64,000 nucleotides of DNA, from assembly GCF_003217215.1 (NCBI RefSeq), contig NZ_QJTD01000001.1:1-64000 (forward strand), read 5' to 3'. This DNA is from Winogradskyella epiphytica (GTDB taxonomy: Bacteria > Bacteroidota > Bacteroidia > Flavobacteriales > Flavobacteriaceae). Below, piece after piece: positions 1 to 64,000 of the stretch. Position 1 is the stretch's first letter. Every line of letters starts with the position of its first letter. The notes beneath the pieces are model-generated. The model searched no databases. It was given only the letters and a program-made list of their open reading frames with translations, and had not been told where the DNA came from. The position numbers and the translations under genes are program-made.

Positions 1-130
1 TCGAAAAAATAAGGTAAATTTACCTGAGCTTAAGATTTAAAAATAGACCTAGTTCAAACTATTTTTTTGCCTTCTAAACGGCTTAAAAAAAATCTTTTGA
101 ACGTGTAAACAATAACAAAAAAGAGTCAAC

Positions 131-1123
131 CTATATCAGTATAATACATTTAGAAAGATCTGGTAATTCCTTGATTAATAAATCTGGAATAATTTTAGTC
201 TTCATAGGACTATTCTTCGCTTTAAACTTTACCGTTTTAGTCTTTAAATCTATATCTCCCACTTTGAGCCTACATACATCAATTGGTCTTAGAAAATTAT
301 ATGAAATAAATTTAATGAACAGTAGTAAATTGGTATCCTCTTTTTCTAAATATTCAAAAATTTCTTCTTGTTTATCCTAAGTATAAGTTTTATTTCTTTG
401 TGCAATTGCTTTTAAAACTGGTATCTGCTTTATAACATTTGCTTTTACAATATCATTGTCAAATAATACTTGCATGATACTACTTAAATCTGCTCTAGAA
501 TTATTTCTATTGCGAGGACTTGTCCTTTCCAATATATCACTTAAAAAGTGTGAAATAAGTTTTTTATTTATTTCATCAATTCCAACAACATTTGGATGCG
601 TTTCCTTAACCCATTTCTTAAAGTTTTTTAACCTGTTTTCAAAACTTCTTTTGGTCGTTGCATATATAAACTTCTCCTTTTGTTTCAAACCAAAATCAAA
701 AGCTTCCTCGTAGGTCATAACTGGCTCTTGTATTTGTTCTACCTCTTTAGGCAAACTTTGATTATTTGAAGGTGGTGTTTGGCTTTTATTATCGTTAATA
801 TTCGATAATATTTCTTTGTTATCTGAATAGGGACTGTATCCTTTATTAAGAAGTTTAAGTAATGTTTTTCTATAAGTTACTAAAACAGAAAGCCTGTCTT
901 CTTTTGTCTTAAACTTATTAGCATTAGCATAAATTGGAGTCTGACGTTTGAGTTTTCCTGATTCAGGGTCTCGATAAGAAAAATAGACATACCACCTTTT
1001 CCTGAGGTCACCGTTGGCAGAGTAAATTTTAGGGGCAGAAAAGTTTTTTTTCAAGGTTAAATCGTATTCACTTTCGTATTCATTTTGCAATTCTTGTGCA
1101 AGATAATCAAAAATCGTATGCAT
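131..1123 (-). pseudogene. Broken tyrosine recombinase (phage-type integrase)
   Basis: The first 248 codons (1123 down to 380) encode the N-terminal half of a flavobacterial tyrosine integrase: an arm-type region (around KRWYVYFSYRDPESGKLKR) and a core-binding SAM-like domain. The frame is stopped by TAG at 377-379, but the same frame then continues for 81 codons that read as the start of the catalytic domain, with DKQEEIFEYLEKED and the box I arginine in NFLRPIDVCRL, before a second stop at 131-133. The rest of the catalytic domain (HxxR and the nucleophilic Tyr) is absent. I therefore call it an inactivated, 3'-truncated gene. The ATG directly follows the T-tract of the tRNA terminator, so no ribosome site is visible. 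Its place beside tRNA-fMet suggests a decayed integrative element. Confidence 0.85.
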
Positions 1124-1154
1124 AAAAAAACGGTTTAGCGAAAGCCAAACCGTT
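1124..1154 (-). terminator. Rho-independent terminator of tRNA-fMet
   Basis: Stem AACGGTTTaGC / GCcAAACCGTT (1129-1139 with 1144-1154), one mismatch, GAAA-type loop, followed on the minus strand by seven T. It ends the tRNA transcript and abuts the start codon of the integrase remnant. Confidence 0.8.
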
Positions 1155-1177
1155 GTTTTTGAAGTGATTCAATTTAG

Positions 1178-1250
<73 letters not shown>

Positions 1251-1588
1251 ATTTCAAATTAAAATGATTTTCTTAGCTTTTAACTTTCGGTTCATAATGC
1301 CGACTCAATCATTTTAGGACTGCAAAGATAATACTTTTTTTTAAAATATCAAATATTAAGTAAAAAAATATTAAAATAAAAAAAATAATCACCTTAATTG
1401 AGCGTTTTTAAACATGCTTCAATAGATTCTATTAGCTAATTTAACTATTATTTTCAGGATAAAAGCAATCTTAATCTTATAACTCAAAGTGACCCCATTG
1501 AAAGGCCTTAATAGCCTAAGTAGGGATACTGTTGGTTTATTGTATAAAAACGATAAATTATATTAAGAAGGACTAGATAAGAGGAATT
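1251..1588. other. Intergenic region upstream of tRNA-fMet
   Basis: No gene seen. It holds the tRNA promoter (1323-1353) and, inside the predicted tRNA leader, a perfect 9-bp inverted repeat AAAATGATT (1261-1269) / AATCATTTT (1307-1315). The sequence inside that repeat resembles a degraded tRNA anticodon arm on the minus strand. The part from about 1355 to 1588 is very AT-rich and shows nothing I recognise. Confidence 0.6.
1323..1353 (-). promoter_or_regulatory. Bacteroidota promoter of tRNA-fMet
   Basis: On the minus strand TTTG (1353-1350), 19 bases, then TATCTTTG (1330-1323). This is an exact match to the TTTG-N19-TAnnTTTG primary sigma factor consensus. Transcription should start near 1318, giving a leader of roughly 68 nt. 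Confidence 0.8.
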
Positions 1589-2431
1589 TTAATTATCAAC
1601 TTCTTCTTCATCTAAAGTTGCCAACGAACCTTTTCTGTTAACTTCATCTAAATCGAAATTTACAATATTAGGTAGCTTATCCCTTAATTCAGCAAAATTA
1701 CCTTTAAACTGATTCTCACTGAGCAACAAGGTCTTTAAATTAGTTAACTGCACTAATTCATTTGGAATACTTCCATAAAAAGCGTTATTAGATAATACTA
1801 ACTCTTCTAAGTTTCGAAGCTCACCAATAGAAGACGGAATAGTTCCTATTAAGTTATTATCAAATACACTTAAAACTTTTAAAGATTTTAACTGTGCAAT
1901 GTTTAAAGGTAGCCTACCTATTAAGTTATTACTACTCAACATCAAGTTTTCCAACTTTGTTAGCTGACTTATATTTTCAGGAATCTCACCTGAAAAATAA
2001 TTATTATATAATTCTAAAACTTTTAAATTTGATAGATTTCCAATGTCTGAAGATATGACTCCACTAAAAGTATTAGAGAAGAGTCTCAACTCTTCTAGAT
2101 TCGTCATAGTAAATAACGACTTCGGTATTTCACCTTCCAACTTGTTAAAAGCTAGATTAAGAACTTTTAAATAGTTCAATTTTGAGATTGATTCTGGAAG
2201 AGTTCCTTTTAAGCCATTAAAGCTCAAGTTTATCCCAACGACCTTATCACCTTCTATAGTTAGACCATACCATTTTGATATTGGTTTATTTAAGTCCCAT
2301 GAATTATTCCATGAATCCCCATCTGTTGAATTATATAAATCTACAAGTGCGGCTTTCTGGTCTTGAGAAATATCGGCAAAGGAAAACACTGATATTAAAC
2401 AAAATAATAGTGTCAGTTTTATAGTCTTCAT
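1589..2431 (-). CDS. Secreted leucine-rich repeat protein
   Basis: 280 aa with an N-terminal signal peptide (MKTIKLTLLFCLISVFSFA). After a plant-LRR-like N-cap (ALVDLYNSTDGDSWNNSW, then a Trp-Tyr-Gly motif) come about seven 23-24-residue LRRs of the plant-specific type (LxxLxxLxLxxNxLxGxIPxxI), from about residue 65 to 255. LRRs of this type bind proteins or glycans at the cell surface; no enzyme domain is present. The acidic tail DEEEVDN is not a type IX secretion sorting domain. Ligand unknown. It is a single gene with intergenic DNA on both sides. Confidence 0.85.
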   Translation of the reverse strand: MKTIKLTLLFCLISVFSFADISQDQKAALVDLYNSTDGDSWNNSWDLNKPISKWYGLTIEGDKVVGINLSFNGLKGTLPESISKLNYLKVLNLAFNKLEGEIPKSLFTMTNLEELRLFSNTFSGVISSDIGNLSNLKVLELYNNYFSGEIPENISQLTKLENLMLSSNNLIGRLPLNIAQLKSLKVLSVFDNNLIGTIPSSIGELRNLEELVLSNNAFYGSIPNELVQLTNLKTLLLSENQFKGNFAELRDKLPNIVNFDLDEVNRKGSLATLDEEEVDN

Positions 2432-2539
2432 AATTATTGTAGTTTTCTGAGGGTCTGAATATCAGTACGAATATAACACCTAATTCTACAAAATGCAATA
2501 ATTTTCGACGAACTACACGCTCTTAAAAAATTATTAAGA

Positions 2540-2722
2540 CTATTGTTCTATATTCTCAGCCTGAAAACTAATAATTTCTTGATGCTCTAGTTGAACTATT
2601 ATTTTTATAGGCTTACAGCAAGTTTCACAATCCTCAATATAACTTTGATGATTTTGAGATACATCAATTAACATTGAGATTTGTTCCCAACAATAAGGAC
2701 ATTGAAAAAAATGCTCTATCAT
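2540..2722 (-). CDS. CPXCG motif cysteine-rich protein
   Basis: 60-aa protein of the CPXCG family of small putative zinc-binding proteins. Two cysteine knuckles are visible: CPYC near residue 8 and CETCC near residue 32. The function of the family is unknown. Its ATG lies one base after the stop codon of the upstream ABC-F gene, so the two are co-transcribed and probably translationally coupled. Confidence 0.85.
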   Translation of the reverse strand: MIEHFFQCPYCWEQISMLIDVSQNHQSYIEDCETCCKPIKIIVQLEHQEIISFQAENIEQ

Positions 2723-2723
2723 C

Positions 2724-4631
2724 TTATGAAATTAAATCTAATTGTTCTTGCACGTCTTCCCAGTCGGCCATTAAGTCTTCTAAGCTTTTCTTTTTCTTCT
2801 GATAAGCATCAAAGAACTTCGGATCCGAAGCTGTTTTATCATAGTCCGTTTCTAGCTTCAAATCGTCAGCTTTTATATCCTTTTCAAGTTGACTTATTTT
2901 TGATTCAATATTACTCAACTTATTATTAAGGGATTTTAATTTTTTCTGATCTTCGTAGCTCTGTTTATTGCTTTCTTTGGGTTTATCTGCAATAACTGTC
3001 CGTTTTTCGGCTTCTCTTAAGTTTTCGAGATTACGTTGTTCTAAGTAAAAGTCGATATCACCTAAATATTCCTTGATATTTTGATCTTTAAACTCGTAAA
3101 CAGTATCCGTTAATCCTTGAAGAAAGTCTCTATCATGAGACACTAGTATTAAAGTTCCTTCAAATTTCTTAAGCGCTTCTTTAAGCACGTTTTTTGATTT
3201 AATATCCAAGTGGTTGGTTGGCTCATCCATGACAAGAACGTTCAATGGTTGAAGTAACAGTTTTGCTAAAGCCAATCGATTACGTTCACCACCTGAAAGT
3301 ACCCTGACATATTTTTCGGCCTCTTCTCCCCTGAATAAAAAGGAGCCTAGTATGTCCCTTACCTTACTCCTATTGGTTTCATTAGCGGCATCAATCATGG
3401 TGTCTAAAACGGTTTTATTTCCGTCTAAATACTCAGCTTGATTTTGCGCGAAATAACCTATTTGCACATTGTGTCCTAAAGTTAATTTTCCTTCATGTTT
3501 TAATTCACCAAAAATTATTTTGGCTAACGTAGATTTTCCTTGACCATTCTGACCAACAAATGCCGTTTTAATATCTCTAGGAACTGTTAAGTTTACATTA
3601 TGAAGGACTTGCAAATCCCCATATCTCTTAGAAACGTTTTCTAGTTCTACAACTACCTTTCCTGGTGTTATAGAAACTGGAAAGTTTAAAGACATCACAC
3701 TATTATCATCTTCATCAACTTCAATTCTATCAATTCGATCCAATTTTTTAATGAGCGATTGAGCCATTGTGGCTTTTGATGCTTTTGCTCTAAACTTTTC
3801 AATTAGCTTTTCTGTTTGTTGAATCTGTTTTTCTTGATTCTTTTGAGCCGCCAATTGTTGAATTTTCATCTCTTCACGCAATACCAAAAATTGACTATAA
3901 GGCTTATTATAATCATAAATTCGACCTAAAGAAATTTCAATAGTACGGTTGGTGACGTTATCTAAAAACATCTTATCGTGAGAAACTATAACTACAGCCC
4001 CACTATAACCCTTCAAAAAGTTTTCTAACCAAATAATAGATTCTATATCTAAGTGGTTAGTAGGCTCATCTAATAACAATAAATCGTTATTTTGAAGTAA
4101 AAGTTTTGCTAATTCAATACGCATTCTCCACCCTCCAGAAAATGTGTCCGTAAGTTTATTAAAATCTTCACGTTTGAAACCTAAACCTTGAAGAATCTTT
4201 TCCGTTTCACCTTGATAATTATAACCCCCTAAAATTTCATATTGATGCTGAATATCATTTAAATCAATCATTAATTGATTATAAGATTCACTTTCATAAT
4301 CGGTACGCTCAGCGAGTTGTGTATTTATTTTTTCGAGCTTAGCTTCACATTCTTTAATTTCACCAAATGCTTCATAAGACTCCTCTAACACTGTTCTACC
4401 AAATACAAAATCGATATCTTGTTTTAAGAATCCTATTTTTAGTTCCTTATCTGCAGCGATTTGTCCTGTGTCTGGCTCTTGTTCTTTAGAAAGGATTCTT
4501 AGCATGGTGGATTTACCAGCACCATTTTTACCAATTAAACCAATACGATCACCAAGACCAAGTTTAAATGTGATTTCCTCAAAAAGATACTCTCCTTGAA
4601 ATGATATGGATAGATTGTGTATGTTTAGCAT
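2724..4631 (-). CDS. ABC-F family ATPase (Uup-like)
   Basis: 635 aa with two ABC ATPase domains and no membrane segments, the ABC-F layout. Domain 1 has Walker A GKNGAGKST, signature SGGWRMRIELAKLL and Walker B LLLLDEPTNHLD; domain 2 has GQNGQGKST, SGGERNRLALAKLL and VLVMDEPTNHLD. A charged linker separates them and a Lys/Glu-rich coiled coil fills the C-terminus (about 540-635), as in Uup. Such proteins act on the ribosome or on branched DNA; nothing here points to antibiotic resistance. It heads a two-gene unit with the CPXCG protein and is divergent from the DUF983 gene. Confidence 0.93.
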   Translation of the reverse strand: MLNIHNLSISFQGEYLFEEITFKLGLGDRIGLIGKNGAGKSTMLRILSKEQEPDTGQIAADKELKIGFLKQDIDFVFGRTVLEESYEAFGEIKECEAKLEKINTQLAERTDYESESYNQLMIDLNDIQHQYEILGGYNYQGETEKILQGLGFKREDFNKLTDTFSGGWRMRIELAKLLLQNNDLLLLDEPTNHLDIESIIWLENFLKGYSGAVVIVSHDKMFLDNVTNRTIEISLGRIYDYNKPYSQFLVLREEMKIQQLAAQKNQEKQIQQTEKLIEKFRAKASKATMAQSLIKKLDRIDRIEVDEDDNSVMSLNFPVSITPGKVVVELENVSKRYGDLQVLHNVNLTVPRDIKTAFVGQNGQGKSTLAKIIFGELKHEGKLTLGHNVQIGYFAQNQAEYLDGNKTVLDTMIDAANETNRSKVRDILGSFLFRGEEAEKYVRVLSGGERNRLALAKLLLQPLNVLVMDEPTNHLDIKSKNVLKEALKKFEGTLILVSHDRDFLQGLTDTVYEFKDQNIKEYLGDIDFYLEQRNLENLREAEKRTVIADKPKESNKQSYEDQKKLKSLNNKLSNIESKISQLEKDIKADDLKLETDYDKTASDPKFFDAYQKKKKSLEDLMADWEDVQEQLDLIS

Positions 4632-4698
4632 AAGTGTTATTGGATATTACAATTGCGAATTGAGTTACAATTGTTACAGGGCTTCGTAATATATATTT

Positions 4699-4706
4699 TA
4701 TCTTTG
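4699..4706 (+). promoter_or_regulatory. -7 element for the DUF983 gene
   Basis: TATCTTTG matches TAnnTTTG. The best -33 candidate (TTG at 4671-4673) is 25 bases away, longer than ideal. Start of transcription near 4711 rules out the in-frame upstream start at 4653 and supports ATG 4743. Confidence 0.6.
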
Positions 4707-4742
4707 CACTGTTTTAAAAAGGCAAAAGTAAAGGTTTTAGTT

Positions 4743-5126
4743 ATGATTAGAAAAGGAATGAAACTTTATAGTATTCTTTTTGGAGCTTGTCCAAAATGTC
4801 ATCAAGAATCTATGTATTCAAATAAGAACCCATATGTATTAAGCGATACGCTTAAGATTAACGAAAGATGCTCTCACTGCAACACTAAGTATAGGATTGA
4901 ACCTTCCTTTTTTTACGGCTCCATGTATGTTAGTTATGCTGTTGGTGTTGCCTTCGCAGTAACTGCTTTTGTAATCAGTCACTCTATATTTGATTCATCT
5001 TTAACAACGGCTTTTATTGTTATTATATTAACGCTTATAGCTTTAATGCCAATTATCATGAGATTATCTAGAAACATCTGGATTAACCTCTTTCTTCATT
5101 ATGATAAGACGCTTGTAAAGAAATAG
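4743..5126 (+). CDS. DUF983 domain membrane protein
   Basis: 127 aa from the chosen ATG (an open frame extends to 4653, but the -7 element lies inside that extension). Two CxxC pairs (CPKC and CSHC, about 25 residues apart) form a probable zinc knuckle, followed by the conserved EPSFFYGSMYVSYA and two hydrophobic helices (about residues 65-85 and 92-112). DUF983 proteins are small inner-membrane proteins of unknown function. Confidence 0.88.
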   Translation: MIRKGMKLYSILFGACPKCHQESMYSNKNPYVLSDTLKINERCSHCNTKYRIEPSFFYGSMYVSYAVGVAFAVTAFVISHSIFDSSLTTAFIVIILTLIALMPIIMRLSRNIWINLFLHYDKTLVKK

Positions 5127-5160
5127 GATTTTTAACAAGAATTTTTCGGAAAGCTCTTAA

Positions 5161-6204
5161 CTAGTTAAATCTTTCAATATCAATTTCGGAGTCTAATTCG
5201 ATATCGTTTTCTATGTATTGAAATAGCTTTTTAGCCACGTACGGTGCTATCATTACACCTCTTGTTCCTAATCCGTTGAACACATATAGGTTTGAATGTT
5301 TAGGATGTCTACCCACTAAGGGTCTTCTATCTTTTACAGTAGGTCTTATGGCCGCTGTATGATTAACTACTTCAACCGGACACTTTATAAAAGTTTTTAA
5401 TTTAGAAAGTAGTTCTTCTTTACCAGCTTCTGTGGGTGTATTGGTTTTATCGTTCCAATTGTATGTAGATCCAACCGTATATAAATCGTTACCTAAAGGA
5501 ATAATAAAAACGGAAGACTTAATAGCATAGTCTATTTTTAAGTCTGGAGCGCTAATAGTTAAAACCTCGCCTTTAGTACCATTAAGAGGAATATCCTTAA
5601 AATAGGGGTTCTTTTTCACACCAAATCCTTCTGAAAAAATAATTTGTTTTGCTTTTAGCTTAACATACTGAATGTATTCCGTATTAATTTGAAGCAAATC
5701 GTAATTAAATTCAACCTCTTTTAAACTGTGATTTTGTTCTAGAAATTTCTTATAATAATGAATTAAGGTTTCTGTATCTAATCGACCTGCATGAAGCACC
5801 TCACCAAACCCAAAAGGTGCATCTACCTTATCGTTTAATTCTTTTATAAGTTTTGAAGACAAATACGGTTCTAAGCTAGGTTTGTCCATAGCATTAAACC
5901 ATAAATTCTGTTCTTCAATTGATGCAAACCGTCTTAAAATTTGAAGCTTATAATCAATTTTAATATTTAAATCCTTTTCAATTTGAGCATATAGTGGCAA
6001 TGCCACTTCTAACTGTTCCTTAGCTTTCCATACTTCTGAAAAGCGTTTTAAAATGACGGGATTATACAAACCTGCGGCTACAACGGACGACTTTTGTGAA
6101 TTATCATCGAATACTACAAACGATTTATTATTCGCTCTTAATTGCTCACAAAAGGCAATACTCGCTAAACCACAACCAACAATTATATAATCAACTTCTT
6201 TCAT
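5161..6204 (-). CDS. FAD-dependent oxidoreductase, DAO family
   Basis: 347 aa with an N-terminal Rossmann FAD motif (DYIIVGCGLASIAFCEQL) and the C-terminal FAD contact GLGTRGVMIAPYVAKKL, the architecture of D-amino-acid oxidase/glycine oxidase-type enzymes. The substrate cannot be read from the sequence. No thiamine or amino-acid genes lie nearby, so ThiO is unlikely. It converges with the DUF983 gene, with about 34 bases between stops. Confidence 0.85.
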   Translation of the reverse strand: MKEVDYIIVGCGLASIAFCEQLRANNKSFVVFDDNSQKSSVVAAGLYNPVILKRFSEVWKAKEQLEVALPLYAQIEKDLNIKIDYKLQILRRFASIEEQNLWFNAMDKPSLEPYLSSKLIKELNDKVDAPFGFGEVLHAGRLDTETLIHYYKKFLEQNHSLKEVEFNYDLLQINTEYIQYVKLKAKQIIFSEGFGVKKNPYFKDIPLNGTKGEVLTISAPDLKIDYAIKSSVFIIPLGNDLYTVGSTYNWNDKTNTPTEAGKEELLSKLKTFIKCPVEVVNHTAAIRPTVKDRRPLVGRHPKHSNLYVFNGLGTRGVMIAPYVAKKLFQYIENDIELDSEIDIERFN

Positions 6205-6272
6205 AAGTACAAAAGTAAATAAATCTAAGTCTTGAAAAACTTAGAACATAGGATAAAAAGACAGCAAAATAA

Positions 6273-6298
6273 AAACGCCCACTTAAAAGTGAGCGTTT
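6273..6298 (-). terminator. Terminator of the gldKLMN operon
   Basis: Stem AAACGCcCAC / GTGaGCGTTT (6273-6282 with 6289-6298). On the minus strand it is followed by a T-run and lies about 25 bases past the gldN stop. Confidence 0.75.
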
Positions 6299-6322
6299 AT
6301 ATATTTTATGTGAATTCTACTT

Positions 6323-7234
6323 TTAGTAGCTCCACATATCTTGTTCAAAGTTTCTAATCTTTTCCTTGATACGTTCAGATTCTAATAATTGCATTAATGC
6401 GTTTTCAGCTACGTATTCTTTTACTTCTCTGTCACCGTAAACATTTTCTTCTTTGTAGATAACACCACTAAAGCGTCTACTGTTTAACAAGTGATCAAAA
6501 GATAAAGGAACAGCACTATTTTTATTATTAAAAGCTTTAGCATCATGAAGAATATCTCTTATTTCAGGAAAGAATACCCAAAATAATCCGATTGGTTCTT
6601 TGTTAGCCTCGTCATCAGAATCGATAAAGTTAACATCTGGTGCTGCAGGTGCAATACCTAAGATACGATACTTTAATTCGCCTTGGCGTTTATCAAAATA
6701 CCATAATCCCTTCACCAAATAAGAACTAATATCAGCTGCGCCTATTTCTCTACGAATTACGTACTCTTCAGGAACCAAAGATTGGTCTGTAACCCCTTGT
6801 TGGTTCATCCACTCTATTCCAGCATCCATAATCTCTTCCTTCTTTAAAGTAGGTGCGAGATCTTTCATAGTACGCTCTTCTGTAAAGTAAGAATCGGCAT
6901 AAACTTTTGGAATTGATCCATTATTTATATTATCCAAAAGGACTCTATATAATGATTTTCTATCATCCCCTAAGTTTTCTTCGATAGGAAAATATAAAGG
7001 AAAGTTAGCACGTTCGTTTAAAACGATTTTTTCCCAAGTCATTTTTGAAAATAAGATATCTCTATCTCCGACATATCCATATTCTAAAGGCTTGTCGTTA
7101 TCTAGAAGTAACTGCGCTTCGGTTTTCATACCAATTTCTTCTGGTATTTTGGCATTTAGGATATTAGCCTGTGCAAACATTGTATTTGCGGCTAAAACAC
7201 CTATTCCTATACATAAAAAGCTTTTTAAATTCAT
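6323..7234 (-). CDS. gldN: Gliding motility / type IX secretion protein GldN
   Basis: 303 aa with a signal peptide ending near MFAQ. GldN (PorN) is a periplasmic protein that forms, with the lipoprotein GldK, the ring-shaped complex under the outer membrane in the type IX secretion system. The conserved body is visible (YGYVGDRDILFSKMTWEKI, LFWVFFPEIRDILHDAKAFN, the C-terminal SERIKEKIRNFEQDMW). It is the last gene of gldKLMN, 69 bases after gldM, and is followed by the operon terminator. Confidence 0.95.
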   Translation of the reverse strand: MNLKSFLCIGIGVLAANTMFAQANILNAKIPEEIGMKTEAQLLLDNDKPLEYGYVGDRDILFSKMTWEKIVLNERANFPLYFPIEENLGDDRKSLYRVLLDNINNGSIPKVYADSYFTEERTMKDLAPTLKKEEIMDAGIEWMNQQGVTDQSLVPEEYVIRREIGAADISSYLVKGLWYFDKRQGELKYRILGIAPAAPDVNFIDSDDEANKEPIGLFWVFFPEIRDILHDAKAFNNKNSAVPLSFDHLLNSRRFSGVIYKEENVYGDREVKEYVAENALMQLLESERIKEKIRNFEQDMWSY

Positions 7235-7303
7235 CTTATAGTGTATTTTAATTTGGGATTTCGTTTTAAATGAGATCGTCTAAACTGTTTTTATTATTAT
7301 TAA

Positions 7304-8872
7304 TTAGTTAGATACCTCTACTGCAATAGGAGCAACACCTTTTAAATTATAGCTCGTATTCCCTTGGATTTTAGCTTTAATATCAAAGATTGAAATCACA
7401 TCTCCTGCACGTGCTCTACCGATAGCCGCTTTTGCTTGCGCATTCATTTTAGTACCTGTAACAGAAACTGTTGGTTGACCAGGAACTTTTACTTTGAATG
7501 ATGTTACATAAATTGGTAAATCAAATACAAAGTCATCTAGTTTAGCCCCTACGGTACCTATCTCTAAGTTACGCTTTGGTAATCTAGCCATTCCATCTTG
7601 TCCAGCAATAGTACCTGTTGGCTTTGGAATATCTTTAATTCTGAATGTTTGTTTATCTCCAACTTTTGTTCCGTCATCTAAAGTCGCAGTTACATTAATT
7701 GTAACTTCTTTCCCAGATCCTGGATTCATTACATATTTACCAATACCTGAAGTCTTAGATAAACCAGCACCAGAAGCATTTACTTTATTATCTGGTACAC
7801 CAGCAAAAGAAATAGTCATTGGGTTTGCAACACCACGATAAACAACGTTCATCTTATCTGCAGAAATTGTAGCAGAGTTTGGTCTAGGTACAACCACATA
7901 GTTAGCTTCAATTGGAATAGGTAATTCCTCACCATTTTCAATAAAAGTAAACTGTCCTGAAATCTTGTGCTCTCCAACATTACCAACATTAAAATCTAAT
8001 GTTGCCGCTCCTGAAGAATCAATAGCTTTTGATAAATCAACTTCTTCTCCTTGTACTACTAGTTTAACTGGTGGTACGTTTGCATATTTACCAATAACAA
8101 CACGTCCTTGGAACTTTTCACCTGCAAAGAATGCCGATTTATCAGCTAATACAATAGCTTTATAGTTATTAAGTGTTGTAGCTTCAGATAAAGTATTACC
8201 TAAGAAAAGGTTATATAAATTAGCCTCAGTTACTTTAACATCATTTTGTAATGCCGTCAATTTTGTATAAGACGCAATTGCTGGGTAACCTTGGAAGTTA
8301 TAGCTTAACCAATCGATTTCTTTACCATCTTGGTTTGCAACTGGTTTAGTGCTAAACGTATTTTCAAAAGTTTCACTTTCACCTCTATAACTTTCGTCAG
8401 TAGCTAAGATCTTTTTGATTTCTTCCTTATAAGATTTAATTTGAGCCATAACTTCTTCACCTTTCTTAGTTAAACGGTCTCCCGTAAACCAAGCTTCATC
8501 AAGGATATCAGTTTTATCCATTGCTTCAAAGTTATTCTCTGCTAAAGCTTCTTCGTACCCTCCTGCTTTTACAAGATCGGTCTTTAAAGTTTCTATATAT
8601 CTATAAAATTTATCTGAAGCAATTTGCACTTGTTGTGCTCTTGCTGCTGGTACTTTAAATTGTTCTGGCTTCTCTTCACTTTTACTTTTAAGGTCAGTGA
8701 GCATCGCCTCATTTCTATTTGCTGTAGCTACGTTAGCATCGGCAAATTTTGCTTCCATTAATCCGAAAGCGGATAGTACTTCTTTTGACATATTCATTGC
8801 CATCATAGCAATAAATACCAAGTACATTAAGTTAATCATTCGTTGCCTTGCGGATAGTTTTCCTGCTGCCAT
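7304..8872 (-). CDS. gldM: Gliding motility / type IX secretion protein GldM
   Basis: 522 aa, standard length for GldM (PorM). One N-terminal transmembrane helix (about 12-32, NLMYLVFIAMMAMNMSKEVL) follows a short cytoplasmic tail; the large periplasmic part has a helical segment and then beta-sandwich domains. GldM pairs with GldL to form the rotary, proton-motive-force-driven motor that energises secretion and gliding and contacts the GldKN ring. Gene spacing is 50 bases from gldL and 69 to gldN. Confidence 0.96.
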   Translation of the reverse strand: MAAGKLSARQRMINLMYLVFIAMMAMNMSKEVLSAFGLMEAKFADANVATANRNEAMLTDLKSKSEEKPEQFKVPAARAQQVQIASDKFYRYIETLKTDLVKAGGYEEALAENNFEAMDKTDILDEAWFTGDRLTKKGEEVMAQIKSYKEEIKKILATDESYRGESETFENTFSTKPVANQDGKEIDWLSYNFQGYPAIASYTKLTALQNDVKVTEANLYNLFLGNTLSEATTLNNYKAIVLADKSAFFAGEKFQGRVVIGKYANVPPVKLVVQGEEVDLSKAIDSSGAATLDFNVGNVGEHKISGQFTFIENGEELPIPIEANYVVVPRPNSATISADKMNVVYRGVANPMTISFAGVPDNKVNASGAGLSKTSGIGKYVMNPGSGKEVTINVTATLDDGTKVGDKQTFRIKDIPKPTGTIAGQDGMARLPKRNLEIGTVGAKLDDFVFDLPIYVTSFKVKVPGQPTVSVTGTKMNAQAKAAIGRARAGDVISIFDIKAKIQGNTSYNLKGVAPIAVEVSN

Positions 8873-8922
8873 TTTCTAATTAGTTTTAAAAGTTAATTTA
8901 TTCATTCGATAATAAAAACTAA

Positions 8923-9561
8923 TTAGTTTTTGTTCATTGCAGAAAGCATACCACCATAAACACCATTTAAAGATGAAAGGTTAGACGCTAAAGACTTCAT
9001 TTGTTCTTTTAATTTTGTAGCGTTTTCAACTGCTTCTTCATTAATAGCTGCTTGACGATTAGCGCTTTCTACTTGTACTTTGTAAAGGCTATTTAATGAC
9101 TCCATTTGAGCTGCCGCTAAAGACATTTCTTCACTATATTTTTTCTGAGCTGCCATAGAATCAACTGCTGGAGAGATTCCTTTTGCTGCACCTTCGAAAT
9201 TTTTGATACTAGCACCTAAACTTGCCATAAGCTCACCATCGATTTTAGCTTCTTTTAATAAGTTGTCTAATTTCTTAGATAATAAACCTTCAGCATCTTT
9301 AGGCTCTTCTACTAATTTTTGTTTTCTATTTCCTTGAGATTGGCCTCCTGCTAATTCAGGGTATACCAAAGACCAGTCAAAGTCATCACCTTGCTTCTCA
9401 AAAGCTGATACAGTAAATACTAGTGCTTCAACAATCATACCTATAGTAAGGATAAGGGATCCATACGGCCAGTGTTGAATTTTGAATAAAGCTCCTAGAA
9501 TTACGATTGCAGCTCCTAGTCCATAGACCATATTCATTGTTGATAATTTCTTTTTTGCCAT
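8923..9561 (-). CDS. gldL: Gliding motility / type IX secretion protein GldL
   Basis: 212 aa. Two transmembrane helices in the first 60 residues (VYGLGAAIVILGALFKIQHW and LILTIGMIVEALVFTVSAF) carry the conserved Glu of the second helix, which couples proton flow to motor movement; a cytoplasmic helical tail follows. The body of the protein matches GldL (PorL), the inner-membrane stator partner of GldM. Confidence 0.95.
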   Translation of the reverse strand: MAKKKLSTMNMVYGLGAAIVILGALFKIQHWPYGSLILTIGMIVEALVFTVSAFEKQGDDFDWSLVYPELAGGQSQGNRKQKLVEEPKDAEGLLSKKLDNLLKEAKIDGELMASLGASIKNFEGAAKGISPAVDSMAAQKKYSEEMSLAAAQMESLNSLYKVQVESANRQAAINEEAVENATKLKEQMKSLASNLSSLNGVYGGMLSAMNKN

Positions 9562-9643
9562 GATGTTTAAATTTAGTTTTTCAAATGAGCCTGGTTAGTT
9601 TAAGCTCGATTTTGGATTAATATTTGGTTAAAGTTAAGTTTAA

Positions 9644-10999
9644 TTAGTTAGTTGCTGAGTTTAGTCTAGTCACTTCAGTACCCATATAGTCCTGAACTGT
9701 TCTAAATCCGATGTAGCTCCTTGCTGAATCAGCGTATTCGTAATCTCTAGAGCTTACTTGTAAGAAATACGCGACATCTTTCCAAGATCCTCCTCTTACC
9801 ACTTTACGTGAATTATTAGGATCGTTAACATTAGGGTTAATTGATGAAGCATATTCATAAGATGCAGGATCGTAAGAACCATTTACCCATTCCGATACGT
9901 TACCTGCCATGTTGTACAAGTTAAAATCGTTTGGATCATATGCATCTGCCTCTACAGTATATAAAGCTTGATCTGCTGCGTAATCCCCACGTAATGGTTT
10001 AAAGTTTGCCATAAAACAACCCCTATCGTTTTTAGTGTAAGGACCACCCCAAGGATATGTTGCACCTTGAAGACCGCCTCGAGCAGCGTATTCCCATTCC
10101 GCCTCAGAAGGTAATCTGTATGCATTCACAGCATGTCTACCTCTTTTCTTTCTATCAGCATTGTGATATAAAGTTCTCCATTGACAGAAGGCTTGAGCTT
10201 GCTTCCAAGACACACCCACTACTGGATAATTTCCATAGGCATCATGCCAAAAGTAATCGTTGTGCATTGGCTCATTATAAGAGTATGCAAAATCTCTAAT
10301 CCAAGCCGTAGTATCTGGATAAACCTCAACTTCTTGTTGTACGATAACCTCAGAACGCTTTAAACCTCTATTTTTAGCTGCCTTTTGGATATCCATATAT
10401 GTATACTGGAATTTAAATTGCTTAACATCCCACGTACGTTGTCCGTTATAAGACTCTTCTAGTGGTAAGTACATACCATCCATAACCTCAGCATATAACT
10501 CATCTGGATAGTCATCCGTGTCGAAAATTAATTTCGCGTCACGATTAATTTTTCTTTGCTCATTACCATAGGTATTCACCATATAAGTTTCATAAGCGTT
10601 TAGGTTTTCTGGATCAGAATCTACATAAGCAAATTCACCAATATCACCATTACCAGGAGTCTTACCTTCTAAATCAGCCATTTCAGCTAATTTTAATCTA
10701 AGAGTAGAATCTCTTACCCAGTTTACAAACTGTCTATATTCACTGTTTGTAATTTCTGTTTCATCCATATAAAATGCACGCACAGTAGCAGTTTTAGTTG
10801 GTGCATCTTGCACTCCAGCTAAATCGTCGTCAGATTTACCCATAATAAAGGCTCCGCCAGGCACTAATGTCATCCCGTAGGGCTTCTCTGGATGCCATTT
10901 TTTACCTTTAACACCTACCAATTGTCCACGGTCTCCAGAATTACAACTGGCTACCAAAACTAGTACTGCGGTTAGTAAAATAAACTTTTTAATATTCAT
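9644..10999 (-). CDS. gldK: Gliding motility / type IX secretion lipoprotein GldK
   Basis: 451 aa with a lipoprotein signal (VLVASC, lipidated Cys19) and an FGE-sulfatase/SUMF1-like domain: PGGAFIMGK, then ETEITNSEYRQFVNW, RLPSEAEWEYAARGG, NMAGNVSEWVNG, VVRGGSWKD and the final GFRTV. In the T9SS this fold is structural; GldK (PorK) makes the outer-membrane-anchored ring with GldN. It is first in the gldKLMN operon. A small inverted repeat CCTTAA-TTATT-TTAAGG sits in its leader at 11022-11038. Confidence 0.95.
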   Translation of the reverse strand: MNIKKFILLTAVLVLVASCNSGDRGQLVGVKGKKWHPEKPYGMTLVPGGAFIMGKSDDDLAGVQDAPTKTATVRAFYMDETEITNSEYRQFVNWVRDSTLRLKLAEMADLEGKTPGNGDIGEFAYVDSDPENLNAYETYMVNTYGNEQRKINRDAKLIFDTDDYPDELYAEVMDGMYLPLEESYNGQRTWDVKQFKFQYTYMDIQKAAKNRGLKRSEVIVQQEVEVYPDTTAWIRDFAYSYNEPMHNDYFWHDAYGNYPVVGVSWKQAQAFCQWRTLYHNADRKKRGRHAVNAYRLPSEAEWEYAARGGLQGATYPWGGPYTKNDRGCFMANFKPLRGDYAADQALYTVEADAYDPNDFNLYNMAGNVSEWVNGSYDPASYEYASSINPNVNDPNNSRKVVRGGSWKDVAYFLQVSSRDYEYADSARSYIGFRTVQDYMGTEVTRLNSATN

Positions 11000-11158
11000 A
11001 GTAACTCGAGGTTAAATTAGTCCTTAATTATTTTAAGGTCGTAAACATATTTATATAATTTCGAATAAACAACTTTTTTCTTATTTTTTTTACACTTCAT
11101 CCTAAAAATAAGCATTTCATCGACTAAAAAAATGTTAAATATCGATTAAACGTCAAAT

Positions 11159-12325
11159 TTAGAAGCTATTCTTCCGATAAGCTTTATACCATCTCTCTGG
11201 TATTTCACCTTGAGTTGCGTGCACGTAATCGGAATGCATGCAAGGTAATAACGTATGCTTTTTTAATTTATTATTAACGTTTGGTAAAAAAGGAATTTCT
11301 ATCCACCATCTACCAGTTTTCAAGCTTTTAAAAAATATAAGTTCATCGTCTTCAACAAGAACATTATATTTCTGATAATAGTTTTCATCATGAAAGTCAT
11401 CATCTTTCACTCGACAATTAACCCCTTCAATAAAATACCATATCATTTGAGCAATTAACATGGCTGTTGCATTATCATTCTTTGAATTATGATATTCATA
11501 TATTCCAAATGACGACACCTTATTACTTATACCAGCATATCTACTTATAGCACAAATCTCCTTACCCGAGAATCCATTTGGTGAATATTTTTGGTTCACA
11601 CTAACTTCTGAAGCTCGTATAGACTTAAGATCTACTGATACAATATGAGCATCTCTCATCAAAGGCTCAACGTTACTAATTTCTCCTGATATTTCTCCTA
11701 ACCTATAAGCTTCAAAATGAAGTTTTTCGATAAGATCTATTTCTTCTTGAGAGTTAAAATAGGTTTGATACCCAATAGTAGAGTAATTAAATAGATTATA
11801 AGGCTCTTCTATAATAATTTTACCAACATAACTATTATTTTTAATTGGTAGATTAGCATCACCTAAATCAAAATTAGTATCTACACTCACAACATTTACC
11901 ATTGGTAACAGAGAGTCATATGCACGATAATTAGCGTATGTTAAGTCTTGACTTCCTCCTAATATAATAGGTATAATGTTTTGCTCTACTAATACAGAGA
12001 TTGAAGTTCTTAAAGCGAAATAAGTATCCTCCACAGTTTCTCCTGGCTCTATATCTCCAAGATCAGCTAATGTTCTATGCCAATTTCCTGGAAATAATGT
12101 GTACAATGTATTTCTAATAGTGTCAAAGTTTAACCTTTCACCATAGAAATTCACGTCGTTTCTATTTTCCAATACTCCAATGATGGCCATTTGCACACCT
12201 TCCAAATCAGGAATTCCATTTTGACGCGAATGGACTTTAATTTTTTTGCCTAACGCTTGTTCTGCCGTTAGTTCATTATGAGCTAAAACCTTATCTGATA
12301 CAGGAGTAAGGAAATTAAAATTCAT
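11159..12325 (-). CDS. Arginase/formimidoylglutamase-fold protein with degraded metal site
   Basis: 388 aa in the ureohydrolase (arginase, agmatinase, formimidoylglutamase) fold. The places of the manganese-binding motifs can be found but are altered: GGSQ instead of GG(D/N)H, DTNFD instead of DAHxD, and SVDLKSIR instead of SxDxDxxD. At least three of the six usual ligands are replaced, so ureohydrolase activity is doubtful. An in-frame TTG lies just before (12331), directly after the topA stop; ATG 12325 is the more likely start. It is co-transcribed with topA and lies 160 bases ahead of gldK. Database names such as formimidoylglutamase would probably be misleading. Confidence 0.82.
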   Translation of the reverse strand: MNFNFLTPVSDKVLAHNELTAEQALGKKIKVHSRQNGIPDLEGVQMAIIGVLENRNDVNFYGERLNFDTIRNTLYTLFPGNWHRTLADLGDIEPGETVEDTYFALRTSISVLVEQNIIPIILGGSQDLTYANYRAYDSLLPMVNVVSVDTNFDLGDANLPIKNNSYVGKIIIEEPYNLFNYSTIGYQTYFNSQEEIDLIEKLHFEAYRLGEISGEISNVEPLMRDAHIVSVDLKSIRASEVSVNQKYSPNGFSGKEICAISRYAGISNKVSSFGIYEYHNSKNDNATAMLIAQMIWYFIEGVNCRVKDDDFHDENYYQKYNVLVEDDELIFFKSLKTGRWWIEIPFLPNVNNKLKKHTLLPCMHSDYVHATQGEIPERWYKAYRKNSF

Positions 12326-12331
12326 ACTCAA

Positions 12332-14890
12332 TTACTTCTTTTTGGTCGTTGTTTTCTTTTTCACAGCAGTTTTCTTGGTTGCTGTTTTCTTAGTAGCGGA
12401 TTTTGTCGCCGTCTTCTTTTTTGTGGCCTTCTTCTTAGGCGCATTCTTTTCTAAAATTTCCTTCGCATCTTCTAAGGTCATTTCAGTCACATCTACCGTT
12501 TTCGCTAACTCTACTTTCTGCTTGCCTTTGATGATATTGTGTCTTCCCCATCTTGCCTTCTCTACTCGAATACCTTCATCTTCCCAATTGTGAATAACCT
12601 TATCTATTTCTTTTTGAATCTTTTCTTCAATAAGCGTAATAATATCTTCTTCTGATAAGTTATCCCAATCGTACTTCTTGTTCACATTAATGAACATACC
12701 GTTCCATTTGATAAATGGTCCAAATCGCCCCTTTCCTTTTGTAACTTCTAAATCCTTATACATATATATAGGAGCGTCAGCTTTTTCTTTCTCCTTAATG
12801 TATATAACTGCTTCATCATATTCTACACTTAAAGGGTCAACACCTTTTGGAAGCGAAACAAATTTGTCACCATACCTTACATAAGGTCCAAAACGTCCAT
12901 TATTCACTTCAACTTCTTCCTCATTATAATGTCCTAATGCTTTTGGAAGTTTGAACAAATCCATGGCTTCCTCAAAAGTAATTGAATTTAACTGTTGATC
13001 TGGAGATAAACTTGCAAATTTAGGTTTGTCTTCATCGTCCACTGTTCCAACTTGAACCATTGGTCCAAATTTCCCTAATCGCACGCTCACCTGACGTCCC
13101 GATTTTGGATCTACACCTAATATACGCTCACCTGATTCGCGCTCTGCGTTCTCTTGAACATCTTCAACCTGCGGATGAAAACCTTTATAAAAGTCTTTCA
13201 TCATTACACGCCAATCTTCTTTACCTTCTGCTATATCATCAAAACGATCTTCAACTTTCGCTGTAAAATTATAGTCCAAAATACTTCCAAAGTGATTCAC
13301 TAAGAAATCAGTTACAATAATTCCAATATCTGTAGGGACTAATTTCCCCTTGTTTGAACCCACTTTTTCAGAAAGCGTTTTGTCTTTTATTTCTTGTCCT
13401 TCAAAAACTAATTGCTTGTACGCTCTTTCGTCTCCTTCATTAGTTCCTTTTTCAATATAATTTCTATTTTGAATCGTAGAAATTGTTGGCGCATAAGTCG
13501 ATGGACGACCAATTCCTAATTCTTCTAGCTGTTTAACTAAAGATGCTTCGGTAAATCTTGCAGGTGGTCTTGCGAAACGCTGTGTTGCCGTGATGTATTT
13601 ATTCTGAAGTTCTTCACCAATTTTTAAATCTGGTAAAATCCCTTCTTGTTCTGTATCTTCATCATCCGTGCCTTCTAAATAAACTTTTAGAAACCCTTCA
13701 AAAGTTATAATCTCACCATTAGCTGTAAATTGTTCACTAACTGGTTTGCTAGAATTAATTTCCACCTTAAGATTGGTACGTTCTAATTTAGCATCACTCA
13801 TTTGTGACGCAATCGCACGTTTCCAAATTAAGTCATATAAACGCACTTGATCACGCTCGACGCTTACAGTATGATTTGAAAAATCTGTTGGACGTATCGC
13901 TTCGTGAGCTTCTTGTGCACCTTTAGTCTTACCTTTATAGTTACGAGGTTTACTATATTCAGCTCCATAGGCCGAAACAATTTCGTTCTCTGCTCCTTTT
14001 TTAGCTTCATCAGATAGATTTACACTATCTGTTCTCATATATGTTATAAGACCTGCTTCATATAAACGCTGAGCATTACTCATTGTTCTACTCACAGAGT
14101 AACCTAATTTACGCGCCGCTTCTTGCTGAAGAGTTGACGTGGTAAATGGTGCTGCTGGAGATTTTTTTGCCGGCTTCTTTTGTAAGTCTGAAACATTATA
14201 GGTTGCTCCTATATTATTCTTTAAAAATTGTAGAGCTTCCTCTTCCGAATCAAAATTCTTTGGCAATTTAGCTTTGAATGAACGACCATCATATGTAGTA
14301 AATTCTGCATCTACTCTATAAGACGCCGTAGAGTTAAACTCTTGAATTTCTCTTTCACGTTCTACAATTAAACGAACCGAAACAGACTGTACTCTACCTG
14401 CAGATAATCCGCCCTTAACTTTTCTCCATAAAACCGGAGACAATTCGTATCCTACAATACGATCTAAAACACGTCTGGCCTGCTGCGCATCCACCAAGTT
14501 ATAATCAATACTTCTTGGATTAGCAATAGCCTTTTGTATAGCGCTCTTTGTAATCTCGTGGAAAACAATACGCTTTGTTTTTTCTTTATCTAATTTTAAA
14601 GTTTCAGCTAAGTGCCATGCTATGGCCTCACCCTCGCGATCTTCATCACTCGCTAACCAAACAACATCTGCTTTCTTTGCTAATTCCTTTAATTTCTTTA
14701 CGACATCCTTCTTGTCTTTTGAAACCTGATACTTAGGCATAAAGTCGCCTTCAACATCCACGCCCAACTCTTTGGATGGTAGATCTGCAATATGCCCAAA
14801 ACTGGACGCTACTTTATAATCTTTTCCTAAAAATTTCTCAATGGTTTTAGCCTTAGCAGGTGACTCAACAATAACTAGATTCTTTGACAT
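12332..14890 (-). CDS. topA: DNA topoisomerase I
   Basis: 852 aa, type IA topoisomerase that relaxes negative supercoils. N-terminal Toprim domain (LVIVESPAKAKTIEKFLG; acidic DEDREGEAIAWHLAE), the active-site Tyr in GLITYMRTDS, and C-terminal topoisomerase C repeats (GRFGPYVRYGDKFVSLPKG, GRFGPFIKWNGMFINV) without zinc-finger cysteines. The last 35 residues are a Lys/Thr/Ala histone-H1-like tail that probably binds DNA non-specifically. Confidence 0.97.
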   Translation of the reverse strand: MSKNLVIVESPAKAKTIEKFLGKDYKVASSFGHIADLPSKELGVDVEGDFMPKYQVSKDKKDVVKKLKELAKKADVVWLASDEDREGEAIAWHLAETLKLDKEKTKRIVFHEITKSAIQKAIANPRSIDYNLVDAQQARRVLDRIVGYELSPVLWRKVKGGLSAGRVQSVSVRLIVEREREIQEFNSTASYRVDAEFTTYDGRSFKAKLPKNFDSEEEALQFLKNNIGATYNVSDLQKKPAKKSPAAPFTTSTLQQEAARKLGYSVSRTMSNAQRLYEAGLITYMRTDSVNLSDEAKKGAENEIVSAYGAEYSKPRNYKGKTKGAQEAHEAIRPTDFSNHTVSVERDQVRLYDLIWKRAIASQMSDAKLERTNLKVEINSSKPVSEQFTANGEIITFEGFLKVYLEGTDDEDTEQEGILPDLKIGEELQNKYITATQRFARPPARFTEASLVKQLEELGIGRPSTYAPTISTIQNRNYIEKGTNEGDERAYKQLVFEGQEIKDKTLSEKVGSNKGKLVPTDIGIIVTDFLVNHFGSILDYNFTAKVEDRFDDIAEGKEDWRVMMKDFYKGFHPQVEDVQENAERESGERILGVDPKSGRQVSVRLGKFGPMVQVGTVDDEDKPKFASLSPDQQLNSITFEEAMDLFKLPKALGHYNEEEVEVNNGRFGPYVRYGDKFVSLPKGVDPLSVEYDEAVIYIKEKEKADAPIYMYKDLEVTKGKGRFGPFIKWNGMFINVNKKYDWDNLSEEDIITLIEEKIQKEIDKVIHNWEDEGIRVEKARWGRHNIIKGKQKVELAKTVDVTEMTLEDAKEILEKNAPKKKATKKKTATKSATKKTATKKTAVKKKTTTKKK

Positions 14891-14909
14891 TCTTCATTTT
14901 TTGTGTTTA

Positions 14910-14936
14910 CAAATGTATATGAAAATAAAGTTACAA
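14910..14936 (-). promoter_or_regulatory. Probable topA promoter
   Basis: Minus-strand TACATTTG (14917-14910) fits the TAnnTTTG element. A TTG (14936-14934) lies 16 bases upstream, slightly closer than the usual 17-23. The topA ATG is 20 bases downstream of the -7 element. Confidence 0.5.
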
Positions 14937-14995
14937 TCCTAATTTCGTCGCAAATAGCAAACGTTTTAACCCCAAATTAAATCAGAATCAAATAG

Positions 14996-15024
14996 CAAAA
15001 GCCTCACACTTGGCAAGGCTTTAA
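14996..15024 (-). terminator. Terminator of the 147-aa lipoprotein gene
   Basis: Stem AAAGCCT (14998-15004) / AGGCTTT (15016-15022) with T-rich sequence on the minus-strand side, about 25 bases past the stop of the upstream gene. Confidence 0.6.
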
Positions 15025-15046
15025 ACTGAAAAAAAATAATTTTCAT

Positions 15047-15481
15047 TTAATAGGAATACAATATTGATTCATTAAATCCTTCAATATTTAAGACCACTTC
15101 ATTTACACCTGGCAACCTCAACGATTTTACATCAAAAGATACGGTCTTAGAAAATACTACTTGACAAGCTTGATTTGTTATTACAGATAATTTCAAAAAG
15201 CGTTGATGTGGTATAGACTCTCCAATATTTTCAGAATCGACTAGTGTCATTTCCCAATTACTTGTATCACAACCACTAGCGTCAATGATTATTTTTAAAC
15301 AATCACCTATAAAATAATAATCGTTTAAAGTATAGTCATCCGACTCAATAGTATTATAAACTTCATTATCCACTATAACACTTAAATCGCAAGAAGCTAC
15401 ATAAACATCATCCTCTTCACATTGTGTATTTAATAGAGTAAAAGAAAGAAGAATTAATCCTAATAGTTTAATCGATTTCAT
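15047..15481 (-). CDS. Hypothetical cell-envelope protein, probable lipoprotein
   Basis: 144 aa from MKSIK (an ATG three codons upstream at 15490 is also possible). A hydrophobic signal is followed by LLNTQCEEDD, which looks like the Cys-Glu-rich start of many flavobacterial lipoproteins, although Gln at -1 is a poor lipobox match. The mature part is small and probably beta-rich, with further cysteines (SCDL, GDCLKI, ASGCD, NQACQ) that could pair. I recognise no functional domain. It has its own terminator and is divergent from miaB. Confidence 0.75.
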   Translation of the reverse strand: MKSIKLLGLILLSFTLLNTQCEEDDVYVASCDLSVIVDNEVYNTIESDDYTLNDYYFIGDCLKIIIDASGCDTSNWEMTLVDSENIGESIPHQRFLKLSVITNQACQVVFSKTVSFDVKSLRLPGVNEVVLNIEGFNESILYSY

Positions 15482-15490
15482 AATATGCAT

Positions 15491-15795
15491 TTATATATAG
15501 ATGTTGAATAGCAAAAAAGGTTGCTTTTAAAAGTAATAAAGTATAAAATTACTTCTTATCATTTGAATCAAATTTACAGTCTTATAAGAATTCATTAAAA
15601 CACATATCTATCAAGGTATAGCAATTCCACAATGGTTATCAAACGTCATTCGATTAAATAATAGACACACCTATTCATGTTGAATAATTAAAACTTCCTT
15701 TTTTTTTACACCAAGCTTTTTACATATTGAAGAACCTCAGATTTCCAACAAGCTTAAATATTAAAACACAACCTTAACTAAAATATAACTGCCAC
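15491..15795. other. Divergent intergenic region before miaB
   Basis: About 300 bases, AT-rich, with no ORF that looks real. It must hold the promoter of the minus-strand lipoprotein gene, but no exact TAnnTTTG element for that direction is evident. An AAGCTT pair about 40 bases apart (near 15713 and 15750) is the only repeat noticed and is probably chance. Confidence 0.5.
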
Positions 15796-15829
15796 TTTGT
15801 CACAGTCAATAAAAATAATATTACCTTTG
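15796..15829 (+). promoter_or_regulatory. Promoter of the miaB operon
   Basis: TTTG (15796-15799), 22 bases, TACCTTTG (15822-15829). A good Bacteroidota promoter. Expected transcription start near 15834 excludes the longer in-frame start at 15797 and fixes the miaB start at 15866. Confidence 0.75.
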
Positions 15830-15865
15830 CAAGCTCAATACGATTTAAGGTATACAAGACAGCTG

Positions 15866-17311
15866 ATGGAAAAAATTATAGACGAAACAAAACAAGGAGA
15901 AACTTTAGTTCTCGACAACAAAGAAGGCAACCAACGTAAACTATTTATAGAAAGTTATGGCTGTGCTATGAATTTTAGCGACAGTGAAATTGTAGCCTCC
16001 ATATTATCTAATCAAGGTTATAATACTACAAAAGTATTGGAAGAAGCCGACCTTGTTTTGGTAAATACATGTTCTATTAGAGATAAAGCAGAGCAAACCG
16101 TTAGAAAGCGCTTACAAGAGTATAACGCGGTAAAACGAATTAACCCAAAAATGAAAGTGGGTGTTTTAGGCTGTATGGCAGAACGACTTAAAACTAAATT
16201 CTTAGAGGAAGAGAAGATTGTAGATTTAGTGGTTGGCCCAGATGCTTATAAAGATTTACCAAACTTATTAGCGGAAGTTGATGAAGGTAGAGATGCTATT
16301 AACGTTATACTTTCTAAAGAAGAAACTTATGGCGATATTTCGCCCGTAAGATTAAACAGCAATGGTGTTACAGCTTTTGTATCTATTACAAGAGGTTGTG
16401 ATAATATGTGTACGTTCTGTGTTGTTCCATTTACACGAGGAAGAGAGCGTAGCAGGGATCCACAAAGTATAGTTGAAGAAGTAAACGATTTATGGTCTAA
16501 AGGATTTAAAGAAATTACGCTTTTAGGTCAAAACGTCGATAGCTACCTTTGGTATGGCGGAGGCTTAAAGAAAGATTTTGATAAAGCTTCAGACTTACAA
16601 AAGGCAACTGCAGTCAATTTCGCTAACCTTTTAGAGTTATGTGCTAAAGCACAACCTAAAATGCGTATTCGTTTTTCTACTTCTAATCCACAAGATTTTA
16701 CTATAGATGTTATAGAAACCATGGCGAAATACAATAATATTTGTAAGCACATCCACTTACCTGTGCAAAGTGGAAGCGATCGTATTTTAAAAGAAATGAA
16801 TCGTTTACATACAAGAGAAGAATATTTTTCAATCATTGATAATATTCGTCGTTTAATACCTGAATGCTCTATTAGTCAAGATTTAATTGCAGGTTTCCCA
16901 ACTGAAACCGAACAAGACCATCAAGACACGCTTAGCTTAATGGAATATGTTAAGTACAATTTCGGATATATGTTCACCTATTCTGAACGCCCTGGCACAT
17001 TAGCTGGTCGTAAAATGGAAGACGATGTTCCTGAGGAAACCAAGAAACGTCGATTAAACGATATTGTTCAACTACAACGTAAACATAGCGAAATAAGAAC
17101 ACGTCAGCATCTCAACAAAACCGTTGAAATACTGATAGAAAAAGAATCAAAAAAATCGGATTTAGAGTGGTCGGGAAGAACTTCAGATAATACTGTTGCT
17201 GTATTCCCGAAAGAACACTATAAAGTTGGAGATTTTGTTAATGTCCATATAACAGATTGTACAAGCGCAACACTCATCGGAAAAGCTGTTGGCTATTCTG
17301 AAAACAATTAA
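15866..17311 (+). CDS. miaB: tRNA-2-methylthio-N6-dimethylallyladenosine synthase MiaB
   Basis: 481 aa from MEKIIDETK; the open frame runs 23 codons further upstream but into the promoter. MiaB is a radical-SAM methylthiotransferase that modifies i6A37 in tRNAs reading UNN codons. Seen: the UPF0004 domain with its three cluster cysteines (SYGCAMN, NTCSIRDKA, LGCMAERLK), the radical SAM motif CDNMCTFC with TRGRERSR, and a C-terminal TRAM domain (about 415-480). First gene of a six-gene operon to secG. Confidence 0.97.
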   Translation: MEKIIDETKQGETLVLDNKEGNQRKLFIESYGCAMNFSDSEIVASILSNQGYNTTKVLEEADLVLVNTCSIRDKAEQTVRKRLQEYNAVKRINPKMKVGVLGCMAERLKTKFLEEEKIVDLVVGPDAYKDLPNLLAEVDEGRDAINVILSKEETYGDISPVRLNSNGVTAFVSITRGCDNMCTFCVVPFTRGRERSRDPQSIVEEVNDLWSKGFKEITLLGQNVDSYLWYGGGLKKDFDKASDLQKATAVNFANLLELCAKAQPKMRIRFSTSNPQDFTIDVIETMAKYNNICKHIHLPVQSGSDRILKEMNRLHTREEYFSIIDNIRRLIPECSISQDLIAGFPTETEQDHQDTLSLMEYVKYNFGYMFTYSERPGTLAGRKMEDDVPEETKKRRLNDIVQLQRKHSEIRTRQHLNKTVEILIEKESKKSDLEWSGRTSDNTVAVFPKEHYKVGDFVNVHITDCTSATLIGKAVGYSENN

Positions 17312-17323
17312 TTGAATTAAATT

Positions 17324-18238
17324 ATGAAGAAAATCATATACCTTTTATTTTCACTTGCGTTAGTTACATCTTGTGACAACGAGCCCCTAGACCCTGACTT
17401 AATGAATGGTGGAGGTGCTAGTGAAAATCCTGATTTAGGATTATATATGTACGAATTAGATACGAAAATTAATTTTTCTTTTTTCGGAACCCCTTTTGAG
17501 ACGGTTACAAATTCAGATTTAATGATTACAAATAATAAATTTGTTTCAAGCTCAAATGCCGTATCTACAAACGGAAGTCCATTTATAACTGAGAATCAAA
17601 CTTTAACTCGTAATAGCTCTGGTAAAATTACAAGTGATGTTTCTGTAAACGCATCAGGTACAACAACCAACGAAACCTTAATTACATATACTAATGGAAG
17701 GATTTCTCAAATTAGTTACAATTACTATGGAGATGACGAGGACGATTTCATCTATAATTTTGCCTATGAAGGAAACACCATAACAAGAACTGAACAAGGC
17801 TCTACAATTTCTACAATATTTACTACAGATGGTTCTAACCGTATTATTAAAAAGGAATCTTTTGATGATGGAAACTTAATACTTAAGGAAACTATAGCCT
17901 ACAACGCAATTGGGAATATAACTAGTAGTACTACAACTGGCGAAACAAACAACAATGTAATCTATCAATTTGACAATCAAACAAATCCACTAAAGGTGGT
18001 TTATGAGGATAATTACCTTCTTCGCTTTTTAGCGGATGATTACTCAGATGAGATCGGTACACTTATCGCTCAGTTCTTATCTACAAACAATTGGACAAGT
18101 GCCACATTTAATGGTGATGCCTTTAATTTCGATTTAGAATACAATTCAGCTGGAAGAATACAATCTCGAAAAATTGCCTATAATTTAGGTCCAGAATTAT
18201 CTTTTGAATTTAATGAAAGGTTTAACTACATCAATTAA
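17324..18238 (+). CDS. Hypothetical lipoprotein, YD-repeat-like
   Basis: 304 aa with a good lipoprotein signal (LALVTSC, Cys17). The mature protein is Asn/Thr/Ser-rich with short beta-strand repeats of the kind ITYTNGRISQISYNYYGD and EYNSAGRIQSRKIAYN, similar to Rhs/YD-type strands but not a full Rhs core. Probably surface or periplasmic; no function assigned. It sits 12 bases after miaB and 2 bases before the sigma-54 activator gene. Confidence 0.8.
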   Translation: MKKIIYLLFSLALVTSCDNEPLDPDLMNGGGASENPDLGLYMYELDTKINFSFFGTPFETVTNSDLMITNNKFVSSSNAVSTNGSPFITENQTLTRNSSGKITSDVSVNASGTTTNETLITYTNGRISQISYNYYGDDEDDFIYNFAYEGNTITRTEQGSTISTIFTTDGSNRIIKKESFDDGNLILKETIAYNAIGNITSSTTTGETNNNVIYQFDNQTNPLKVVYEDNYLLRFLADDYSDEIGTLIAQFLSTNNWTSATFNGDAFNFDLEYNSAGRIQSRKIAYNLGPELSFEFNERFNYIN

Positions 18239-18240
18239 TT

Positions 18241-19521
18241 ATGGAATCTGTTCAAGCTACAAAACAACGCTTCGGCATTATTGGGAACGATCCAAAACTT
18301 AATCGTTCAATAGAAAAGGCAATTCAAGTCTCTCCTACAGATATTTCGGTTTTAGTTACTGGAGAAAGTGGTGTTGGTAAGGAAAGCATCCCAAAAATCA
18401 TTCATCAACTATCTCATAGAAAACACGGTAAATATATTGCTGTTAACTGTGGAGCTATACCAGAAGGCACAATAGATAGTGAATTATTTGGACATGAGAA
18501 AGGGGCCTTTACTGGAGCTACGGCAACGCGTTCTGGATATTTTGAAGTCGCCGACGGCGGAACCATATTTTTAGATGAAGTTGGCGAATTGCCATTAACT
18601 ACACAGGTAAGATTGCTTCGTGTTTTAGAAAATGGTGAATTTATCAAAGTGGGCTCAAGTAAAGTTCAAAAGACCAATGTGCGAATCGTGGCTGCAACCA
18701 ACGTTAATATGTTTGAAGCCATCAAAAAAGAGAAGTTTAGAGAAGATTTATACTACAGATTAAGTACAGTTGAAATCAATTTACCTCCCTTACGTGAGAG
18801 AAAAGACGATATTCATCTACTATTTAGAAAATTCGCAAGCGACTTTGCTATAAAATATAAAATGCCAACGGTTAAACTAACAGAAGATGCTATAAATCTA
18901 TTGACTAAGTACAGATGGAATGGTAACATTCGTCAGTTACGAAACGTAGCAGAGCAAGTTTCTGTTTTAGAACAGAGTAGAACAATTAATGGTCCTACAC
19001 TTCAACATTATCTTCCTACAACGAGCAGTAATTTACCTGCTATTGTAAGCAGCACAAAGTCTGACAGTGATTTTAGTAGCGAACGTGAAATTTTATACAA
19101 AGTTTTATTCGATATGAAGAGTGATTTGAATGATCTCAAAAAGCTCACCATGAAACTCATGGAAACTGGAAGCGCAGCCGAAGTTCAAAAAGACAATCAA
19201 CATCTCATCCAAAAAATTTATGGAGAGACCACAGAAGAAAAAGATAATATTGATGATTTTGAAGCAGCAATAGAAGACTTAGAAGTACTTTCAATTCCTG
19301 CTCATCAAAACAATATTGAAGAGACAACTGCAACAGTTGAAGATAAATATCATTTTGCTGAAGAAATTGAAGAAGAGGAAACCTTATCTTTACACGACAA
19401 GGAATTAGAGTTAATTAAAAAATCTTTAGAACGACATAACGGCAAAAGAAAATTAGCTGCTGCAGAATTAGGCATTAGCGAAAGAACTTTATATCGAAAA
19501 ATTAAGCAATACGATCTCTAA
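18241..19521 (+). CDS. Sigma-54-dependent transcriptional activator (AAA+, Fis-type HTH)
   Basis: 426 aa. The AAA+ domain starts at about residue 11 with no N-terminal receiver, GAF or PAS domain. Walker A GESGVGKE (41-48), the sigma-54-contacting loop GAFTGA (88-93), Walker B GGTIFLDEVGELP and the arginine finger region FREDLYYRL are intact, so it should remodel RpoN-RNA polymerase. A roughly 110-residue acidic linker (about 270-380) separates it from a Fis-type helix-turn-helix (RKLAAAELGISERTLYRKI). Without a sensor domain it may be controlled by abundance or by a partner. It lies in an operon with envelope genes lptE and secG. Confidence 0.95.
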   Translation: MESVQATKQRFGIIGNDPKLNRSIEKAIQVSPTDISVLVTGESGVGKESIPKIIHQLSHRKHGKYIAVNCGAIPEGTIDSELFGHEKGAFTGATATRSGYFEVADGGTIFLDEVGELPLTTQVRLLRVLENGEFIKVGSSKVQKTNVRIVAATNVNMFEAIKKEKFREDLYYRLSTVEINLPPLRERKDDIHLLFRKFASDFAIKYKMPTVKLTEDAINLLTKYRWNGNIRQLRNVAEQVSVLEQSRTINGPTLQHYLPTTSSNLPAIVSSTKSDSDFSSEREILYKVLFDMKSDLNDLKKLTMKLMETGSAAEVQKDNQHLIQKIYGETTEEKDNIDDFEAAIEDLEVLSIPAHQNNIEETTATVEDKYHFAEEIEEEETLSLHDKELELIKKSLERHNGKRKLAAAELGISERTLYRKIKQYDL

Positions 19522-19559
19522 GCCTTAAATTTAAACAATACTTTACCTAAAACAAACGA

Positions 19560-20063
19560 ATGAAGCATTTAAAATACATTGGAATTCTATTAATTTGTAT
19601 CACATTAGTCGGATGTAAAGTAAAATATTCATTTACAGGAATTACAGAAACACCAGAAACGTTTCAAGTTAATTTTTTTCAGAATAATGCTGATTTAGTA
19701 GAACCTGGTTTAGATAGAGAATTCACAGATGCTCTTCAAGTATTAATTCTTAACCAAACAAGTGCACAATTAGTAAATTCAGGAGGAGAAGTAATTTACG
19801 AAGGAGAAATAGTTGAGTATCGTATTGCTCCAATGACCGCAACAGCAGAAAATAAAGCAGCTCAAAACAGATTGACTATTGGAGTTAGAGTGCGCTATAT
19901 AAATACCAAAGACGAAGAAAAAGATTTTGAAAGAGTTTTTTCTTTCTTTTATGACTATCCTGCCAATGCTCAACTTACAGGAAGTGTAAAAGATACTGCC
20001 TTTGAAGAAATCTTAGAACGTCTTACTCAAGATATTCTTAACGCTTCATTAGCTGATTGGTAA
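19560..20063 (+). CDS. lptE: LptE-family LPS assembly lipoprotein
   Basis: 167 aa with lipobox LVGC (Cys19). The family partners LptD in the outer membrane to insert lipopolysaccharide. Conserved elements seen: FTGITETPETFQVNFFQNN at the mature N-terminus, a central EVIYEGEIVEYRIAPM strand, and the C-terminal helix EEILERLTQDILNASLADW. The next gene begins 3 bases after the stop. Confidence 0.9.
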   Translation: MKHLKYIGILLICITLVGCKVKYSFTGITETPETFQVNFFQNNADLVEPGLDREFTDALQVLILNQTSAQLVNSGGEVIYEGEIVEYRIAPMTATAENKAAQNRLTIGVRVRYINTKDEEKDFERVFSFFYDYPANAQLTGSVKDTAFEEILERLTQDILNASLADW

Positions 20064-20066
20064 ATT

Positions 20067-21074
20067 ATGCAAATTCAAGATCTTACATATTTATTGAAAC
20101 GTCCGGAAGCCGTTACTGCTTCTCAATTAGATGAGCTTTCTTCCGCCATTAAAGAATATCCCTACTTCCAACCATTAAGAGCCTTACATTTAAAAGGATT
20201 AAAACAAAAAGAAAGTTATAAATACAATAATGCTTTAAAAGTCACTGCGGCGCATACAACAGACCGCAGCGTATTATTTGATTATATAACGTCAGCTGTA
20301 TTTAACCAGAATGAAATATCTGAACAGATTAAAAAAAACCTAGAAGATATAAAAGCACTTGAAGTTCATGAGGTTAAAGATATTTCAGTCAATAAAAGAG
20401 TTGAACTTGACGATGCTTTAAAAGAACAAATAAAAGCAACGGAAGGGGTTTTGGATCCCGATTTATTTGAAGCAGTGCCAATACCAGATTCGAAATCAGA
20501 ATCTAACAATTCCAATATAGGAGATTCTATTATTTCTGTTGATGTTGAAAATATCACACCTGAAGAGCAACTCAATATTGGGAAACCTTTAGATTTTGAT
20601 AAGTCTGAAAATCATTCATTTTCAGAGTGGTTAAAAATCACAAGTTTTAAACCGATTGTTCGGGATAAAGTTGAAGTTGAAACCGAAAGTGAAGTCGAGA
20701 ATGAAGGTAAAAATCAAATTGAAGCTAAAACTGAAAGCAATGTTGAGACTAAAAGCATCAATGAGGATTCAAAACAAGAAATTTCGTCCCCATTACAAGA
20801 AAAATTTGCAATAATTGACAAATTTATTTCTGAAAACCCAAAAATAAAACCCGTTACAAGCAGTGCTCCCAAACCCAAGCTAGTCAACAATGACGACCCA
20901 GTTTCAGACAGTTTGATGACCGAAACTTTAGCTCGAATTTATTTAGAACAAAAAAACTATGACCAAGCAATTCAATCTTACAAAATTTTAAGTTTGAAAT
21001 ATCCAGAAAAAAGTAGTTTCTTTGCACACCAAATTAAATTGGTAAAAGAATTAAAGGACAATAATACATTATAA
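20067..21074 (+). CDS. Hypothetical protein with C-terminal TPR-like repeat
   Basis: 335 aa, no signal peptide or membrane helix. The N-terminal 100 residues are helical (DLTYLLKRPEAVTASQLDEL, FDYITSAVFNQNEISEQI); the middle (about 100-265) is acidic, Glu/Ser/Lys-rich and probably disordered; the C-terminus holds a TPR-like pair (ETLARIYLEQKNYDQAIQSY). Likely a cytoplasmic scaffold. It is 1 base from secG. Function unknown. Confidence 0.8.
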   Translation: MQIQDLTYLLKRPEAVTASQLDELSSAIKEYPYFQPLRALHLKGLKQKESYKYNNALKVTAAHTTDRSVLFDYITSAVFNQNEISEQIKKNLEDIKALEVHEVKDISVNKRVELDDALKEQIKATEGVLDPDLFEAVPIPDSKSESNNSNIGDSIISVDVENITPEEQLNIGKPLDFDKSENHSFSEWLKITSFKPIVRDKVEVETESEVENEGKNQIEAKTESNVETKSINEDSKQEISSPLQEKFAIIDKFISENPKIKPVTSSAPKPKLVNNDDPVSDSLMTETLARIYLEQKNYDQAIQSYKILSLKYPEKSSFFAHQIKLVKELKDNNTL

Positions 21075-21075
21075 A

Positions 21076-21417
21076 ATGAGTGCATTTTCAATATTTTTAA
21101 TACTAATCGTAATCGTTGCGTTTTTACTTGTTGTAGTAATAATGGTACAAAACCCTAAAGGTGGAGGTTTATCATCATCTTTTGGTGGCGGTGGCACTCA
21201 ACAAATGGGTGGTGTAAAGAAGACAGGTGACTTTTTAGACAAGAGTACATGGTTTTTAGCAACAGCTTTAATTGTGTTAATTTTAGCTTCTAATCTAACG
21301 ATTGGATCTGGAGGAACTGTAGAGTCTAAAGCTCTAGATACTAATGAGCCAACTACTCTACCTACTTTACCTGCACCAGCATTAGATAACTCAACTACAG
21401 ACGGTACACCAGAATAA
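21076..21417 (+). CDS. secG: Preprotein translocase subunit SecG
   Basis: 113 aa with two transmembrane helices (about 4-24 and 55-75) joined by the conserved Gly-rich loop MVQNPKGGGLSSSFGGGG. SecG is the small stimulatory subunit of SecYEG. The C-terminal tail is a Thr/Pro-rich extension typical of Bacteroidota. Last gene of the miaB-secG operon, followed by a terminator. Confidence 0.95.
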   Translation: MSAFSIFLILIVIVAFLLVVVIMVQNPKGGGLSSSFGGGGTQQMGGVKKTGDFLDKSTWFLATALIVLILASNLTIGSGGTVESKALDTNEPTTLPTLPAPALDNSTTDGTPE

Positions 21418-21443
21418 TATTTCTGTTTTATTCATATAAACAA

Positions 21444-21472
21444 GAAGCCAGCTTTTATAGTTGGCTTTTTTA
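21444..21472 (+). terminator. Terminator of the miaB-secG operon
   Basis: AAGCCAgC / GttGGCTT stem (21445-21452 with 21460-21467) followed by a run of T. It separates secG from groES. Confidence 0.8.
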
Positions 21473-21508
21473 TTTCCGTTAGTTACCAATAAACACGTCT
21501 GAAACTTT

Positions 21509-21540
21509 GTCAGTCATCCTGACTTGGCACAATTTTCGAA
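21509..21540 (+). promoter_or_regulatory. groESL control region: inverted repeat plus sigma-54-like box
   Basis: A perfect inverted repeat GTCAG-TCATC-CTGAC (21509-21523) runs straight into TTGGCAC (21524-21530), the -24 half of a sigma-54 promoter. The -12 half (TTGCA in the consensus) reads TCGAA at the right spacing, so only partly matches. It lies 62 bases before the groES ATG. No TAnnTTTG element and no CIRCE repeat (TTAGCACTC-N9-GAGTGCTAA) was found here. Confidence 0.5.
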
Positions 21541-21591
21541 CTACGCTAAGGCGTAAATTATTCATTAAATAACTTAAAAATATATATTAAA

Positions 21592-21867
21592 ATGAGTTTA
21601 AACATTAAACCTTTAGCAGACCGCGTTCTTGTAGAACCAATGGAAGCTGAAACGAAAACAGCTTCAGGAATTATTATTCCAGACAATGCAAAAGAAAAGC
21701 CACAAAAAGGAACTGTTGTAGCCATTGGTAATGGTAAAAAAGACGAGCCTTTAACAGTAAAAGTTGGTGACACGGTTCTTTATGGTAAATATGGTGGAAC
21801 TGACCTTAAATTAGAAGGTAAAGATTATTTAATGATGCGTGAGAGCGACATATTAGCAATAATCTAG
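21592..21867 (+). CDS. groES: Co-chaperonin GroES
   Basis: 91 aa, normal GroES length. Conserved [20 protein letters not shown] with the mobile loop (about 17-32), [20 protein letters not shown], and [19 protein letters not shown]. Forms the heptameric lid for GroEL. The 116 bases to groEL hold no terminator but do hold repeats. Confidence 0.98.
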
Positions 21868-21875
21868 AAAACCTT

Positions 21876-23612
<1,737 letters not shown>

Positions 23613-23660
23613 TAGTTGATTACAATAAAGAAGTTTTTGACCTAGGTCAATTATAATTTT

Positions 23661-23692
23661 AAAAGCCTTTGATGAAAATCAGAGGCTTTTTC
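23661..23692 (+). terminator. Terminator of groESL
   Basis: AAAAGCCTtTGAT-GAAA-ATCAgAGGCTTTTT, stem 23661-23673 with 23678-23690, then T-rich. Confidence 0.85.
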
Positions 23693-23812
23693 TATTGAAA
23701 TTTTAACTGTATCGATTCTCTTAAACATATAACCAACCCCTCTACTCCATTCAATCATAAAATTTGCAATTATTTTAACTGTAAAATAATTAATTATCAT
23801 TCTATAGCTTAA

Positions 23813-23820
23813 TATATTTG
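23813..23820 (+). promoter_or_regulatory. Possible -7 element just before the PAP2 gene
   Basis: TATATTTG ends five bases before the ATG. If used, the mRNA would be leaderless or nearly so. No -33 box is visible, and the region is AT-rich, so this may be chance. Confidence 0.35.
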
Positions 23821-23824
23821 CCGA

Positions 23825-24658
23825 ATGAAAAAGACAATAACCCTCTTAGCATTTGTTATCTCCATGTTTTCCTTTTCTCAGACGGATTCTATATCTGAGA
23901 ATAAAGTAAAAATATGGGAATCACTTAAATATGATACAAAAGTTAGTGTTAGAAGTATAGGTAATGCTTTTACGCAACCATTACGTTGGAAAAGTGATGA
24001 TTTTATTACTGCTGGTGGAGTTTTAGCTGGAACAGGTCTTTTGTACTTAGCGGACAATGAAGCCCACAGTTATTTTTTAAAACAAAATAAAGATGTTCCT
24101 AATGTTTTAAAGGAGTTTGGGTGGTATTTTGGAAGCCCTCAGAACTTTTTTATGGTCACCACAGGTGTGTATGGTTACGGCTTAATTACGGATAATGAAA
24201 AAGTACGAAAGACTGGAATACTAATCATTTCAGGGGCTGTTACCACTGGTATCATACAGTCATTATCAAAAACTATTGTTGGTAGAGCAAGACCTAAACA
24301 TGGTCCTCATGATGAATTCAGCCCATTTAGTAGTGCCTCTGAATATCATTCATTTCCATCTGGCCATGCTATTTTGACTTTTACAATGGCTCATGCTATC
24401 GCTAAACAATTTGATAGTTTTTGGACAAAAGCTGGAATATATGCTGTAGGCTCAATTGCTCCAATTTCAAGATTATGGGCAGATGCACATTGGATTAGCG
24501 ATGTTGGTCTAGGAATGGCACTAAGTATTATCGTGGTAGATGGAATTGATAATTTTATGAAGAAGCAAGAATTCTATGACTATAGCAAAAAGCCTAAAAC
24601 CATAACATGGAACCTTCAAGCTGGTTTTAATACTATAGGAATAGTTGGATCTTTCTAA
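23825..24658 (+). CDS. PAP2-family membrane phosphatase
   Basis: 277 aa with a signal peptide (MKKTITLLAFVISMFSFSQ). The three motifs of the PAP2/acid phosphatase superfamily are intact: KTIVGRARP, SFPSGHA and SRLWADAHWISDV, giving the catalytic His pair and Arg/Lys phosphate ligands. Members dephosphorylate phosphatidic acid, undecaprenyl pyrophosphate or lipid A phosphates; the substrate here is unknown. Monocistronic. Confidence 0.93.
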   Translation: MKKTITLLAFVISMFSFSQTDSISENKVKIWESLKYDTKVSVRSIGNAFTQPLRWKSDDFITAGGVLAGTGLLYLADNEAHSYFLKQNKDVPNVLKEFGWYFGSPQNFFMVTTGVYGYGLITDNEKVRKTGILIISGAVTTGIIQSLSKTIVGRARPKHGPHDEFSPFSSASEYHSFPSGHAILTFTMAHAIAKQFDSFWTKAGIYAVGSIAPISRLWADAHWISDVGLGMALSIIVVDGIDNFMKKQEFYDYSKKPKTITWNLQAGFNTIGIVGSF

Positions 24659-24726
24659 CAAATTTCACATATAATTATTCTAAGGTATCTAGGCGATTCT
24701 TCGCATTATTCTAAATAACATAATCA

Positions 24727-24760
24727 TAAAAAAGCCTGAACATATCATTCAGGCTTTTTC
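24727..24760. terminator. Bidirectional terminator, PAP2 / HMA protein
   Basis: AAAAAGCCTGAA-CATATCA-TTCAGGCTTTTT, a perfect stem with A-run and T-run on both sides, between convergent genes. Confidence 0.9.
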
Positions 24761-24773
24761 TTAAACTTTAATT

Positions 24774-25142
24774 TTACTTCTGCTTCCCTTCGTTTTCGTG
24801 ATCCTTTACAACTTCTTCATCACGATATTTACAACAAGCATGAACCGTGTTATATTGCTCATCTGTCGCCTTAATTTCTTTGGTATCATGACCAACAGCT
24901 GCGATACTTTTCGAAATTGTTTTTAAATCTGTTTTACGCTCATCAAAAATTAGTTTTAACTCGTGCGTGTCTATATTCCATACCGCAGATTTTACACCCT
25001 TTGTTCTAACCGCTGCTTTTTCTATACGCTCTTTACACATACCACAAACACCATCTACTTCAATGCTTGCTTTTGCGTTTTTGTTCTGAGAGAATGCTAG
25101 CATTCCCATAAATAATACTGTAAGTGTGATTATTTTTTTCAT
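24774..25142 (-). CDS. Heavy-metal-associated (HMA) domain protein, periplasmic
   Basis: 122 aa with a signal peptide (MKKIITLTVLFMGMLAFSQ), then one HMA ferredoxin-like domain with the metal-binding motif DGVCGMCKERIE (CxxC) and a second Cys/His-rich stretch YNTVHACCKYRD. Exported HMA proteins bind soft metals such as copper. It follows the TonB-dependent receptor gene by 96 bases on the same strand, suggesting that it accepts the imported metal. Confidence 0.88.
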   Translation of the reverse strand: MKKIITLTVLFMGMLAFSQNKNAKASIEVDGVCGMCKERIEKAAVRTKGVKSAVWNIDTHELKLIFDERKTDLKTISKSIAAVGHDTKEIKATDEQYNTVHACCKYRDEEVVKDHENEGKQK

Positions 25143-25238
25143 TGTTAATTGTTTTTAAATCCTTTATTAAAGAAATTATATTTATTGTATTTTATTGAGT
25201 TGAGATTTCTTTCAACGAGTTTTTAAGCTAATTAGACC

Positions 25239-27479
25239 CTACTTTATTCGATATCGTAATCCTGCATAATACATACTTCCAAAAATTGGTCCATAGACAA
25301 AATTACTATCAAAATTGGCACCAAACGGATTGTCGGCACTAATTACTGGATTATCTTGACGTACATTTGTTACATTTTCTCCTCCTAAATATACTTCAAA
25401 TTTTGGAGAAAAAACTTTAGTCACTTGCAAATTCAATGTCGCTACACTTGGTGTATGACTATCCACTTGAAATGTTGGATTGCTCATTTCAGTATTAGGA
25501 AAACGTTGAGAACTTAACCAATTATAGGTAGCATCAAACTTCCATTGTCCACCATTTGTTTTCATATTAGTTTCGTAACCAGCATTTGCGAATAATCGGT
25601 GCTTTGGAGTTAAAGGTTTCTCAAATTGCCCAGATTTATAATCTGTTTGTATATCATAATATTTATAGGCTGTTCTCAAATGGAAGCCTTCAAAGGCATT
25701 ATAATTAAATTCAAATTGAAAACTATTAGCATAACTTTCACCTTCTAGATTGTAAAAATTAAGTTCAAAAGGGTTTTCCCAATCTACTACAACTTGATTC
25801 TGAAAATCTGTTCGATAAAAATCGAAAGTTACATCTGCCTTTCTTCCAAATAAATTAAATCCTTGCAGATAGCTAAGCCCATAATTCCACGCTATTTCTG
25901 GATCTAAACCGTAAATACTTCCACCGGAATCCAAAACATTGATTTGTCGAGAACTTGAAAACATATTCTGATTTTCAGCAAAAATATTGGCACTGCGTTT
26001 CCCTCTTCCTACAGAAGCTCTTATGGCCGACTTCTCCCAAGGCGTATAACGCACATGCAAACGAGGCGTTACAAAAAAGCCCAACCTATTGTGTTGGTCA
26101 ACCCTCACTCCCGCCGTCATGGTAAGCTTATCTAAATTATCATAAGCATATTCAAAAAATCCTCCTACAGAATTCTCAATACGCTTGTAAATGCTTGTAT
26201 TCACTAATTCGTCAAAATGATCGTAAGTAAAGCTTAAACCTGTTTTTATCTTATGTCGAGAATCAGATATAATTGAATTATAAACAATATTTGAATAGAA
26301 GCTATTATGTTCTATATCATATAAATTCAATCCAAAATAAGAATCTTGTTTGTGGTGGCTAAATGCCGTTTGAAATCCGATACTTTGATATGGAATTTCT
26401 GGATTTACATAACCTATTTTTGTGGTTACTTCAAAACGTTCGGTATTAATTTCACTACCCCAAAAATTAGTGGTGCCTTTGTCTGTTTCTGGATTAAAAT
26501 TAACTTGACCTGCTTGTTTTTCATCATTGAGATATCTCAAATTAATAAAACTTACAAGACCTTTTTCACCGTTTACATATTGCCAACGATTCATCACATT
26601 AATCTGATTGTAAAGTGGCATATCTAAAAAACCATCATCATTAACATCATGCTTTTCTTGGCTTGTATTGCCATGTAAGTACAGGCCAGTACTCCATTTT
26701 TCAGATACTTTAGTGTTAATATGAGTATTCAGTTCTAATCGTTCGTTAGATCCCGCATATAAATTCACAAACAATTTATCATCGGTAGAAGGTTTTACAA
26801 GTTCGGCATTAATTTGCCCAGCAATACTTTCAAAACCATTCACCACACTTCCTGTTCCTTTTGTAATTTGAATACTTTCAACCCAAGTTCCGGGTATAAA
26901 ACTTAATCCATAAGCTTGAGAAGCACCTCGGATTGCTGGAATATTTTCAGTGGCTATTAATATATATGGTGAATTTAACCCCAACATTTTAATCTGTTTC
27001 GATCCTGAAATCGCATCGGCAAAATTCACATCAATAGACGGGTTGGTTTCAAAACTTTCAGCCAAATTACAACAGGCTGCTTTTAATAATTCATCACTTG
27101 TAACTGTGAATGTATTTGAAGCTTCCAAATACGATTTTCTTGTAGCTTGCTTACGAGATGAAATTTCTACCACGTCTAACTCTTCACTTGCTTGAAGCAA
27201 ATGTGTTATGTATCTGTTCTCGTTTACGGTAATCGTTTCGGTCTTAAAACCAACATAACTAATCACCAATTTATTATATGAAAATTTATAAGGCAAACTG
27301 AAAGTACCATCTTCATTGGTAATTGTTCCAACAGATGAATCTAACCAATATACGTTGACACCTTGTAATGGCATTTCTTTTCCGCTGCTAGATTCGTAAA
27401 TAACGCCTTTTAATTGTTCTTGAGCTTCGGCCATGTATGACAAGCACACAAGGCTAATAAAAAATAATATTTTTTTCAT
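25239..27479 (-). CDS. TonB-dependent outer-membrane receptor, probable metal uptake
   Basis: 746 aa: signal peptide, a carboxypeptidase-like regulatory domain (about 20-105: LKGVIYESSSGKEMPLQGVNVYW), a plug domain (AACCNLAESFETNPSIDVNF onward, about 130-230) and a 22-strand barrel ending in an aromatic residue motif (YYAGLRYRIK). The Cys pair at the plug start is typical of the receptor group that sits beside HMA proteins. The neighbours (HMA downstream, HYC_CC_PP upstream) point to copper or another soft metal, an inference from context only. Confidence 0.92.
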   Translation of the reverse strand: MKKILFFISLVCLSYMAEAQEQLKGVIYESSSGKEMPLQGVNVYWLDSSVGTITNEDGTFSLPYKFSYNKLVISYVGFKTETITVNENRYITHLLQASEELDVVEISSRKQATRKSYLEASNTFTVTSDELLKAACCNLAESFETNPSIDVNFADAISGSKQIKMLGLNSPYILIATENIPAIRGASQAYGLSFIPGTWVESIQITKGTGSVVNGFESIAGQINAELVKPSTDDKLFVNLYAGSNERLELNTHINTKVSEKWSTGLYLHGNTSQEKHDVNDDGFLDMPLYNQINVMNRWQYVNGEKGLVSFINLRYLNDEKQAGQVNFNPETDKGTTNFWGSEINTERFEVTTKIGYVNPEIPYQSIGFQTAFSHHKQDSYFGLNLYDIEHNSFYSNIVYNSIISDSRHKIKTGLSFTYDHFDELVNTSIYKRIENSVGGFFEYAYDNLDKLTMTAGVRVDQHNRLGFFVTPRLHVRYTPWEKSAIRASVGRGKRSANIFAENQNMFSSSRQINVLDSGGSIYGLDPEIAWNYGLSYLQGFNLFGRKADVTFDFYRTDFQNQVVVDWENPFELNFYNLEGESYANSFQFEFNYNAFEGFHLRTAYKYYDIQTDYKSGQFEKPLTPKHRLFANAGYETNMKTNGGQWKFDATYNWLSSQRFPNTEMSNPTFQVDSHTPSVATLNLQVTKVFSPKFEVYLGGENVTNVRQDNPVISADNPFGANFDSNFVYGPIFGSMYYAGLRYRIK

Positions 27480-27549
27480 GTTTTTAATTTAGGGTATAAC
27501 TAATAGCACTTACAGAAGCGCATACTTAAACTTGAGGGTTATAACTAAA

Positions 27550-27963
27550 TCAAATGAGGAAGGTTTCATCCAAAAGTTGGATGTCTCTAATAAGTTTTGG
27601 TGGCGAATAATATTGATGTGGAACAACATATTCAGACAAATCTTTAAACAGCTTTACATACGATAAACTATAAGCGATTAAAACGTGTTGCTGAATGACA
27701 TCTAAGTCGTCGAAAGATGAAATAGTTGTTTCTGAAAGTCCGTCAATTACATGAATCTCGTCCTTACAACAGCTTTTTTGAAGCATGGCATCTGATTCAA
27801 TTCCTGAAATTTTAGTTCCACAATTTTCACCTTCAGAAAAAATAGCGACATCAATTAATACATCGCCACAAAAATGCTTCGTCACAGTTAAAGACAATGT
27901 AGAAAACAGCACTAAAATTGAAAGTGCAAAAGAAATAGCCTTATGTGTAAAGGTGAAATTCAC
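27550..27963 (-). CDS. HYC_CC_PP family protein
   Basis: 137 aa with an N-terminal hydrophobic segment (about 8-28). The family is named for three small motifs, here a variant HFC (KHFCGD), CC (KSCCKDE) and PP (YYSPPK). Found in Bacteroidota beside TonB-dependent receptors and HMA proteins; role unknown, but the Cys/His motifs suit metal binding. A minus-strand TAACTTTG element (27975-27968) just before the start is a likely -7 box. Confidence 0.85.
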   Translation of the reverse strand: MNFTFTHKAISFALSILVLFSTLSLTVTKHFCGDVLIDVAIFSEGENCGTKISGIESDAMLQKSCCKDEIHVIDGLSETTISSFDDLDVIQQHVLIAYSLSYVKLFKDLSEYVVPHQYYSPPKLIRDIQLLDETFLI

Positions 27964-28004
27964 AGCTCAAAGTTACAAAATTCTTCAAGATTAATAATTG
28001 ATTG

Positions 28005-28436
28005 CTATTTAAGATTGAGTTTATAATAATAGAAGGCTGGTAGCAGAAGAATCAAGCCAATTGGCTGAATAAGGAATCGTCTAATATTGAAAAACAAATA
28101 ATAATCTTCTTGCTTCGGATTAATTACGAAATACAAGAAGGGAATCATTAACAAAATGAAGCCAAAAACATAAATCAAAACTGAAAATTTGATAACGCTT
28201 TTTTCCTTAAATATAAGATATAGAATTCCTAAGGAAATAACTGAATTTAGCACATATCGCAACGTTGTATAAAAGACAAGTTTAGCCACTTCACGTCTTG
28301 GGCTATCTATATATAAATAATCATTTTTAAAAAAGCTCAAATACGGATCGTAAAATAAAACATTCTCATACGCTCTTATCAAAATTAAACACAAAGCTAA
28401 AATACCAACCAGTATAAAAGTGACTATTTTATTCAT
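28005..28436 (-). CDS. Exosortase F system-associated membrane protein
   Basis: 143 aa, four predicted transmembrane helices. It overlaps the end of the exosortase gene by 4 bases (ATGA), so the two are translationally coupled. The pairing and size match the conserved partner of XrtF in Bacteroidota. Biochemical role unknown. Confidence 0.85.
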   Translation of the reverse strand: MNKIVTFILVGILALCLILIRAYENVLFYDPYLSFFKNDYLYIDSPRREVAKLVFYTTLRYVLNSVISLGILYLIFKEKSVIKFSVLIYVFGFILLMIPFLYFVINPKQEDYYLFFNIRRFLIQPIGLILLLPAFYYYKLNLK

Positions 28437-28984
28437 CTGCTTTTAGACGTATTTTTAGAAAATTGATTGACCCAAAACATCCACAATAAAAACACAGTTC
28501 CGTAAATCAGCATTGGAAAAATTACCGTGTGTAATATTTCTCTACGCCAAGGATAATGGTAAAGTCCTACAGATAAAATAACAATCCGTATTAAATTAAA
28601 CACATAGATAATAATACTTCCCGCTAATCCGAATAACAATGTGGTTTTAAACTTACCCGCAAAAGCAACGATAAAAGACAAAAACAAAATGATGATACTA
28701 ACCGCGTTACAACCTTCAATCACACGAGCTACAAACTTACCATTTATAATCACCTTCATCGATGGCTCATTAGGATGAGGCACAACACTAGCATTGTAAC
28801 CTAATCCATTTAACAAGGTATTTGTTTGTTTAGCAACTAAATTAGTCATGTAATCTGGATAAAACTTCGATCCAACGGAAGCATCCAAATACATATTATA
28901 ACTAATGGTCAATACACCGTATACAATTAGAAAGGTAACTATAAAGCGAATAACCGATTTATATTTTAGTAAAAGTGACTTCAA
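28433..28984 (-). CDS. xrtF: Exosortase family protein XrtF
   Basis: 183 aa multi-spanning membrane protease/transpeptidase. Catalytic residues of exosortases can be placed: Cys in RVIEGCNAVSIII, Arg in FNLIRIVILSVG and His in REILHTVIFPMLIYG. Exosortases cut and probably transfer proteins bearing a C-terminal sorting tripartite signal. No substrate with such a tail is in the window. The gene is divergent from the GAF gene. Confidence 0.92.
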   Translation of the reverse strand: MKSLLLKYKSVIRFIVTFLIVYGVLTISYNMYLDASVGSKFYPDYMTNLVAKQTNTLLNGLGYNASVVPHPNEPSMKVIINGKFVARVIEGCNAVSIIILFLSFIVAFAGKFKTTLLFGLAGSIIIYVFNLIRIVILSVGLYHYPWRREILHTVIFPMLIYGTVFLLWMFWVNQFSKNTSKSR

Positions 28985-29076
28985 AAATGAGCTATGTTAG
29001 TTTGGTGTTAAATTTATAAAAAGAGTAATTCAAAATAGACGAAAATAGATACTTTTACATAAAGTAATTTACAGCT

Positions 29077-29538
29077 ATGACCTTACAAGAATTAAAACCT
29101 AAAATAAAATCGATTATATCACAGGAGAACCTAAGTGTTGACGAACGTTTATTAAAGATTTGCGAAACCCTTGAAACAAATATAAGCTATTATAATTGGG
29201 TTGGTTTTTACTTCAAAAATGGTGATAAAGACGAATTAAAGTTAGGTCCATACGTTGGCGAGCCTACAGATCATACTATTATTCCATTTGGAAAAGGCAT
29301 TTGCGGACAAGTTGCTATAAGTAATCAGAATTTTGTGGTCCCAGATGTATCTGCTCAAGACAATTATATCGCCTGCAGTATTACAGTTAAAGCTGAAATT
29401 GTGATTCCTATTTTTGTGAATAATGATAATATTGGACAAATAGACATTGATTCTAATACAGCAGATCCTTTTACAGAAGCTGACGAACGTTTTTTAGAAT
29501 TTGTTTGTAAAGAGGTGGCTACTATTCTAAAATCTTAG
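29077..29538 (+). CDS. GAF domain protein, free methionine-(R)-sulfoxide reductase-like
   Basis: 153 aa, one GAF domain. It resembles free Met-R-sulfoxide reductases (E. coli fRMsr/MsrC): NYISYYNWVGFYF-type start, GKGICGQVA, and YIACSITVKAEIVIPI. The two cysteines spaced 24 apart correspond to Cys94 and Cys118 of E. coli; the third (Cys84) position is His/Asp here (PTDHTIIP). It may work with two cysteines or be a ligand sensor. Confidence 0.82.
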   Translation: MTLQELKPKIKSIISQENLSVDERLLKICETLETNISYYNWVGFYFKNGDKDELKLGPYVGEPTDHTIIPFGKGICGQVAISNQNFVVPDVSAQDNYIACSITVKAEIVIPIFVNNDNIGQIDIDSNTADPFTEADERFLEFVCKEVATILKS

Positions 29539-29608
29539 AATTATACCTGAAAGAAATTCGAAGTTAATACCTTAACTTAAAAGCGAGAGCACCTCTATAA
29601 ATCAAGAC

Positions 29609-30862
29609 TTACATTCCCGTCCGAATCGCTTCAACAGGATCTAATCTTGATGCTGTTAACGCCGGAATCACTCCAGAAATCAGTCCTATCATTGACGATA
29701 CGAAAAATCCTAACAACATATTTTGAGGCGATAGAACAAATTCAAAGTCATCAACAAGGTTGCTTCCTATGATAGTTCCAATCCATACCAAAAACAAACC
29801 AACTACACCACCCACTAGAGCAAGAATTACCGCTTCAAACAAAAATTGAAATAAAATAAATCTATTCTTAGCTCCCAATGATTTTTGTATTCCAATTAGA
29901 TTAGTTCGTTCTTTAACACTAACAAACATAATATTTGCAATACCAAATCCACCAACTAAGAGAGAGAAGCCACTGATTACCCAACCAATTAAATTTAAAC
30001 TCCCAATAATCTTATCAATAACATCTTGAAGTCCTGAAATTACACTTATAAAAAAAGTGTCAATCTCATCAGGTTTTAAACCTCGTCTGTTTCTCATGAC
30101 TTGAGTAATTTCAGCCTTTAACCCTTCGATATCTGCATTTTTTTTCGGCTTTAGAATAACCACATATTTTATACTCGGGTTATTATCACCAAACCGATTC
30201 CTCACATAATTTGCTGGAAGAAAAATAGAAACATCATTACTATCCCCAAAAATACCTGAGCCTTCTTTTTTCACGACTCCAATCACCGTAAATTTTTGTC
30301 CATAAAGACGAACTTTTTTCCCAATAGGATCCAATTCTCCAAAGAGAGATTTTGCTATTTCCGAACCAATGACCACAACTGGACGACCTGAGTTGGATTC
30401 AGATTCGTTATAAAAACGCCCTTTTTCAAACTCCATCACTTGGATATCAATAAATTCATGAGATACAACAACGGTATTTACACTGCTTACCAATTCCGAT
30501 TCATATCTAATATTTTCACGCTTTACAAATAACTGTAAAGCCACATGTTCTGCATCCGAAAGCGAAGATTGTAAACTTTTAAACTCGCTATAAGATACCT
30601 CGTCAAATGTTTCACGTTGCCAACGCGGTACATCAGTTGGTCCAAAAGACATATTTGCCAAATACATGGTATTACTATCTAAAGAACTTAATTGAGATTG
30701 AATAGTTTTATCAAGCGAATCTACAGCCGCCAAAACTGCGATTATAGAAAAAATCCCAACAGTGACACCTAGTAGCGACAGAAAAGTCCTTAATTTATTG
30801 GTCCTAAGCGCATTTATAGCGAATGAAAAACTCTCTTTTAGTAAGCGTAAATAGACCAGCAT
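29609..30862 (-). CDS. ABC transporter permease, MacB/FtsX type
   Basis: 417 aa. One N-terminal transmembrane helix (about 26-48), a periplasmic MacB-PCD domain (about 50-280), then three C-terminal helices (FtsX domain) ending LTASRLDPVEAIRTGM. This is the permease half of MacB-like exporters or mechanotransmission systems. No ATPase gene is adjacent, so its partner is encoded elsewhere. It is divergent from purH. Confidence 0.93.
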   Translation of the reverse strand: MLVYLRLLKESFSFAINALRTNKLRTFLSLLGVTVGIFSIIAVLAAVDSLDKTIQSQLSSLDSNTMYLANMSFGPTDVPRWQRETFDEVSYSEFKSLQSSLSDAEHVALQLFVKRENIRYESELVSSVNTVVVSHEFIDIQVMEFEKGRFYNESESNSGRPVVVIGSEIAKSLFGELDPIGKKVRLYGQKFTVIGVVKKEGSGIFGDSNDVSIFLPANYVRNRFGDNNPSIKYVVILKPKKNADIEGLKAEITQVMRNRRGLKPDEIDTFFISVISGLQDVIDKIIGSLNLIGWVISGFSLLVGGFGIANIMFVSVKERTNLIGIQKSLGAKNRFILFQFLFEAVILALVGGVVGLFLVWIGTIIGSNLVDDFEFVLSPQNMLLGFFVSSMIGLISGVIPALTASRLDPVEAIRTGM

Positions 30863-30971
30863 GCTTCGGTTTTTTATAACATTTTAAATATAGGACGTTT
30901 TCAACAATTTATTGTTACAAAAAACTTAAAGAAACTCGTTTTATGGCTTAGCTTTTCATTTCGAATATATG

Positions 30972-30979
30972 TACTTTTG
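30972..30979 (+). promoter_or_regulatory. -7 element of purH
   Basis: TACTTTTG, 26 bases before the ATG; fits TAnnTTTG. No clear -33 box. Confidence 0.55.
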
Positions 30980-31005
30980 CAAAACTAAAAACACAACACA
31001 ACATT

Positions 31006-32535
31006 ATGAGCAACAAAACCATTTCATCGGCTTTAATTTCAGTATTTAGCAAGGATGGATTAGCACCAATCGTTAAAAAATTACATGACCTTAACGTTAC
31101 AATTTATTCCACTGGTGGCACTGAAAAATTCATCAAAGATTTAGGTATCGACGTCGTACCTGTTGAAGATGTAACGTCTTATCCTTCAATTTTGGGAGGA
31201 CGCGTAAAAACTTTACATCCAAAAGTATTTGGTGGTATATTAAATCGTCAAAATCATGAAGGTGATGTAGCAGAATTGAAAGAGTTCGACATTCCACAAA
31301 TCGATGTAGTCATCGTAGATTTATATCCATTTGAAAAAACGGTAGCTTCTGGCGCGAGCAACCAAGATATTATTGAAAAAATTGATATCGGAGGAATTTC
31401 CCTAATTAGAGCAGCTGCTAAAAATTATGCAGACGTAACATGCGTATCCTCTGTTGATGATTATGCAGAGTTCTTAGAGTTATTAGAAACTAAAAACGGA
31501 GAAACTTCTGAAGAAGATAGAAAGCGTTTTGCTGCGAAGGCATTTAACGTATCTTCACATTACGATTCTGCGATTTTTAATTACTTCAATAAAAACCATG
31601 AGATTCCATCATTAAAACTTTCGGAAAACAACGGTAAAGTTTTACGATATGGTGAAAACCCACATCAGAAAGGATTTTTCTTCGGGAATTTTGATGAAAT
31701 TTTCACGCAACTTCATGGTAAAGAATTAAGTTATAACAATCTTTTAGATGTTGACGCAGCTGTAAATTTAATGTTAGAATTTAAAAATGACGCTCCTACA
31801 TTCGCCGTATTAAAACACAATAACGCTTGCGGTTTAGCTCAACGAGAAACTGTGAAAGAAGCTTACTTAGATGCATTAGCTGGTGACCCAGTTTCTGCTT
31901 TTGGTGGCGTTTTAATTAGCAATACTGAAATAGACGAGGCTGCTGCTGAAGAAATTCACAAACTATTCTGTGAGGTCGTTATAGCTCCTTCATTCACTGC
32001 TAAAGCGGAAGAAATTTTAAAAGGTAAAAAGAACAGAATTCTTTTAGTTTTAAAAGATGTTGAAATGCCACAAACAAATGTAAGAACTTGTTTAAATGGC
32101 CTTTTAGTACAAGACAGAAATAATATTACAGATACACTGGAAGGCTTAAAGTCAGTTACAAAGAAGACAGCAAGCTCTAACGAACTAGACGATTTAATAT
32201 TTGCTTCAAAAATTTGCAAGCATACGAAATCAAATACAATCGTTCTTGCAAAAAACAAGCAATTATGTGCAAGTGGAACAGGACAAACAAGCCGTGTTGA
32301 TGCTTTAAATCAAGCGATTCACAAAGCAAAATCTTTCGATTTTGATTTAAATGGAGCAGTTATGGCAAGCGATGCATTTTTCCCTTTTCCAGACTGTGTA
32401 GAAATAGCTGATAAGGCAGGAATAACCGCTGTTATTCAACCAGGTGGATCTATAAAAGATGAGTTGAGCATTGACTATTGTAATGAAAATGATTTAGCTA
32501 TGGTATTTACAGGAACACGTCATTTCAAACACTAA
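31006..32535 (+). CDS. purH: Bifunctional AICAR transformylase / IMP cyclohydrolase
   Basis: 509 aa, catalyses the last two steps of IMP synthesis. N-terminal MGS-like IMP cyclohydrolase domain (about 1-190: SVFSKDGLAPIVKKL, YSTGGTEKFIKD, GGRVKTLHPKVFGGIL) and C-terminal AICAR formyltransferase domain (LRYGENPHQKG, FAVLKHNNACGLA, MASDAFFPFPD). Stands alone with its own terminator. Confidence 0.98.
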   Translation: MSNKTISSALISVFSKDGLAPIVKKLHDLNVTIYSTGGTEKFIKDLGIDVVPVEDVTSYPSILGGRVKTLHPKVFGGILNRQNHEGDVAELKEFDIPQIDVVIVDLYPFEKTVASGASNQDIIEKIDIGGISLIRAAAKNYADVTCVSSVDDYAEFLELLETKNGETSEEDRKRFAAKAFNVSSHYDSAIFNYFNKNHEIPSLKLSENNGKVLRYGENPHQKGFFFGNFDEIFTQLHGKELSYNNLLDVDAAVNLMLEFKNDAPTFAVLKHNNACGLAQRETVKEAYLDALAGDPVSAFGGVLISNTEIDEAAAEEIHKLFCEVVIAPSFTAKAEEILKGKKNRILLVLKDVEMPQTNVRTCLNGLLVQDRNNITDTLEGLKSVTKKTASSNELDDLIFASKICKHTKSNTIVLAKNKQLCASGTGQTSRVDALNQAIHKAKSFDFDLNGAVMASDAFFPFPDCVEIADKAGITAVIQPGGSIKDELSIDYCNENDLAMVFTGTRHFKH

Positions 32536-32561
32536 AATGACAGAAAATATGTCTTTTAATT

Positions 32562-32605
32562 AGAGCTTAAAATTTGATCAAATTTTGTATCAATTTTAAG
32601 CTCTA
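32562..32605 (+). terminator. Terminator of purH
   Basis: Long stem AGAGCTTAAAATTTGAT / ATCAATTTTAAGCTCT with a loop near 32580-32590, followed by ATTTTAA. An AT-rich but long hairpin. Confidence 0.75.
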
Positions 32606-32728
32606 TTTTAAATTCAAAAAAAATTGAGCAATAAACATCTAGAATCCTTTAAATATCGTATAATTTAGTACATTTACAGATAGTCTTACTTAGAAGACAC
32701 GAATAACCCAAATAATTAATAATAGCAC

Positions 32729-33757
32729 ATGGGATTTTTTGATTTCCTAACGGAAGAAATAGCCATAGATTTAGGAACCGCGAATACATTAATAATACAT
32801 AACGATAAAGTTGTTGTTGATAATCCATCTATAGTAGCCAGAGATAGAATTACCGGTAAAATCATCGCCGTTGGTAAGGAAGCCAACATGATGCAAGGTA
32901 AAACACATGAAAACATCAAAACTATTCGTCCTTTGAAAGACGGAGTTATTGCTGATTTTGATGCTTCTGAGCAAATGATTAGTATGTTTATAAAGAACAT
33001 ACCTGCATTGAAAAAGAAATTTTTCAATCCAGCATTGCGTATGGTCGTTTGTATTCCATCTGGTATTACCGAAGTAGAAATGCGCGCGGTAAAAGAATCA
33101 TGTGAACGTGTTAATGGAAAAGAAGTATACTTAATCCATGAGCCAATGGCAGCAGCAATTGGTATTGGTGTAGATATTATGCAGCCTAAAGGGAATATGA
33201 TTGTTGACATAGGTGGTGGAACAACGGAAATTGCAGTTATTGCTCTTGGAGGAATTGTATGTGATAAATCTGTAAAAGTTGCAGGTGACGTGTTCACCAA
33301 CGATATTATATACTACATGAGAACTCAACATAACTTATATGTTGGAGATAGAACTGCGGAAAAAATTAAAATTCAAATTGGTGCAGCTACGGAAGATTTA
33401 GAATTACCACCAGAAGACATGAGTGTTCAAGGTCGTGATTTGTTAACCGGAAAACCAAAGCAAGTTCAAATTTCTTATCGTGAAATTGCTAAAGCCTTAG
33501 ATAAATCTATTTTACGTATTGAAGATTCTGTTATGGAAACTTTATCTCAAACGCCACCAGAATTGGCAGCAGATATTTACAATACTGGAATTTATTTAGC
33601 AGGTGGTGGCTCTATGTTAAGAGGTCTTGATAAGCGTTTATCTCAAAAAACAGATTTACCAGTATACATCGCAGAAGATCCATTAAGAGCTGTGGTTAGA
33701 GGTACAGGAATAGTGCTTAAAAATTTACCTAAATACAAAAGCATATTGATTAAATAA
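32729..33757 (+). CDS. mreB: Rod shape-determining protein MreB
   Basis: 342 aa actin homologue that directs lateral wall synthesis. ATP-site motifs: IDLGTANTLI (phosphate 1), VDIGGGTTEIAVI (phosphate 2) and the adenosine motif GIYLAGGGSMLRGLDK. First of the five-gene cluster mreB-mreC-mreD-mrdA-rodA. A near-match -7 element (TACATTTA) precedes it. Confidence 0.98.
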   Translation: MGFFDFLTEEIAIDLGTANTLIIHNDKVVVDNPSIVARDRITGKIIAVGKEANMMQGKTHENIKTIRPLKDGVIADFDASEQMISMFIKNIPALKKKFFNPALRMVVCIPSGITEVEMRAVKESCERVNGKEVYLIHEPMAAAIGIGVDIMQPKGNMIVDIGGGTTEIAVIALGGIVCDKSVKVAGDVFTNDIIYYMRTQHNLYVGDRTAEKIKIQIGAATEDLELPPEDMSVQGRDLLTGKPKQVQISYREIAKALDKSILRIEDSVMETLSQTPPELAADIYNTGIYLAGGGSMLRGLDKRLSQKTDLPVYIAEDPLRAVVRGTGIVLKNLPKYKSILIK

Positions 33758-33767
33758 GACGTAAATA

Positions 33768-34589
33768 ATGCAACAAATTTTAAATTTTGTTATAAAAAAC
33801 AAAACCTTTCTGTTGTTTTTATTGCTTTTTAGTATTGCTTTAGGTTTAACCATTCAATCGCATTCTTATCACAGGAGTAAATTCATAAATTCGGCCAATG
33901 CTTTAACTGGTGGGGTTTATGGTACCGTAAATTCTGTAGATCAATATTTTCATTTAAAAACCGAGAACGAATTACTTGCGGAGGAAAACAAACGCTTGAG
34001 AGAACAACTTCTTATTCGAGAAGCCTCATTGGATTCTTCATTTGTAGACACAACCTATGCCGAGGGTAGGTATAAAATCACCATCGCACAAGTGTTTAAA
34101 AACAGTTACTCGCTCCCAAATAATTATCTCACCTTAAACAAAGGTAAAAACGATAGTATTAAACAGGATTTTGGAGTGATAAACTCTAATGGTATTATTG
34201 GAATCATTGACAACACCTCTAAAAATTATTCAACGGTACTATCCATTCTTAACAGAAGAAGTAGAATTAATGCTAAAATTAAATCATCAAATCATATCGG
34301 TTCTTTAACCTGGAATGGAGAATCTCCAATTTATGTTCAGTTGGAGGACGTCTCTCAATTTGCGCCTATAAAAGTTGGTGATACTATACAAACTGGTGGT
34401 GAGTCTACAATTTTTCCAAAAGGAATTGGAATAGGAACTATTGATAGTTTTGAAACAGATATAAGTGGCGATACTTATATTATCGAAGTTAAATTATTCA
34501 ATGATATGACCAACCTTGGAACAGTTTATATTTTAGAAAATTTGGATCGTGCTGAAATCCTTTCATTAGAAAACGATGGTAATGAATAA
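33768..34589 (+). CDS. mreC: Rod shape-determining protein MreC
   Basis: 273 aa: short cytoplasmic tail, one transmembrane helix (about 13-30), a coiled coil (KTENELLAEENKRLREQLLI) and two periplasmic beta-barrels (about 105-265). Links MreB filaments to periplasmic wall enzymes. Starts 10 bases after mreB; its end overlaps mreD. Confidence 0.95.
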   Translation: MQQILNFVIKNKTFLLFLLLFSIALGLTIQSHSYHRSKFINSANALTGGVYGTVNSVDQYFHLKTENELLAEENKRLREQLLIREASLDSSFVDTTYAEGRYKITIAQVFKNSYSLPNNYLTLNKGKNDSIKQDFGVINSNGIIGIIDNTSKNYSTVLSILNRRSRINAKIKSSNHIGSLTWNGESPIYVQLEDVSQFAPIKVGDTIQTGGESTIFPKGIGIGTIDSFETDISGDTYIIEVKLFNDMTNLGTVYILENLDRAEILSLENDGNE

Positions 34590-35088
34590 TATTGCTGGTT
34601 CAAATATCATTCGATTTATCATACTATTACTAGTGCAAGTGGTGATATGTAACCATATCAACTTCTTCGGTTATGTGAATCCTTACATTTATATCATTTT
34701 CATCTTTCTATTTCCAATCCGTGAAGAACGCTTGATTCTATTAATCGTAAGCTTCATGCTTGGCCTTTTAGTAGATGTGTTTTCAGATTCAGGAGGCGTA
34801 CATGCGGCGGCGGCAGTTAGCTTGGCTTATATAAGACCTGTATTGCTTAAAAGTTCTTACGGAATGCTGTACGAACACCAAAGTATTAAATTTAACTCCA
34901 CGGATATTGGCAGCTTAATAACTTATATTTCATTGGGTACGGTTATACATCATTTCATAATGTTCTCTCTGGAAACTTTTAACATTACCCATATACTATT
35001 AGTCCTAAAAAAGACGTTATTCTCGAGTATTTTCACTATAATTCTTAGTGTATTAATTATAATTCTATTTAGCCGAAAACGTAAATGA
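34576..35088 (+). CDS. mreD: Rod shape-determining protein MreD
   Basis: 170 aa integral membrane protein with five to six helices. It overlaps mreC by 14 bases (8 if the second ATG at 34582 is used) and mrdA by 4, signs of translational coupling. Identity rests on gene order, size and membrane pattern, since MreD is poorly conserved. Confidence 0.9.
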   Translation: MVMNNIAGSNIIRFIILLLVQVVICNHINFFGYVNPYIYIIFIFLFPIREERLILLIVSFMLGLLVDVFSDSGGVHAAAAVSLAYIRPVLLKSSYGMLYEHQSIKFNSTDIGSLITYISLGTVIHHFIMFSLETFNITHILLVLKKTLFSSIFTIILSVLIIILFSRKRK

Positions 35089-37001
35089 GAAAACTGTTAT
35101 TAATAACCACGGTTATACTTGTTGGACTCATTTTTATTGCTCGTTTATTTTACCTCCAAGTTTACGATAACTCTGCGTACAATATATTTGAAGACAACGC
35201 AATTCGAAAGGTATACAATTACCCCAAACGTGGATATGTATACGATAGAAATGGTAAATTATTAGTAGCTAACCAACCATCTTATGATGTCATGGTAATT
35301 CCAAGAGAAGTTGCTCCTTTAGACTCTCTAGATATTGAAGAATTCTGCGCTCTTTTAAAAATAACTCGAGAAGAGTACGATAGTAAACTTAGAAAAGCGA
35401 CCAATTATTCGCCGCGATTACCATCTCCTTTCGTACCACAGTTATCCAAAAGCGATTATGCCGTACTCCAAGAAAAAATGCGAAAATTTGAAGGATTCTA
35501 TATTCAAAAACGTTCATTACGATCCTATCAAACTTCAATTGGAGCGAATGTTTTAGGAGATATAGGGGAAGTTAACCGTTCTATTATTTCTAAACAACCC
35601 TATTATAAAATGGGTGACCTCATAGGAAAACAAGGAGTAGAGTTATCTTATGAAGAACAGCTACGCGGCGTTAAAGGAATTAAATTTATTCAAAAAGATA
35701 GATTCAATAAAAACATAGGCCCTTATAAAGACGGAAAATTTGACACTTTACCTCAGCCTGGTAAAGACATCAAAATCACTATTGATGCTGAATTGCAGAA
35801 ATACGGTGAATTATTAATGAAAAATAAGCGAGGGGGTATTGTCGCTATAGATCCTAGGTCGGGTGAAATCTTAGCATTAGTATCAGCTCCCAGTTATAAC
35901 CCAAATCTTTTAGTAGGTAGAGATCGTTCAAAAAATTTCACAAGGCTATTTAGGGACAGTATTGCGAAACCCTTATTCGATAGAGGTCTACAAGCACAAT
36001 ATCCTCCAGGATCGCCATTTAAAGTAATTAATGCACTCATTGGATTGCAAGAAGGCGTAGTTAACGTAGACGATCAAGTAACCTGTAGATTAGGATATTA
36101 TTATGGAAGCCGAAAACTTACGGGCTGCCACCATCATGTTAGTCCTATTGCCATGGTAAATGGTATTGCACAATCTTGTAATGCTTATTTTGTAAATATA
36201 TATCGAAGAATTATTGACAAATATGATGATGCTGGTGTAGGTCAAAATAAATGGGCAGATCATGCTAAGAGCTTTGGATTAGGTGACTTTTTAGGATACG
36301 ATTTAAATATAGGACGCCCAGGTAGAATTCCTGATGGAAATTATTACGATAGAGCTTATGGTGATAACCGTTGGGGATCAACTTATATTGTATCTAATGC
36401 TATTGGACAAGGTGAAGTTGAAACAACTCCAATTCAACTCGCAAATATGACCGCTGCAATCGCTAATCGAGGTTATTTTTATACACCTCATATTATCAAA
36501 GAAATTGAAGACGATACTATTCCATCTAAATATACTACACCTAAATACACAACTATAGACAAAAAACATTTTGAACCAGTAGTACAAGGTATGTTTGATG
36601 TTTACACCAAGGGAACAGCTAAATATCTACAGGTTCCAGGTATAGATATTTGTGGTAAGACAGGTACGGCAGAAAACTTTGTAAAAATTGATAATGTTCG
36701 AACTCAACTTACCGATCACTCAATTTTTGTGGCATTTGCACCTAAAGATAATCCAACAATCGCTTTAGCTATCTTTGTTGAAAATGGATATTGGGGAAGC
36801 CGTTTCGCAGGCAGGATGGCTAGTTTGATGATTGAAAAATATATAAGAGGCCATATTACAAGAACCGATTTGGAACAATGGATATTCACCCACAGTTTAG
36901 AAAACGAATATGAAAAACCACAGTCGGGAGAACCTTTTAAAATAAATGGACAATCCTCACTACAGGTCATAGAGAATTATGCCATTGACAACTCAAAATA
37001 A
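35085..37001 (+). CDS. mrdA: Penicillin-binding protein 2 (transpeptidase)
   Basis: 638 aa class B PBP of the elongasome. One N-terminal helix (about 4-22), a dimerisation domain (about 45-235) and the transpeptidase domain with the active-site Ser310 in GSPFK, the SCN motif (QSCNAYF) and KTG (CGKTGTAEN). Cross-links peptidoglycan made by RodA, the next gene (24 bases away). Confidence 0.97.
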   Translation: MRKLLLITTVILVGLIFIARLFYLQVYDNSAYNIFEDNAIRKVYNYPKRGYVYDRNGKLLVANQPSYDVMVIPREVAPLDSLDIEEFCALLKITREEYDSKLRKATNYSPRLPSPFVPQLSKSDYAVLQEKMRKFEGFYIQKRSLRSYQTSIGANVLGDIGEVNRSIISKQPYYKMGDLIGKQGVELSYEEQLRGVKGIKFIQKDRFNKNIGPYKDGKFDTLPQPGKDIKITIDAELQKYGELLMKNKRGGIVAIDPRSGEILALVSAPSYNPNLLVGRDRSKNFTRLFRDSIAKPLFDRGLQAQYPPGSPFKVINALIGLQEGVVNVDDQVTCRLGYYYGSRKLTGCHHHVSPIAMVNGIAQSCNAYFVNIYRRIIDKYDDAGVGQNKWADHAKSFGLGDFLGYDLNIGRPGRIPDGNYYDRAYGDNRWGSTYIVSNAIGQGEVETTPIQLANMTAAIANRGYFYTPHIIKEIEDDTIPSKYTTPKYTTIDKKHFEPVVQGMFDVYTKGTAKYLQVPGIDICGKTGTAENFVKIDNVRTQLTDHSIFVAFAPKDNPTIALAIFVENGYWGSRFAGRMASLMIEKYIRGHITRTDLEQWIFTHSLENEYEKPQSGEPFKINGQSSLQVIENYAIDNSK

Positions 37002-37025
37002 TTAGAGGTAAAACAATAACCATTC

Positions 37026-38306
37026 ATGCTGAGAGAAAACCAAAGACATTTTAAATTTGATTGGATAACTATTATCCTATTTCTACTATTAGTAGCTTTT
37101 GGTTATTTAAATATCTTATCTGCTTCACACGAAGGAGAAATCACAAGTTATTTTGATACAAGTCAGTCTTACGGCAAACATCTAATTTTTATCTCACTAA
37201 CTCTTATACTTATAGTATTAACCCTCTCCTTAGAGGCCAAGTTCTATGAACAGTTTGCTAGTATTATATATATAGTCGCCATGTTGTCCTTAGTAGGACT
37301 GTTTATATTCGGAAAGGAAGTGAATGGTGCCCGTGCTTGGTATGGCATTGGAAGCATGACCATACAACCTGCCGAATTTGCGAAATTTGCCACAGCACTG
37401 GCTGTAGCACGCTACATTAGCGACCTGCAGACCAATATGCAAACCATAAAAGATCAGTTGAGAGTTGCTGCCATTATTCTAATTCCTGCCTTATTAATAT
37501 TACTACAAAATGATGCAGGAAGTACATTAGTTTATTTAGCTTTCTTTTTTGTTTTTTACCGAGAAGGCTTACAACAAGTGTATTTAATAATTGCAATATC
37601 GTTAATCATACTAGCTGTCTTATCACTTAAATTTGGAATTATCATAACCTCAATAGCCACTGCGTTAATACTTGTAATAGCTTATTTCTTTAGACGAAAA
37701 AAACGAGGTTTGATACCTAGATTTGTTGTGATATTTTTAGCTTCAGTTCTTATTTCTTTCGGAATTAAATTCTTCTACACGAATATTCTTAAAGTACATC
37801 AACAAAACAGAATTAGCTTATGGTTACGTTTAGAAAAAGACCCTGCTAAATTAGAGAAAATGAAGAAAGAAGAAGCTTATAACCTTCTTCAATCCGAACA
37901 AGCAATTAGCTCTGGTGGTTTTTCCGGAAAAGGATTTTTACAAGGTACAAGAACAACAGGTAAATTTGTTCCCGAACAACATACAGATTATATTTTTAGT
38001 ACAGTAGGCGAAGAATGGGGTTTTATAGGCACAAGTTCTGTTGTAATTCTATTTGTACTCTTAATTCTAAGAGTGCTATACTTAGCTGAAGACCAAAAGT
38101 CGCAATTTAGTCGGGTATACGGTTATGGCGTGGCTTCTATTCTATTCATTCACTTCACTATTAACATTGGTATGGTTATGGGATTAATTCCAACTATTGG
38201 GATTCCCCTACCCTTCTTTAGTTATGGTGGTTCTGGACTTTGGGGCTTTACAATTCTCTTATTTATATTTGTTAAATTAGATAGCAATAAGATCAACGAA
38301 TGGTAA
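37026..38306 (+). CDS. rodA: Rod shape-determining glycosyltransferase RodA
   Basis: 426 aa SEDS protein with about ten transmembrane helices. Conserved QPAEFAKFATALAVARY, QNDAGSTLVYLAFFF (catalytic Asp region), EQHTDYIFSTVGEEWGFIG and PLPFFSYGGSGL are all seen. It polymerises glycan strands from lipid II, paired with PBP2. Ends the mre operon at a bidirectional terminator. Confidence 0.97.
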   Translation: MLRENQRHFKFDWITIILFLLLVAFGYLNILSASHEGEITSYFDTSQSYGKHLIFISLTLILIVLTLSLEAKFYEQFASIIYIVAMLSLVGLFIFGKEVNGARAWYGIGSMTIQPAEFAKFATALAVARYISDLQTNMQTIKDQLRVAAIILIPALLILLQNDAGSTLVYLAFFFVFYREGLQQVYLIIAISLIILAVLSLKFGIIITSIATALILVIAYFFRRKKRGLIPRFVVIFLASVLISFGIKFFYTNILKVHQQNRISLWLRLEKDPAKLEKMKKEEAYNLLQSEQAISSGGFSGKGFLQGTRTTGKFVPEQHTDYIFSTVGEEWGFIGTSSVVILFVLLILRVLYLAEDQKSQFSRVYGYGVASILFIHFTINIGMVMGLIPTIGIPLPFFSYGGSGLWGFTILLFIFVKLDSNKINEW

Positions 38307-38309
38307 ACA

Positions 38310-38340
38310 AAAAAAGACCGCTTTACAGCAGTCTTTTTTA
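38310..38340. terminator. Bidirectional terminator, rodA / valS
   Basis: AAAAAGACcGCT-TTAC-AGCaGTCTTTTTT between the convergent stops of rodA and valS. Confidence 0.85.
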
Positions 38341-38358
38341 TCATCTTATAAACTAGTT

Positions 38359-40989
38359 TTATTTCAAACTTGCTAAACTTGCCTTTATGGTTTCGATTTT
38401 AGCTAAAGCATCTGCTTCCTTTTTCTTTTCCGAAGCTACTACTTGCTCTGGTGCTCCTGCAACAAATCGTTCGTTAGATAATTTCTTTTGAACAGACTTA
38501 AGAAATCCTTCAGTATAGTTTAATTCTTCTGTTAGCTTTTTAATTTCGGCTTCTACATCAATACTGCCTTCCATCGGAATAAAGTATTCATTCGATTTAA
38601 CTCGATAAGTTAAAGCACCTTCAACCGCTTCTGTAACATATTCGAAGCTCTTAAGGTTGCCTAACTTAGCAATAACATCATCAAATGTATTGGCTACCTT
38701 CTCATTATTAACTACAGAAAAATCGATTGCATCTTTAAATGCTATATTCTTTTGTTTTCTAATATTTCTGATTCCAGTAATGACATCTGAAGCGAAGTCG
38801 AATTCAGAAATCAAATTTTCGTTTATTGGCTTAGCTTCCGGCCATTTTGCAACGATTAAAGCTTCTTCAGGAGAACGTTCCTTGATATATTGCCAAATAT
38901 CTTCAGTTAAGAATGGCATAAAAGGATGCACTATTTTTAAGTTATCTTCAAAAATAGACATCACTTTATTATAAGTTGTAGTATCAATAGGTTGCTTATA
39001 TGCTGGTTTAACCATCTCTAACATCCAACCACAAAAATCGTCATAGATTAATTTGTAGATGGCCATTAAAGCATCACTTAATCTGTATTTACTAAAGTGA
39101 TCTTCAATATCGATTAATACTTTTTGGAATTTCGCTTCGTACCATTCTAAAGCTATTTTACTTGAATTTGGTTGCTCAATATCGGCAACTTCCCAAAGGT
39201 TAGTTAACTGAAAGGCATTCCATATTTTGTTTCCGAATCCTTTTCCTTGCTGACATAAAGCTTCATCAAACATTAAATCATTTCCAGCCGCAGAGCTTAA
39301 TAATAGTCCAACTCTAACACCATCAGCACTATATTCCTCAATAAGTTTTAATGCGTCAGGAGAGTTTCCTAAAGATTTCGACATTTTACGTCGTTGTTTA
39401 TCTCTAACTAAACCCGTTAGGTAAACATTTTCAAATGGTCTTTGGTCTTTATATTCATAACCCGCAATAATCATACGCGCTACCCAAAAGAATAAAATAT
39501 CTGGACCTGTAACTAAATCGTTAGTAGGATAGTAATATTTAATTTCTTCGTTTTCTGGATTCCTGATACCATCAAAAACACTCATTGGCCATAACCATGA
39601 TGAGAACCATGTGTCTAATGCGTCTGTATCTTGAGTTAAATCTTCTGCTTTTAAGCTTGGATTACTCGTAGCCTCTCTTGCTAGTTCCACAGCCTTTTCT
39701 AGCGACTCTGCAACAACAAAATCTTCTTTTCCATCGCCATAGAAATAAGCAGGAATTTGTTGTCCCCAAAGTAACTGACGAGAAATATTCCAATCGCGAA
39801 TATTTTCCATCCAATGTCTATACGTGTTTTCAAACTTCTTTGGAAACAACTTAACCTCTCCAGTCTTCAAAACGGCATCAATAGCAGGTTTCGCTAAATC
39901 TTCCATTTTTAAGAACCATTGATCACTTAGACGAGGCTCAATAACTGCCTTAGTTCGTTCAGAAGTTCCTACTTTATTAAGGTGCGTTTCTGTTTTTACT
40001 AAAACACCGGCATCCTTTAATTCTTTTACAATAGCTTTTCTTACTACGAAACGGTCTTGACCTTCGTAATGCATTCCATAGCTATTTAAACTTGCATCAT
40101 CATTAAATATATCTACAACTTCAAGCTGATGTTTATCACCTAAAACTTTGTCATTTTCATCATGAGCAGGTGTCACTTTTAGACATCCTGTTCCGAATTC
40201 AACATCTACATAGTCGTCTTCAATAATAGGAATTACCCTTCCACAGATAGGAACAATAGCTTTCTTCCCTTTTAAATGTGTAAAACGTTCGTCATTCGGG
40301 TTGATACAAATAGCAGTATCTCCAAATATGGTTTCTGGTCGCGTTGTAGCAATCGTTAATTTTTCATCACTACCCTCCACTTTATATTCTAAATAATAAA
40401 GTGAACCTTGTTGTTCTACATGAATAACCTCTTCATCCGATAAAGTCGTTTTCGCTTCTGGATCCCAGTTCACCATTCTGTAGCCTCGATAGATTAAGCC
40501 TTTGTTGTATAAATCAACAAACACCTTAATTACAGCTTCAGACATTTCGTCATCCATGGTAAACTTGGTTCGGTCCCAATCACAAGAACAACCTAACTTT
40601 TTTAATTGTTCCAGGATTACACCTCCATACTCATCTGTCCATTCCCAAGCATATTTTAAAAACTCTTCACGAGATAAATCGTTTTTGTCAATTCCTTGTT
40701 CTTTGAGTTTAGCAACAACTTTAGCTTCAGTAGCAATAGAAGCATGATCGGTACCCGGTACCCAGCACGCGTTTTTACCTAATAATCGAGCACGACGGAT
40801 TAATACATCCTGAATTGTATTATTTAACATGTGCCCCATATGCAGGACTCCTGTTACGTTTGGCGGAGGTATAACAATGGTATAAGGCTCTCTTTCGTCT
40901 GGTTTGGAATGAAAGTATTTGTTCTGCATCCAGTAATCGTACCACTTACTTTCTACTGACGATGCATTATATTTAGATGGGATTTCCAT
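38359..40989 (-). CDS. valS: Valyl-tRNA synthetase
   Basis: 876 aa from [13 protein letters not shown]. An in-frame TTG 11 codons upstream (41022) lies next to the -7 element and is unlikely to be the start. Class I synthetase with HIGH motif as HMGH ([15 protein letters not shown]), KMSKS ([13 protein letters not shown]), CP1 editing domain, anticodon-binding domain and the C-terminal coiled-coil arm (about 805-876). Confidence 0.97.
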
Positions 40990-41019
40990 ATTTTGGTATT
41001 GTTTTTGTACTGTAATAGG

Positions 41020-41027
41020 CAAAAGTA
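41020..41027 (-). promoter_or_regulatory. -7 element of valS
   Basis: Minus-strand TACTTTTG (41027-41020), 30 bases before ATG 40989. Supports the shorter valS start. Confidence 0.6.
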
Positions 41028-41121
41028 CTTATAATTCCTTTTTTTAGAAATTAATTAGTGTAAGAATATAGGTGAGAAAACCATAATTTCTGTTAAATGG
41101 AATGCATTACAACTAATATAT

Positions 41122-41152
41122 TTTGATTGGAGGCAAAAAGTGAGTAGTTTTG
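41122..41152 (+). promoter_or_regulatory. Promoter of the DUF1573 gene
   Basis: TTTG (41122-41125), exactly 19 bases, TAGTTTTG (41145-41152); ATG follows at 41175. An exact consensus match. Confidence 0.8.
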
Positions 41153-41174
41153 AATAATCAATTTTAAAATTAAA

Positions 41175-41603
41175 ATGATGAAAAATTTAATAACAATTTT
41201 ATTTGTAGGGTTAATTAGCTTAGGTTCTTTTGCTCAAGAAAAAGTAGCAAAGATCGAGTTTAAAACAGATGTTATTGACTATGGTACTATAGAAAAAGGT
41301 GCTGATGGTGTGCGCGTATTTGAATTTACAAATACTGGAGATGCACCTTTAATTATTTCTAATGTAAGATCGACTTGCGGATGTACAATCCCTAAAAAGC
41401 CTAAAGGTCCTATCATGCCTGGAGAAACTGGCGAGATTGAAGTAAAATATGACACAAACAGAGTAAGCCCAATTAGAAAAACAATTACTGTTATTTCTAA
41501 TGCTGAAACACCAACCGTAGCCTTAAAGATTAAAGGTTTAGTAGTTGACCCTAATAAAACAAGTGTTTTAGAAAAGAAAAGCAAAAGTATGATTGAACAA
41601 TAA
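41175..41603 (+). CDS. DUF1573 domain protein, secreted
   Basis: 142 aa with signal peptide (to about SFAQ). One Ig-like/ASH-type beta-sandwich (DUF1573): FEFTNTGDAPLIISNVRSTC, TIPKKPKGPIMPGETGEIEV, TITVISNAETPTVALKIKG. The family is abundant and exported in Bacteroidota; function unknown. Own promoter and terminator. Confidence 0.9.
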   Translation: MMKNLITILFVGLISLGSFAQEKVAKIEFKTDVIDYGTIEKGADGVRVFEFTNTGDAPLIISNVRSTCGCTIPKKPKGPIMPGETGEIEVKYDTNRVSPIRKTITVISNAETPTVALKIKGLVVDPNKTSVLEKKSKSMIEQ

Positions 41604-41625
41604 TCAGTCATAAAATAAGTTTATA

Positions 41626-41658
41626 AGTGAGTTCTCAAATTGAGAGCTCATTTTTTTT
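41626..41658 (+). terminator. Terminator of the DUF1573 gene
   Basis: TGAGttCTCAA / TTGAGagCTCA hairpin followed by eight T. Confidence 0.8.
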
Positions 41659-41720
41659 ACAGTAATTTTTCTGTAAGCTTTAATAAATTTCAGACCTTAG
41701 CATTTTAAAAACAATATCAC

Positions 41721-42911
41721 ATGCCAGCAATATCTAAAAAAGGCACTAATATGCCAGAATCACCAATTAGAAAATTGGTACCATACGCAGAAGAAGCAGT
41801 AAAAAAGGGAAAAAAAGTACATTACTTAAATATTGGTCAACCTGACATAAAAACGCCTCAAGTTGCTCTCGATGCGATTAAAAATAACACTCTTGAAACC
41901 ATCGCTTATAGCAGATCGGAAGGTTCTGAAAGTTACAGAACAAAAATCGCAGAATACTATAAGCATAACTCTATTGAAGTTAAACACTACGATATAATTG
42001 TTACAACTGGTGGTAGTGAAGCACTTTTATTTGCTTTTGGTAGCATTATGGATGTTGGTGATGAAATTATTATTCCAGAACCGTTTTATGCGAACTACAA
42101 CGGATTCTCAACGGCGTCTGGTGTAAACGTTGTTCCTGTTATTTCTAAGATTGAAGATAATTTTGCATTACCTCCTATTGAGGAATTTGAAAAATTAATC
42201 ACTCCAAAAACTAAAGCTATTTTAATTTGTAATCCGGGAAACCCGACAGGTTATCTGTATTCAAAAGAAGAAATAAAACAACTTGCTTCGATTGTAAAAA
42301 AGCATGATTTATTTCTAATTGCAGATGAAGTCTACCGTGAATTTGTTTACGATGGCATTGAACATTATTCAATTTTACAAGAACCTGGTTTAGAAGAACA
42401 CGCTATTGTTATTGATTCCGTTTCTAAACGCTATAGTATGTGTGGCGCACGTATTGGATATTTAGTTTCAAAAAACAAAGCCTTTATCAAAACAGCTTTA
42501 AAATTTGCTCAAGCAAGATTAAGTCCTCCAACTCTAGCTCAGATTGCTTGTGAAGCTGCTTTAGACACGCCACAAAGTTACTTTGACGAGGTAAAAGAAG
42601 AATATGTAAAGCGTAGAAACACCTTAATTGAAGAATTAGAAAAGATTGACGGAGTCAAAGTCGCAAAACCTAATGGTGCATTTTATTGTATCGCAGAATT
42701 ACCAGTGAAAAATTCTGACGACTTTGCGAAATGGCTTTTAGAATCTTTTGATTATAAGAACAGTACGGTAATGGTGGCTCCTGCTGCCGGATTCTATTCT
42801 ACTCCTGGCGTTGGCCTAAACCAAATTCGAATTGCTTATGTATTAAACGAAGACAGTTTAAGAACTGCTGTTAAAATATTAGAGGAAGCCTTAAAAGTTT
42901 ATAAAGACTAA
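41721..42911 (+). CDS. PLP-dependent aminotransferase, aspartate aminotransferase type (class I)
   Basis: 396 aa fold-type I aminotransferase. Seen: NIGQPDIKTP, TTGGSEALLFAFG, the PLP-contacting ICNPGNPTGYLYS and ADEVYREFVYDG, the Schiff-base Lys in IDSVSKRYSMCGARIGYL, and the C-terminal substrate Arg (GLNQIRIAYVLN). Likely acts on aspartate or aromatic amino acids; the exact substrate cannot be read. Overlaps murB by one base (TAATG), so the two form an operon. Confidence 0.93.
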   Translation: MPAISKKGTNMPESPIRKLVPYAEEAVKKGKKVHYLNIGQPDIKTPQVALDAIKNNTLETIAYSRSEGSESYRTKIAEYYKHNSIEVKHYDIIVTTGGSEALLFAFGSIMDVGDEIIIPEPFYANYNGFSTASGVNVVPVISKIEDNFALPPIEEFEKLITPKTKAILICNPGNPTGYLYSKEEIKQLASIVKKHDLFLIADEVYREFVYDGIEHYSILQEPGLEEHAIVIDSVSKRYSMCGARIGYLVSKNKAFIKTALKFAQARLSPPTLAQIACEAALDTPQSYFDEVKEEYVKRRNTLIEELEKIDGVKVAKPNGAFYCIAELPVKNSDDFAKWLLESFDYKNSTVMVAPAAGFYSTPGVGLNQIRIAYVLNEDSLRTAVKILEEALKVYKD

Positions 42912-43924
42912 TGACCATTAATAATAATGTCTCATTAAAAGCGTATAATACCTTTGGAATAGACGCCAAAGCACAATCGTTTTGCAATATTACATCAATT
43001 AACGTCCTTGCCGATGTCTTAAAAAAACATCGGCAAGAGGCGTTATTTATCTTAGGAGGTGGCAGCAATATGCTCCTCACAAAAGATATCGATGCTTTAG
43101 TTCTTCATATCAATTTAAGAGGAATCGAAGTTGTACGCGAGACTCAAAACACCGTAATTGTTAAAGCTATGGCTGGTGAAAACTGGCATAATTTTGTCCT
43201 ATGGTGTTTAAAACATAATTATGGCGGCATTGAAAATTTATCTTTAATACCTGGAAATATAGGTACTGCTCCTATTCAAAATATAGGTGCTTATGGAGTT
43301 GAACTAAAGGATGTCTTTGTGAGCTGTGAAGCCATGAATATTGAAAATCAAACTATAGACAGCTTTACAAAAGAAGATTGCCATTTCGCTTATAGAGAAT
43401 CTATTTTTAAACAAGACTTAAAAGGGAAATATATAATAACAAGTGTCCAAATTGAGCTCACAAAAAACAATCATCAATTAAACACGGGTTACGGAGCCAT
43501 TCAAACCGAATTAAAAAATCGCAGAATAGAAACTCCAACTATACAGGATATTTCTGAAGCGATTATAGCCATTAGACAAAGTAAATTACCAGACCCAAAA
43601 AAAATTGGTAATTGTGGAAGCTTCTTCAAAAACCCTATAATTACTTTAGATTCGTTTTTAGAATTAGAAAGTAATTTCCCTGATGTCCCATCCTATAAAG
43701 TTTCAGATACTCACATAAAAGTACCAGCAGGTTGGCTTATTGAAAAAGCCGGTTTTAAAGGAAAGCGATTTAATGATCATGGGGTACACAGTAATCAAGC
43801 TTTGGTATTAGTTAATTATGGCAACGCAAGTGGAAAAGAAATTTTTGAACTAGCACAGTTAATCCAAAAAACTATTAAGCGACTATTTGATATTAAAATT
43901 GAGACTGAAGTTAATATAATATAA
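42911..43924 (+). CDS. murB: UDP-N-acetylenolpyruvoylglucosamine reductase
   Basis: 337 aa, type I MurB (E. coli length). FAD-binding motifs LFILGGGSNMLL and NLSLIPGNIGTAPIQNIGAYG, the substrate Arg (FAYRESIFK) and the proton-donor Ser in GNCGSFFKNP. NADPH-dependent step forming UDP-MurNAc. Translation is coupled to the preceding aminotransferase. A strong hairpin lies inside its 5' coding part (43001-43044). Confidence 0.97.
   Translation: MTINNNVSLKAYNTFGIDAKAQSFCNITSINVLADVLKKHRQEALFILGGGSNMLLTKDIDALVLHINLRGIEVVRETQNTVIVKAMAGENWHNFVLWCLKHNYGGIENLSLIPGNIGTAPIQNIGAYGVELKDVFVSCEAMNIENQTIDSFTKEDCHFAYRESIFKQDLKGKYIITSVQIELTKNNHQLNTGYGAIQTELKNRRIETPTIQDISEAIIAIRQSKLPDPKKIGNCGSFFKNPIITLDSFLELESNFPDVPSYKVSDTHIKVPAGWLIEKAGFKGKRFNDHGVHSNQALVLVNYGNASGKEIFELAQLIQKTIKRLFDIKIETEVNII
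43001..43044. other. Strong inverted repeat inside murB
   Basis: Perfect 11-bp arms CTTGCCGATGT (43007-43017) and ACATCGGCAAG (43027-43037) around a 9-base AT loop, with outer AACG/CGTT (43001-43004, 43041-43044). No T-run on either side, so it is not a terminator. Confidence 0.7.
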
Positions 43925-43927
43925 AAC

Positions 43928-43957
43928 AAAAGTCACAATTTTCATTGCGACTTTTGA
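43928..43957 (+). terminator. Terminator of murB
   Basis: AAAAGTCaCAA-TTTTCA-TTGcGACTTTT just past the stop codon. Confidence 0.75.
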
Positions 43958-44035
43958 CTTTAGAATAATTTGGTTTAAAAATGCTATTAATCAAACTCTT
44001 ACTAAGGTAAAACCATTCTAATATTGTATAATTAT

Positions 44036-44049
44036 CACCATTAATGGTG
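44036..44049. promoter_or_regulatory. Palindrome before the ECF sigma gene, possible operator
   Basis: CACCATTAATGGTG is a perfect 14-bp palindrome. It lies 76 bases before the sigma gene start and 12 bases upstream of a near -7 element (TATATTTA at 44062-44069), where it would overlap the promoter. Confidence 0.45.
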
Positions 44050-44125
44050 TAATTAATTATTTATATTTACGTGAATAAGTTCAATTTGGACGTTTCATAA
44101 CAGAAAATAACTATAATTTAACATT

Positions 44126-44659
44126 TTGAGCACTACTCCTACAGAAGATAAAATCATTGAACTCCTTGGTAAAGGAGATAAGCGTGCTTTAAACTTACTT
44201 TACGAAAATTACTCCAATAGTCTTTATGGTGTGATTCTAAAAATCACCATCAATGAAGAGATCGCTCAAGATGCTTTGCAGGAAACCTTTGTTAAAGTTT
44301 GGAAAAACGCTTCAAAATACGATGCTTCAAAAGCTAAGCTATTTACTTGGTTGTTTCGTATTGCGAGGAATACAGCCATTGATAAACTCAGAAGTTTCAA
44401 TAATCGCTTTCATAAAGAAGTCCAAATTGAAACTTCAGACGTATATATATTACCAACATCGAACTTTAATCAAGATGTCATGGACATCAAAGAACATGTT
44501 GGAAAACTAGAAGAAAAATATCAAATTGTGTTAGACGCATTGTTTTTTCAAGGCATGACACAACAAGAGGCTAGCGAAGAATTAGACATTCCTCTTGGCA
44601 CGATTAAATCTAGATTAAAAATAGGACTGCGCGAACTTAGAAAAGTTTACCATCCATAA
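44126..44659 (+). CDS. ECF RNA polymerase sigma factor
   Basis: 177 aa, sigma-70 ECF type. Region 2 (NLLYENYSNSLYGVILKI, ALQETFVKVWKNASKYD, FTWLFRIARNTAIDKLR) and region 4 helix-turn-helix (FQGMTQQEASEELDIPLGTIKSRLKIGLREL). The start is TTG at 44126; no in-frame ATG occurs before region 2. Followed 5 bases later by its anti-sigma gene. Confidence 0.94.
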   Translation: MSTTPTEDKIIELLGKGDKRALNLLYENYSNSLYGVILKITINEEIAQDALQETFVKVWKNASKYDASKAKLFTWLFRIARNTAIDKLRSFNNRFHKEVQIETSDVYILPTSNFNQDVMDIKEHVGKLEEKYQIVLDALFFQGMTQQEASEELDIPLGTIKSRLKIGLRELRKVYHP

Positions 44660-44670
44660 ATTATTTGATC

Positions 44671-45471
44671 ATGGAAACAAAATTAAACAACTTTTTAAAC
44701 TCAGACCTTCTCAGTCGGTATTTGGTCGGAGACACTTCTTTGGAAGAATCTAAGGAGGTAGAACATTTTATTTCGAATTACCCGAAAGCAGCACAAGCAT
44801 TTGATGAGCTTCAGAATAATATAGAAATTGTAGCAAAAGTTGGAGCTGAAGAAGCACCAAATCATATCTTAAGCAATATCTTAGATGCCATAGAAGATAA
44901 ACCTACGGATTCTAAAGTAATTCATATGGCTCAGAGCAGAAGAACACCTTGGTTTAGTTTTGCGGCGAGTGTAGCTGCTGTAGTATTTGCAGTGACCTCA
45001 TTTATGCTTTATCAAAAAAATCTTCAACTAACTAGTGAAAACAATATCGTCGTTGAAGAAATTTATGATTTGCGTAGTGATATCGAATATAACAATTCGA
45101 AACTGGATGAATTATCAAGAGAGTTATTGAAATTAAACAATCCGAATTCTAAAAAATATGTCATAAACGGTAACGAACGTGCAAAGAATTTAAAGACGGT
45201 TGCATATATCAACCCTGTTGAAAAAACATCTATGATTGATGTTATTACATTACCTCGTTTACCAGAAGAGCAGCAATACCAAATTTGGGCAGAACTTCAG
45301 GACAGAATGGTTAACTTAGGGATCTTAGATGAGTCTGATCGTAAGTTGAAACAAATCCCTTATATGGAAGATGCCTTAGCATTAAGTATAAAGATTGGAA
45401 ACAAAGGTGACAATACAGAAGAAAATAGCACGGAAGTTGCTGAAATATCTCTAAAAGATAAAGAGAATTAG
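44671..45471 (+). CDS. Anti-sigma factor, RskA-like
   Basis: 266 aa from ATG 44671 (a TTG two codons earlier is less likely). N-terminal cytoplasmic part that would hold the sigma factor (SRYLVGDTSLEESKEVEHF), one transmembrane helix (about 92-112), a short coiled coil and a C-terminal periplasmic anti-sigma-K/RskA domain (LPEEQQYQIWAEL). The last RskA strand motif (GGSPxPT) is not seen and the tail is acidic. Should hold the upstream ECF factor at the inner membrane. Confidence 0.9.
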   Translation: METKLNNFLNSDLLSRYLVGDTSLEESKEVEHFISNYPKAAQAFDELQNNIEIVAKVGAEEAPNHILSNILDAIEDKPTDSKVIHMAQSRRTPWFSFAASVAAVVFAVTSFMLYQKNLQLTSENNIVVEEIYDLRSDIEYNNSKLDELSRELLKLNNPNSKKYVINGNERAKNLKTVAYINPVEKTSMIDVITLPRLPEEQQYQIWAELQDRMVNLGILDESDRKLKQIPYMEDALALSIKIGNKGDNTEENSTEVAEISLKDKEN

Positions 45472-45492
45472 AACATATTAAATAAAGATTTT

Positions 45493-45527
45493 AAAGAGGC
45501 GTAGTTTTAACTATGCCTCTTTTTTTA
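45493..45527 (+). terminator. Terminator of the sigma/anti-sigma operon
   Basis: AAAGAGGCgTAGTT / AACTAtGCCTCTTT stem followed by T-run. Confidence 0.85.
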
Positions 45528-45607
45528 TATCAAAAGTTCTTCTATGAAAGTTAGGTTCCTTATAAATTCTCGACTAAAAAAGCTATCGCATATAAACGCA
45601 AAAGTAT

Positions 45608-45615
45608 TATCTTTG
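45608..45615 (+). promoter_or_regulatory. -7 element for the Cys-rich protein/glycosyltransferase genes
   Basis: TATCTTTG, 19 bases before ATG 45635. No clear -33 box. Confidence 0.55.
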
Positions 45616-45634
45616 CACTAAATTAAGCATTACA

Positions 45635-45838
45635 ATGAAATTATTACTTCTTACTCTTGGATTACTCGCCTTAGGTGTAGCAGGAATAACCATAAAAATA
45701 TGGGCTAAAAAGGACGGTAAATTTGCTGGCACTTGCGCAAGTCAAAACCCTATGCTTAATAAAGACGGTGAAGCTTGTGGATTTTGTGGAAAATCACCTG
45801 AAGAATACAAAAACTGCAACGAAACTCAACATTCTTAA
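45635..45838 (+). CDS. Small membrane-anchored Cys-rich protein
   Basis: 67 aa: one N-terminal helix (about 2-24) and a short exported or cytoplasmic tail with cysteines in GTCASQNP and ACGFCGKSPEEYKNC. The last set resembles a half zinc/iron knuckle (CxxC plus a later Cys). No known family recognised. Six bases before the glycosyltransferase gene, so co-transcribed. Confidence 0.75.
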   Translation: MKLLLLTLGLLALGVAGITIKIWAKKDGKFAGTCASQNPMLNKDGEACGFCGKSPEEYKNCNETQHS

Positions 45839-45844
45839 GTCTCA

Positions 45845-46957
45845 ATGATACTATCCACAGTATTGTTTTACGCATTTATTGCGGTGGTTGGTATTCAAGT
45901 AGGTTATTATTCTAGTTTCTTATTTTCGTTTAGTATTAAGCGTGCAGAATTGCATAACTCAAATCAATTCCCGGCATCCGTAATTATCTGTGCAAAAAAT
46001 GAAGCCGAGAATCTTAAGAAAAATTTACCTCTAATAATTGATCAGGAGTATCCCAATTTCGAAATTGTTTTAGTTAACGATGGCTCTTCGGATAACACCT
46101 TGAAAATAATGAAAGCTTTTGCTGAAAAACACAGCCATATAAAGCTTGTCAATGTCATTCCAACTGAAGCTTTTTGGGGAAATAAAAAATATGCACTCAC
46201 TTTAGGCATAAAAGCTTCCACACACAATGTGTTAGTATTTACAGATGCCGACTGTGTACCTAATTCTAATCAATGGCTTTCACAGATTGTTATTAATTTC
46301 TCGAAGAGTAAAACAATTGTTTTGGGTTATGGAGCTTATGCTAAAAAGAAATTATCCTTTTTAAATAAACTTATACGCTTTGAAACGGTGATGACAGCAC
46401 TACAATATTTTAGTTATGCTAAAATGGGAATGCCTTATATGGGAGTTGGTAGAAATATGGCTTACAGAAAAGAATTATTTTTTAATAACAGTGGATTCAA
46501 TAGTCATATGACTCTAAAATCTGGAGATGATGATCTGTTTATTAATGAAGTTGCAACCCCATCTAACACAGCACTATGTTTTACTAAAGAAAGCTTTACC
46601 ATATCTGAACCCAAAACTACTTTTAAGGATTGGATTCTTCAAAAAAGAAGACATATTAGTACGGCTAAATTTTATAAACAGAAGCATAAATTTCTTTTAG
46701 CTCTATTCTATTTTACCAATTTATCATTTTGGATTTTAGGGACTCTTCTTTTAATCACTCAAATCTATTGGCCTTGGGTAGCTATACTTATAGGCATTCG
46801 TTTCATTATACAATGGCTATGTTTTGGTTTAACCGCAAGAAAATTTGAAGAAACAGACCTTATCATCTTCGCACCTTTCTTGGAATTATTTTTAATTAGT
46901 GCACAATTAAGTATCTTTATTGCTAATCTCATATCTAAACCAAAACATTGGAAGTAA
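45845..46957 (+). CDS. Family 2 glycosyltransferase, membrane-bound
   Basis: 370 aa GT-A enzyme: N-terminal helix, SVIICAKNEAENLKKNL, VLVNDGSSDNT, DxD motif in FTDADCVP, acceptor-site GDDDLFINEV and a QKRRH motif in place of QxxRW, then two to three C-terminal helices. Probably builds an envelope glycan or glycolipid; the substrate is not readable. Its last 10 bases overlap the next sigma factor gene. Confidence 0.92.
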   Translation: MILSTVLFYAFIAVVGIQVGYYSSFLFSFSIKRAELHNSNQFPASVIICAKNEAENLKKNLPLIIDQEYPNFEIVLVNDGSSDNTLKIMKAFAEKHSHIKLVNVIPTEAFWGNKKYALTLGIKASTHNVLVFTDADCVPNSNQWLSQIVINFSKSKTIVLGYGAYAKKKLSFLNKLIRFETVMTALQYFSYAKMGMPYMGVGRNMAYRKELFFNNSGFNSHMTLKSGDDDLFINEVATPSNTALCFTKESFTISEPKTTFKDWILQKRRHISTAKFYKQKHKFLLALFYFTNLSFWILGTLLLITQIYWPWVAILIGIRFIIQWLCFGLTARKFEETDLIIFAPFLELFLISAQLSIFIANLISKPKHWK

Positions 46958-47493
46958 AAGAGGCCATTAATCTAGCAAAAAAGAATAATCAAGTCGCATT
47001 CAATTTTCTATTAGACACCTTTTGGAATGACGTTTATTCATTCCAATTGAAACGTACACTAAATGAAAATGATGCTGAAGACATTACGATTCAAACGTTC
47101 TCCAAAGCATTTGATAAGATTAACACCTATAATGAAGATTATAAGTTTAAAACTTGGTTAATTACCATATCGAAAAATATTCATATCGATTTAATTCGAA
47201 AACAGAAAAACTCCATTAACAATACGTCTAAAGATAATGAGGATAATTATTTCGATATTGTTGACGATTCACCTACGCCTGAAGATAAAATTATTACCGA
47301 ACAAAATTTAGCCAAACTTTTACGTGATATTAAAAAACTTAAACCGCACTATCAAGAAGTAATTAATTTAAGGTATTTTCAAGAATTGAGTTATAAAGAA
47401 ATTTCAGAAGAACTCAACGAGCCGATTAATAATGTAAAAGTCAAATTGCTCAGGGCTAAAAAACTTCTTGCTGAAATTATCATTAAGAAGTAA
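46948..47493 (+). CDS. ECF RNA polymerase sigma factor
   Basis: 181 aa, region 2 (NLLDTFWNDVYSF-type start, AEDITIQTFSKAFDKINTY, FKTWLITISKNIHIDLIRK) and region 4 (FQELSYKEISEELNEPINNVKVKLLRAKKLL). Starts with TTG at 46948, inside the last codons of the glycosyltransferase gene (10-base overlap). No anti-sigma gene adjoins it; lipA follows. Confidence 0.93.
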   Translation: MEVKEAINLAKKNNQVAFNFLLDTFWNDVYSFQLKRTLNENDAEDITIQTFSKAFDKINTYNEDYKFKTWLITISKNIHIDLIRKQKNSINNTSKDNEDNYFDIVDDSPTPEDKIITEQNLAKLLRDIKKLKPHYQEVINLRYFQELSYKEISEELNEPINNVKVKLLRAKKLLAEIIIKK

Positions 47494-47580
47494 AACTAAT
47501 AGAGCTAAAATTCTAAATTTCTATTTGAGTTCTACCCCTGTATCTTTCTCTACGATAAACTATTTTTATTATTTACTTTG

Positions 47581-47588
47581 TATCTTTG
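47581..47588 (+). promoter_or_regulatory. -7 element of lipA
   Basis: TATCTTTG, 22 bases before ATG 47611. It lies inside an in-frame 5' extension of the lipA frame and so supports the shorter start. Confidence 0.6.
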
Positions 47589-47610
47589 TTTTCTGAAATT
47601 GAAAAATTGC

Positions 47611-48483
47611 ATGGAAACAACAACTGCTTCAAATATATTACCGGAACGTAAGCCAAAATGGCTAAAAGTAAAACTACCTACAGGTAAAAAATACACAGAA
47701 TTAAGATCATTAGTAGACAAGTACAAATTAAATACAATTTGTTCTTCTGGAAGCTGCCCTAACATGGGAGAATGCTGGGGAGAAGGTACAGCAACATTCA
47801 TGATTTTAGGTAATGTTTGTACGCGTTCTTGTGGGTTTTGCGGTGTAAAAACAGGTCGTCCTGAAACAGTAGATTGGGATGAACCAGAAAAAGTAGCACG
47901 TTCCATAAAACTCATGCAGATTAAACATGCGGTTTTAACGAGTGTAGATAGAGATGACCTTAAAGATATGGGAAGCATCATGTGGGCTGAAACTGTAAAA
48001 GCAGTAAGACGAATGAATCCCGAAACCACATTAGAAACTCTTATTCCTGATTTTCAAGGCATTGAAAGACATATAGATCGTATTATAGATGTTGCACCAG
48101 AAGTAGTGTCTCATAATATAGAAACCGTAAGACGTTTAACGCGAGAAGTAAGAATTCAGGCTCAATACGATCGTAGTTTGGGTGTTCTAAAATACTTAAA
48201 AGAGCAAGGCCAACGCAGAACAAAATCTGGCATTATGTTAGGTCTTGGCGAACAACGTGAAGAAGTTATTCAGACGCTTTATGATTTAAGAGCACATGAC
48301 GTAGATGTAGTAACTATTGGTCAATATTTACAACCGAGTAAAAAACACTTACCAGTTCAGCAATTCATCAATCCAGATCAGTTCAAGGAATACGAAGAAA
48401 TTGGCTTAGACTTAGGTTTTAGACATGTGGAAAGTAGCGCATTAGTAAGATCATCCTACAAAGCTCAAAAACATATCAATTAA
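47611..48483 (+). CDS. lipA: Lipoyl synthase
   Basis: 290 aa from METTTASN. Radical SAM enzyme that inserts two sulfurs into octanoyl chains. Auxiliary cluster motif [12 protein letters not shown], radical SAM motif CTRSCGFC, and the C-terminal Arg-Ser-Ser-Tyr (LVRSSYKA) that ligates the auxiliary cluster. The stop overlaps the gap start by one base (TAATG). Confidence 0.97.
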
Positions 48484-49499
48484 TGATTAGGGTAGCCATT
48501 AACGGTTTTGGAAGAATTGGCCGACGCGTTTTTAGATTAGCATTAGAACATCCCGAGGTACAAATTGTTGCTATTAATGATTTAGCGGATACAAAAACTT
48601 TAAGTCACCTTTTAAAATACGATAGTATTCATGGTGTTTTAAAGGAAAACATTTCACATGATGAGAATAACATTATTGTCAATGATGTTTCAATTCCGCT
48701 ATACAGAGAATCACATCCGAAGGCATTAGATTGGTCTAAAGTTCAACCTGATTTTGTAATTGAATCTACAGGAAAATTTAAAACTAAAGAAGACCTTCAG
48801 CATCATTTAGATAATGGAGCAAAACGTGTAGTATTATCAGTTCCTGCCATAGATGATGATATTAAAACCATTGTATTAGGAGTCAATGACGAGACTATAG
48901 ACGGAACGGAATTAATAATTTCGAACGCCTCATGCACCACGAATAACGCTGCTCCTATGATTGATTTAATTCAGAAGCAACTTGGTATTAAACAGGCTTA
49001 TATAACTACGATTCATTCTTATACTACCGACCAAAGTTTACACGATCAACCTCATAAAGATTTAAGAAGAGCAAGAGCAGCTGGACAGTCTATAGTTCCA
49101 ACAACGACAGGAGCAGCTAAAGCACTAACAAAAATTTTCCCTGACTTATCAGAAGTGATTGGAGGTTGTGGCATTAGAGTTCCTGTTGCTAATGGGTCAT
49201 TAACCGATATTACTATAAATGTTAAGGAACCTACCTCTATAGAAGAGGTAAATCAAATATTTAAGCACGCAGCAGATCATCAACTTAAAGGCATCCTCGA
49301 ATATACTGAAGACCCGATAGTTTCTATAGATATCGTTGGAAATCCTCACTCTTGTATTTTCGATTCTCAAATGACATCTGTTATTGGAAATATGGTAAAA
49401 ATAGTGGGATGGTACGATAATGAAACAGGCTACAGCTCTAGAATTCTGGATTTAATTCGCAATATATCGAACAAACATCCACTTTTATCGGATAAATAA
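48483..49499 (+). CDS. gap: Glyceraldehyde-3-phosphate dehydrogenase, type I
   Basis: 338 aa. NAD-binding RVAINGFGRIGRRVFRLA, catalytic Cys in SNASCTTNNAAP, the His loop (TTIHSYTTDQSLHDQPHKD) and C-terminal WYDNETGYSSR. Coupled to lipA by a one-base overlap. It cannot be decided here whether this copy serves glycolysis or gluconeogenesis. Confidence 0.96.
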   Translation: MIRVAINGFGRIGRRVFRLALEHPEVQIVAINDLADTKTLSHLLKYDSIHGVLKENISHDENNIIVNDVSIPLYRESHPKALDWSKVQPDFVIESTGKFKTKEDLQHHLDNGAKRVVLSVPAIDDDIKTIVLGVNDETIDGTELIISNASCTTNNAAPMIDLIQKQLGIKQAYITTIHSYTTDQSLHDQPHKDLRRARAAGQSIVPTTTGAAKALTKIFPDLSEVIGGCGIRVPVANGSLTDITINVKEPTSIEEVNQIFKHAADHQLKGILEYTEDPIVSIDIVGNPHSCIFDSQMTSVIGNMVKIVGWYDNETGYSSRILDLIRNISNKHPLLSDK

Positions 49500-49500
49500 T

Positions 49501-49508
49501 TATATTTG
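49501..49508 (+). promoter_or_regulatory. -7 element before the hybrid kinase
   Basis: TATATTTG immediately after the gap stop, 20 bases before ATG 49529. Confidence 0.5.
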
Positions 49509-49528
49509 TTTGAATTAAATGGAGCTGA

Positions 49529-51769
49529 ATGTCCCAGATCAAATATAAAATATTTGTTTTTTTAGCATGTTTTTGTAGTCTTATTTTCGCACAACAAGTT
49601 GTATCTGAAGATAAAGACATGCTTGCATTGACCATCCGTAGTCATATTAAGAAAGCCACTTTAGATAGTGAACGTGGGAACTATTACAATGCCAAAGACA
49701 ACTTAGATAAAGCATTAGAAATTGCTAAAAAAATTGACGATAAAGTCAATCAAGGTGTACTTCATACAAAGATTGCAAAAGTGCAATTTTTGATGAATGA
49801 AAAAGATCAAGCGAATAGCTCCCTCTACGAGGCTATTAAAATTCAACGAGAAAATGATGATTTTGCCAATTTAGCAATTAGCTACAATATTAAAGGGGTA
49901 ATTTACAGTACCGAAGAGAAATATAAATCTGCTCTCGATTATTTTAATTCAGCCAAAGGCTTATTCGAACAGGAAGACTTAGAACAGTATATTTCCGAAG
50001 TTACCTTAAATGAAGCTAAAGCTTATATCGCTCAAAAACGCTATGAAGAGGCTAAAGATCAGTTAGAAAAGACTATTATAATTGCTACTAAGCACAATCA
50101 AAATCGTCGCCTAAGTAGTGCACTAATTCAAAGTGGAAAAATATCATGTACTTTAAATGATAAAGATTTAGCTCTATCTCAAACCGAAGATGGATTAGCC
50201 ATTGCCAAAGAGTTTAACCTTTTAGAAAATATAAATGAAGCTTATATGGTGCTGAGTACCATATATGAAACAAAGAAGGACTATAAAAATTCTTTAATTT
50301 ATATTAAAAAACACTTACACTTATCTGATTCTATATTAAACGTGAAGCGCGAAAATATAGCATCAGGTACTTCGGTTCAAACTATAAGTAATTATAAAGA
50401 TGCCAAAAACGCTCAACTAAAAGCCCAAATTGATGAAGTGAGCGCTGAAAGTACCTTTACACGTATAACTACAATCTTAAGTATTGCTTTAATTACTATT
50501 TTATCCCTTTTAACATTATCTCTTTATAAGAACAATAATATCAGGTTGAACACCAATACCATGCTTCATAAGAAGAATGATGAACTTATTATTGCTAAAG
50601 AGAAAGCGGAATTAGCATCTAAAACCAAAGCTAATTTTTTATCTACAGTAACTCACGAGTTACGTACACCGTTATACGCTGTAACAGGGTTAACAAATAT
50701 GTTATTAGATGAAGATCCCAAAGAACATCAAATTCCGCATTTAAAATCGTTAAAATTCTCAGGAGACTACCTCTTAACTTTTATCAACGATATACTTCAA
50801 ATCAATAAGATTGAAGCTAATAAAGTTGAATTAGATCCTGAAAACTTTAATCTTAAACATAAATTAGAAAATGTAATTTCTGCACTTAGCAACTCCGCTA
50901 AAGATCAGGATACCACAATTCATTTAGATTACGAAAAAGGTTTACCAGAAACATTTATTGGTGACCAACTTAAGATTTCCCAAATCCTAATTAACTTACT
51001 TGGAAATGCTATTAAATTCACAAAAGGTGGAGACATCTGGGTGAGAACTTACAAAGTTGACCAAAATGGCGACCTGTATAATCTCCGCTTCGAAATTGAA
51101 GATAATGGCATAGGAATTACAAAAGAAAAACAAAACCACATGTTTGAAAGCTTCTCACAAGGCTCTGTACAAATTAACAGAAAGTACGGCGGAACTGGTT
51201 TAGGTTTATCAATTGTAAAAGGTCTTATTCAAATTCTAAAAGGAAAAATTTATTTAAAGAGTGAGCTTGGCAAAGGCACGACATTCTTTTTTGAAATTCC
51301 ATTAGAATATGATAAGGATGCTTTAAAACCAGAAGTGCAAGAAGTTAAAAAATCAAATAAGATGGAAGAATTGGACTTAAGTAAAGTTAAGATTCTCATT
51401 GTTGAAGACAACAAGATTAATCAAATGATTACCAAGAAGATCTTAAACAAAATGGGATTATACTGTGATGTTGTAGAAAACGGGGAAGATGCAGTAGAGA
51501 TTGTTAAAACAACCAAATACGATGTCGTTCTAATGGATATTCACATGCCAGGAATTAGTGGGCTAGAAGCTACTAAAATAATAAGAACGTTTGACAAAGA
51601 GCTTACAATATTCGCCCTTACTGCGGTTACTTTAGAGGATAAAATGCAAGAATTTGGCGAAGCTGGTTTCGACGATATTATTTCTAAACCATTTAAGCAA
51701 GAAGATTTTGAAACTAAACTATATGCTGCGCTTTCAGGCGAAAAAATAGTATCAAGTTTCTTTAGTTAA
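49529..51769 (+). CDS. Hybrid sensor histidine kinase/response regulator with TPR sensor
   Basis: 746 aa: signal peptide, periplasmic TPR repeats (about 35-285), one transmembrane helix (about 312-332), HisKA with phospho-acceptor His376 (THELRTPLYAV), HATPase (NLLGNAIKF, DNGIGI, GGTGLGLSI) and a receiver domain at the C-terminus with Asp670 (VLMDIHMPG) and conserved Lys (SKPF). The TPR region probably senses a protein or cell-wall partner. No separate output regulator is adjacent. Its end overlaps lpxK tail-to-tail by 8 bases. Confidence 0.95.
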   Translation: MSQIKYKIFVFLACFCSLIFAQQVVSEDKDMLALTIRSHIKKATLDSERGNYYNAKDNLDKALEIAKKIDDKVNQGVLHTKIAKVQFLMNEKDQANSSLYEAIKIQRENDDFANLAISYNIKGVIYSTEEKYKSALDYFNSAKGLFEQEDLEQYISEVTLNEAKAYIAQKRYEEAKDQLEKTIIIATKHNQNRRLSSALIQSGKISCTLNDKDLALSQTEDGLAIAKEFNLLENINEAYMVLSTIYETKKDYKNSLIYIKKHLHLSDSILNVKRENIASGTSVQTISNYKDAKNAQLKAQIDEVSAESTFTRITTILSIALITILSLLTLSLYKNNNIRLNTNTMLHKKNDELIIAKEKAELASKTKANFLSTVTHELRTPLYAVTGLTNMLLDEDPKEHQIPHLKSLKFSGDYLLTFINDILQINKIEANKVELDPENFNLKHKLENVISALSNSAKDQDTTIHLDYEKGLPETFIGDQLKISQILINLLGNAIKFTKGGDIWVRTYKVDQNGDLYNLRFEIEDNGIGITKEKQNHMFESFSQGSVQINRKYGGTGLGLSIVKGLIQILKGKIYLKSELGKGTTFFFEIPLEYDKDALKPEVQEVKKSNKMEELDLSKVKILIVEDNKINQMITKKILNKMGLYCDVVENGEDAVEIVKTTKYDVVLMDIHMPGISGLEATKIIRTFDKELTIFALTAVTLEDKMQEFGEAGFDDIISKPFKQEDFETKLYAALSGEKIVSSFFS

Positions 51770-52760
51770 CAAACTTCTTTACTGCAGCATTGAATTGCTC
51801 CGACTTATCAATTTTTATTTCAATTGGTAAATAATACAATTTACTTTCTAAGCTCTTATGATTAGAGAGACGAACATAATCCTTCTCTGTAGTCACTATT
51901 AATTTCTTTGTATCAATACTTTCAATATCTGAAGTCTTAAAATTATAATGATCGCTATACTCCAAGTGATCGAATTTTAATCCCATATCTTTTAAAAAAT
52001 CAACCAAAGGTTTTGCATTAGCAATCCCAGTTACTAAAGTGAACTCTTCAAGCTGAGTTAATTCTAATTCATCAAATTTAGATATCACCTTTGATGCATA
52101 ATCGACATAGCTAAAAAATAACTGCTGGTGCTTTTTCAACTTCAATTTTGACGAAATTTCCTGCTTCTCTTCTTCAGAAATATTTTTATCGCATTTGGTA
52201 ACAACAACTAAATCCGCACGATTCGCTCCAGACCTAGGCTCTCTTAAATTTCCTGTTGGCAATACAATATCTTTATAATAAAGATTATTGTAAGCTGTTA
52301 ACAAGATGTTTAAACCCGCTCTTACTTTTCTATGTTGATATGCATCATCTAATAAAATAACCTCAGGAACATCTTTTAAACGCCTTAATTCTGCTATTCC
52401 GTGTTGCCTATCGGCATCAACAGCAACTAAAACTTCATTGAATTTATTATAAAACTGAAATGGCTCATCACCTATAGTATCCGCATTTGCACTATGATCT
52501 GCTAATACAAAGCCCTCAGTTTTTCGTTTATAGCCTCTACTTAAAGTCGCAAGTCGCTTTTCATCTTTCAGTAAACGAATTAAATACTCAATCATGGGTG
52601 TTTTTCCAGTGCCACCTGTACTCAGGTTTCCAACACAAATTACAGGAAAATCATAGGACTTAGATGGCTTAATCCCTCTATCATACAACCAATTGCGCAC
52701 CCAAGTGATCAGGTAATAAACAGGCGTAATAGGAAACAATATGATACGGATAATCTTCAC
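51762..52760 (-). CDS. lpxK: Tetraacyldisaccharide 4'-kinase
   Basis: 332 aa, phosphorylates the 4' position of the lipid A disaccharide. N-terminal membrane helix, Walker A GNLSTGGTGKTP, and LPTGNLREPRSGANRADLVV. Shows the organism makes lipid A, in line with lptE. Convergent with the hybrid kinase and divergent from the Nif3 gene. Confidence 0.96.
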   Translation of the reverse strand: MKIIRIILFPITPVYYLITWVRNWLYDRGIKPSKSYDFPVICVGNLSTGGTGKTPMIEYLIRLLKDEKRLATLSRGYKRKTEGFVLADHSANADTIGDEPFQFYNKFNEVLVAVDADRQHGIAELRRLKDVPEVILLDDAYQHRKVRAGLNILLTAYNNLYYKDIVLPTGNLREPRSGANRADLVVVTKCDKNISEEEKQEISSKLKLKKHQQLFFSYVDYASKVISKFDELELTQLEEFTLVTGIANAKPLVDFLKDMGLKFDHLEYSDHYNFKTSDIESIDTKKLIVTTEKDYVRLSNHKSLESKLYYLPIEIKIDKSEQFNAAVKKFVN

Positions 52761-52776
52761 AAGTACTAAATTATAT

Positions 52777-52795
52777 TATTTTTGAAACAAATATA
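52777..52795. promoter_or_regulatory. Overlapping divergent -7 elements, lpxK and Nif3 genes
   Basis: Plus-strand TATTTTTG (52777-52784) for the Nif3 gene and minus-strand TATATTTG (52795-52788) for lpxK face each other three bases apart, so their starts would overlap. Confidence 0.5.
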
Positions 52796-52800
52796 CACTT

Positions 52801-53895
52801 ATGATCATACAAGACGTAATTAATCACTTACACAACTTAGCTCCCTTAGACTATGCTGAGGATTTTGACAATGTTGGTCTTTTGGTTGGTGATAAAAACA
52901 AAAAAGTAACAGGTATCCTTGTCACACTAGATACTCTTGAAGCCGTTGTAGATGAAGCTATTGAAAACAATTGCAATCTCATTGTGAGCTTCCACCCTAT
53001 TATTTTTAGCGGTCTTAAAAAATTAACAGGAAAAACCTATGTAGAACGTGTTGTAATCAAAGCGATACAGCACCAAATAGCGATTTTTTCAATTCACACG
53101 GCATTAGACAATGCTATTGATGGCGTAAATTCTATCATCTGTGATCAGTTAGGCTTAACAAATAAACAGATTTTAATCCCACAATCAGGAACGATTAAAA
53201 AACTTCAAACCTATGTTCCTGAAGCCAATGCTGAAGCCTTAAGACAAGCTTTATTTGACGCAGGAGCTGGCAATATTGGAAATTATGAATCCTGTAGTTT
53301 TAATATTAATGGCCTTGGCACTTATAAAGGAAATGAAGATTCTAATCCTGTAATTGGCCAGAAAGGTGTATTGCATACTGAGAAAGAAACAGCTGTTTCA
53401 GTGACTTTTAATAAGCACATCGAATCAAAATTATTAAGAACACTTTTTTCTGCCCATCCATATGAAGAAGTTGCATACGAAATTTCCACTTTAGAAAACA
53501 CGGATCAGCATATTGGAATTGGTATGATTGGCGACTTAGAAACACCTTTAGAAACAGAAGATTGCCTCAAATTAATTAAAACACGGATGAATACATCCTG
53601 TATTAGGCATACGAAGTCTTTAAACAAGCCTATCAAACGAATTGCAGTATTAGGTGGCTCTGGTGCTTTCGCCATACCCGCAGCAAAAGCGGCAGGTGCT
53701 GATCTTTTAGTGACTTCAGATCTAAAATACCACGATTTTTTTAGTGCAGAGAACGCTATAGTTTTAGCAGATATTGGGCATTATGAAAGCGAACAGTTCA
53801 CAAAAACGTTTTTAGTAGAGTATCTCTCGAAAAAAATCACTAATTTTGCCATCATTTTATCAAAGACAAATACAAATCCGGTAAAGTATTTATAA
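52801..53895 (+). CDS. Nif3-like dinuclear metal center protein
   Basis: 364 aa, the longer YqfO-type version with an inserted CutA/PII-like domain (about 130-235) between the two Nif3 halves. Metal-site motifs include SFHPIIFSGLKKL, SIHTALDNA and DIGHYESE. Family members form toroidal hexamers; linked to GTP cyclohydrolase-type or nucleotide/metal roles, but not settled. Two bases from the next gene. Confidence 0.92.
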   Translation: MIIQDVINHLHNLAPLDYAEDFDNVGLLVGDKNKKVTGILVTLDTLEAVVDEAIENNCNLIVSFHPIIFSGLKKLTGKTYVERVVIKAIQHQIAIFSIHTALDNAIDGVNSIICDQLGLTNKQILIPQSGTIKKLQTYVPEANAEALRQALFDAGAGNIGNYESCSFNINGLGTYKGNEDSNPVIGQKGVLHTEKETAVSVTFNKHIESKLLRTLFSAHPYEEVAYEISTLENTDQHIGIGMIGDLETPLETEDCLKLIKTRMNTSCIRHTKSLNKPIKRIAVLGGSGAFAIPAAKAAGADLLVTSDLKYHDFFSAENAIVLADIGHYESEQFTKTFLVEYLSKKITNFAIILSKTNTNPVKYL

Positions 53896-53897
53896 TT

Positions 53898-54683
53898 ATG
53901 GCAAAAAAAGCTGAAGTTTCTGTTGAAGAGCGATTAAGAGCACTATATGATTTACAATTAATTGACTCTAGAGTAGACGAAATAAGAAATGTCAGAGGTG
54001 AGCTTCCTTTAGAAGTTAGAGATTTAGAAGACGAAGTTGAAGGACTTAACTTAAGATTAGAAAAGCTAAACGATAGCCTTACTATTATTGATGACGAGAT
54101 TAAAGGAAAGAAAAACTTAATCGAAGAGGCAAAAACCCTAATCAAGAAATATAGTGAGCAACAAAAGAATGTTAGAAATAACAGAGAATACAACTCACTA
54201 ACTAAGGAAATTGAATTTCAAGAATTAGAAATTCAATTAGCTGAAAAGCATATCAAAGAGTTTAAAGTTCAGATTGAGCAGAAAAAAGAAGTAATTTCTG
54301 AAACAAAAGATCGTTTAAAAGATCGCGTTGCGCATTTAAAGCACAAGAAAGGCGAGCTTAATGATATTTTAAAGGAAACTGAAAAAGAAGAAGAAGCTTT
54401 AAAATTAAAGTCTGAAGAATTTCAAAAGAAAATTGAAGAGCGTTTAGTTAAAGCCTACAACAGAATTAGAAATAATGTAAAAAATGGTCTTGCTGTTGTA
54501 CCTATCGAACGTGGTGCTTCTGGAGGTTCTTTCTTTACAATTCCACCTCAAGTTCAAGTAGAAATTGCATCTCGTAAAAAAGTTATTACAGATGAGCACA
54601 GTGGTCGTATCTTAATTGATGCTGCTTTAGCTGAAGAAGAAAAAGCAAAAATGGAAAAATTATTCGCTAAACTTAGTAAATAA
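53898..54683 (+). CDS. CdsZ/C4-type zinc-ribbon family protein lacking the zinc ribbon cysteines
   Basis: 261 aa. A long antiparallel coiled coil (about 5-190) is followed by the position of a C4 zinc ribbon, which here reads RGASGGSFFTIPPQ and VITDEHSGRIL. The usual CxxC pairs (CGGC and CEHC) are SGGS (208-211) and DEHS (232-235): no cysteine remains in the protein. The fold around the site (IPPQ, GRIL) is kept. It accompanies the Nif3 gene, a usual pairing. Confidence 0.9.
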   Translation: MAKKAEVSVEERLRALYDLQLIDSRVDEIRNVRGELPLEVRDLEDEVEGLNLRLEKLNDSLTIIDDEIKGKKNLIEEAKTLIKKYSEQQKNVRNNREYNSLTKEIEFQELEIQLAEKHIKEFKVQIEQKKEVISETKDRLKDRVAHLKHKKGELNDILKETEKEEEALKLKSEEFQKKIEERLVKAYNRIRNNVKNGLAVVPIERGASGGSFFTIPPQVQVEIASRKKVITDEHSGRILIDAALAEEEKAKMEKLFAKLSK

Positions 54684-54703
54684 TTAATTTCAACATATAC
54701 TAT

Positions 54704-54735
54704 CAAAGCCTTTGCATTCGCAAGGGCTTTTTTAT
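54704..54735 (+). terminator. Terminator of the Nif3/coiled-coil operon
   Basis: AAAGCCtTTGC-ATTC-GCAAgGGCTTT followed by T-run. Confidence 0.85.
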
Positions 54736-54846
54736 TTAGTATAATTTTAGAATAATTTCAGATTTGGAATCGTAACTTTCTAGAGCAGTTCATCACATTC
54801 AAAATGTATCATTAAATTGAATCCCTATTTTATCTAGAAAACTAAT

Positions 54847-55506
54847 ATGAAAAAGTTAATCACACTATTAATTATAACATTATTCTTTAGTTGCCATAAC
54901 CAAGCACAAGTCAATCCAAAACAACAAGAGGTAATTAATGCCGACCCTATTGTGGTGCCCATTGAAAATGGAAAAGCAAGAGCTTACTTTGCTAGCGGCT
55001 GCTTTTGGTGTGTTGAAGCTATTTACGAAAGTATTAATGGTGTAGACGAAGTGATAAGTGGTTATGCAGGCGGATTTACAAAAAATCCCACCTATGAAAA
55101 AAGTAATACTGGACGAACTGGTCACGCTGAAGCCGTAGAGGTTATCTACAATCCTGAAGTAATAAGTTTTGCCACCTTGGTAGACGTCTATTTTGGTTCG
55201 CAAAACCCAAGTCAAGTTAATGGTCAAGGTCCTGATCACGGGTCGCAATACCGATCAATTATCTTCTTCCAAAATGATGAACAAAAGAAAATCATCGAAG
55301 AAAAAATTGCTCTATTAGAAAAGCAGTTAAATACTAAAATTGCTGCGGAAGTGTATCCGTTTCAAAAGTTTTGGGTAGCTGAAGCCTATCATCAAAATTT
55401 TGAAAAACGAAATCCAAATCACCCATATATTAAATCAGTTTCCATTCCGAGATTAAATCGGTTTAAGGCTAAGTTTCCCGAATTACTCAAAAAAGACAAT
55501 AAATAA
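54847..55506 (+). CDS. msrA: Peptide-methionine (S)-S-oxide reductase MsrA, exported
   Basis: 219 aa. The catalytic motif GCFWC is at about residues 52-56, followed by the Glu and Tyr site residues (YAGG, GHAEAVEV, DHGSQYRS). The N-terminus carries a lipoprotein-type signal (LFFSC, Cys16), so this copy is probably lipid-anchored and repairs oxidised Met in envelope proteins. Confidence 0.95.
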   Translation: MKKLITLLIITLFFSCHNQAQVNPKQQEVINADPIVVPIENGKARAYFASGCFWCVEAIYESINGVDEVISGYAGGFTKNPTYEKSNTGRTGHAEAVEVIYNPEVISFATLVDVYFGSQNPSQVNGQGPDHGSQYRSIIFFQNDEQKKIIEEKIALLEKQLNTKIAAEVYPFQKFWVAEAYHQNFEKRNPNHPYIKSVSIPRLNRFKAKFPELLKKDNK

Positions 55507-55595
55507 TGCGACAATGAAAGAGGAGTTGGTTCTAATCTAGAATGGAATTTAACATCAGATTAAGTCATTTAAAACTTCAATAGCCAAAACCGTTC

Positions 55596-56396
55596 TCACT
55601 TTTTGGTCGCCTTAATCTCAAAAATCAATGGATACAACTGATTGTCCAACTTATACATTCCTGATTCTGTGTTTTTCAAATTAGGAAAAACATCATACGG
55701 GCTTTCGTCATACTCATTCAAATAATCGATTTGTAGTCCAGCTTCAATTAGTGAATTCACAACTTCGCTCAATCCATGATTCCAGCCATATTCTTTACTG
55801 ACCATTTTTGAATCGTGATTCGCATAAGTACCTTCGTACTCCTCATAAATAACCTCATCTTGACTGTAGTGATAATTCAATTCAGCCTTACCTTCAGTAT
55901 AATCAAACATCCACGCTATAGGATGAAATTCTACAATATAAAATGTGCCTCCAACTTTAAGTCGTTCTGAAATCATTTGCGCCCAAGGTTTTAAATCAGG
56001 TAACCAGCCAATAGTTCCGTAACTGGTAAATACAATATCAAAAGTTTCTGAAATATGTTCAGAAGCTTCTAAAACATTACAACATACAAACTCGGCATCT
56101 AGCTGAAGTTCAAAATTTAGTTGTTTCGCCAATTTAATGCCTTCATCACTTAAATCTAAACCAACACACTTCGCTCCCATTCTACTCCAACTTAAGGTAT
56201 CTTGCCCAAAATGACATTGCAAATGCAATAACGACTTTCCTTCAACATTTCCTAATGCACGCAATTCATAAGGCATCAAGGACGATTTTCCATTTTTAAA
56301 AGCAGCTAAATCATACATCTCACTTTCGGCATGAATGCCTACCTTTTTATTCCATGTGGCTTTATTTACTTCAAAATAATTAGTGTACTCCTTCAT
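55596..56396 (-). CDS. Class I SAM-dependent methyltransferase
   Basis: 266 aa Rossmann-type methyltransferase. SAM motif I appears as LLHLQCHFGQDTLSWSRMG with the acidic end of strand 2 in CVGLDLSDEGI; motif IV near FDIVFTSYGTIGWLPDL. Small-molecule type; the substrate is unknown. Confidence 0.9.
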   Translation of the reverse strand: MKEYTNYFEVNKATWNKKVGIHAESEMYDLAAFKNGKSSLMPYELRALGNVEGKSLLHLQCHFGQDTLSWSRMGAKCVGLDLSDEGIKLAKQLNFELQLDAEFVCCNVLEASEHISETFDIVFTSYGTIGWLPDLKPWAQMISERLKVGGTFYIVEFHPIAWMFDYTEGKAELNYHYSQDEVIYEEYEGTYANHDSKMVSKEYGWNHGLSEVVNSLIEAGLQIDYLNEYDESPYDVFPNLKNTESGMYKLDNQLYPLIFEIKATKK

Positions 56397-56436
56397 CCTT
56401 GGCTAATTTTACATGTAATTTAATATAACTTTTATA

Positions 56437-57117
56437 ATGAAATCCTTATATCTAAGTTTAATCTGTTTGCTTTTATTTTCAGCATGTAAATCTGACCAAT
56501 CAGAAGCCATAAAAACGATTGAAACAAAAGAACTATCTATTGCCGAAAAAATAGCGAATGCTCATGGCTTTGAAAATTGGAATAATGTCTCTGAAGTCAA
56601 ATTTACATTTCAAGTGGATCAAGACAGCATTAAAGGAAAAGGAAGATCTTGGACATGGCAACCTAAAACGAATCATATAATAATGGCTACTGCTAAGAAC
56701 ACTGTAAAGTATTCCAGAAATGCTATGGATAGTACCCATATTGCTGCCGATAGGGCTTTTATCAATGATAAATTTTGGTTGTTAGTTCCATTTCAATTGG
56801 TATGGGATTCTAGTGCTAAAATATCTAAGGCAACTAAGGTTCACGCACCAATAAGTAAGACTGAACTTCATAAGATTACTATAAGCTATCCAAACGAAGG
56901 TGGATATACCCCAGGCGATGCTTATGATATTTTTTATGACAAAGATTATGTTATTAGGGAGTGGATTTTCAGAAAAGGAAATGCCGATGAACCATCATTA
57001 ACAACCACTTTTGAAAATTACAAAGACTTTAACGGCATTAAAATAGCAACTGACCATAAACAAGAGGGTGGAAAATGGAATTTGAATTTTACTGATATAA
57101 AAATAACATTGAAATAA
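56437..57117 (+). CDS. Hypothetical lipoprotein, DUF6503-like
   Basis: 226 aa with lipobox FSAC (Cys17). The mature part is a single beta-rich domain (VKFTFQVDQDSIKGKGRSW, FINDKFWLLVPFQLVWD, IRIAT-type end strands), similar to outer-membrane lipoprotein carrier-like folds. DUF6503 assignment is from memory of the pattern and needs a profile search. Divergent from the methyltransferase. Confidence 0.78.
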   Translation: MKSLYLSLICLLLFSACKSDQSEAIKTIETKELSIAEKIANAHGFENWNNVSEVKFTFQVDQDSIKGKGRSWTWQPKTNHIIMATAKNTVKYSRNAMDSTHIAADRAFINDKFWLLVPFQLVWDSSAKISKATKVHAPISKTELHKITISYPNEGGYTPGDAYDIFYDKDYVIREWIFRKGNADEPSLTTTFENYKDFNGIKIATDHKQEGGKWNLNFTDIKITLK

Positions 57118-57139
57118 TACGGCTTTCGAAAATAGGACT

Positions 57140-57147
57140 TACTTTTG
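57140..57147 (+). promoter_or_regulatory. -7 element of the candidate small RNA
   Basis: TACTTTTG in the intergenic region, 9 bases before a long hairpin. No clear -33 box. Confidence 0.5.
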
Positions 57148-57149
57148 TA

Positions 57150-57268
57150 ACCTGTAGTATAAGGTTCACGTCTAAAGTCTCACTTTAAAACGTATATCTT
57201 ATACTTTCCGCCTTTTGGCGTCTATATATATAAAGCACTTCTGTCTTTGGTAGAAGTGCTTTCTTTAT
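57150..57268 (+). ncRNA. Candidate structured small RNA (6S-like possible)
   Basis: Between a lipoprotein gene and a convergent kinase gene. After a TAnnTTTG element come: a roughly 50-nt hairpin built from three nested pairs (AGTATAAG 57156-57163 with CTTATACT 57198-57205; ACGT 57168-57171 with ACGT 57190-57193; AAAGT 57174-57178 with ACTTT 57182-57186), a small GC hairpin CGCC-TTTT-GGCG (57209-57220), and a perfect 11-bp terminator stem. The result would be a transcript of about 115 nt with no ORF. The interrupted long stem recalls 6S RNA, but I cannot assign a family. Confidence 0.5.
57232..57268. terminator. Terminator, candidate sRNA / histidine kinase
   Basis: Perfect stem AAAGCACTTCT (57232-57242) / AGAAGTGCTTT (57252-57262), then CTTTATTT on the plus strand. 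On the minus strand the tail is weaker (TATATATA). Confidence 0.85.
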
Positions 57269-57275
57269 TTAAACA

Positions 57276-58658
57276 TTAACGATTAACATTATCGGATATA
57301 CTAAACATAAAAGTAGCACCTTCTCCTTCTTTACTTTCTAAGGTTAATTTCCCACCTAGCAATTCTACATAAGCTTTAGCTACAGACAAACCAATTCCAG
57401 ACCCATGTAATGCCTTAGTCTGTTGTAAATCGACTTGGTAAAATGGGTTAAATACAACATCTATTTTATCATTTGGAATTCCAACACCTGTATCGGAAAT
57501 AATGAATTGCAATTCAGAACTACCACGATCACAGCTTAAGGTAACTTTATCGCCTTTTGATGAGAATTTTATCGCATTCATTAATAAACTCTTTAATACG
57601 GATGTTACTTTATCATTATCAGAGATTATGATTTGTTCACCCTCAGCTATATTATTGAAAAGATCAAACTGAATTCCTTTTTGTTCCGCCTCAAGTAAAA
57701 ATTTTTGGTGGACAGTCTCAATGATTTCATTGATATTAAACGTACCTATATTAAGTGACACTAATCCCGTTTGAATTTTTGAAATATCTAAAATATCCGT
57801 AATAACATCTAGTAATTTAGATCCATTACTTTCAATGATATCCACATACTCTGTAAATTCTTCATCATTTACAGGTTGATAGTCCTTGAGAAGTTCAACA
57901 CTTCCCAAAATACCATACATAGGTGTTCTAATTTCATGACTTATATTTGTTAAAAAGGCTGACTTTAATTGATCTGACTGCTCCGCTCTTTCTTTCTCTA
58001 TAAGCACACTCTCATGTTTTTCAAGAAGTTCAGCCTGCAGTTCGCTCTCCTTAACAAAAGCTTCATCTAATTGAGCAATTAAAAATGAAAGAGAAAACAC
58101 GGTTAATATATTAAACACAATATTATTGGCTAGAACAATAAGTAAGACTTCGAATTGTAGTCCTTCGAACGACTCTATGTGAAACCATTCAAATTTAAAT
58201 GCACAGATGAGCAATATATAAAATAACGCAACCACCATTATAGCTGCCATTCCTGATCTCCATCCTGCAATTAAAGTAATCAGAACAATCATTGTAAACA
58301 ACAGAACAGTTGCGGTACTATTAAAGCCTAATTCCACAAGTAAAAAAGAGGATAACAAAAACCAATTTATAGAAAATAGAAGCTTTCGTGTTTTTAACGC
58401 AAGTCGTTTATTAAAAATAGTTATTAGAAGAATTACAACAGCGATGCTATCAAGGTAAAAGACAGTCCATTTATCCAATACAATTGCAATTACTACACTT
58501 GGAACGTATGAAATGACACTAAGAACAAAACTTAAAATTAAAATAGATATGAATAATTTATCTCTAAAATAGACTAGGCTTCCTTTTTCTCGATCCATCG
58601 AAAACCCGATGTAATCACTATAACGACCTATATAAGACGTCCATATTGTTTTTAACAT
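57276..58658 (-). CDS. Membrane-bound sensor histidine kinase
   Basis: 460 aa: about six transmembrane helices in the first 195 residues, a short coiled coil, HisKA with phospho-acceptor His241 (SHEIRTPMYGI) and HATPase (LMNAIKFSSKG, DTGVGIP, GSGIGLSVAKAY). No periplasmic sensor domain of size and no receiver. No response regulator gene is adjacent. Confidence 0.94.
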   Translation of the reverse strand: MLKTIWTSYIGRYSDYIGFSMDREKGSLVYFRDKLFISILILSFVLSVISYVPSVVIAIVLDKWTVFYLDSIAVVILLITIFNKRLALKTRKLLFSINWFLLSSFLLVELGFNSTATVLLFTMIVLITLIAGWRSGMAAIMVVALFYILLICAFKFEWFHIESFEGLQFEVLLIVLANNIVFNILTVFSLSFLIAQLDEAFVKESELQAELLEKHESVLIEKERAEQSDQLKSAFLTNISHEIRTPMYGILGSVELLKDYQPVNDEEFTEYVDIIESNGSKLLDVITDILDISKIQTGLVSLNIGTFNINEIIETVHQKFLLEAEQKGIQFDLFNNIAEGEQIIISDNDKVTSVLKSLLMNAIKFSSKGDKVTLSCDRGSSELQFIISDTGVGIPNDKIDVVFNPFYQVDLQQTKALHGSGIGLSVAKAYVELLGGKLTLESKEGEGATFMFSISDNVNR

Positions 58659-58773
58659 TAAGAGTGTTTTATTTGTAAATATTCCTTAAGGTACAATAAA
58701 GACAAGTATATTTTACAACTTTACCAAAATTTCATTACGATATTCGTTTAAAGGATATTTAACTTAAAAATCT

Positions 58774-58781
58774 TATTTTTG
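58774..58781 (+). promoter_or_regulatory. -7 element of the kynurenine cluster
   Basis: TATTTTTG, 24 bases before the TTG start at 58806. The longer frame start (58779) lies inside this element and is therefore unlikely. Confidence 0.55.
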
Positions 58782-58805
58782 TTAAGAACCGAAAACCAAC
58801 GCAAA

Positions 58806-60083
58806 TTGTCCAACTACAAACATGGTCTTGACTACGCAAAAGAACAAGACAAATTAGACGAATTATCACATTATAGACAACAGTTTCACATTCCTAAAGA
58901 CAAGCAAGGAAATGACCTTATTTACCTCTGCGGAAACTCTCTTGGACTACAACCAAAGTCTACAAAAACATATATAAATCAAGAATTAGAAGATTGGGCT
59001 AACCTTGGCGTCGAAGGCCATACTGATGCTAAACACCCTTGGTTACCATATCACGAGTTTCTAACAGAAGCTACCGCTAAGGTTGTAGGCGCAAAACCAA
59101 TCGAGGTGGTTACTATGAACACCTTAACCACGAATCTTCATTTGATGATGGTTTCATTTTATAAGCCGACTAAGAAGCGTTATAAAATTCTTATCGAAAG
59201 TGATGCCTTCCCGTCAGATAAATTTGCTGTAGAATCTCAATTGAGACATCATGGCTATGATGACAAAGAAGGACTTATTCTTTGGAAACCTCGCGAAGGT
59301 GAAGAATTGTTACGTTATGAAGATTTAGAATCCATCATGCAAAATCATGGTGATGAAATCGCTTTAATCATGATTGGTGGCGTGAATTATTACACAGGTC
59401 AGTTTTTCGATTTCAAAAGAATTACAGAATTAGGCCATAAACATGGCTGTAAAGTTGGCTTTGATTGTGCTCATGGCGCAGGAAATGTAGACTTAGATTT
59501 GCATAATTCCGGAGCTGATTTCGCCGTTTGGTGTACCTATAAATACATGAATTCTGGCCCAGGAAGTCTTGGTGGTTGTTTTATCCACGAACGACATGCT
59601 CATGACAAAAACCTCAACAGATTCACAGGATGGTGGAGCCATAATAAGCAAACACGTTTTAAAATGCGTGACGAATTTGATGTCATACCAGGAGCCGAAG
59701 GATGGCAATTAAGCAATCCTCCTATTTTATCTATGGCAGCGATTAGAGCATCCTTGGATATGTTTAATGAAGTCGGAATCCAAAAACTAATACAAAAATC
59801 AAAAAAACTCACAGGTTATTTAGAGTTCTTATTGAAGGATTTAGGAGCAGACACCATAAGAGTGATTACTCCTGAAGATCCAAAGCAACGAGGTTGCCAA
59901 TTGTCGTTACAAGTTATAAACGCAGATAAATCATTGTATGACGAATTAACTGAAGCTGGAGTTATAAGCGATTGGCGAGAACCAGATGTGATTAGAATTG
60001 CACCAGTTCCATTATATAATTCATTCGAAGATGTATATCTATTGGTCGACAAATTAAAGAAAGTCTTAGAGAACAAATCTTAA
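58806..60083 (+). CDS. kynU: Kynureninase
   Basis: 425 aa from TTG 58806 (reads MSNYKHGLDYAKEQD, the usual N-terminus of flavobacterial enzymes); the open frame extends 9 codons upstream. PLP enzyme cleaving (3-hydroxy)kynurenine to (3-hydroxy)anthranilate and alanine. Motifs: LCGNSLGLQPK, DCAHGAGNVDLDLH, the PLP Lys in CTYKYMNSGPGS, and GWWSHNKQTRFKM. First gene of a tryptophan degradation cluster. Confidence 0.95.
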   Translation: MSNYKHGLDYAKEQDKLDELSHYRQQFHIPKDKQGNDLIYLCGNSLGLQPKSTKTYINQELEDWANLGVEGHTDAKHPWLPYHEFLTEATAKVVGAKPIEVVTMNTLTTNLHLMMVSFYKPTKKRYKILIESDAFPSDKFAVESQLRHHGYDDKEGLILWKPREGEELLRYEDLESIMQNHGDEIALIMIGGVNYYTGQFFDFKRITELGHKHGCKVGFDCAHGAGNVDLDLHNSGADFAVWCTYKYMNSGPGSLGGCFIHERHAHDKNLNRFTGWWSHNKQTRFKMRDEFDVIPGAEGWQLSNPPILSMAAIRASLDMFNEVGIQKLIQKSKKLTGYLEFLLKDLGADTIRVITPEDPKQRGCQLSLQVINADKSLYDELTEAGVISDWREPDVIRIAPVPLYNSFEDVYLLVDKLKKVLENKS

Positions 60084-60382
60084 TAATACCAAAGGTAAAA
60101 TTCGAAAGCATCAATCATGTATAAGATTTTACAACCAAGACACATTAAGATTTATTACTTATAGTCAATTCGTAAAATTGACGACCAAAGTTTAAAATAA
60201 AGAAATATAAGACTGAAGTTATGAAAGTCAGCTTCTAACTCAAGATTCCGAGAAAGAAGGTTGTAGAAACGACAGTCTACATTTGATTTTTTAGTTCGTT
60301 TAATTGCTGATACTTAATATGTGAAAATTATTCATCTACTCCACAGATTGTATCAAGTTGAACATGAAAAAGAACAGAACAT
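60084..60382. other. Intergenic region between kynU and kmo
   Basis: About 300 bases, no credible ORF. Two possible structures: GTCAATT-CGTAA-AATTGAC (60164-60182) and a larger fold closed by AGACTG (60210-60215) with CAGTCT (60273-60278). No clear promoter or terminator seen; such a gap inside a pathway cluster is unusual. Confidence 0.5.
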
Positions 60383-61783
60383 ATGAATAATAAAAAACAG
60401 AACATACTTATCATAGGCGCAGGACTCTGCGGAAGTCTATTAGCACTCAGATTAGGACAAAGAGGTTATAACGTCAATGTATATGAAATGCGACCTGATC
60501 TAAGAAAAACCGATATCTCAGCTGGTAGATCTATAAACTTAGCGCTTTCAGATCGTGGTTTTAAAGCCATGAAACTGACAAATATTGAAGACAAAGTTAA
60601 AGAGTTATGTATTCCTATGAATGGTCGTATGCTCCATGACAAAGAAGGCAACACTTTTTTATCAAACTACAGCGGACGTGATCATGAATATATCAATTCA
60701 GTTTCAAGAGGTGAGCTAAACGGACTACTTCTCACTGAAGCCGAAAAACATGAAAATGTAACTATTCATTTCAACAAAGAATGTAAGTCCGTAGACTTTG
60801 AAAACACAACGGCATTATTCCGAGATTTCAATACCAAAGACGAGTTTGTAGAAGATGCCGATTGTATTATTGCAACAGATGGCGCAGGTTCGGCCTTAAG
60901 AAACAGTTATTATTTAGGTAAAAAATTCTTATTCAGTTTTTCACAAGATTACTTAAATCATGGGTATAAGGAATTATCCTTTTTACCAACAGAAGATGGT
61001 GGATATAAAACCTATAAGAACGCTCTTCATATTTGGCCTCGACGAAGCTTTATGTTAATTGCCCTCCCTAATCTAGATGGTAGTTTTACAGTAACTTTAT
61101 TTTTAAGTTATGATGAAGGTGAATACAATTTTAATAATTTAACCACACCAGAAATCGTTACAGAATTCTTCGAAAAGGAATTTCCAGATGCTTTAGCCTT
61201 AATGCCGAATTTAGTCGATGATTTCTTTACCAATCCAACCTCTTCTTTAGGAACGGTAAAATGTTCTCCTTGGCATTATAAGGGCAATACATTATTAATG
61301 GGAGATTCTGCACATGCTATAGTTCCATTTTATGGTCAAGGCATGAATGCAGCATTTGAAGATGTTGTAGAATTCGATAATATTCTCGATCAAAATTTAG
61401 AAAGTTGGGAAGCGACTTTTAAAGCTTATGAAAAAGGCAGAAAGAAAGACACCGATGCTATTGCCGATTTAGCTATAGACAATTTCCATGAAATGAAAGA
61501 CCATGTGGCTAATCCTATTTTTCAAGAAAAGCGAAAGATAGAAATGGCCTTAGAAAAAGAATTTCCGAACGATTACTCATCAAAATATAGCTTAGTTACT
61601 TTTAACGAAACAATCAGCTATAGAGAAGCTATGTTAAGAGGAAGAGCTCAAGACAAAGCTATTTTGAATATGTTAGCCGATGGCATTATTTCGGTTGATG
61701 ATGATTTAAATACGATTTTGGAAAAAGTAAAGAACGAAACCGAAGCCATTTTAGAAGATGATAGAATTGCCGGATTGAGTTAA
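60383..61783 (+). CDS. kmo: Kynurenine 3-monooxygenase
   Basis: 466 aa FAD monooxygenase converting kynurenine to 3-hydroxykynurenine with NADPH and O2. FAD motif ILIIGAGLCGSLLALRLG, the family-specific AGRSINLALSDRG, the DG motif ATDGAGSALR, and GDSAHAIVPFYGQGMNAAFED. The C-terminal helical part (about 390-466) is kept. Lies in the kynurenine cluster after kynU. Confidence 0.96.
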   Translation: MNNKKQNILIIGAGLCGSLLALRLGQRGYNVNVYEMRPDLRKTDISAGRSINLALSDRGFKAMKLTNIEDKVKELCIPMNGRMLHDKEGNTFLSNYSGRDHEYINSVSRGELNGLLLTEAEKHENVTIHFNKECKSVDFENTTALFRDFNTKDEFVEDADCIIATDGAGSALRNSYYLGKKFLFSFSQDYLNHGYKELSFLPTEDGGYKTYKNALHIWPRRSFMLIALPNLDGSFTVTLFLSYDEGEYNFNNLTTPEIVTEFFEKEFPDALALMPNLVDDFFTNPTSSLGTVKCSPWHYKGNTLLMGDSAHAIVPFYGQGMNAAFEDVVEFDNILDQNLESWEATFKAYEKGRKKDTDAIADLAIDNFHEMKDHVANPIFQEKRKIEMALEKEFPNDYSSKYSLVTFNETISYREAMLRGRAQDKAILNMLADGIISVDDDLNTILEKVKNETEAILEDDRIAGLS

Positions 61784-61833
61784 CGGTTAGCAAAATAATT
61801 AAAACTTTGATAGTATAATTGATAGTATAAATT

Positions 61834-62259
61834 ATGAGTAAAGAAGATAAAACAACAGGAACTAATGTAACACCAAGAGGTGCTTACCCACACGTAAAAC
61901 AAGTGGGCGATTTCATTTTCGTATCAGGCACAAGTTCTCGAAGGGCAGATAATTCCATTGCAGGAGTTGATATTATAGACGAAATGGGAACCAAACACCT
62001 GAATGCCGAAGTACAAACCCGAGAAGTCATCAAGAATATTGAAAAGAACTTAGCTAAAGTTGGTGCAACCTTAAAAGATGTGGTAGATGTAACTTCGTTT
62101 TTAGTAAATATGAACGATTTTGCAGGTTATAACAAAGCCTATGCAGAATTCTTTGATAAAGAAACAGGACCAACAAGAACTACTGTTGCAGTACATCAGT
62201 TACCTCATCCTGATTTAGTGGTTGAAATCAAAGTTATGGCGTATAAAAAACAAGACTAA
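61834..62259 (+). CDS. RidA-family protein, likely 2-aminomuconate deaminase
   Basis: 141 aa YjgF/YER057c/UK114 fold. The catalytic-site Arg is present in [22 protein letters not shown], with the usual [10 protein letters not shown] start. In kynurenine clusters this subgroup deaminates 2-aminomuconate; the assignment rests on position between kmo and the semialdehyde dehydrogenase. Confidence 0.88.
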
Positions 62260-62316
62260 GACTTAATAAAAATTAATTCGAATTCTTTTCTTTAAGTTCG
62301 ATTATCTGTGAATAAA

Positions 62317-63756
62317 ATGAACATACAAAACTACATCAACGGAAATTTCCATAACCCAACTAACGATGATTGGATAGACAACTACAATCCATCAAATGGC
62401 GAGGTCTATGGACAAATTCCAAACTCAACAAAGGAAGATGTTGAAAACGCTTATATCGCAGCGAAATCAGCTTTTCCGAGTTGGTCACAGACAACATTGG
62501 AAGAGCGCAGTAGAATCCTTATTAAGATTTCTGAATTACTCGAAGAAAACTTACAACGTTTTGCTGAGGCCGAAAGTAAAGACAACGGAAAACCAATTAG
62601 TTTAGCAAAGGCTGTCGATATACCAAGAGCAGCGAGCAACTTTCGTTTTTTTGGCAATGCCATTACTCAATTTGCTAGTGAAAGCCATGAAAGTATTGGC
62701 CTACAAGCTATCAACTACACCTTACGTCAACCCATCGGTGTTGTAGGTTGTATTTCCCCGTGGAATCTTCCGCTTTATTTATTTACGTGGAAAATCGCGC
62801 CAGCTATTGCTGCTGGAAACTGTGTCGTTGCCAAACCGAGTGAAGTCACGCCTATGACCGCCTATTTATTAGGGGAAATCTGCAATGAAGCTGGACTTCC
62901 TAAAGGCGTTTTAAATATTGTTCATGGATTAGGAACCACAACAGGTCAAGCTATTATTGAACATCAAGACATAAAAGCCATTTCATTTACAGGAGGAACA
63001 GCAACTGGTGCACATATCGCTAAAGTAGCCGCTCCCATGTTTAAAAAACTATCCTTGGAATTAGGCGGAAAAAACCCAAATATCATTTTCGCCGATTGTG
63101 ATTATGAGGATATGTTAAGCACTACAGTCCGATCTTCCTTTGCAAATCAAGGTCAAATCTGTTTATGTGGAAGTCGCATTTTTGTAGAAGCTTCCATTTA
63201 TGAGAAGTTCAAAAAAGATTTTGTTGAAAAAGTAAAGCAATTAAAAGTTGGTCATCCTTCAAAAGACGATACCAATATTGGTGCTTTGGTTTCAAAACCA
63301 CATTTAGAAAAAGTAAAAGAATATATCGCCATCGCCAAAGACGAACACGGTTCTATTTTATGCGGCGGAAACGAAGTGACTATTGAAGGTTTTGAAAACG
63401 GCTATTATTTAGAACCAACGGTCATTGAAGTTCCTAATGACGACTGTCGTGTGAATCAAGAAGAAATTTTTGGACCTGTGGTGACTATTATGCCTTTTAA
63501 TTCTGAAGACGAAGTTCTTCAAATGGCCAACAAAGTGAAGTACGGATTATCCGCTACACTTTGGACGAACAATTTAAAACGCACCATGAAAATGAGTAAT
63601 GAATTACAAGCAGGAATCGTTTGGGTAAACACTTGGATGATGCGTGATTTACGAACACCTTTTGGTGGTGTAAAAGCATCCGGTGTTGGCAGAGAAGGCG
63701 GATTTGAAGCTTTACGCTTTTTTACCGAAGCTAAGAATGTTTGTATAAAATATTAA
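62317..63756 (+). CDS. Aldehyde dehydrogenase, 2-aminomuconate/2-hydroxymuconate 6-semialdehyde type
   Basis: 479 aa from ATG 62317 (a GTG three codons earlier is possible). NAD-binding SFTGGTATGAHIAK, general base Glu in SLELGGKNPNIIF, catalytic Cys in FANQGQICLCGSRI, and NQEEIFGPVVTIMPF. Oxidises the semialdehyde formed from 2-amino-3-carboxymuconate decarboxylation. The decarboxylase and 3-hydroxyanthranilate dioxygenase genes are not in the window and may follow. Confidence 0.92.
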   Translation: MNIQNYINGNFHNPTNDDWIDNYNPSNGEVYGQIPNSTKEDVENAYIAAKSAFPSWSQTTLEERSRILIKISELLEENLQRFAEAESKDNGKPISLAKAVDIPRAASNFRFFGNAITQFASESHESIGLQAINYTLRQPIGVVGCISPWNLPLYLFTWKIAPAIAAGNCVVAKPSEVTPMTAYLLGEICNEAGLPKGVLNIVHGLGTTTGQAIIEHQDIKAISFTGGTATGAHIAKVAAPMFKKLSLELGGKNPNIIFADCDYEDMLSTTVRSSFANQGQICLCGSRIFVEASIYEKFKKDFVEKVKQLKVGHPSKDDTNIGALVSKPHLEKVKEYIAIAKDEHGSILCGGNEVTIEGFENGYYLEPTVIEVPNDDCRVNQEEIFGPVVTIMPFNSEDEVLQMANKVKYGLSATLWTNNLKRTMKMSNELQAGIVWVNTWMMRDLRTPFGGVKASGVGREGGFEALRFFTEAKNVCIKY

Positions 63757-63825
63757 TTCCCACTATCGTGGGAATCTCATAAAATAAAACGAGATTAATT
63801 TTTAAAAGATCCCTGCCTTCGCAGG
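63756..63825. repeat. Pair of REP-like palindromes
   Basis: ATTCCCAC-TATC-GTGGGAAT (63756-63775) begins on the last base of the dehydrogenase stop codon, and CCTGC-CTTC-GCAGG (63812-63825) ends just before the next gene. Both fit ATTCC(C/T)(A/G)C-YWTC-G(T/C)(A/G)GGAAT, and AATCTC (63773-63778) pairs with GAGATT (63791-63796) between them. Confidence 0.6.
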
Positions 63826-63832
63826 AAATATT

Positions 63833-64000
63833 ATGAATCTAAACCTAAACAACAAATACGCATTAGTTTGCGGTAGTACAGCAGGAATCGGAAAAGCCAC
63901 AGCAATGGCCTTAGCAGCAGAAGGTGTTCAAGTGACACTTGTAGCAAGAAATGAGGACAAACTTAAAATGGTTCTTTCAGAATTACCTCAACAAAAACAA
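63833..64000 (+). CDS. Short-chain dehydrogenase/reductase, partial at window edge
   Basis: First 56 codons only; the gene runs off the right edge. N-terminal Rossmann motif YALVCGSTAGIGKATAMALAAEG (TGxxxGIG type with Cys-Gly-Ser-Thr) and the NADP-favouring VARNEDKL. Frequent in flavobacterial kynurenine clusters. Substrate not determinable. Confidence 0.85.
   Translation, partial: MNLNLNNKYALVCGSTAGIGKATAMALAAEGVQVTLVARNEDKLKMVLSELPQQKQ

Follow-up and report, generated by a model that had tools for sequence, protein, structure and literature searches.

The intergenic DNA at 57152-57268 (+) of the window, a stretch of 64,000 nucleotides from one contig of Winogradskyella epiphytica, very probably holds a genuine and uncatalogued small RNA gene, which is present in many Flavobacteriaceae and is seemingly linked to a stress-type sigma factor. 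As judged by comparison of sequences, the analysis confirms the element as a conserved RNA gene with promoter-like elements and a terminator of its own. The reading that we favour, and consider likely, is that this is the gene of a Flavobacteriaceae-wide, trans-acting sRNA linked to an ECF sigma factor, whose promoter has been exchanged in Winogradskyella.

To our knowledge, few regulatory RNAs have been characterised in Bacteroidota beyond Bacteroides and Flavobacterium psychrophilum. The sRNA would therefore be a concrete, testable RNA regulator in a mostly marine family with few known. The RNA family extends across dozens of Flavobacteriaceae genera and has a predicted sigma factor whose gene keeps a conserved place nearby, which makes an envelope-type sRNA arm in this phylum directly testable. 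The promoter exchange, if true, would be a clear case of regulatory DNA turned into RNA structure.

Structure of the RNA gene

The features of the locus are as follows.

57140-57147 (+): P1, TACTTTTG, a sigma-A type -7 box; predicted start of the long RNA near 57152
57152-57268 (+): predicted long RNA, about 117 nt, with predicted ends (match to model R1 at 57151-57268; fold z-score -6.9)
57156-57205 (+): interrupted 5′ stem of 50 nt, with an outer helix, a 4-bp inner helix and a variable apical hairpin; Winogradskyella-type copies only
57168-57176 (+): -35-like block of P2, ACGTCTAAA, given a matrix score jointly with the -10 block
57191-57198 (+): -10-like block of P2, CGTATATC, after a 14-nt spacer, as in the family; predicted start of the short RNA near 57200-57206
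57203-57268 (+): predicted short RNA, about 66 nt, the conserved family core, with predicted ends (match to model R2 at 57159-57268; alignment A3)
57209-57220 (+): core hairpin CGCC-TTTT-GGCG, from the letters and the fold
57221-57231 (+): unpaired stretch TCTATATATAT, which the family alignments show to be strongly conserved; candidate for a seed or for a protein site
57232-57262 (+): intrinsic terminator AAAGCACTTCTGTCTTTGGTAGAAGTGCTTT, from the terminator scan

The original prediction was of a structured RNA built from a TAnnTTTG element, a 50-nt stem with internal loops, a GC tetraloop-type hairpin and a terminator, without an ORF. All of these parts are present: the TAnnTTTG element is P1, the stem is returned by folding, the hairpin is the one at 57209-57220, and the terminator is recovered by a scan that gives 2 sites in 2.5 kb against 1.0 expected. 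The window RNA contains no ATG, and a small ORF is therefore out. A second promoter-like element, not part of that prediction, lies within the 5′ stem at 57168-57198.

The predicted fold of the RNA has an energy of -38.3 kcal/mol against a mean of -16.4 for shuffled sequences, none of the 200 shuffles being equal to it. With the terminator removed the z-score is still -5.7, and again none of 200 shuffles equals it.

Comparison with known RNA families

A scan of the window against Rfam 15, which had been proposed as a check, gave nothing over a gathering score except a tRNA at 1178-1250, so that no family reaches its cut-off at the sRNA locus; eight homologous loci likewise gave no family over its gathering score. 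The best Rfam score in the region is 22.1 bits, for the Bacteroides sRNA BTnc201 (RF04177), which is far under the 105-bit cut-off of that family, with good alignment confined to the terminator part.

It had also been suggested that the RNA could be of the 6S type, which binds RNA polymerase, for instance a 6S-Flavo RNA. The Winogradskyella form does resemble 6S-Flavo (RF01685) in its length and in its interrupted helix. However, the RF01685 model (cut-off 85 bits) has no match at 57000-57400 even at E up to 10, and the genome's own 6S-Flavo gene is at a separate locus (contig C2, 538167-538296), where it scores 90 bits, over the cut-off. Flavo-1 (RF01705) has its own locus elsewhere in the genome too; both families are listed in PMC2864571. 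Because 6S-Flavo and Flavo-1 have separate loci and nothing here reaches a cut-off, the 6S reading is rejected, and these and the other Rfam families are ruled out. In addition, the long stem is missing from the consensus of the wider family. A 6S-type RNA at this locus is thus barely conceivable. No description of the sRNA was found in the literature searched, which consisted of open-licence PubMed Central papers.

Conservation within Winogradskyella

A blastn search with 57118-57275 finds matches in 31 of 36 other Winogradskyella genomes, and a single match in the window's own genome. Four of the five negative genomes (G015, G007, G035 and G011) nevertheless have the core, according to model R1 and inspection, while the match in G012 is a plain terminator and not a copy of the RNA. 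A pattern search gave 52 matches, of which 45 were kept; the other 7, from unrelated taxa, were set aside uninspected as chance.

Covariation across orthologous regions was another of the proposed checks, and the stems do covary in the 29 aligned Winogradskyella copies (alignment A1, which holds 29 of 30 loci, L024 being left out). Over 25 pairs, 99.3% of the cells are paired, and 9 pairs have changed on both sides. Of five covariation measures, four were reached by none of 500 shuffles, and one, which counts further pair types, by 26 of 500. In the 5′ stem, the outer helix has 100% of its cells paired and the inner helix 96.6%. Two compensatory changes, one from A-U to G-C and one from G-C to A-U, are present in the outer stem of the window's own copy.

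Distribution across the Flavobacteriaceae

The matches to R1 across the family share a common core, consisting of a UUCCGC hairpin, the sequence GCGyCUAUAUAUA and a terminator. Model R2 was made from 25 sequences, all of them from genera other than Winogradskyella, and its sole match in the window genome is the window copy (E=1.8e-10). At E<=0.001, R2 has matches in 144 of the 397 genomes of Flavobacteriaceae, and in 94 of their 237 genera, a tally that includes some false matches: of ten weak matches inspected, eight of them from Flavobacteriaceae, six were real and four false. All searches over more than 40 genomes, including the R1 and R2 surveys, used stricter filters, by which weak matches are lost.

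Alignment A3 contains 99 loci, made up of 98 family members and the window. The stem of the core hairpin is CGC/GCG in 98 of the 99 loci and compensated to CAC/GUG in the remaining one. The fourth pair of this hairpin is canonical in 72 of 99 loci, against 49.5 by shuffling, a count reached by none of 2000 shuffles, and the loops include UUCG and GNRA types. In the terminator, 13 of the 14 modelled pairs show changes on both sides across the family; this count includes two reverse-strand terminator matches (rows 100 and 101 of A3), which are outside the 99-locus counts. Conservation is strong in the stem of the hairpin and in the AU-rich single strand, whereas the terminator drifts in sequence; the family-wide consensus has no long 5′ stem. 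A long-range pairing between the CGTATA and CTATATA blocks was considered and dropped, covariation support being absent.

In the sample of the order, no member was found outside the Flavobacteriaceae, the two matches from other families (G059 and G661) being plain terminators. Within the family, the 81 genomes of g147, presumably the genus Flavobacterium, showed no copy of the core. There, 62 genomes have no match and 19 have weak matches at E<=0.1, and none of the 20 loci concerned shows the core hairpin (L274 is seen only in part); the complete ones are plain terminators.

Genomic neighbourhood

In the window, the RNA gene lies between the following two genes.

56437-57117 (+): lipoprotein gene, 226 aa, the usual upstream neighbour, from its ORF
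57276-58658 (-): convergent histidine kinase gene (MASE11, HisKA and HATPase domains), from its ORF and domains

The region had been described as facing a convergent gene, and this gene is the MASE11 histidine kinase. At 77 of 96 loci across the family, the first gene on the downstream side is convergent; it encodes a CDGSH Fe-S protein in 52 and a ClpP-like protein in 23. Directly upstream, among the 99 loci, there is the lipoprotein gene in 54, a reversed FAD monooxygenase gene in 13, a photolyase-related gene in 10 and a reversed methyltransferase gene in 8. The FAD monooxygenase is read as kynurenine 3-monooxygenase, its best NCBIfam score, for VioC, being under the cut-off.

The position next to the lipoprotein gene bears on the alternative that had been named in the original prediction, namely that the region is only the 3′ UTR of that gene. 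In a broader form of this alternative, the lipoprotein mRNA would have the RNA as its structured 3′ UTR and terminator, or an sRNA would be released from that 3′ UTR by cleavage. The 54 loci with the lipoprotein gene immediately upstream, on the same strand, are in its favour, as is the closeness of the lipoprotein stop codon to the start of the model (-22 to +28 nt in 44 of the 72 loci that have the gene). At three Winogradskyella-type loci (L021, L027 and L029) the stop codon is followed, two bases on, by the conserved block, with no TAnnTTTG, and for this reason the RNA of these three may be processed from the lipoprotein mRNA. Against it, the upstream gene is reversed in 26 of the 99 loci, and a different co-directional gene is there in 19 more. 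In two of the 26 (L051 and L062) a broken lipoprotein gene remains in between; at L051 the RNA is intact beside this seemingly decayed gene, as it is at L056, where another ORF has been inserted. Since the RNA persists beside an apparently decayed gene, behind an inserted ORF and among varied neighbours, it needs a promoter of its own and is not simply a 3′ UTR, and the core is preceded by promoter-like blocks at fixed spacing. A mere 3′ UTR of the lipoprotein gene is thus rejected from the synteny, and we regard the broader form as distinctly improbable.

An RNA that has a terminator and no ATG, and that stays in place when the upstream gene is reversed, is a free-standing terminated RNA. The proposal of an unannotated, structured and undescribed sRNA with its own promoter and terminator is supported by its conservation, its covariation, the lack of an Rfam match and its survival where the upstream gene looks decayed, is a different one or is reversed.

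The downstream side raises a different question, which is whether the conserved blocks 5′ of the core are a transcription-factor site, or part of the leader or attenuator of a neighbouring gene, rather than the promoter of an sRNA. The downstream gene is co-directional in 19 of 96 loci, being kynureninase in 14, and one other site of this motif in the window genome (L258) lies ahead of a terminator-like hairpin, with a gene beyond it. However, the prevalence of convergent downstream genes, from differing families, argues against this explanation, which appears very improbable.

Putative promoters

The original prediction relied on the TAnnTTTG element, which corresponds to the -7 box placed at -12 to -5 in PMC9723704. 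By itself the element is uninformative, because the window contains 108 bare TAnnTTTG sequences against 97 expected; what counts is its conservation in position. In Winogradskyella, exact TAnnTTTG is present in 33 of 45 distinct Winogradskyella-type upstream regions, six others having one mismatch and six having none of it (L066, where the site was mis-picked, is excluded from the 45). Elsewhere the element is absent, being found near the model start in 0 of 98 family members, with the window as the single match, compared with 2.5% of random 38-nt segments.

Outside Winogradskyella, the sRNA is instead preceded by the blocks ACATCCAAA-N13/14-CGTATATA. Of 96 loci scored, 88 have a spacer of 13 or 14 nt, three of the 99 loci having no CGTA match, and the spacer sequence is not conserved. 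The hairpin begins at distances of 15 to 33 from CGTA across the family loci, with one left unmeasured. We infer from the letters and the spacing that these blocks are a promoter of the ECF-sigma type. The combination of a -35 block and a CGT-type -10 block at fixed spacing is found in the family and in the window copy, and is missing from most other Winogradskyella copies.

On a matrix derived from 94 family members, P2 of the window (ACGTCTAAA-N14-CGTATATC) scores 20.6 bits, whereas the maximum is 9.3 bits among 604 random segments and 8.5 bits among the other Winogradskyella-type copies. The family members themselves have a median of 24.4, a lower quartile of 20.8 and a minimum of -1.5. In Winogradskyella the -35-like block is mostly lost, and the start directed by TAnnTTTG would be at the foot of the new stem that contains the old promoter DNA. 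The window copy carries both types of promoter, P1 and P2. One other Winogradskyella genome, G007, retains ECF-like blocks, read by eye as AAATCCAAC-N14-CGTATATA.

A simple explanation would be that the window copy is ancestral. This was dropped, because a tree of the lipoprotein (one protein, with a midpoint root) places the window inside Winogradskyella and not at its base. It follows that P2 has either been retained, with repeated loss elsewhere in the genus, or been regained; the ECF-like promoter of the window may be regained or may in part be a chance match.

Neither promoter is recognisable at six Winogradskyella-type loci (L021, L023, L027, L029, L068 and L080). A further Winogradskyella locus, L321 in G011, has kept the core hairpin with neither promoter type.

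Recurrence of the motif and a candidate sigma factor

Across 30 genomes the pattern ATCYAAA-N12-15-CGTATATA has 98 sites, compared with 6 when the control, its reverse, is searched; these genomes were mostly picked from carriers of the RNA, and 16 of the 98 sites were counted as the RNA's own promoter. The motif also recurs ahead of envelope genes. In the window genome, sites of this motif precede genes for an OmpA-family lipoprotein, a DUF4382 lipoprotein and a secreted coiled-coil-like protein. Some matches are not promoters, since those inside rpsB (spacer 12) are a coding coincidence.

The genome has 17 sigma-70-type matches, and a scan of the DNA before the first ATG of these gave one strong site, at the gene for an ECF sigma factor.

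44126-44659 (+): ECF sigma factor gene, candidate controller (Pfam sigma-70 regions 2 and 4 and ECF); motif inside and divergent
44665-45471 (+): putative anti-sigma factor gene, directly 3′ of the ECF gene (RskA_C at 23.9 bits, below the Pfam cut-off of 29.4)

The motif site lies within the ECF gene, at 44418-44448 (+), upstream of the anti-sigma gene. It is in the same place in 14 of 14 ECF loci, with 20.6-27.0 bits, a count that is biased because nine of the loci were fetched by pattern match and that of the window was found with the matrix, the other four being chosen by position only. The count of divergent sites is unaffected by this selection: a second, divergent site is present at 11 of the 14 loci, with 12.8-22.1 bits. 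The intragenic motif may be an internal, autoregulatory promoter. It keeps the codons GTA TAT in all 14 loci, although as an argument for a promoter this is weak, the same ten loci having been selected for the motif; the four that were not include three from Winogradskyella.

Ten genomes, that of the window and nine others, have the ECF site and the RNA on the same strand, 10.5-14.3 kb apart. Six further genomes were analysed over a stretch near the RNA only. Four of these have the ECF gene at a distance of 14-16 kb; the stretches fetched for G025 and G267 gave no ECF ortholog. G211 has an ECF-type site, by letters only, with no match to R2. On account of the linkage and the shared motif, the ECF sigma factor at 44126-44659 is the best candidate for the controller of the sRNA.

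A second putative small RNA is found at 43922-44093 (-), divergent from the ECF sigma gene. It has promoter-like blocks, ACGTCCAAA-N13-CGTAAATAT, which score 22.1 bits, followed by a hairpin and then a terminator near 43928-43955. Neither the window copy nor ten of the ECF loci gave an Rfam match for it.

Relation to known systems

In enterobacteria, the sigma-E dependent sRNAs such as MicA and RybB are short, end in a terminator, and are transcribed from an ECF promoter together with envelope genes; they act in trans by base pairing with mRNAs. No sequence relation to the window RNA is claimed, and the phylum is different.

Closer to home, the account of F. psychrophilum in PMC9723704 includes SM6, a motif of the ECF type that has a CGT box at -10 and drives T9SS and membrane genes. 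The SM6 list there contains genes of the T9SS and Band-7 kinds, an ECF/anti-sigma pair, and an sRNA, Rfp11. Rfp11 is the closest published analogue of the window RNA, as likened by promoter class and description and not by sequence: it is an SM6-listed sRNA from the same bacterial family, described there as predicted to be strongly structured and as conserved in other species. However, the core of the window RNA is not seen in the 81 genomes of g147. Rfp18 of Flavobacterium resembles the window RNA in being a conserved flavobacterial sRNA with several stem-loops, and its deletion lowers two metalloprotease mRNAs, according to the same paper. It is also described there as widely conserved in Flavobacterium, where the window RNA is not seen, if g147 is that genus.

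Proposed mechanism

In its ancestral form the RNA would be short, of about 65 nt, and consist of the UUCCGC hairpin, the unpaired yCUAUAUAUA and the terminator. It would be made from the ECF-sigma-type promoter described above, the likely sigma factor being that of the ECF/anti-sigma pair 10-16 kb away, whose genes carry the same motif. In most Winogradskyella, a housekeeping promoter of the TAnnTTTG type is proposed to have arisen upstream, so that the old promoter DNA would now be transcribed and fold into the extra 5′ stem. In the window, P1 would give a transcript of about 117 nt and P2 one of about 66 nt.

Action in trans is the most likely, with the UUCC and CUAUAUAUA segments base-pairing with mRNAs. 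We prefer base pairing on account of the strong conservation of the hairpin stem, of UUCC and of CUAUAUAUA, in contrast to a terminator whose sequence varies freely. The same pattern of a conserved hairpin stem and AU-rich single strand beside a drifting terminator would also be expected of a protein site, and the RNA could instead titrate an RNA-binding regulator protein. Sequence alone cannot separate titration from pairing; titration, the main alternative, seems to us rather unlikely. On the preferred reading, as an sRNA that pairs with mRNAs, the unpaired stretch is a candidate for the seed.

A wider reading is possible, though we put it forward only tentatively. In this, the Flavobacteriaceae ECF sigma/anti-sigma pair would have a small-RNA arm, made up of the present RNA and the unrelated, divergent RNA. 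In Winogradskyella the present RNA would have been captured by a housekeeping promoter, and the old ECF promoter DNA would have become a covarying RNA stem. In the window species, a single sequence would thus serve both as ECF promoter and as RNA structure, and one gene would give a long and a short RNA.

Other arrangements of the motif

At L258 (contig C2 of the window genome, near 9322), and at its relatives L245 and L251, a short terminator-like hairpin comes after the motif, and the gene for the secreted coiled-coil-like protein after the hairpin, an arrangement that looks like a leader or attenuator. We also note that a T-run ending in TTTTTTAAC recurs just upstream of the -35-like block at L191, L192, L199, L209 and L210, and likewise at L212, L287, L288 and L289.
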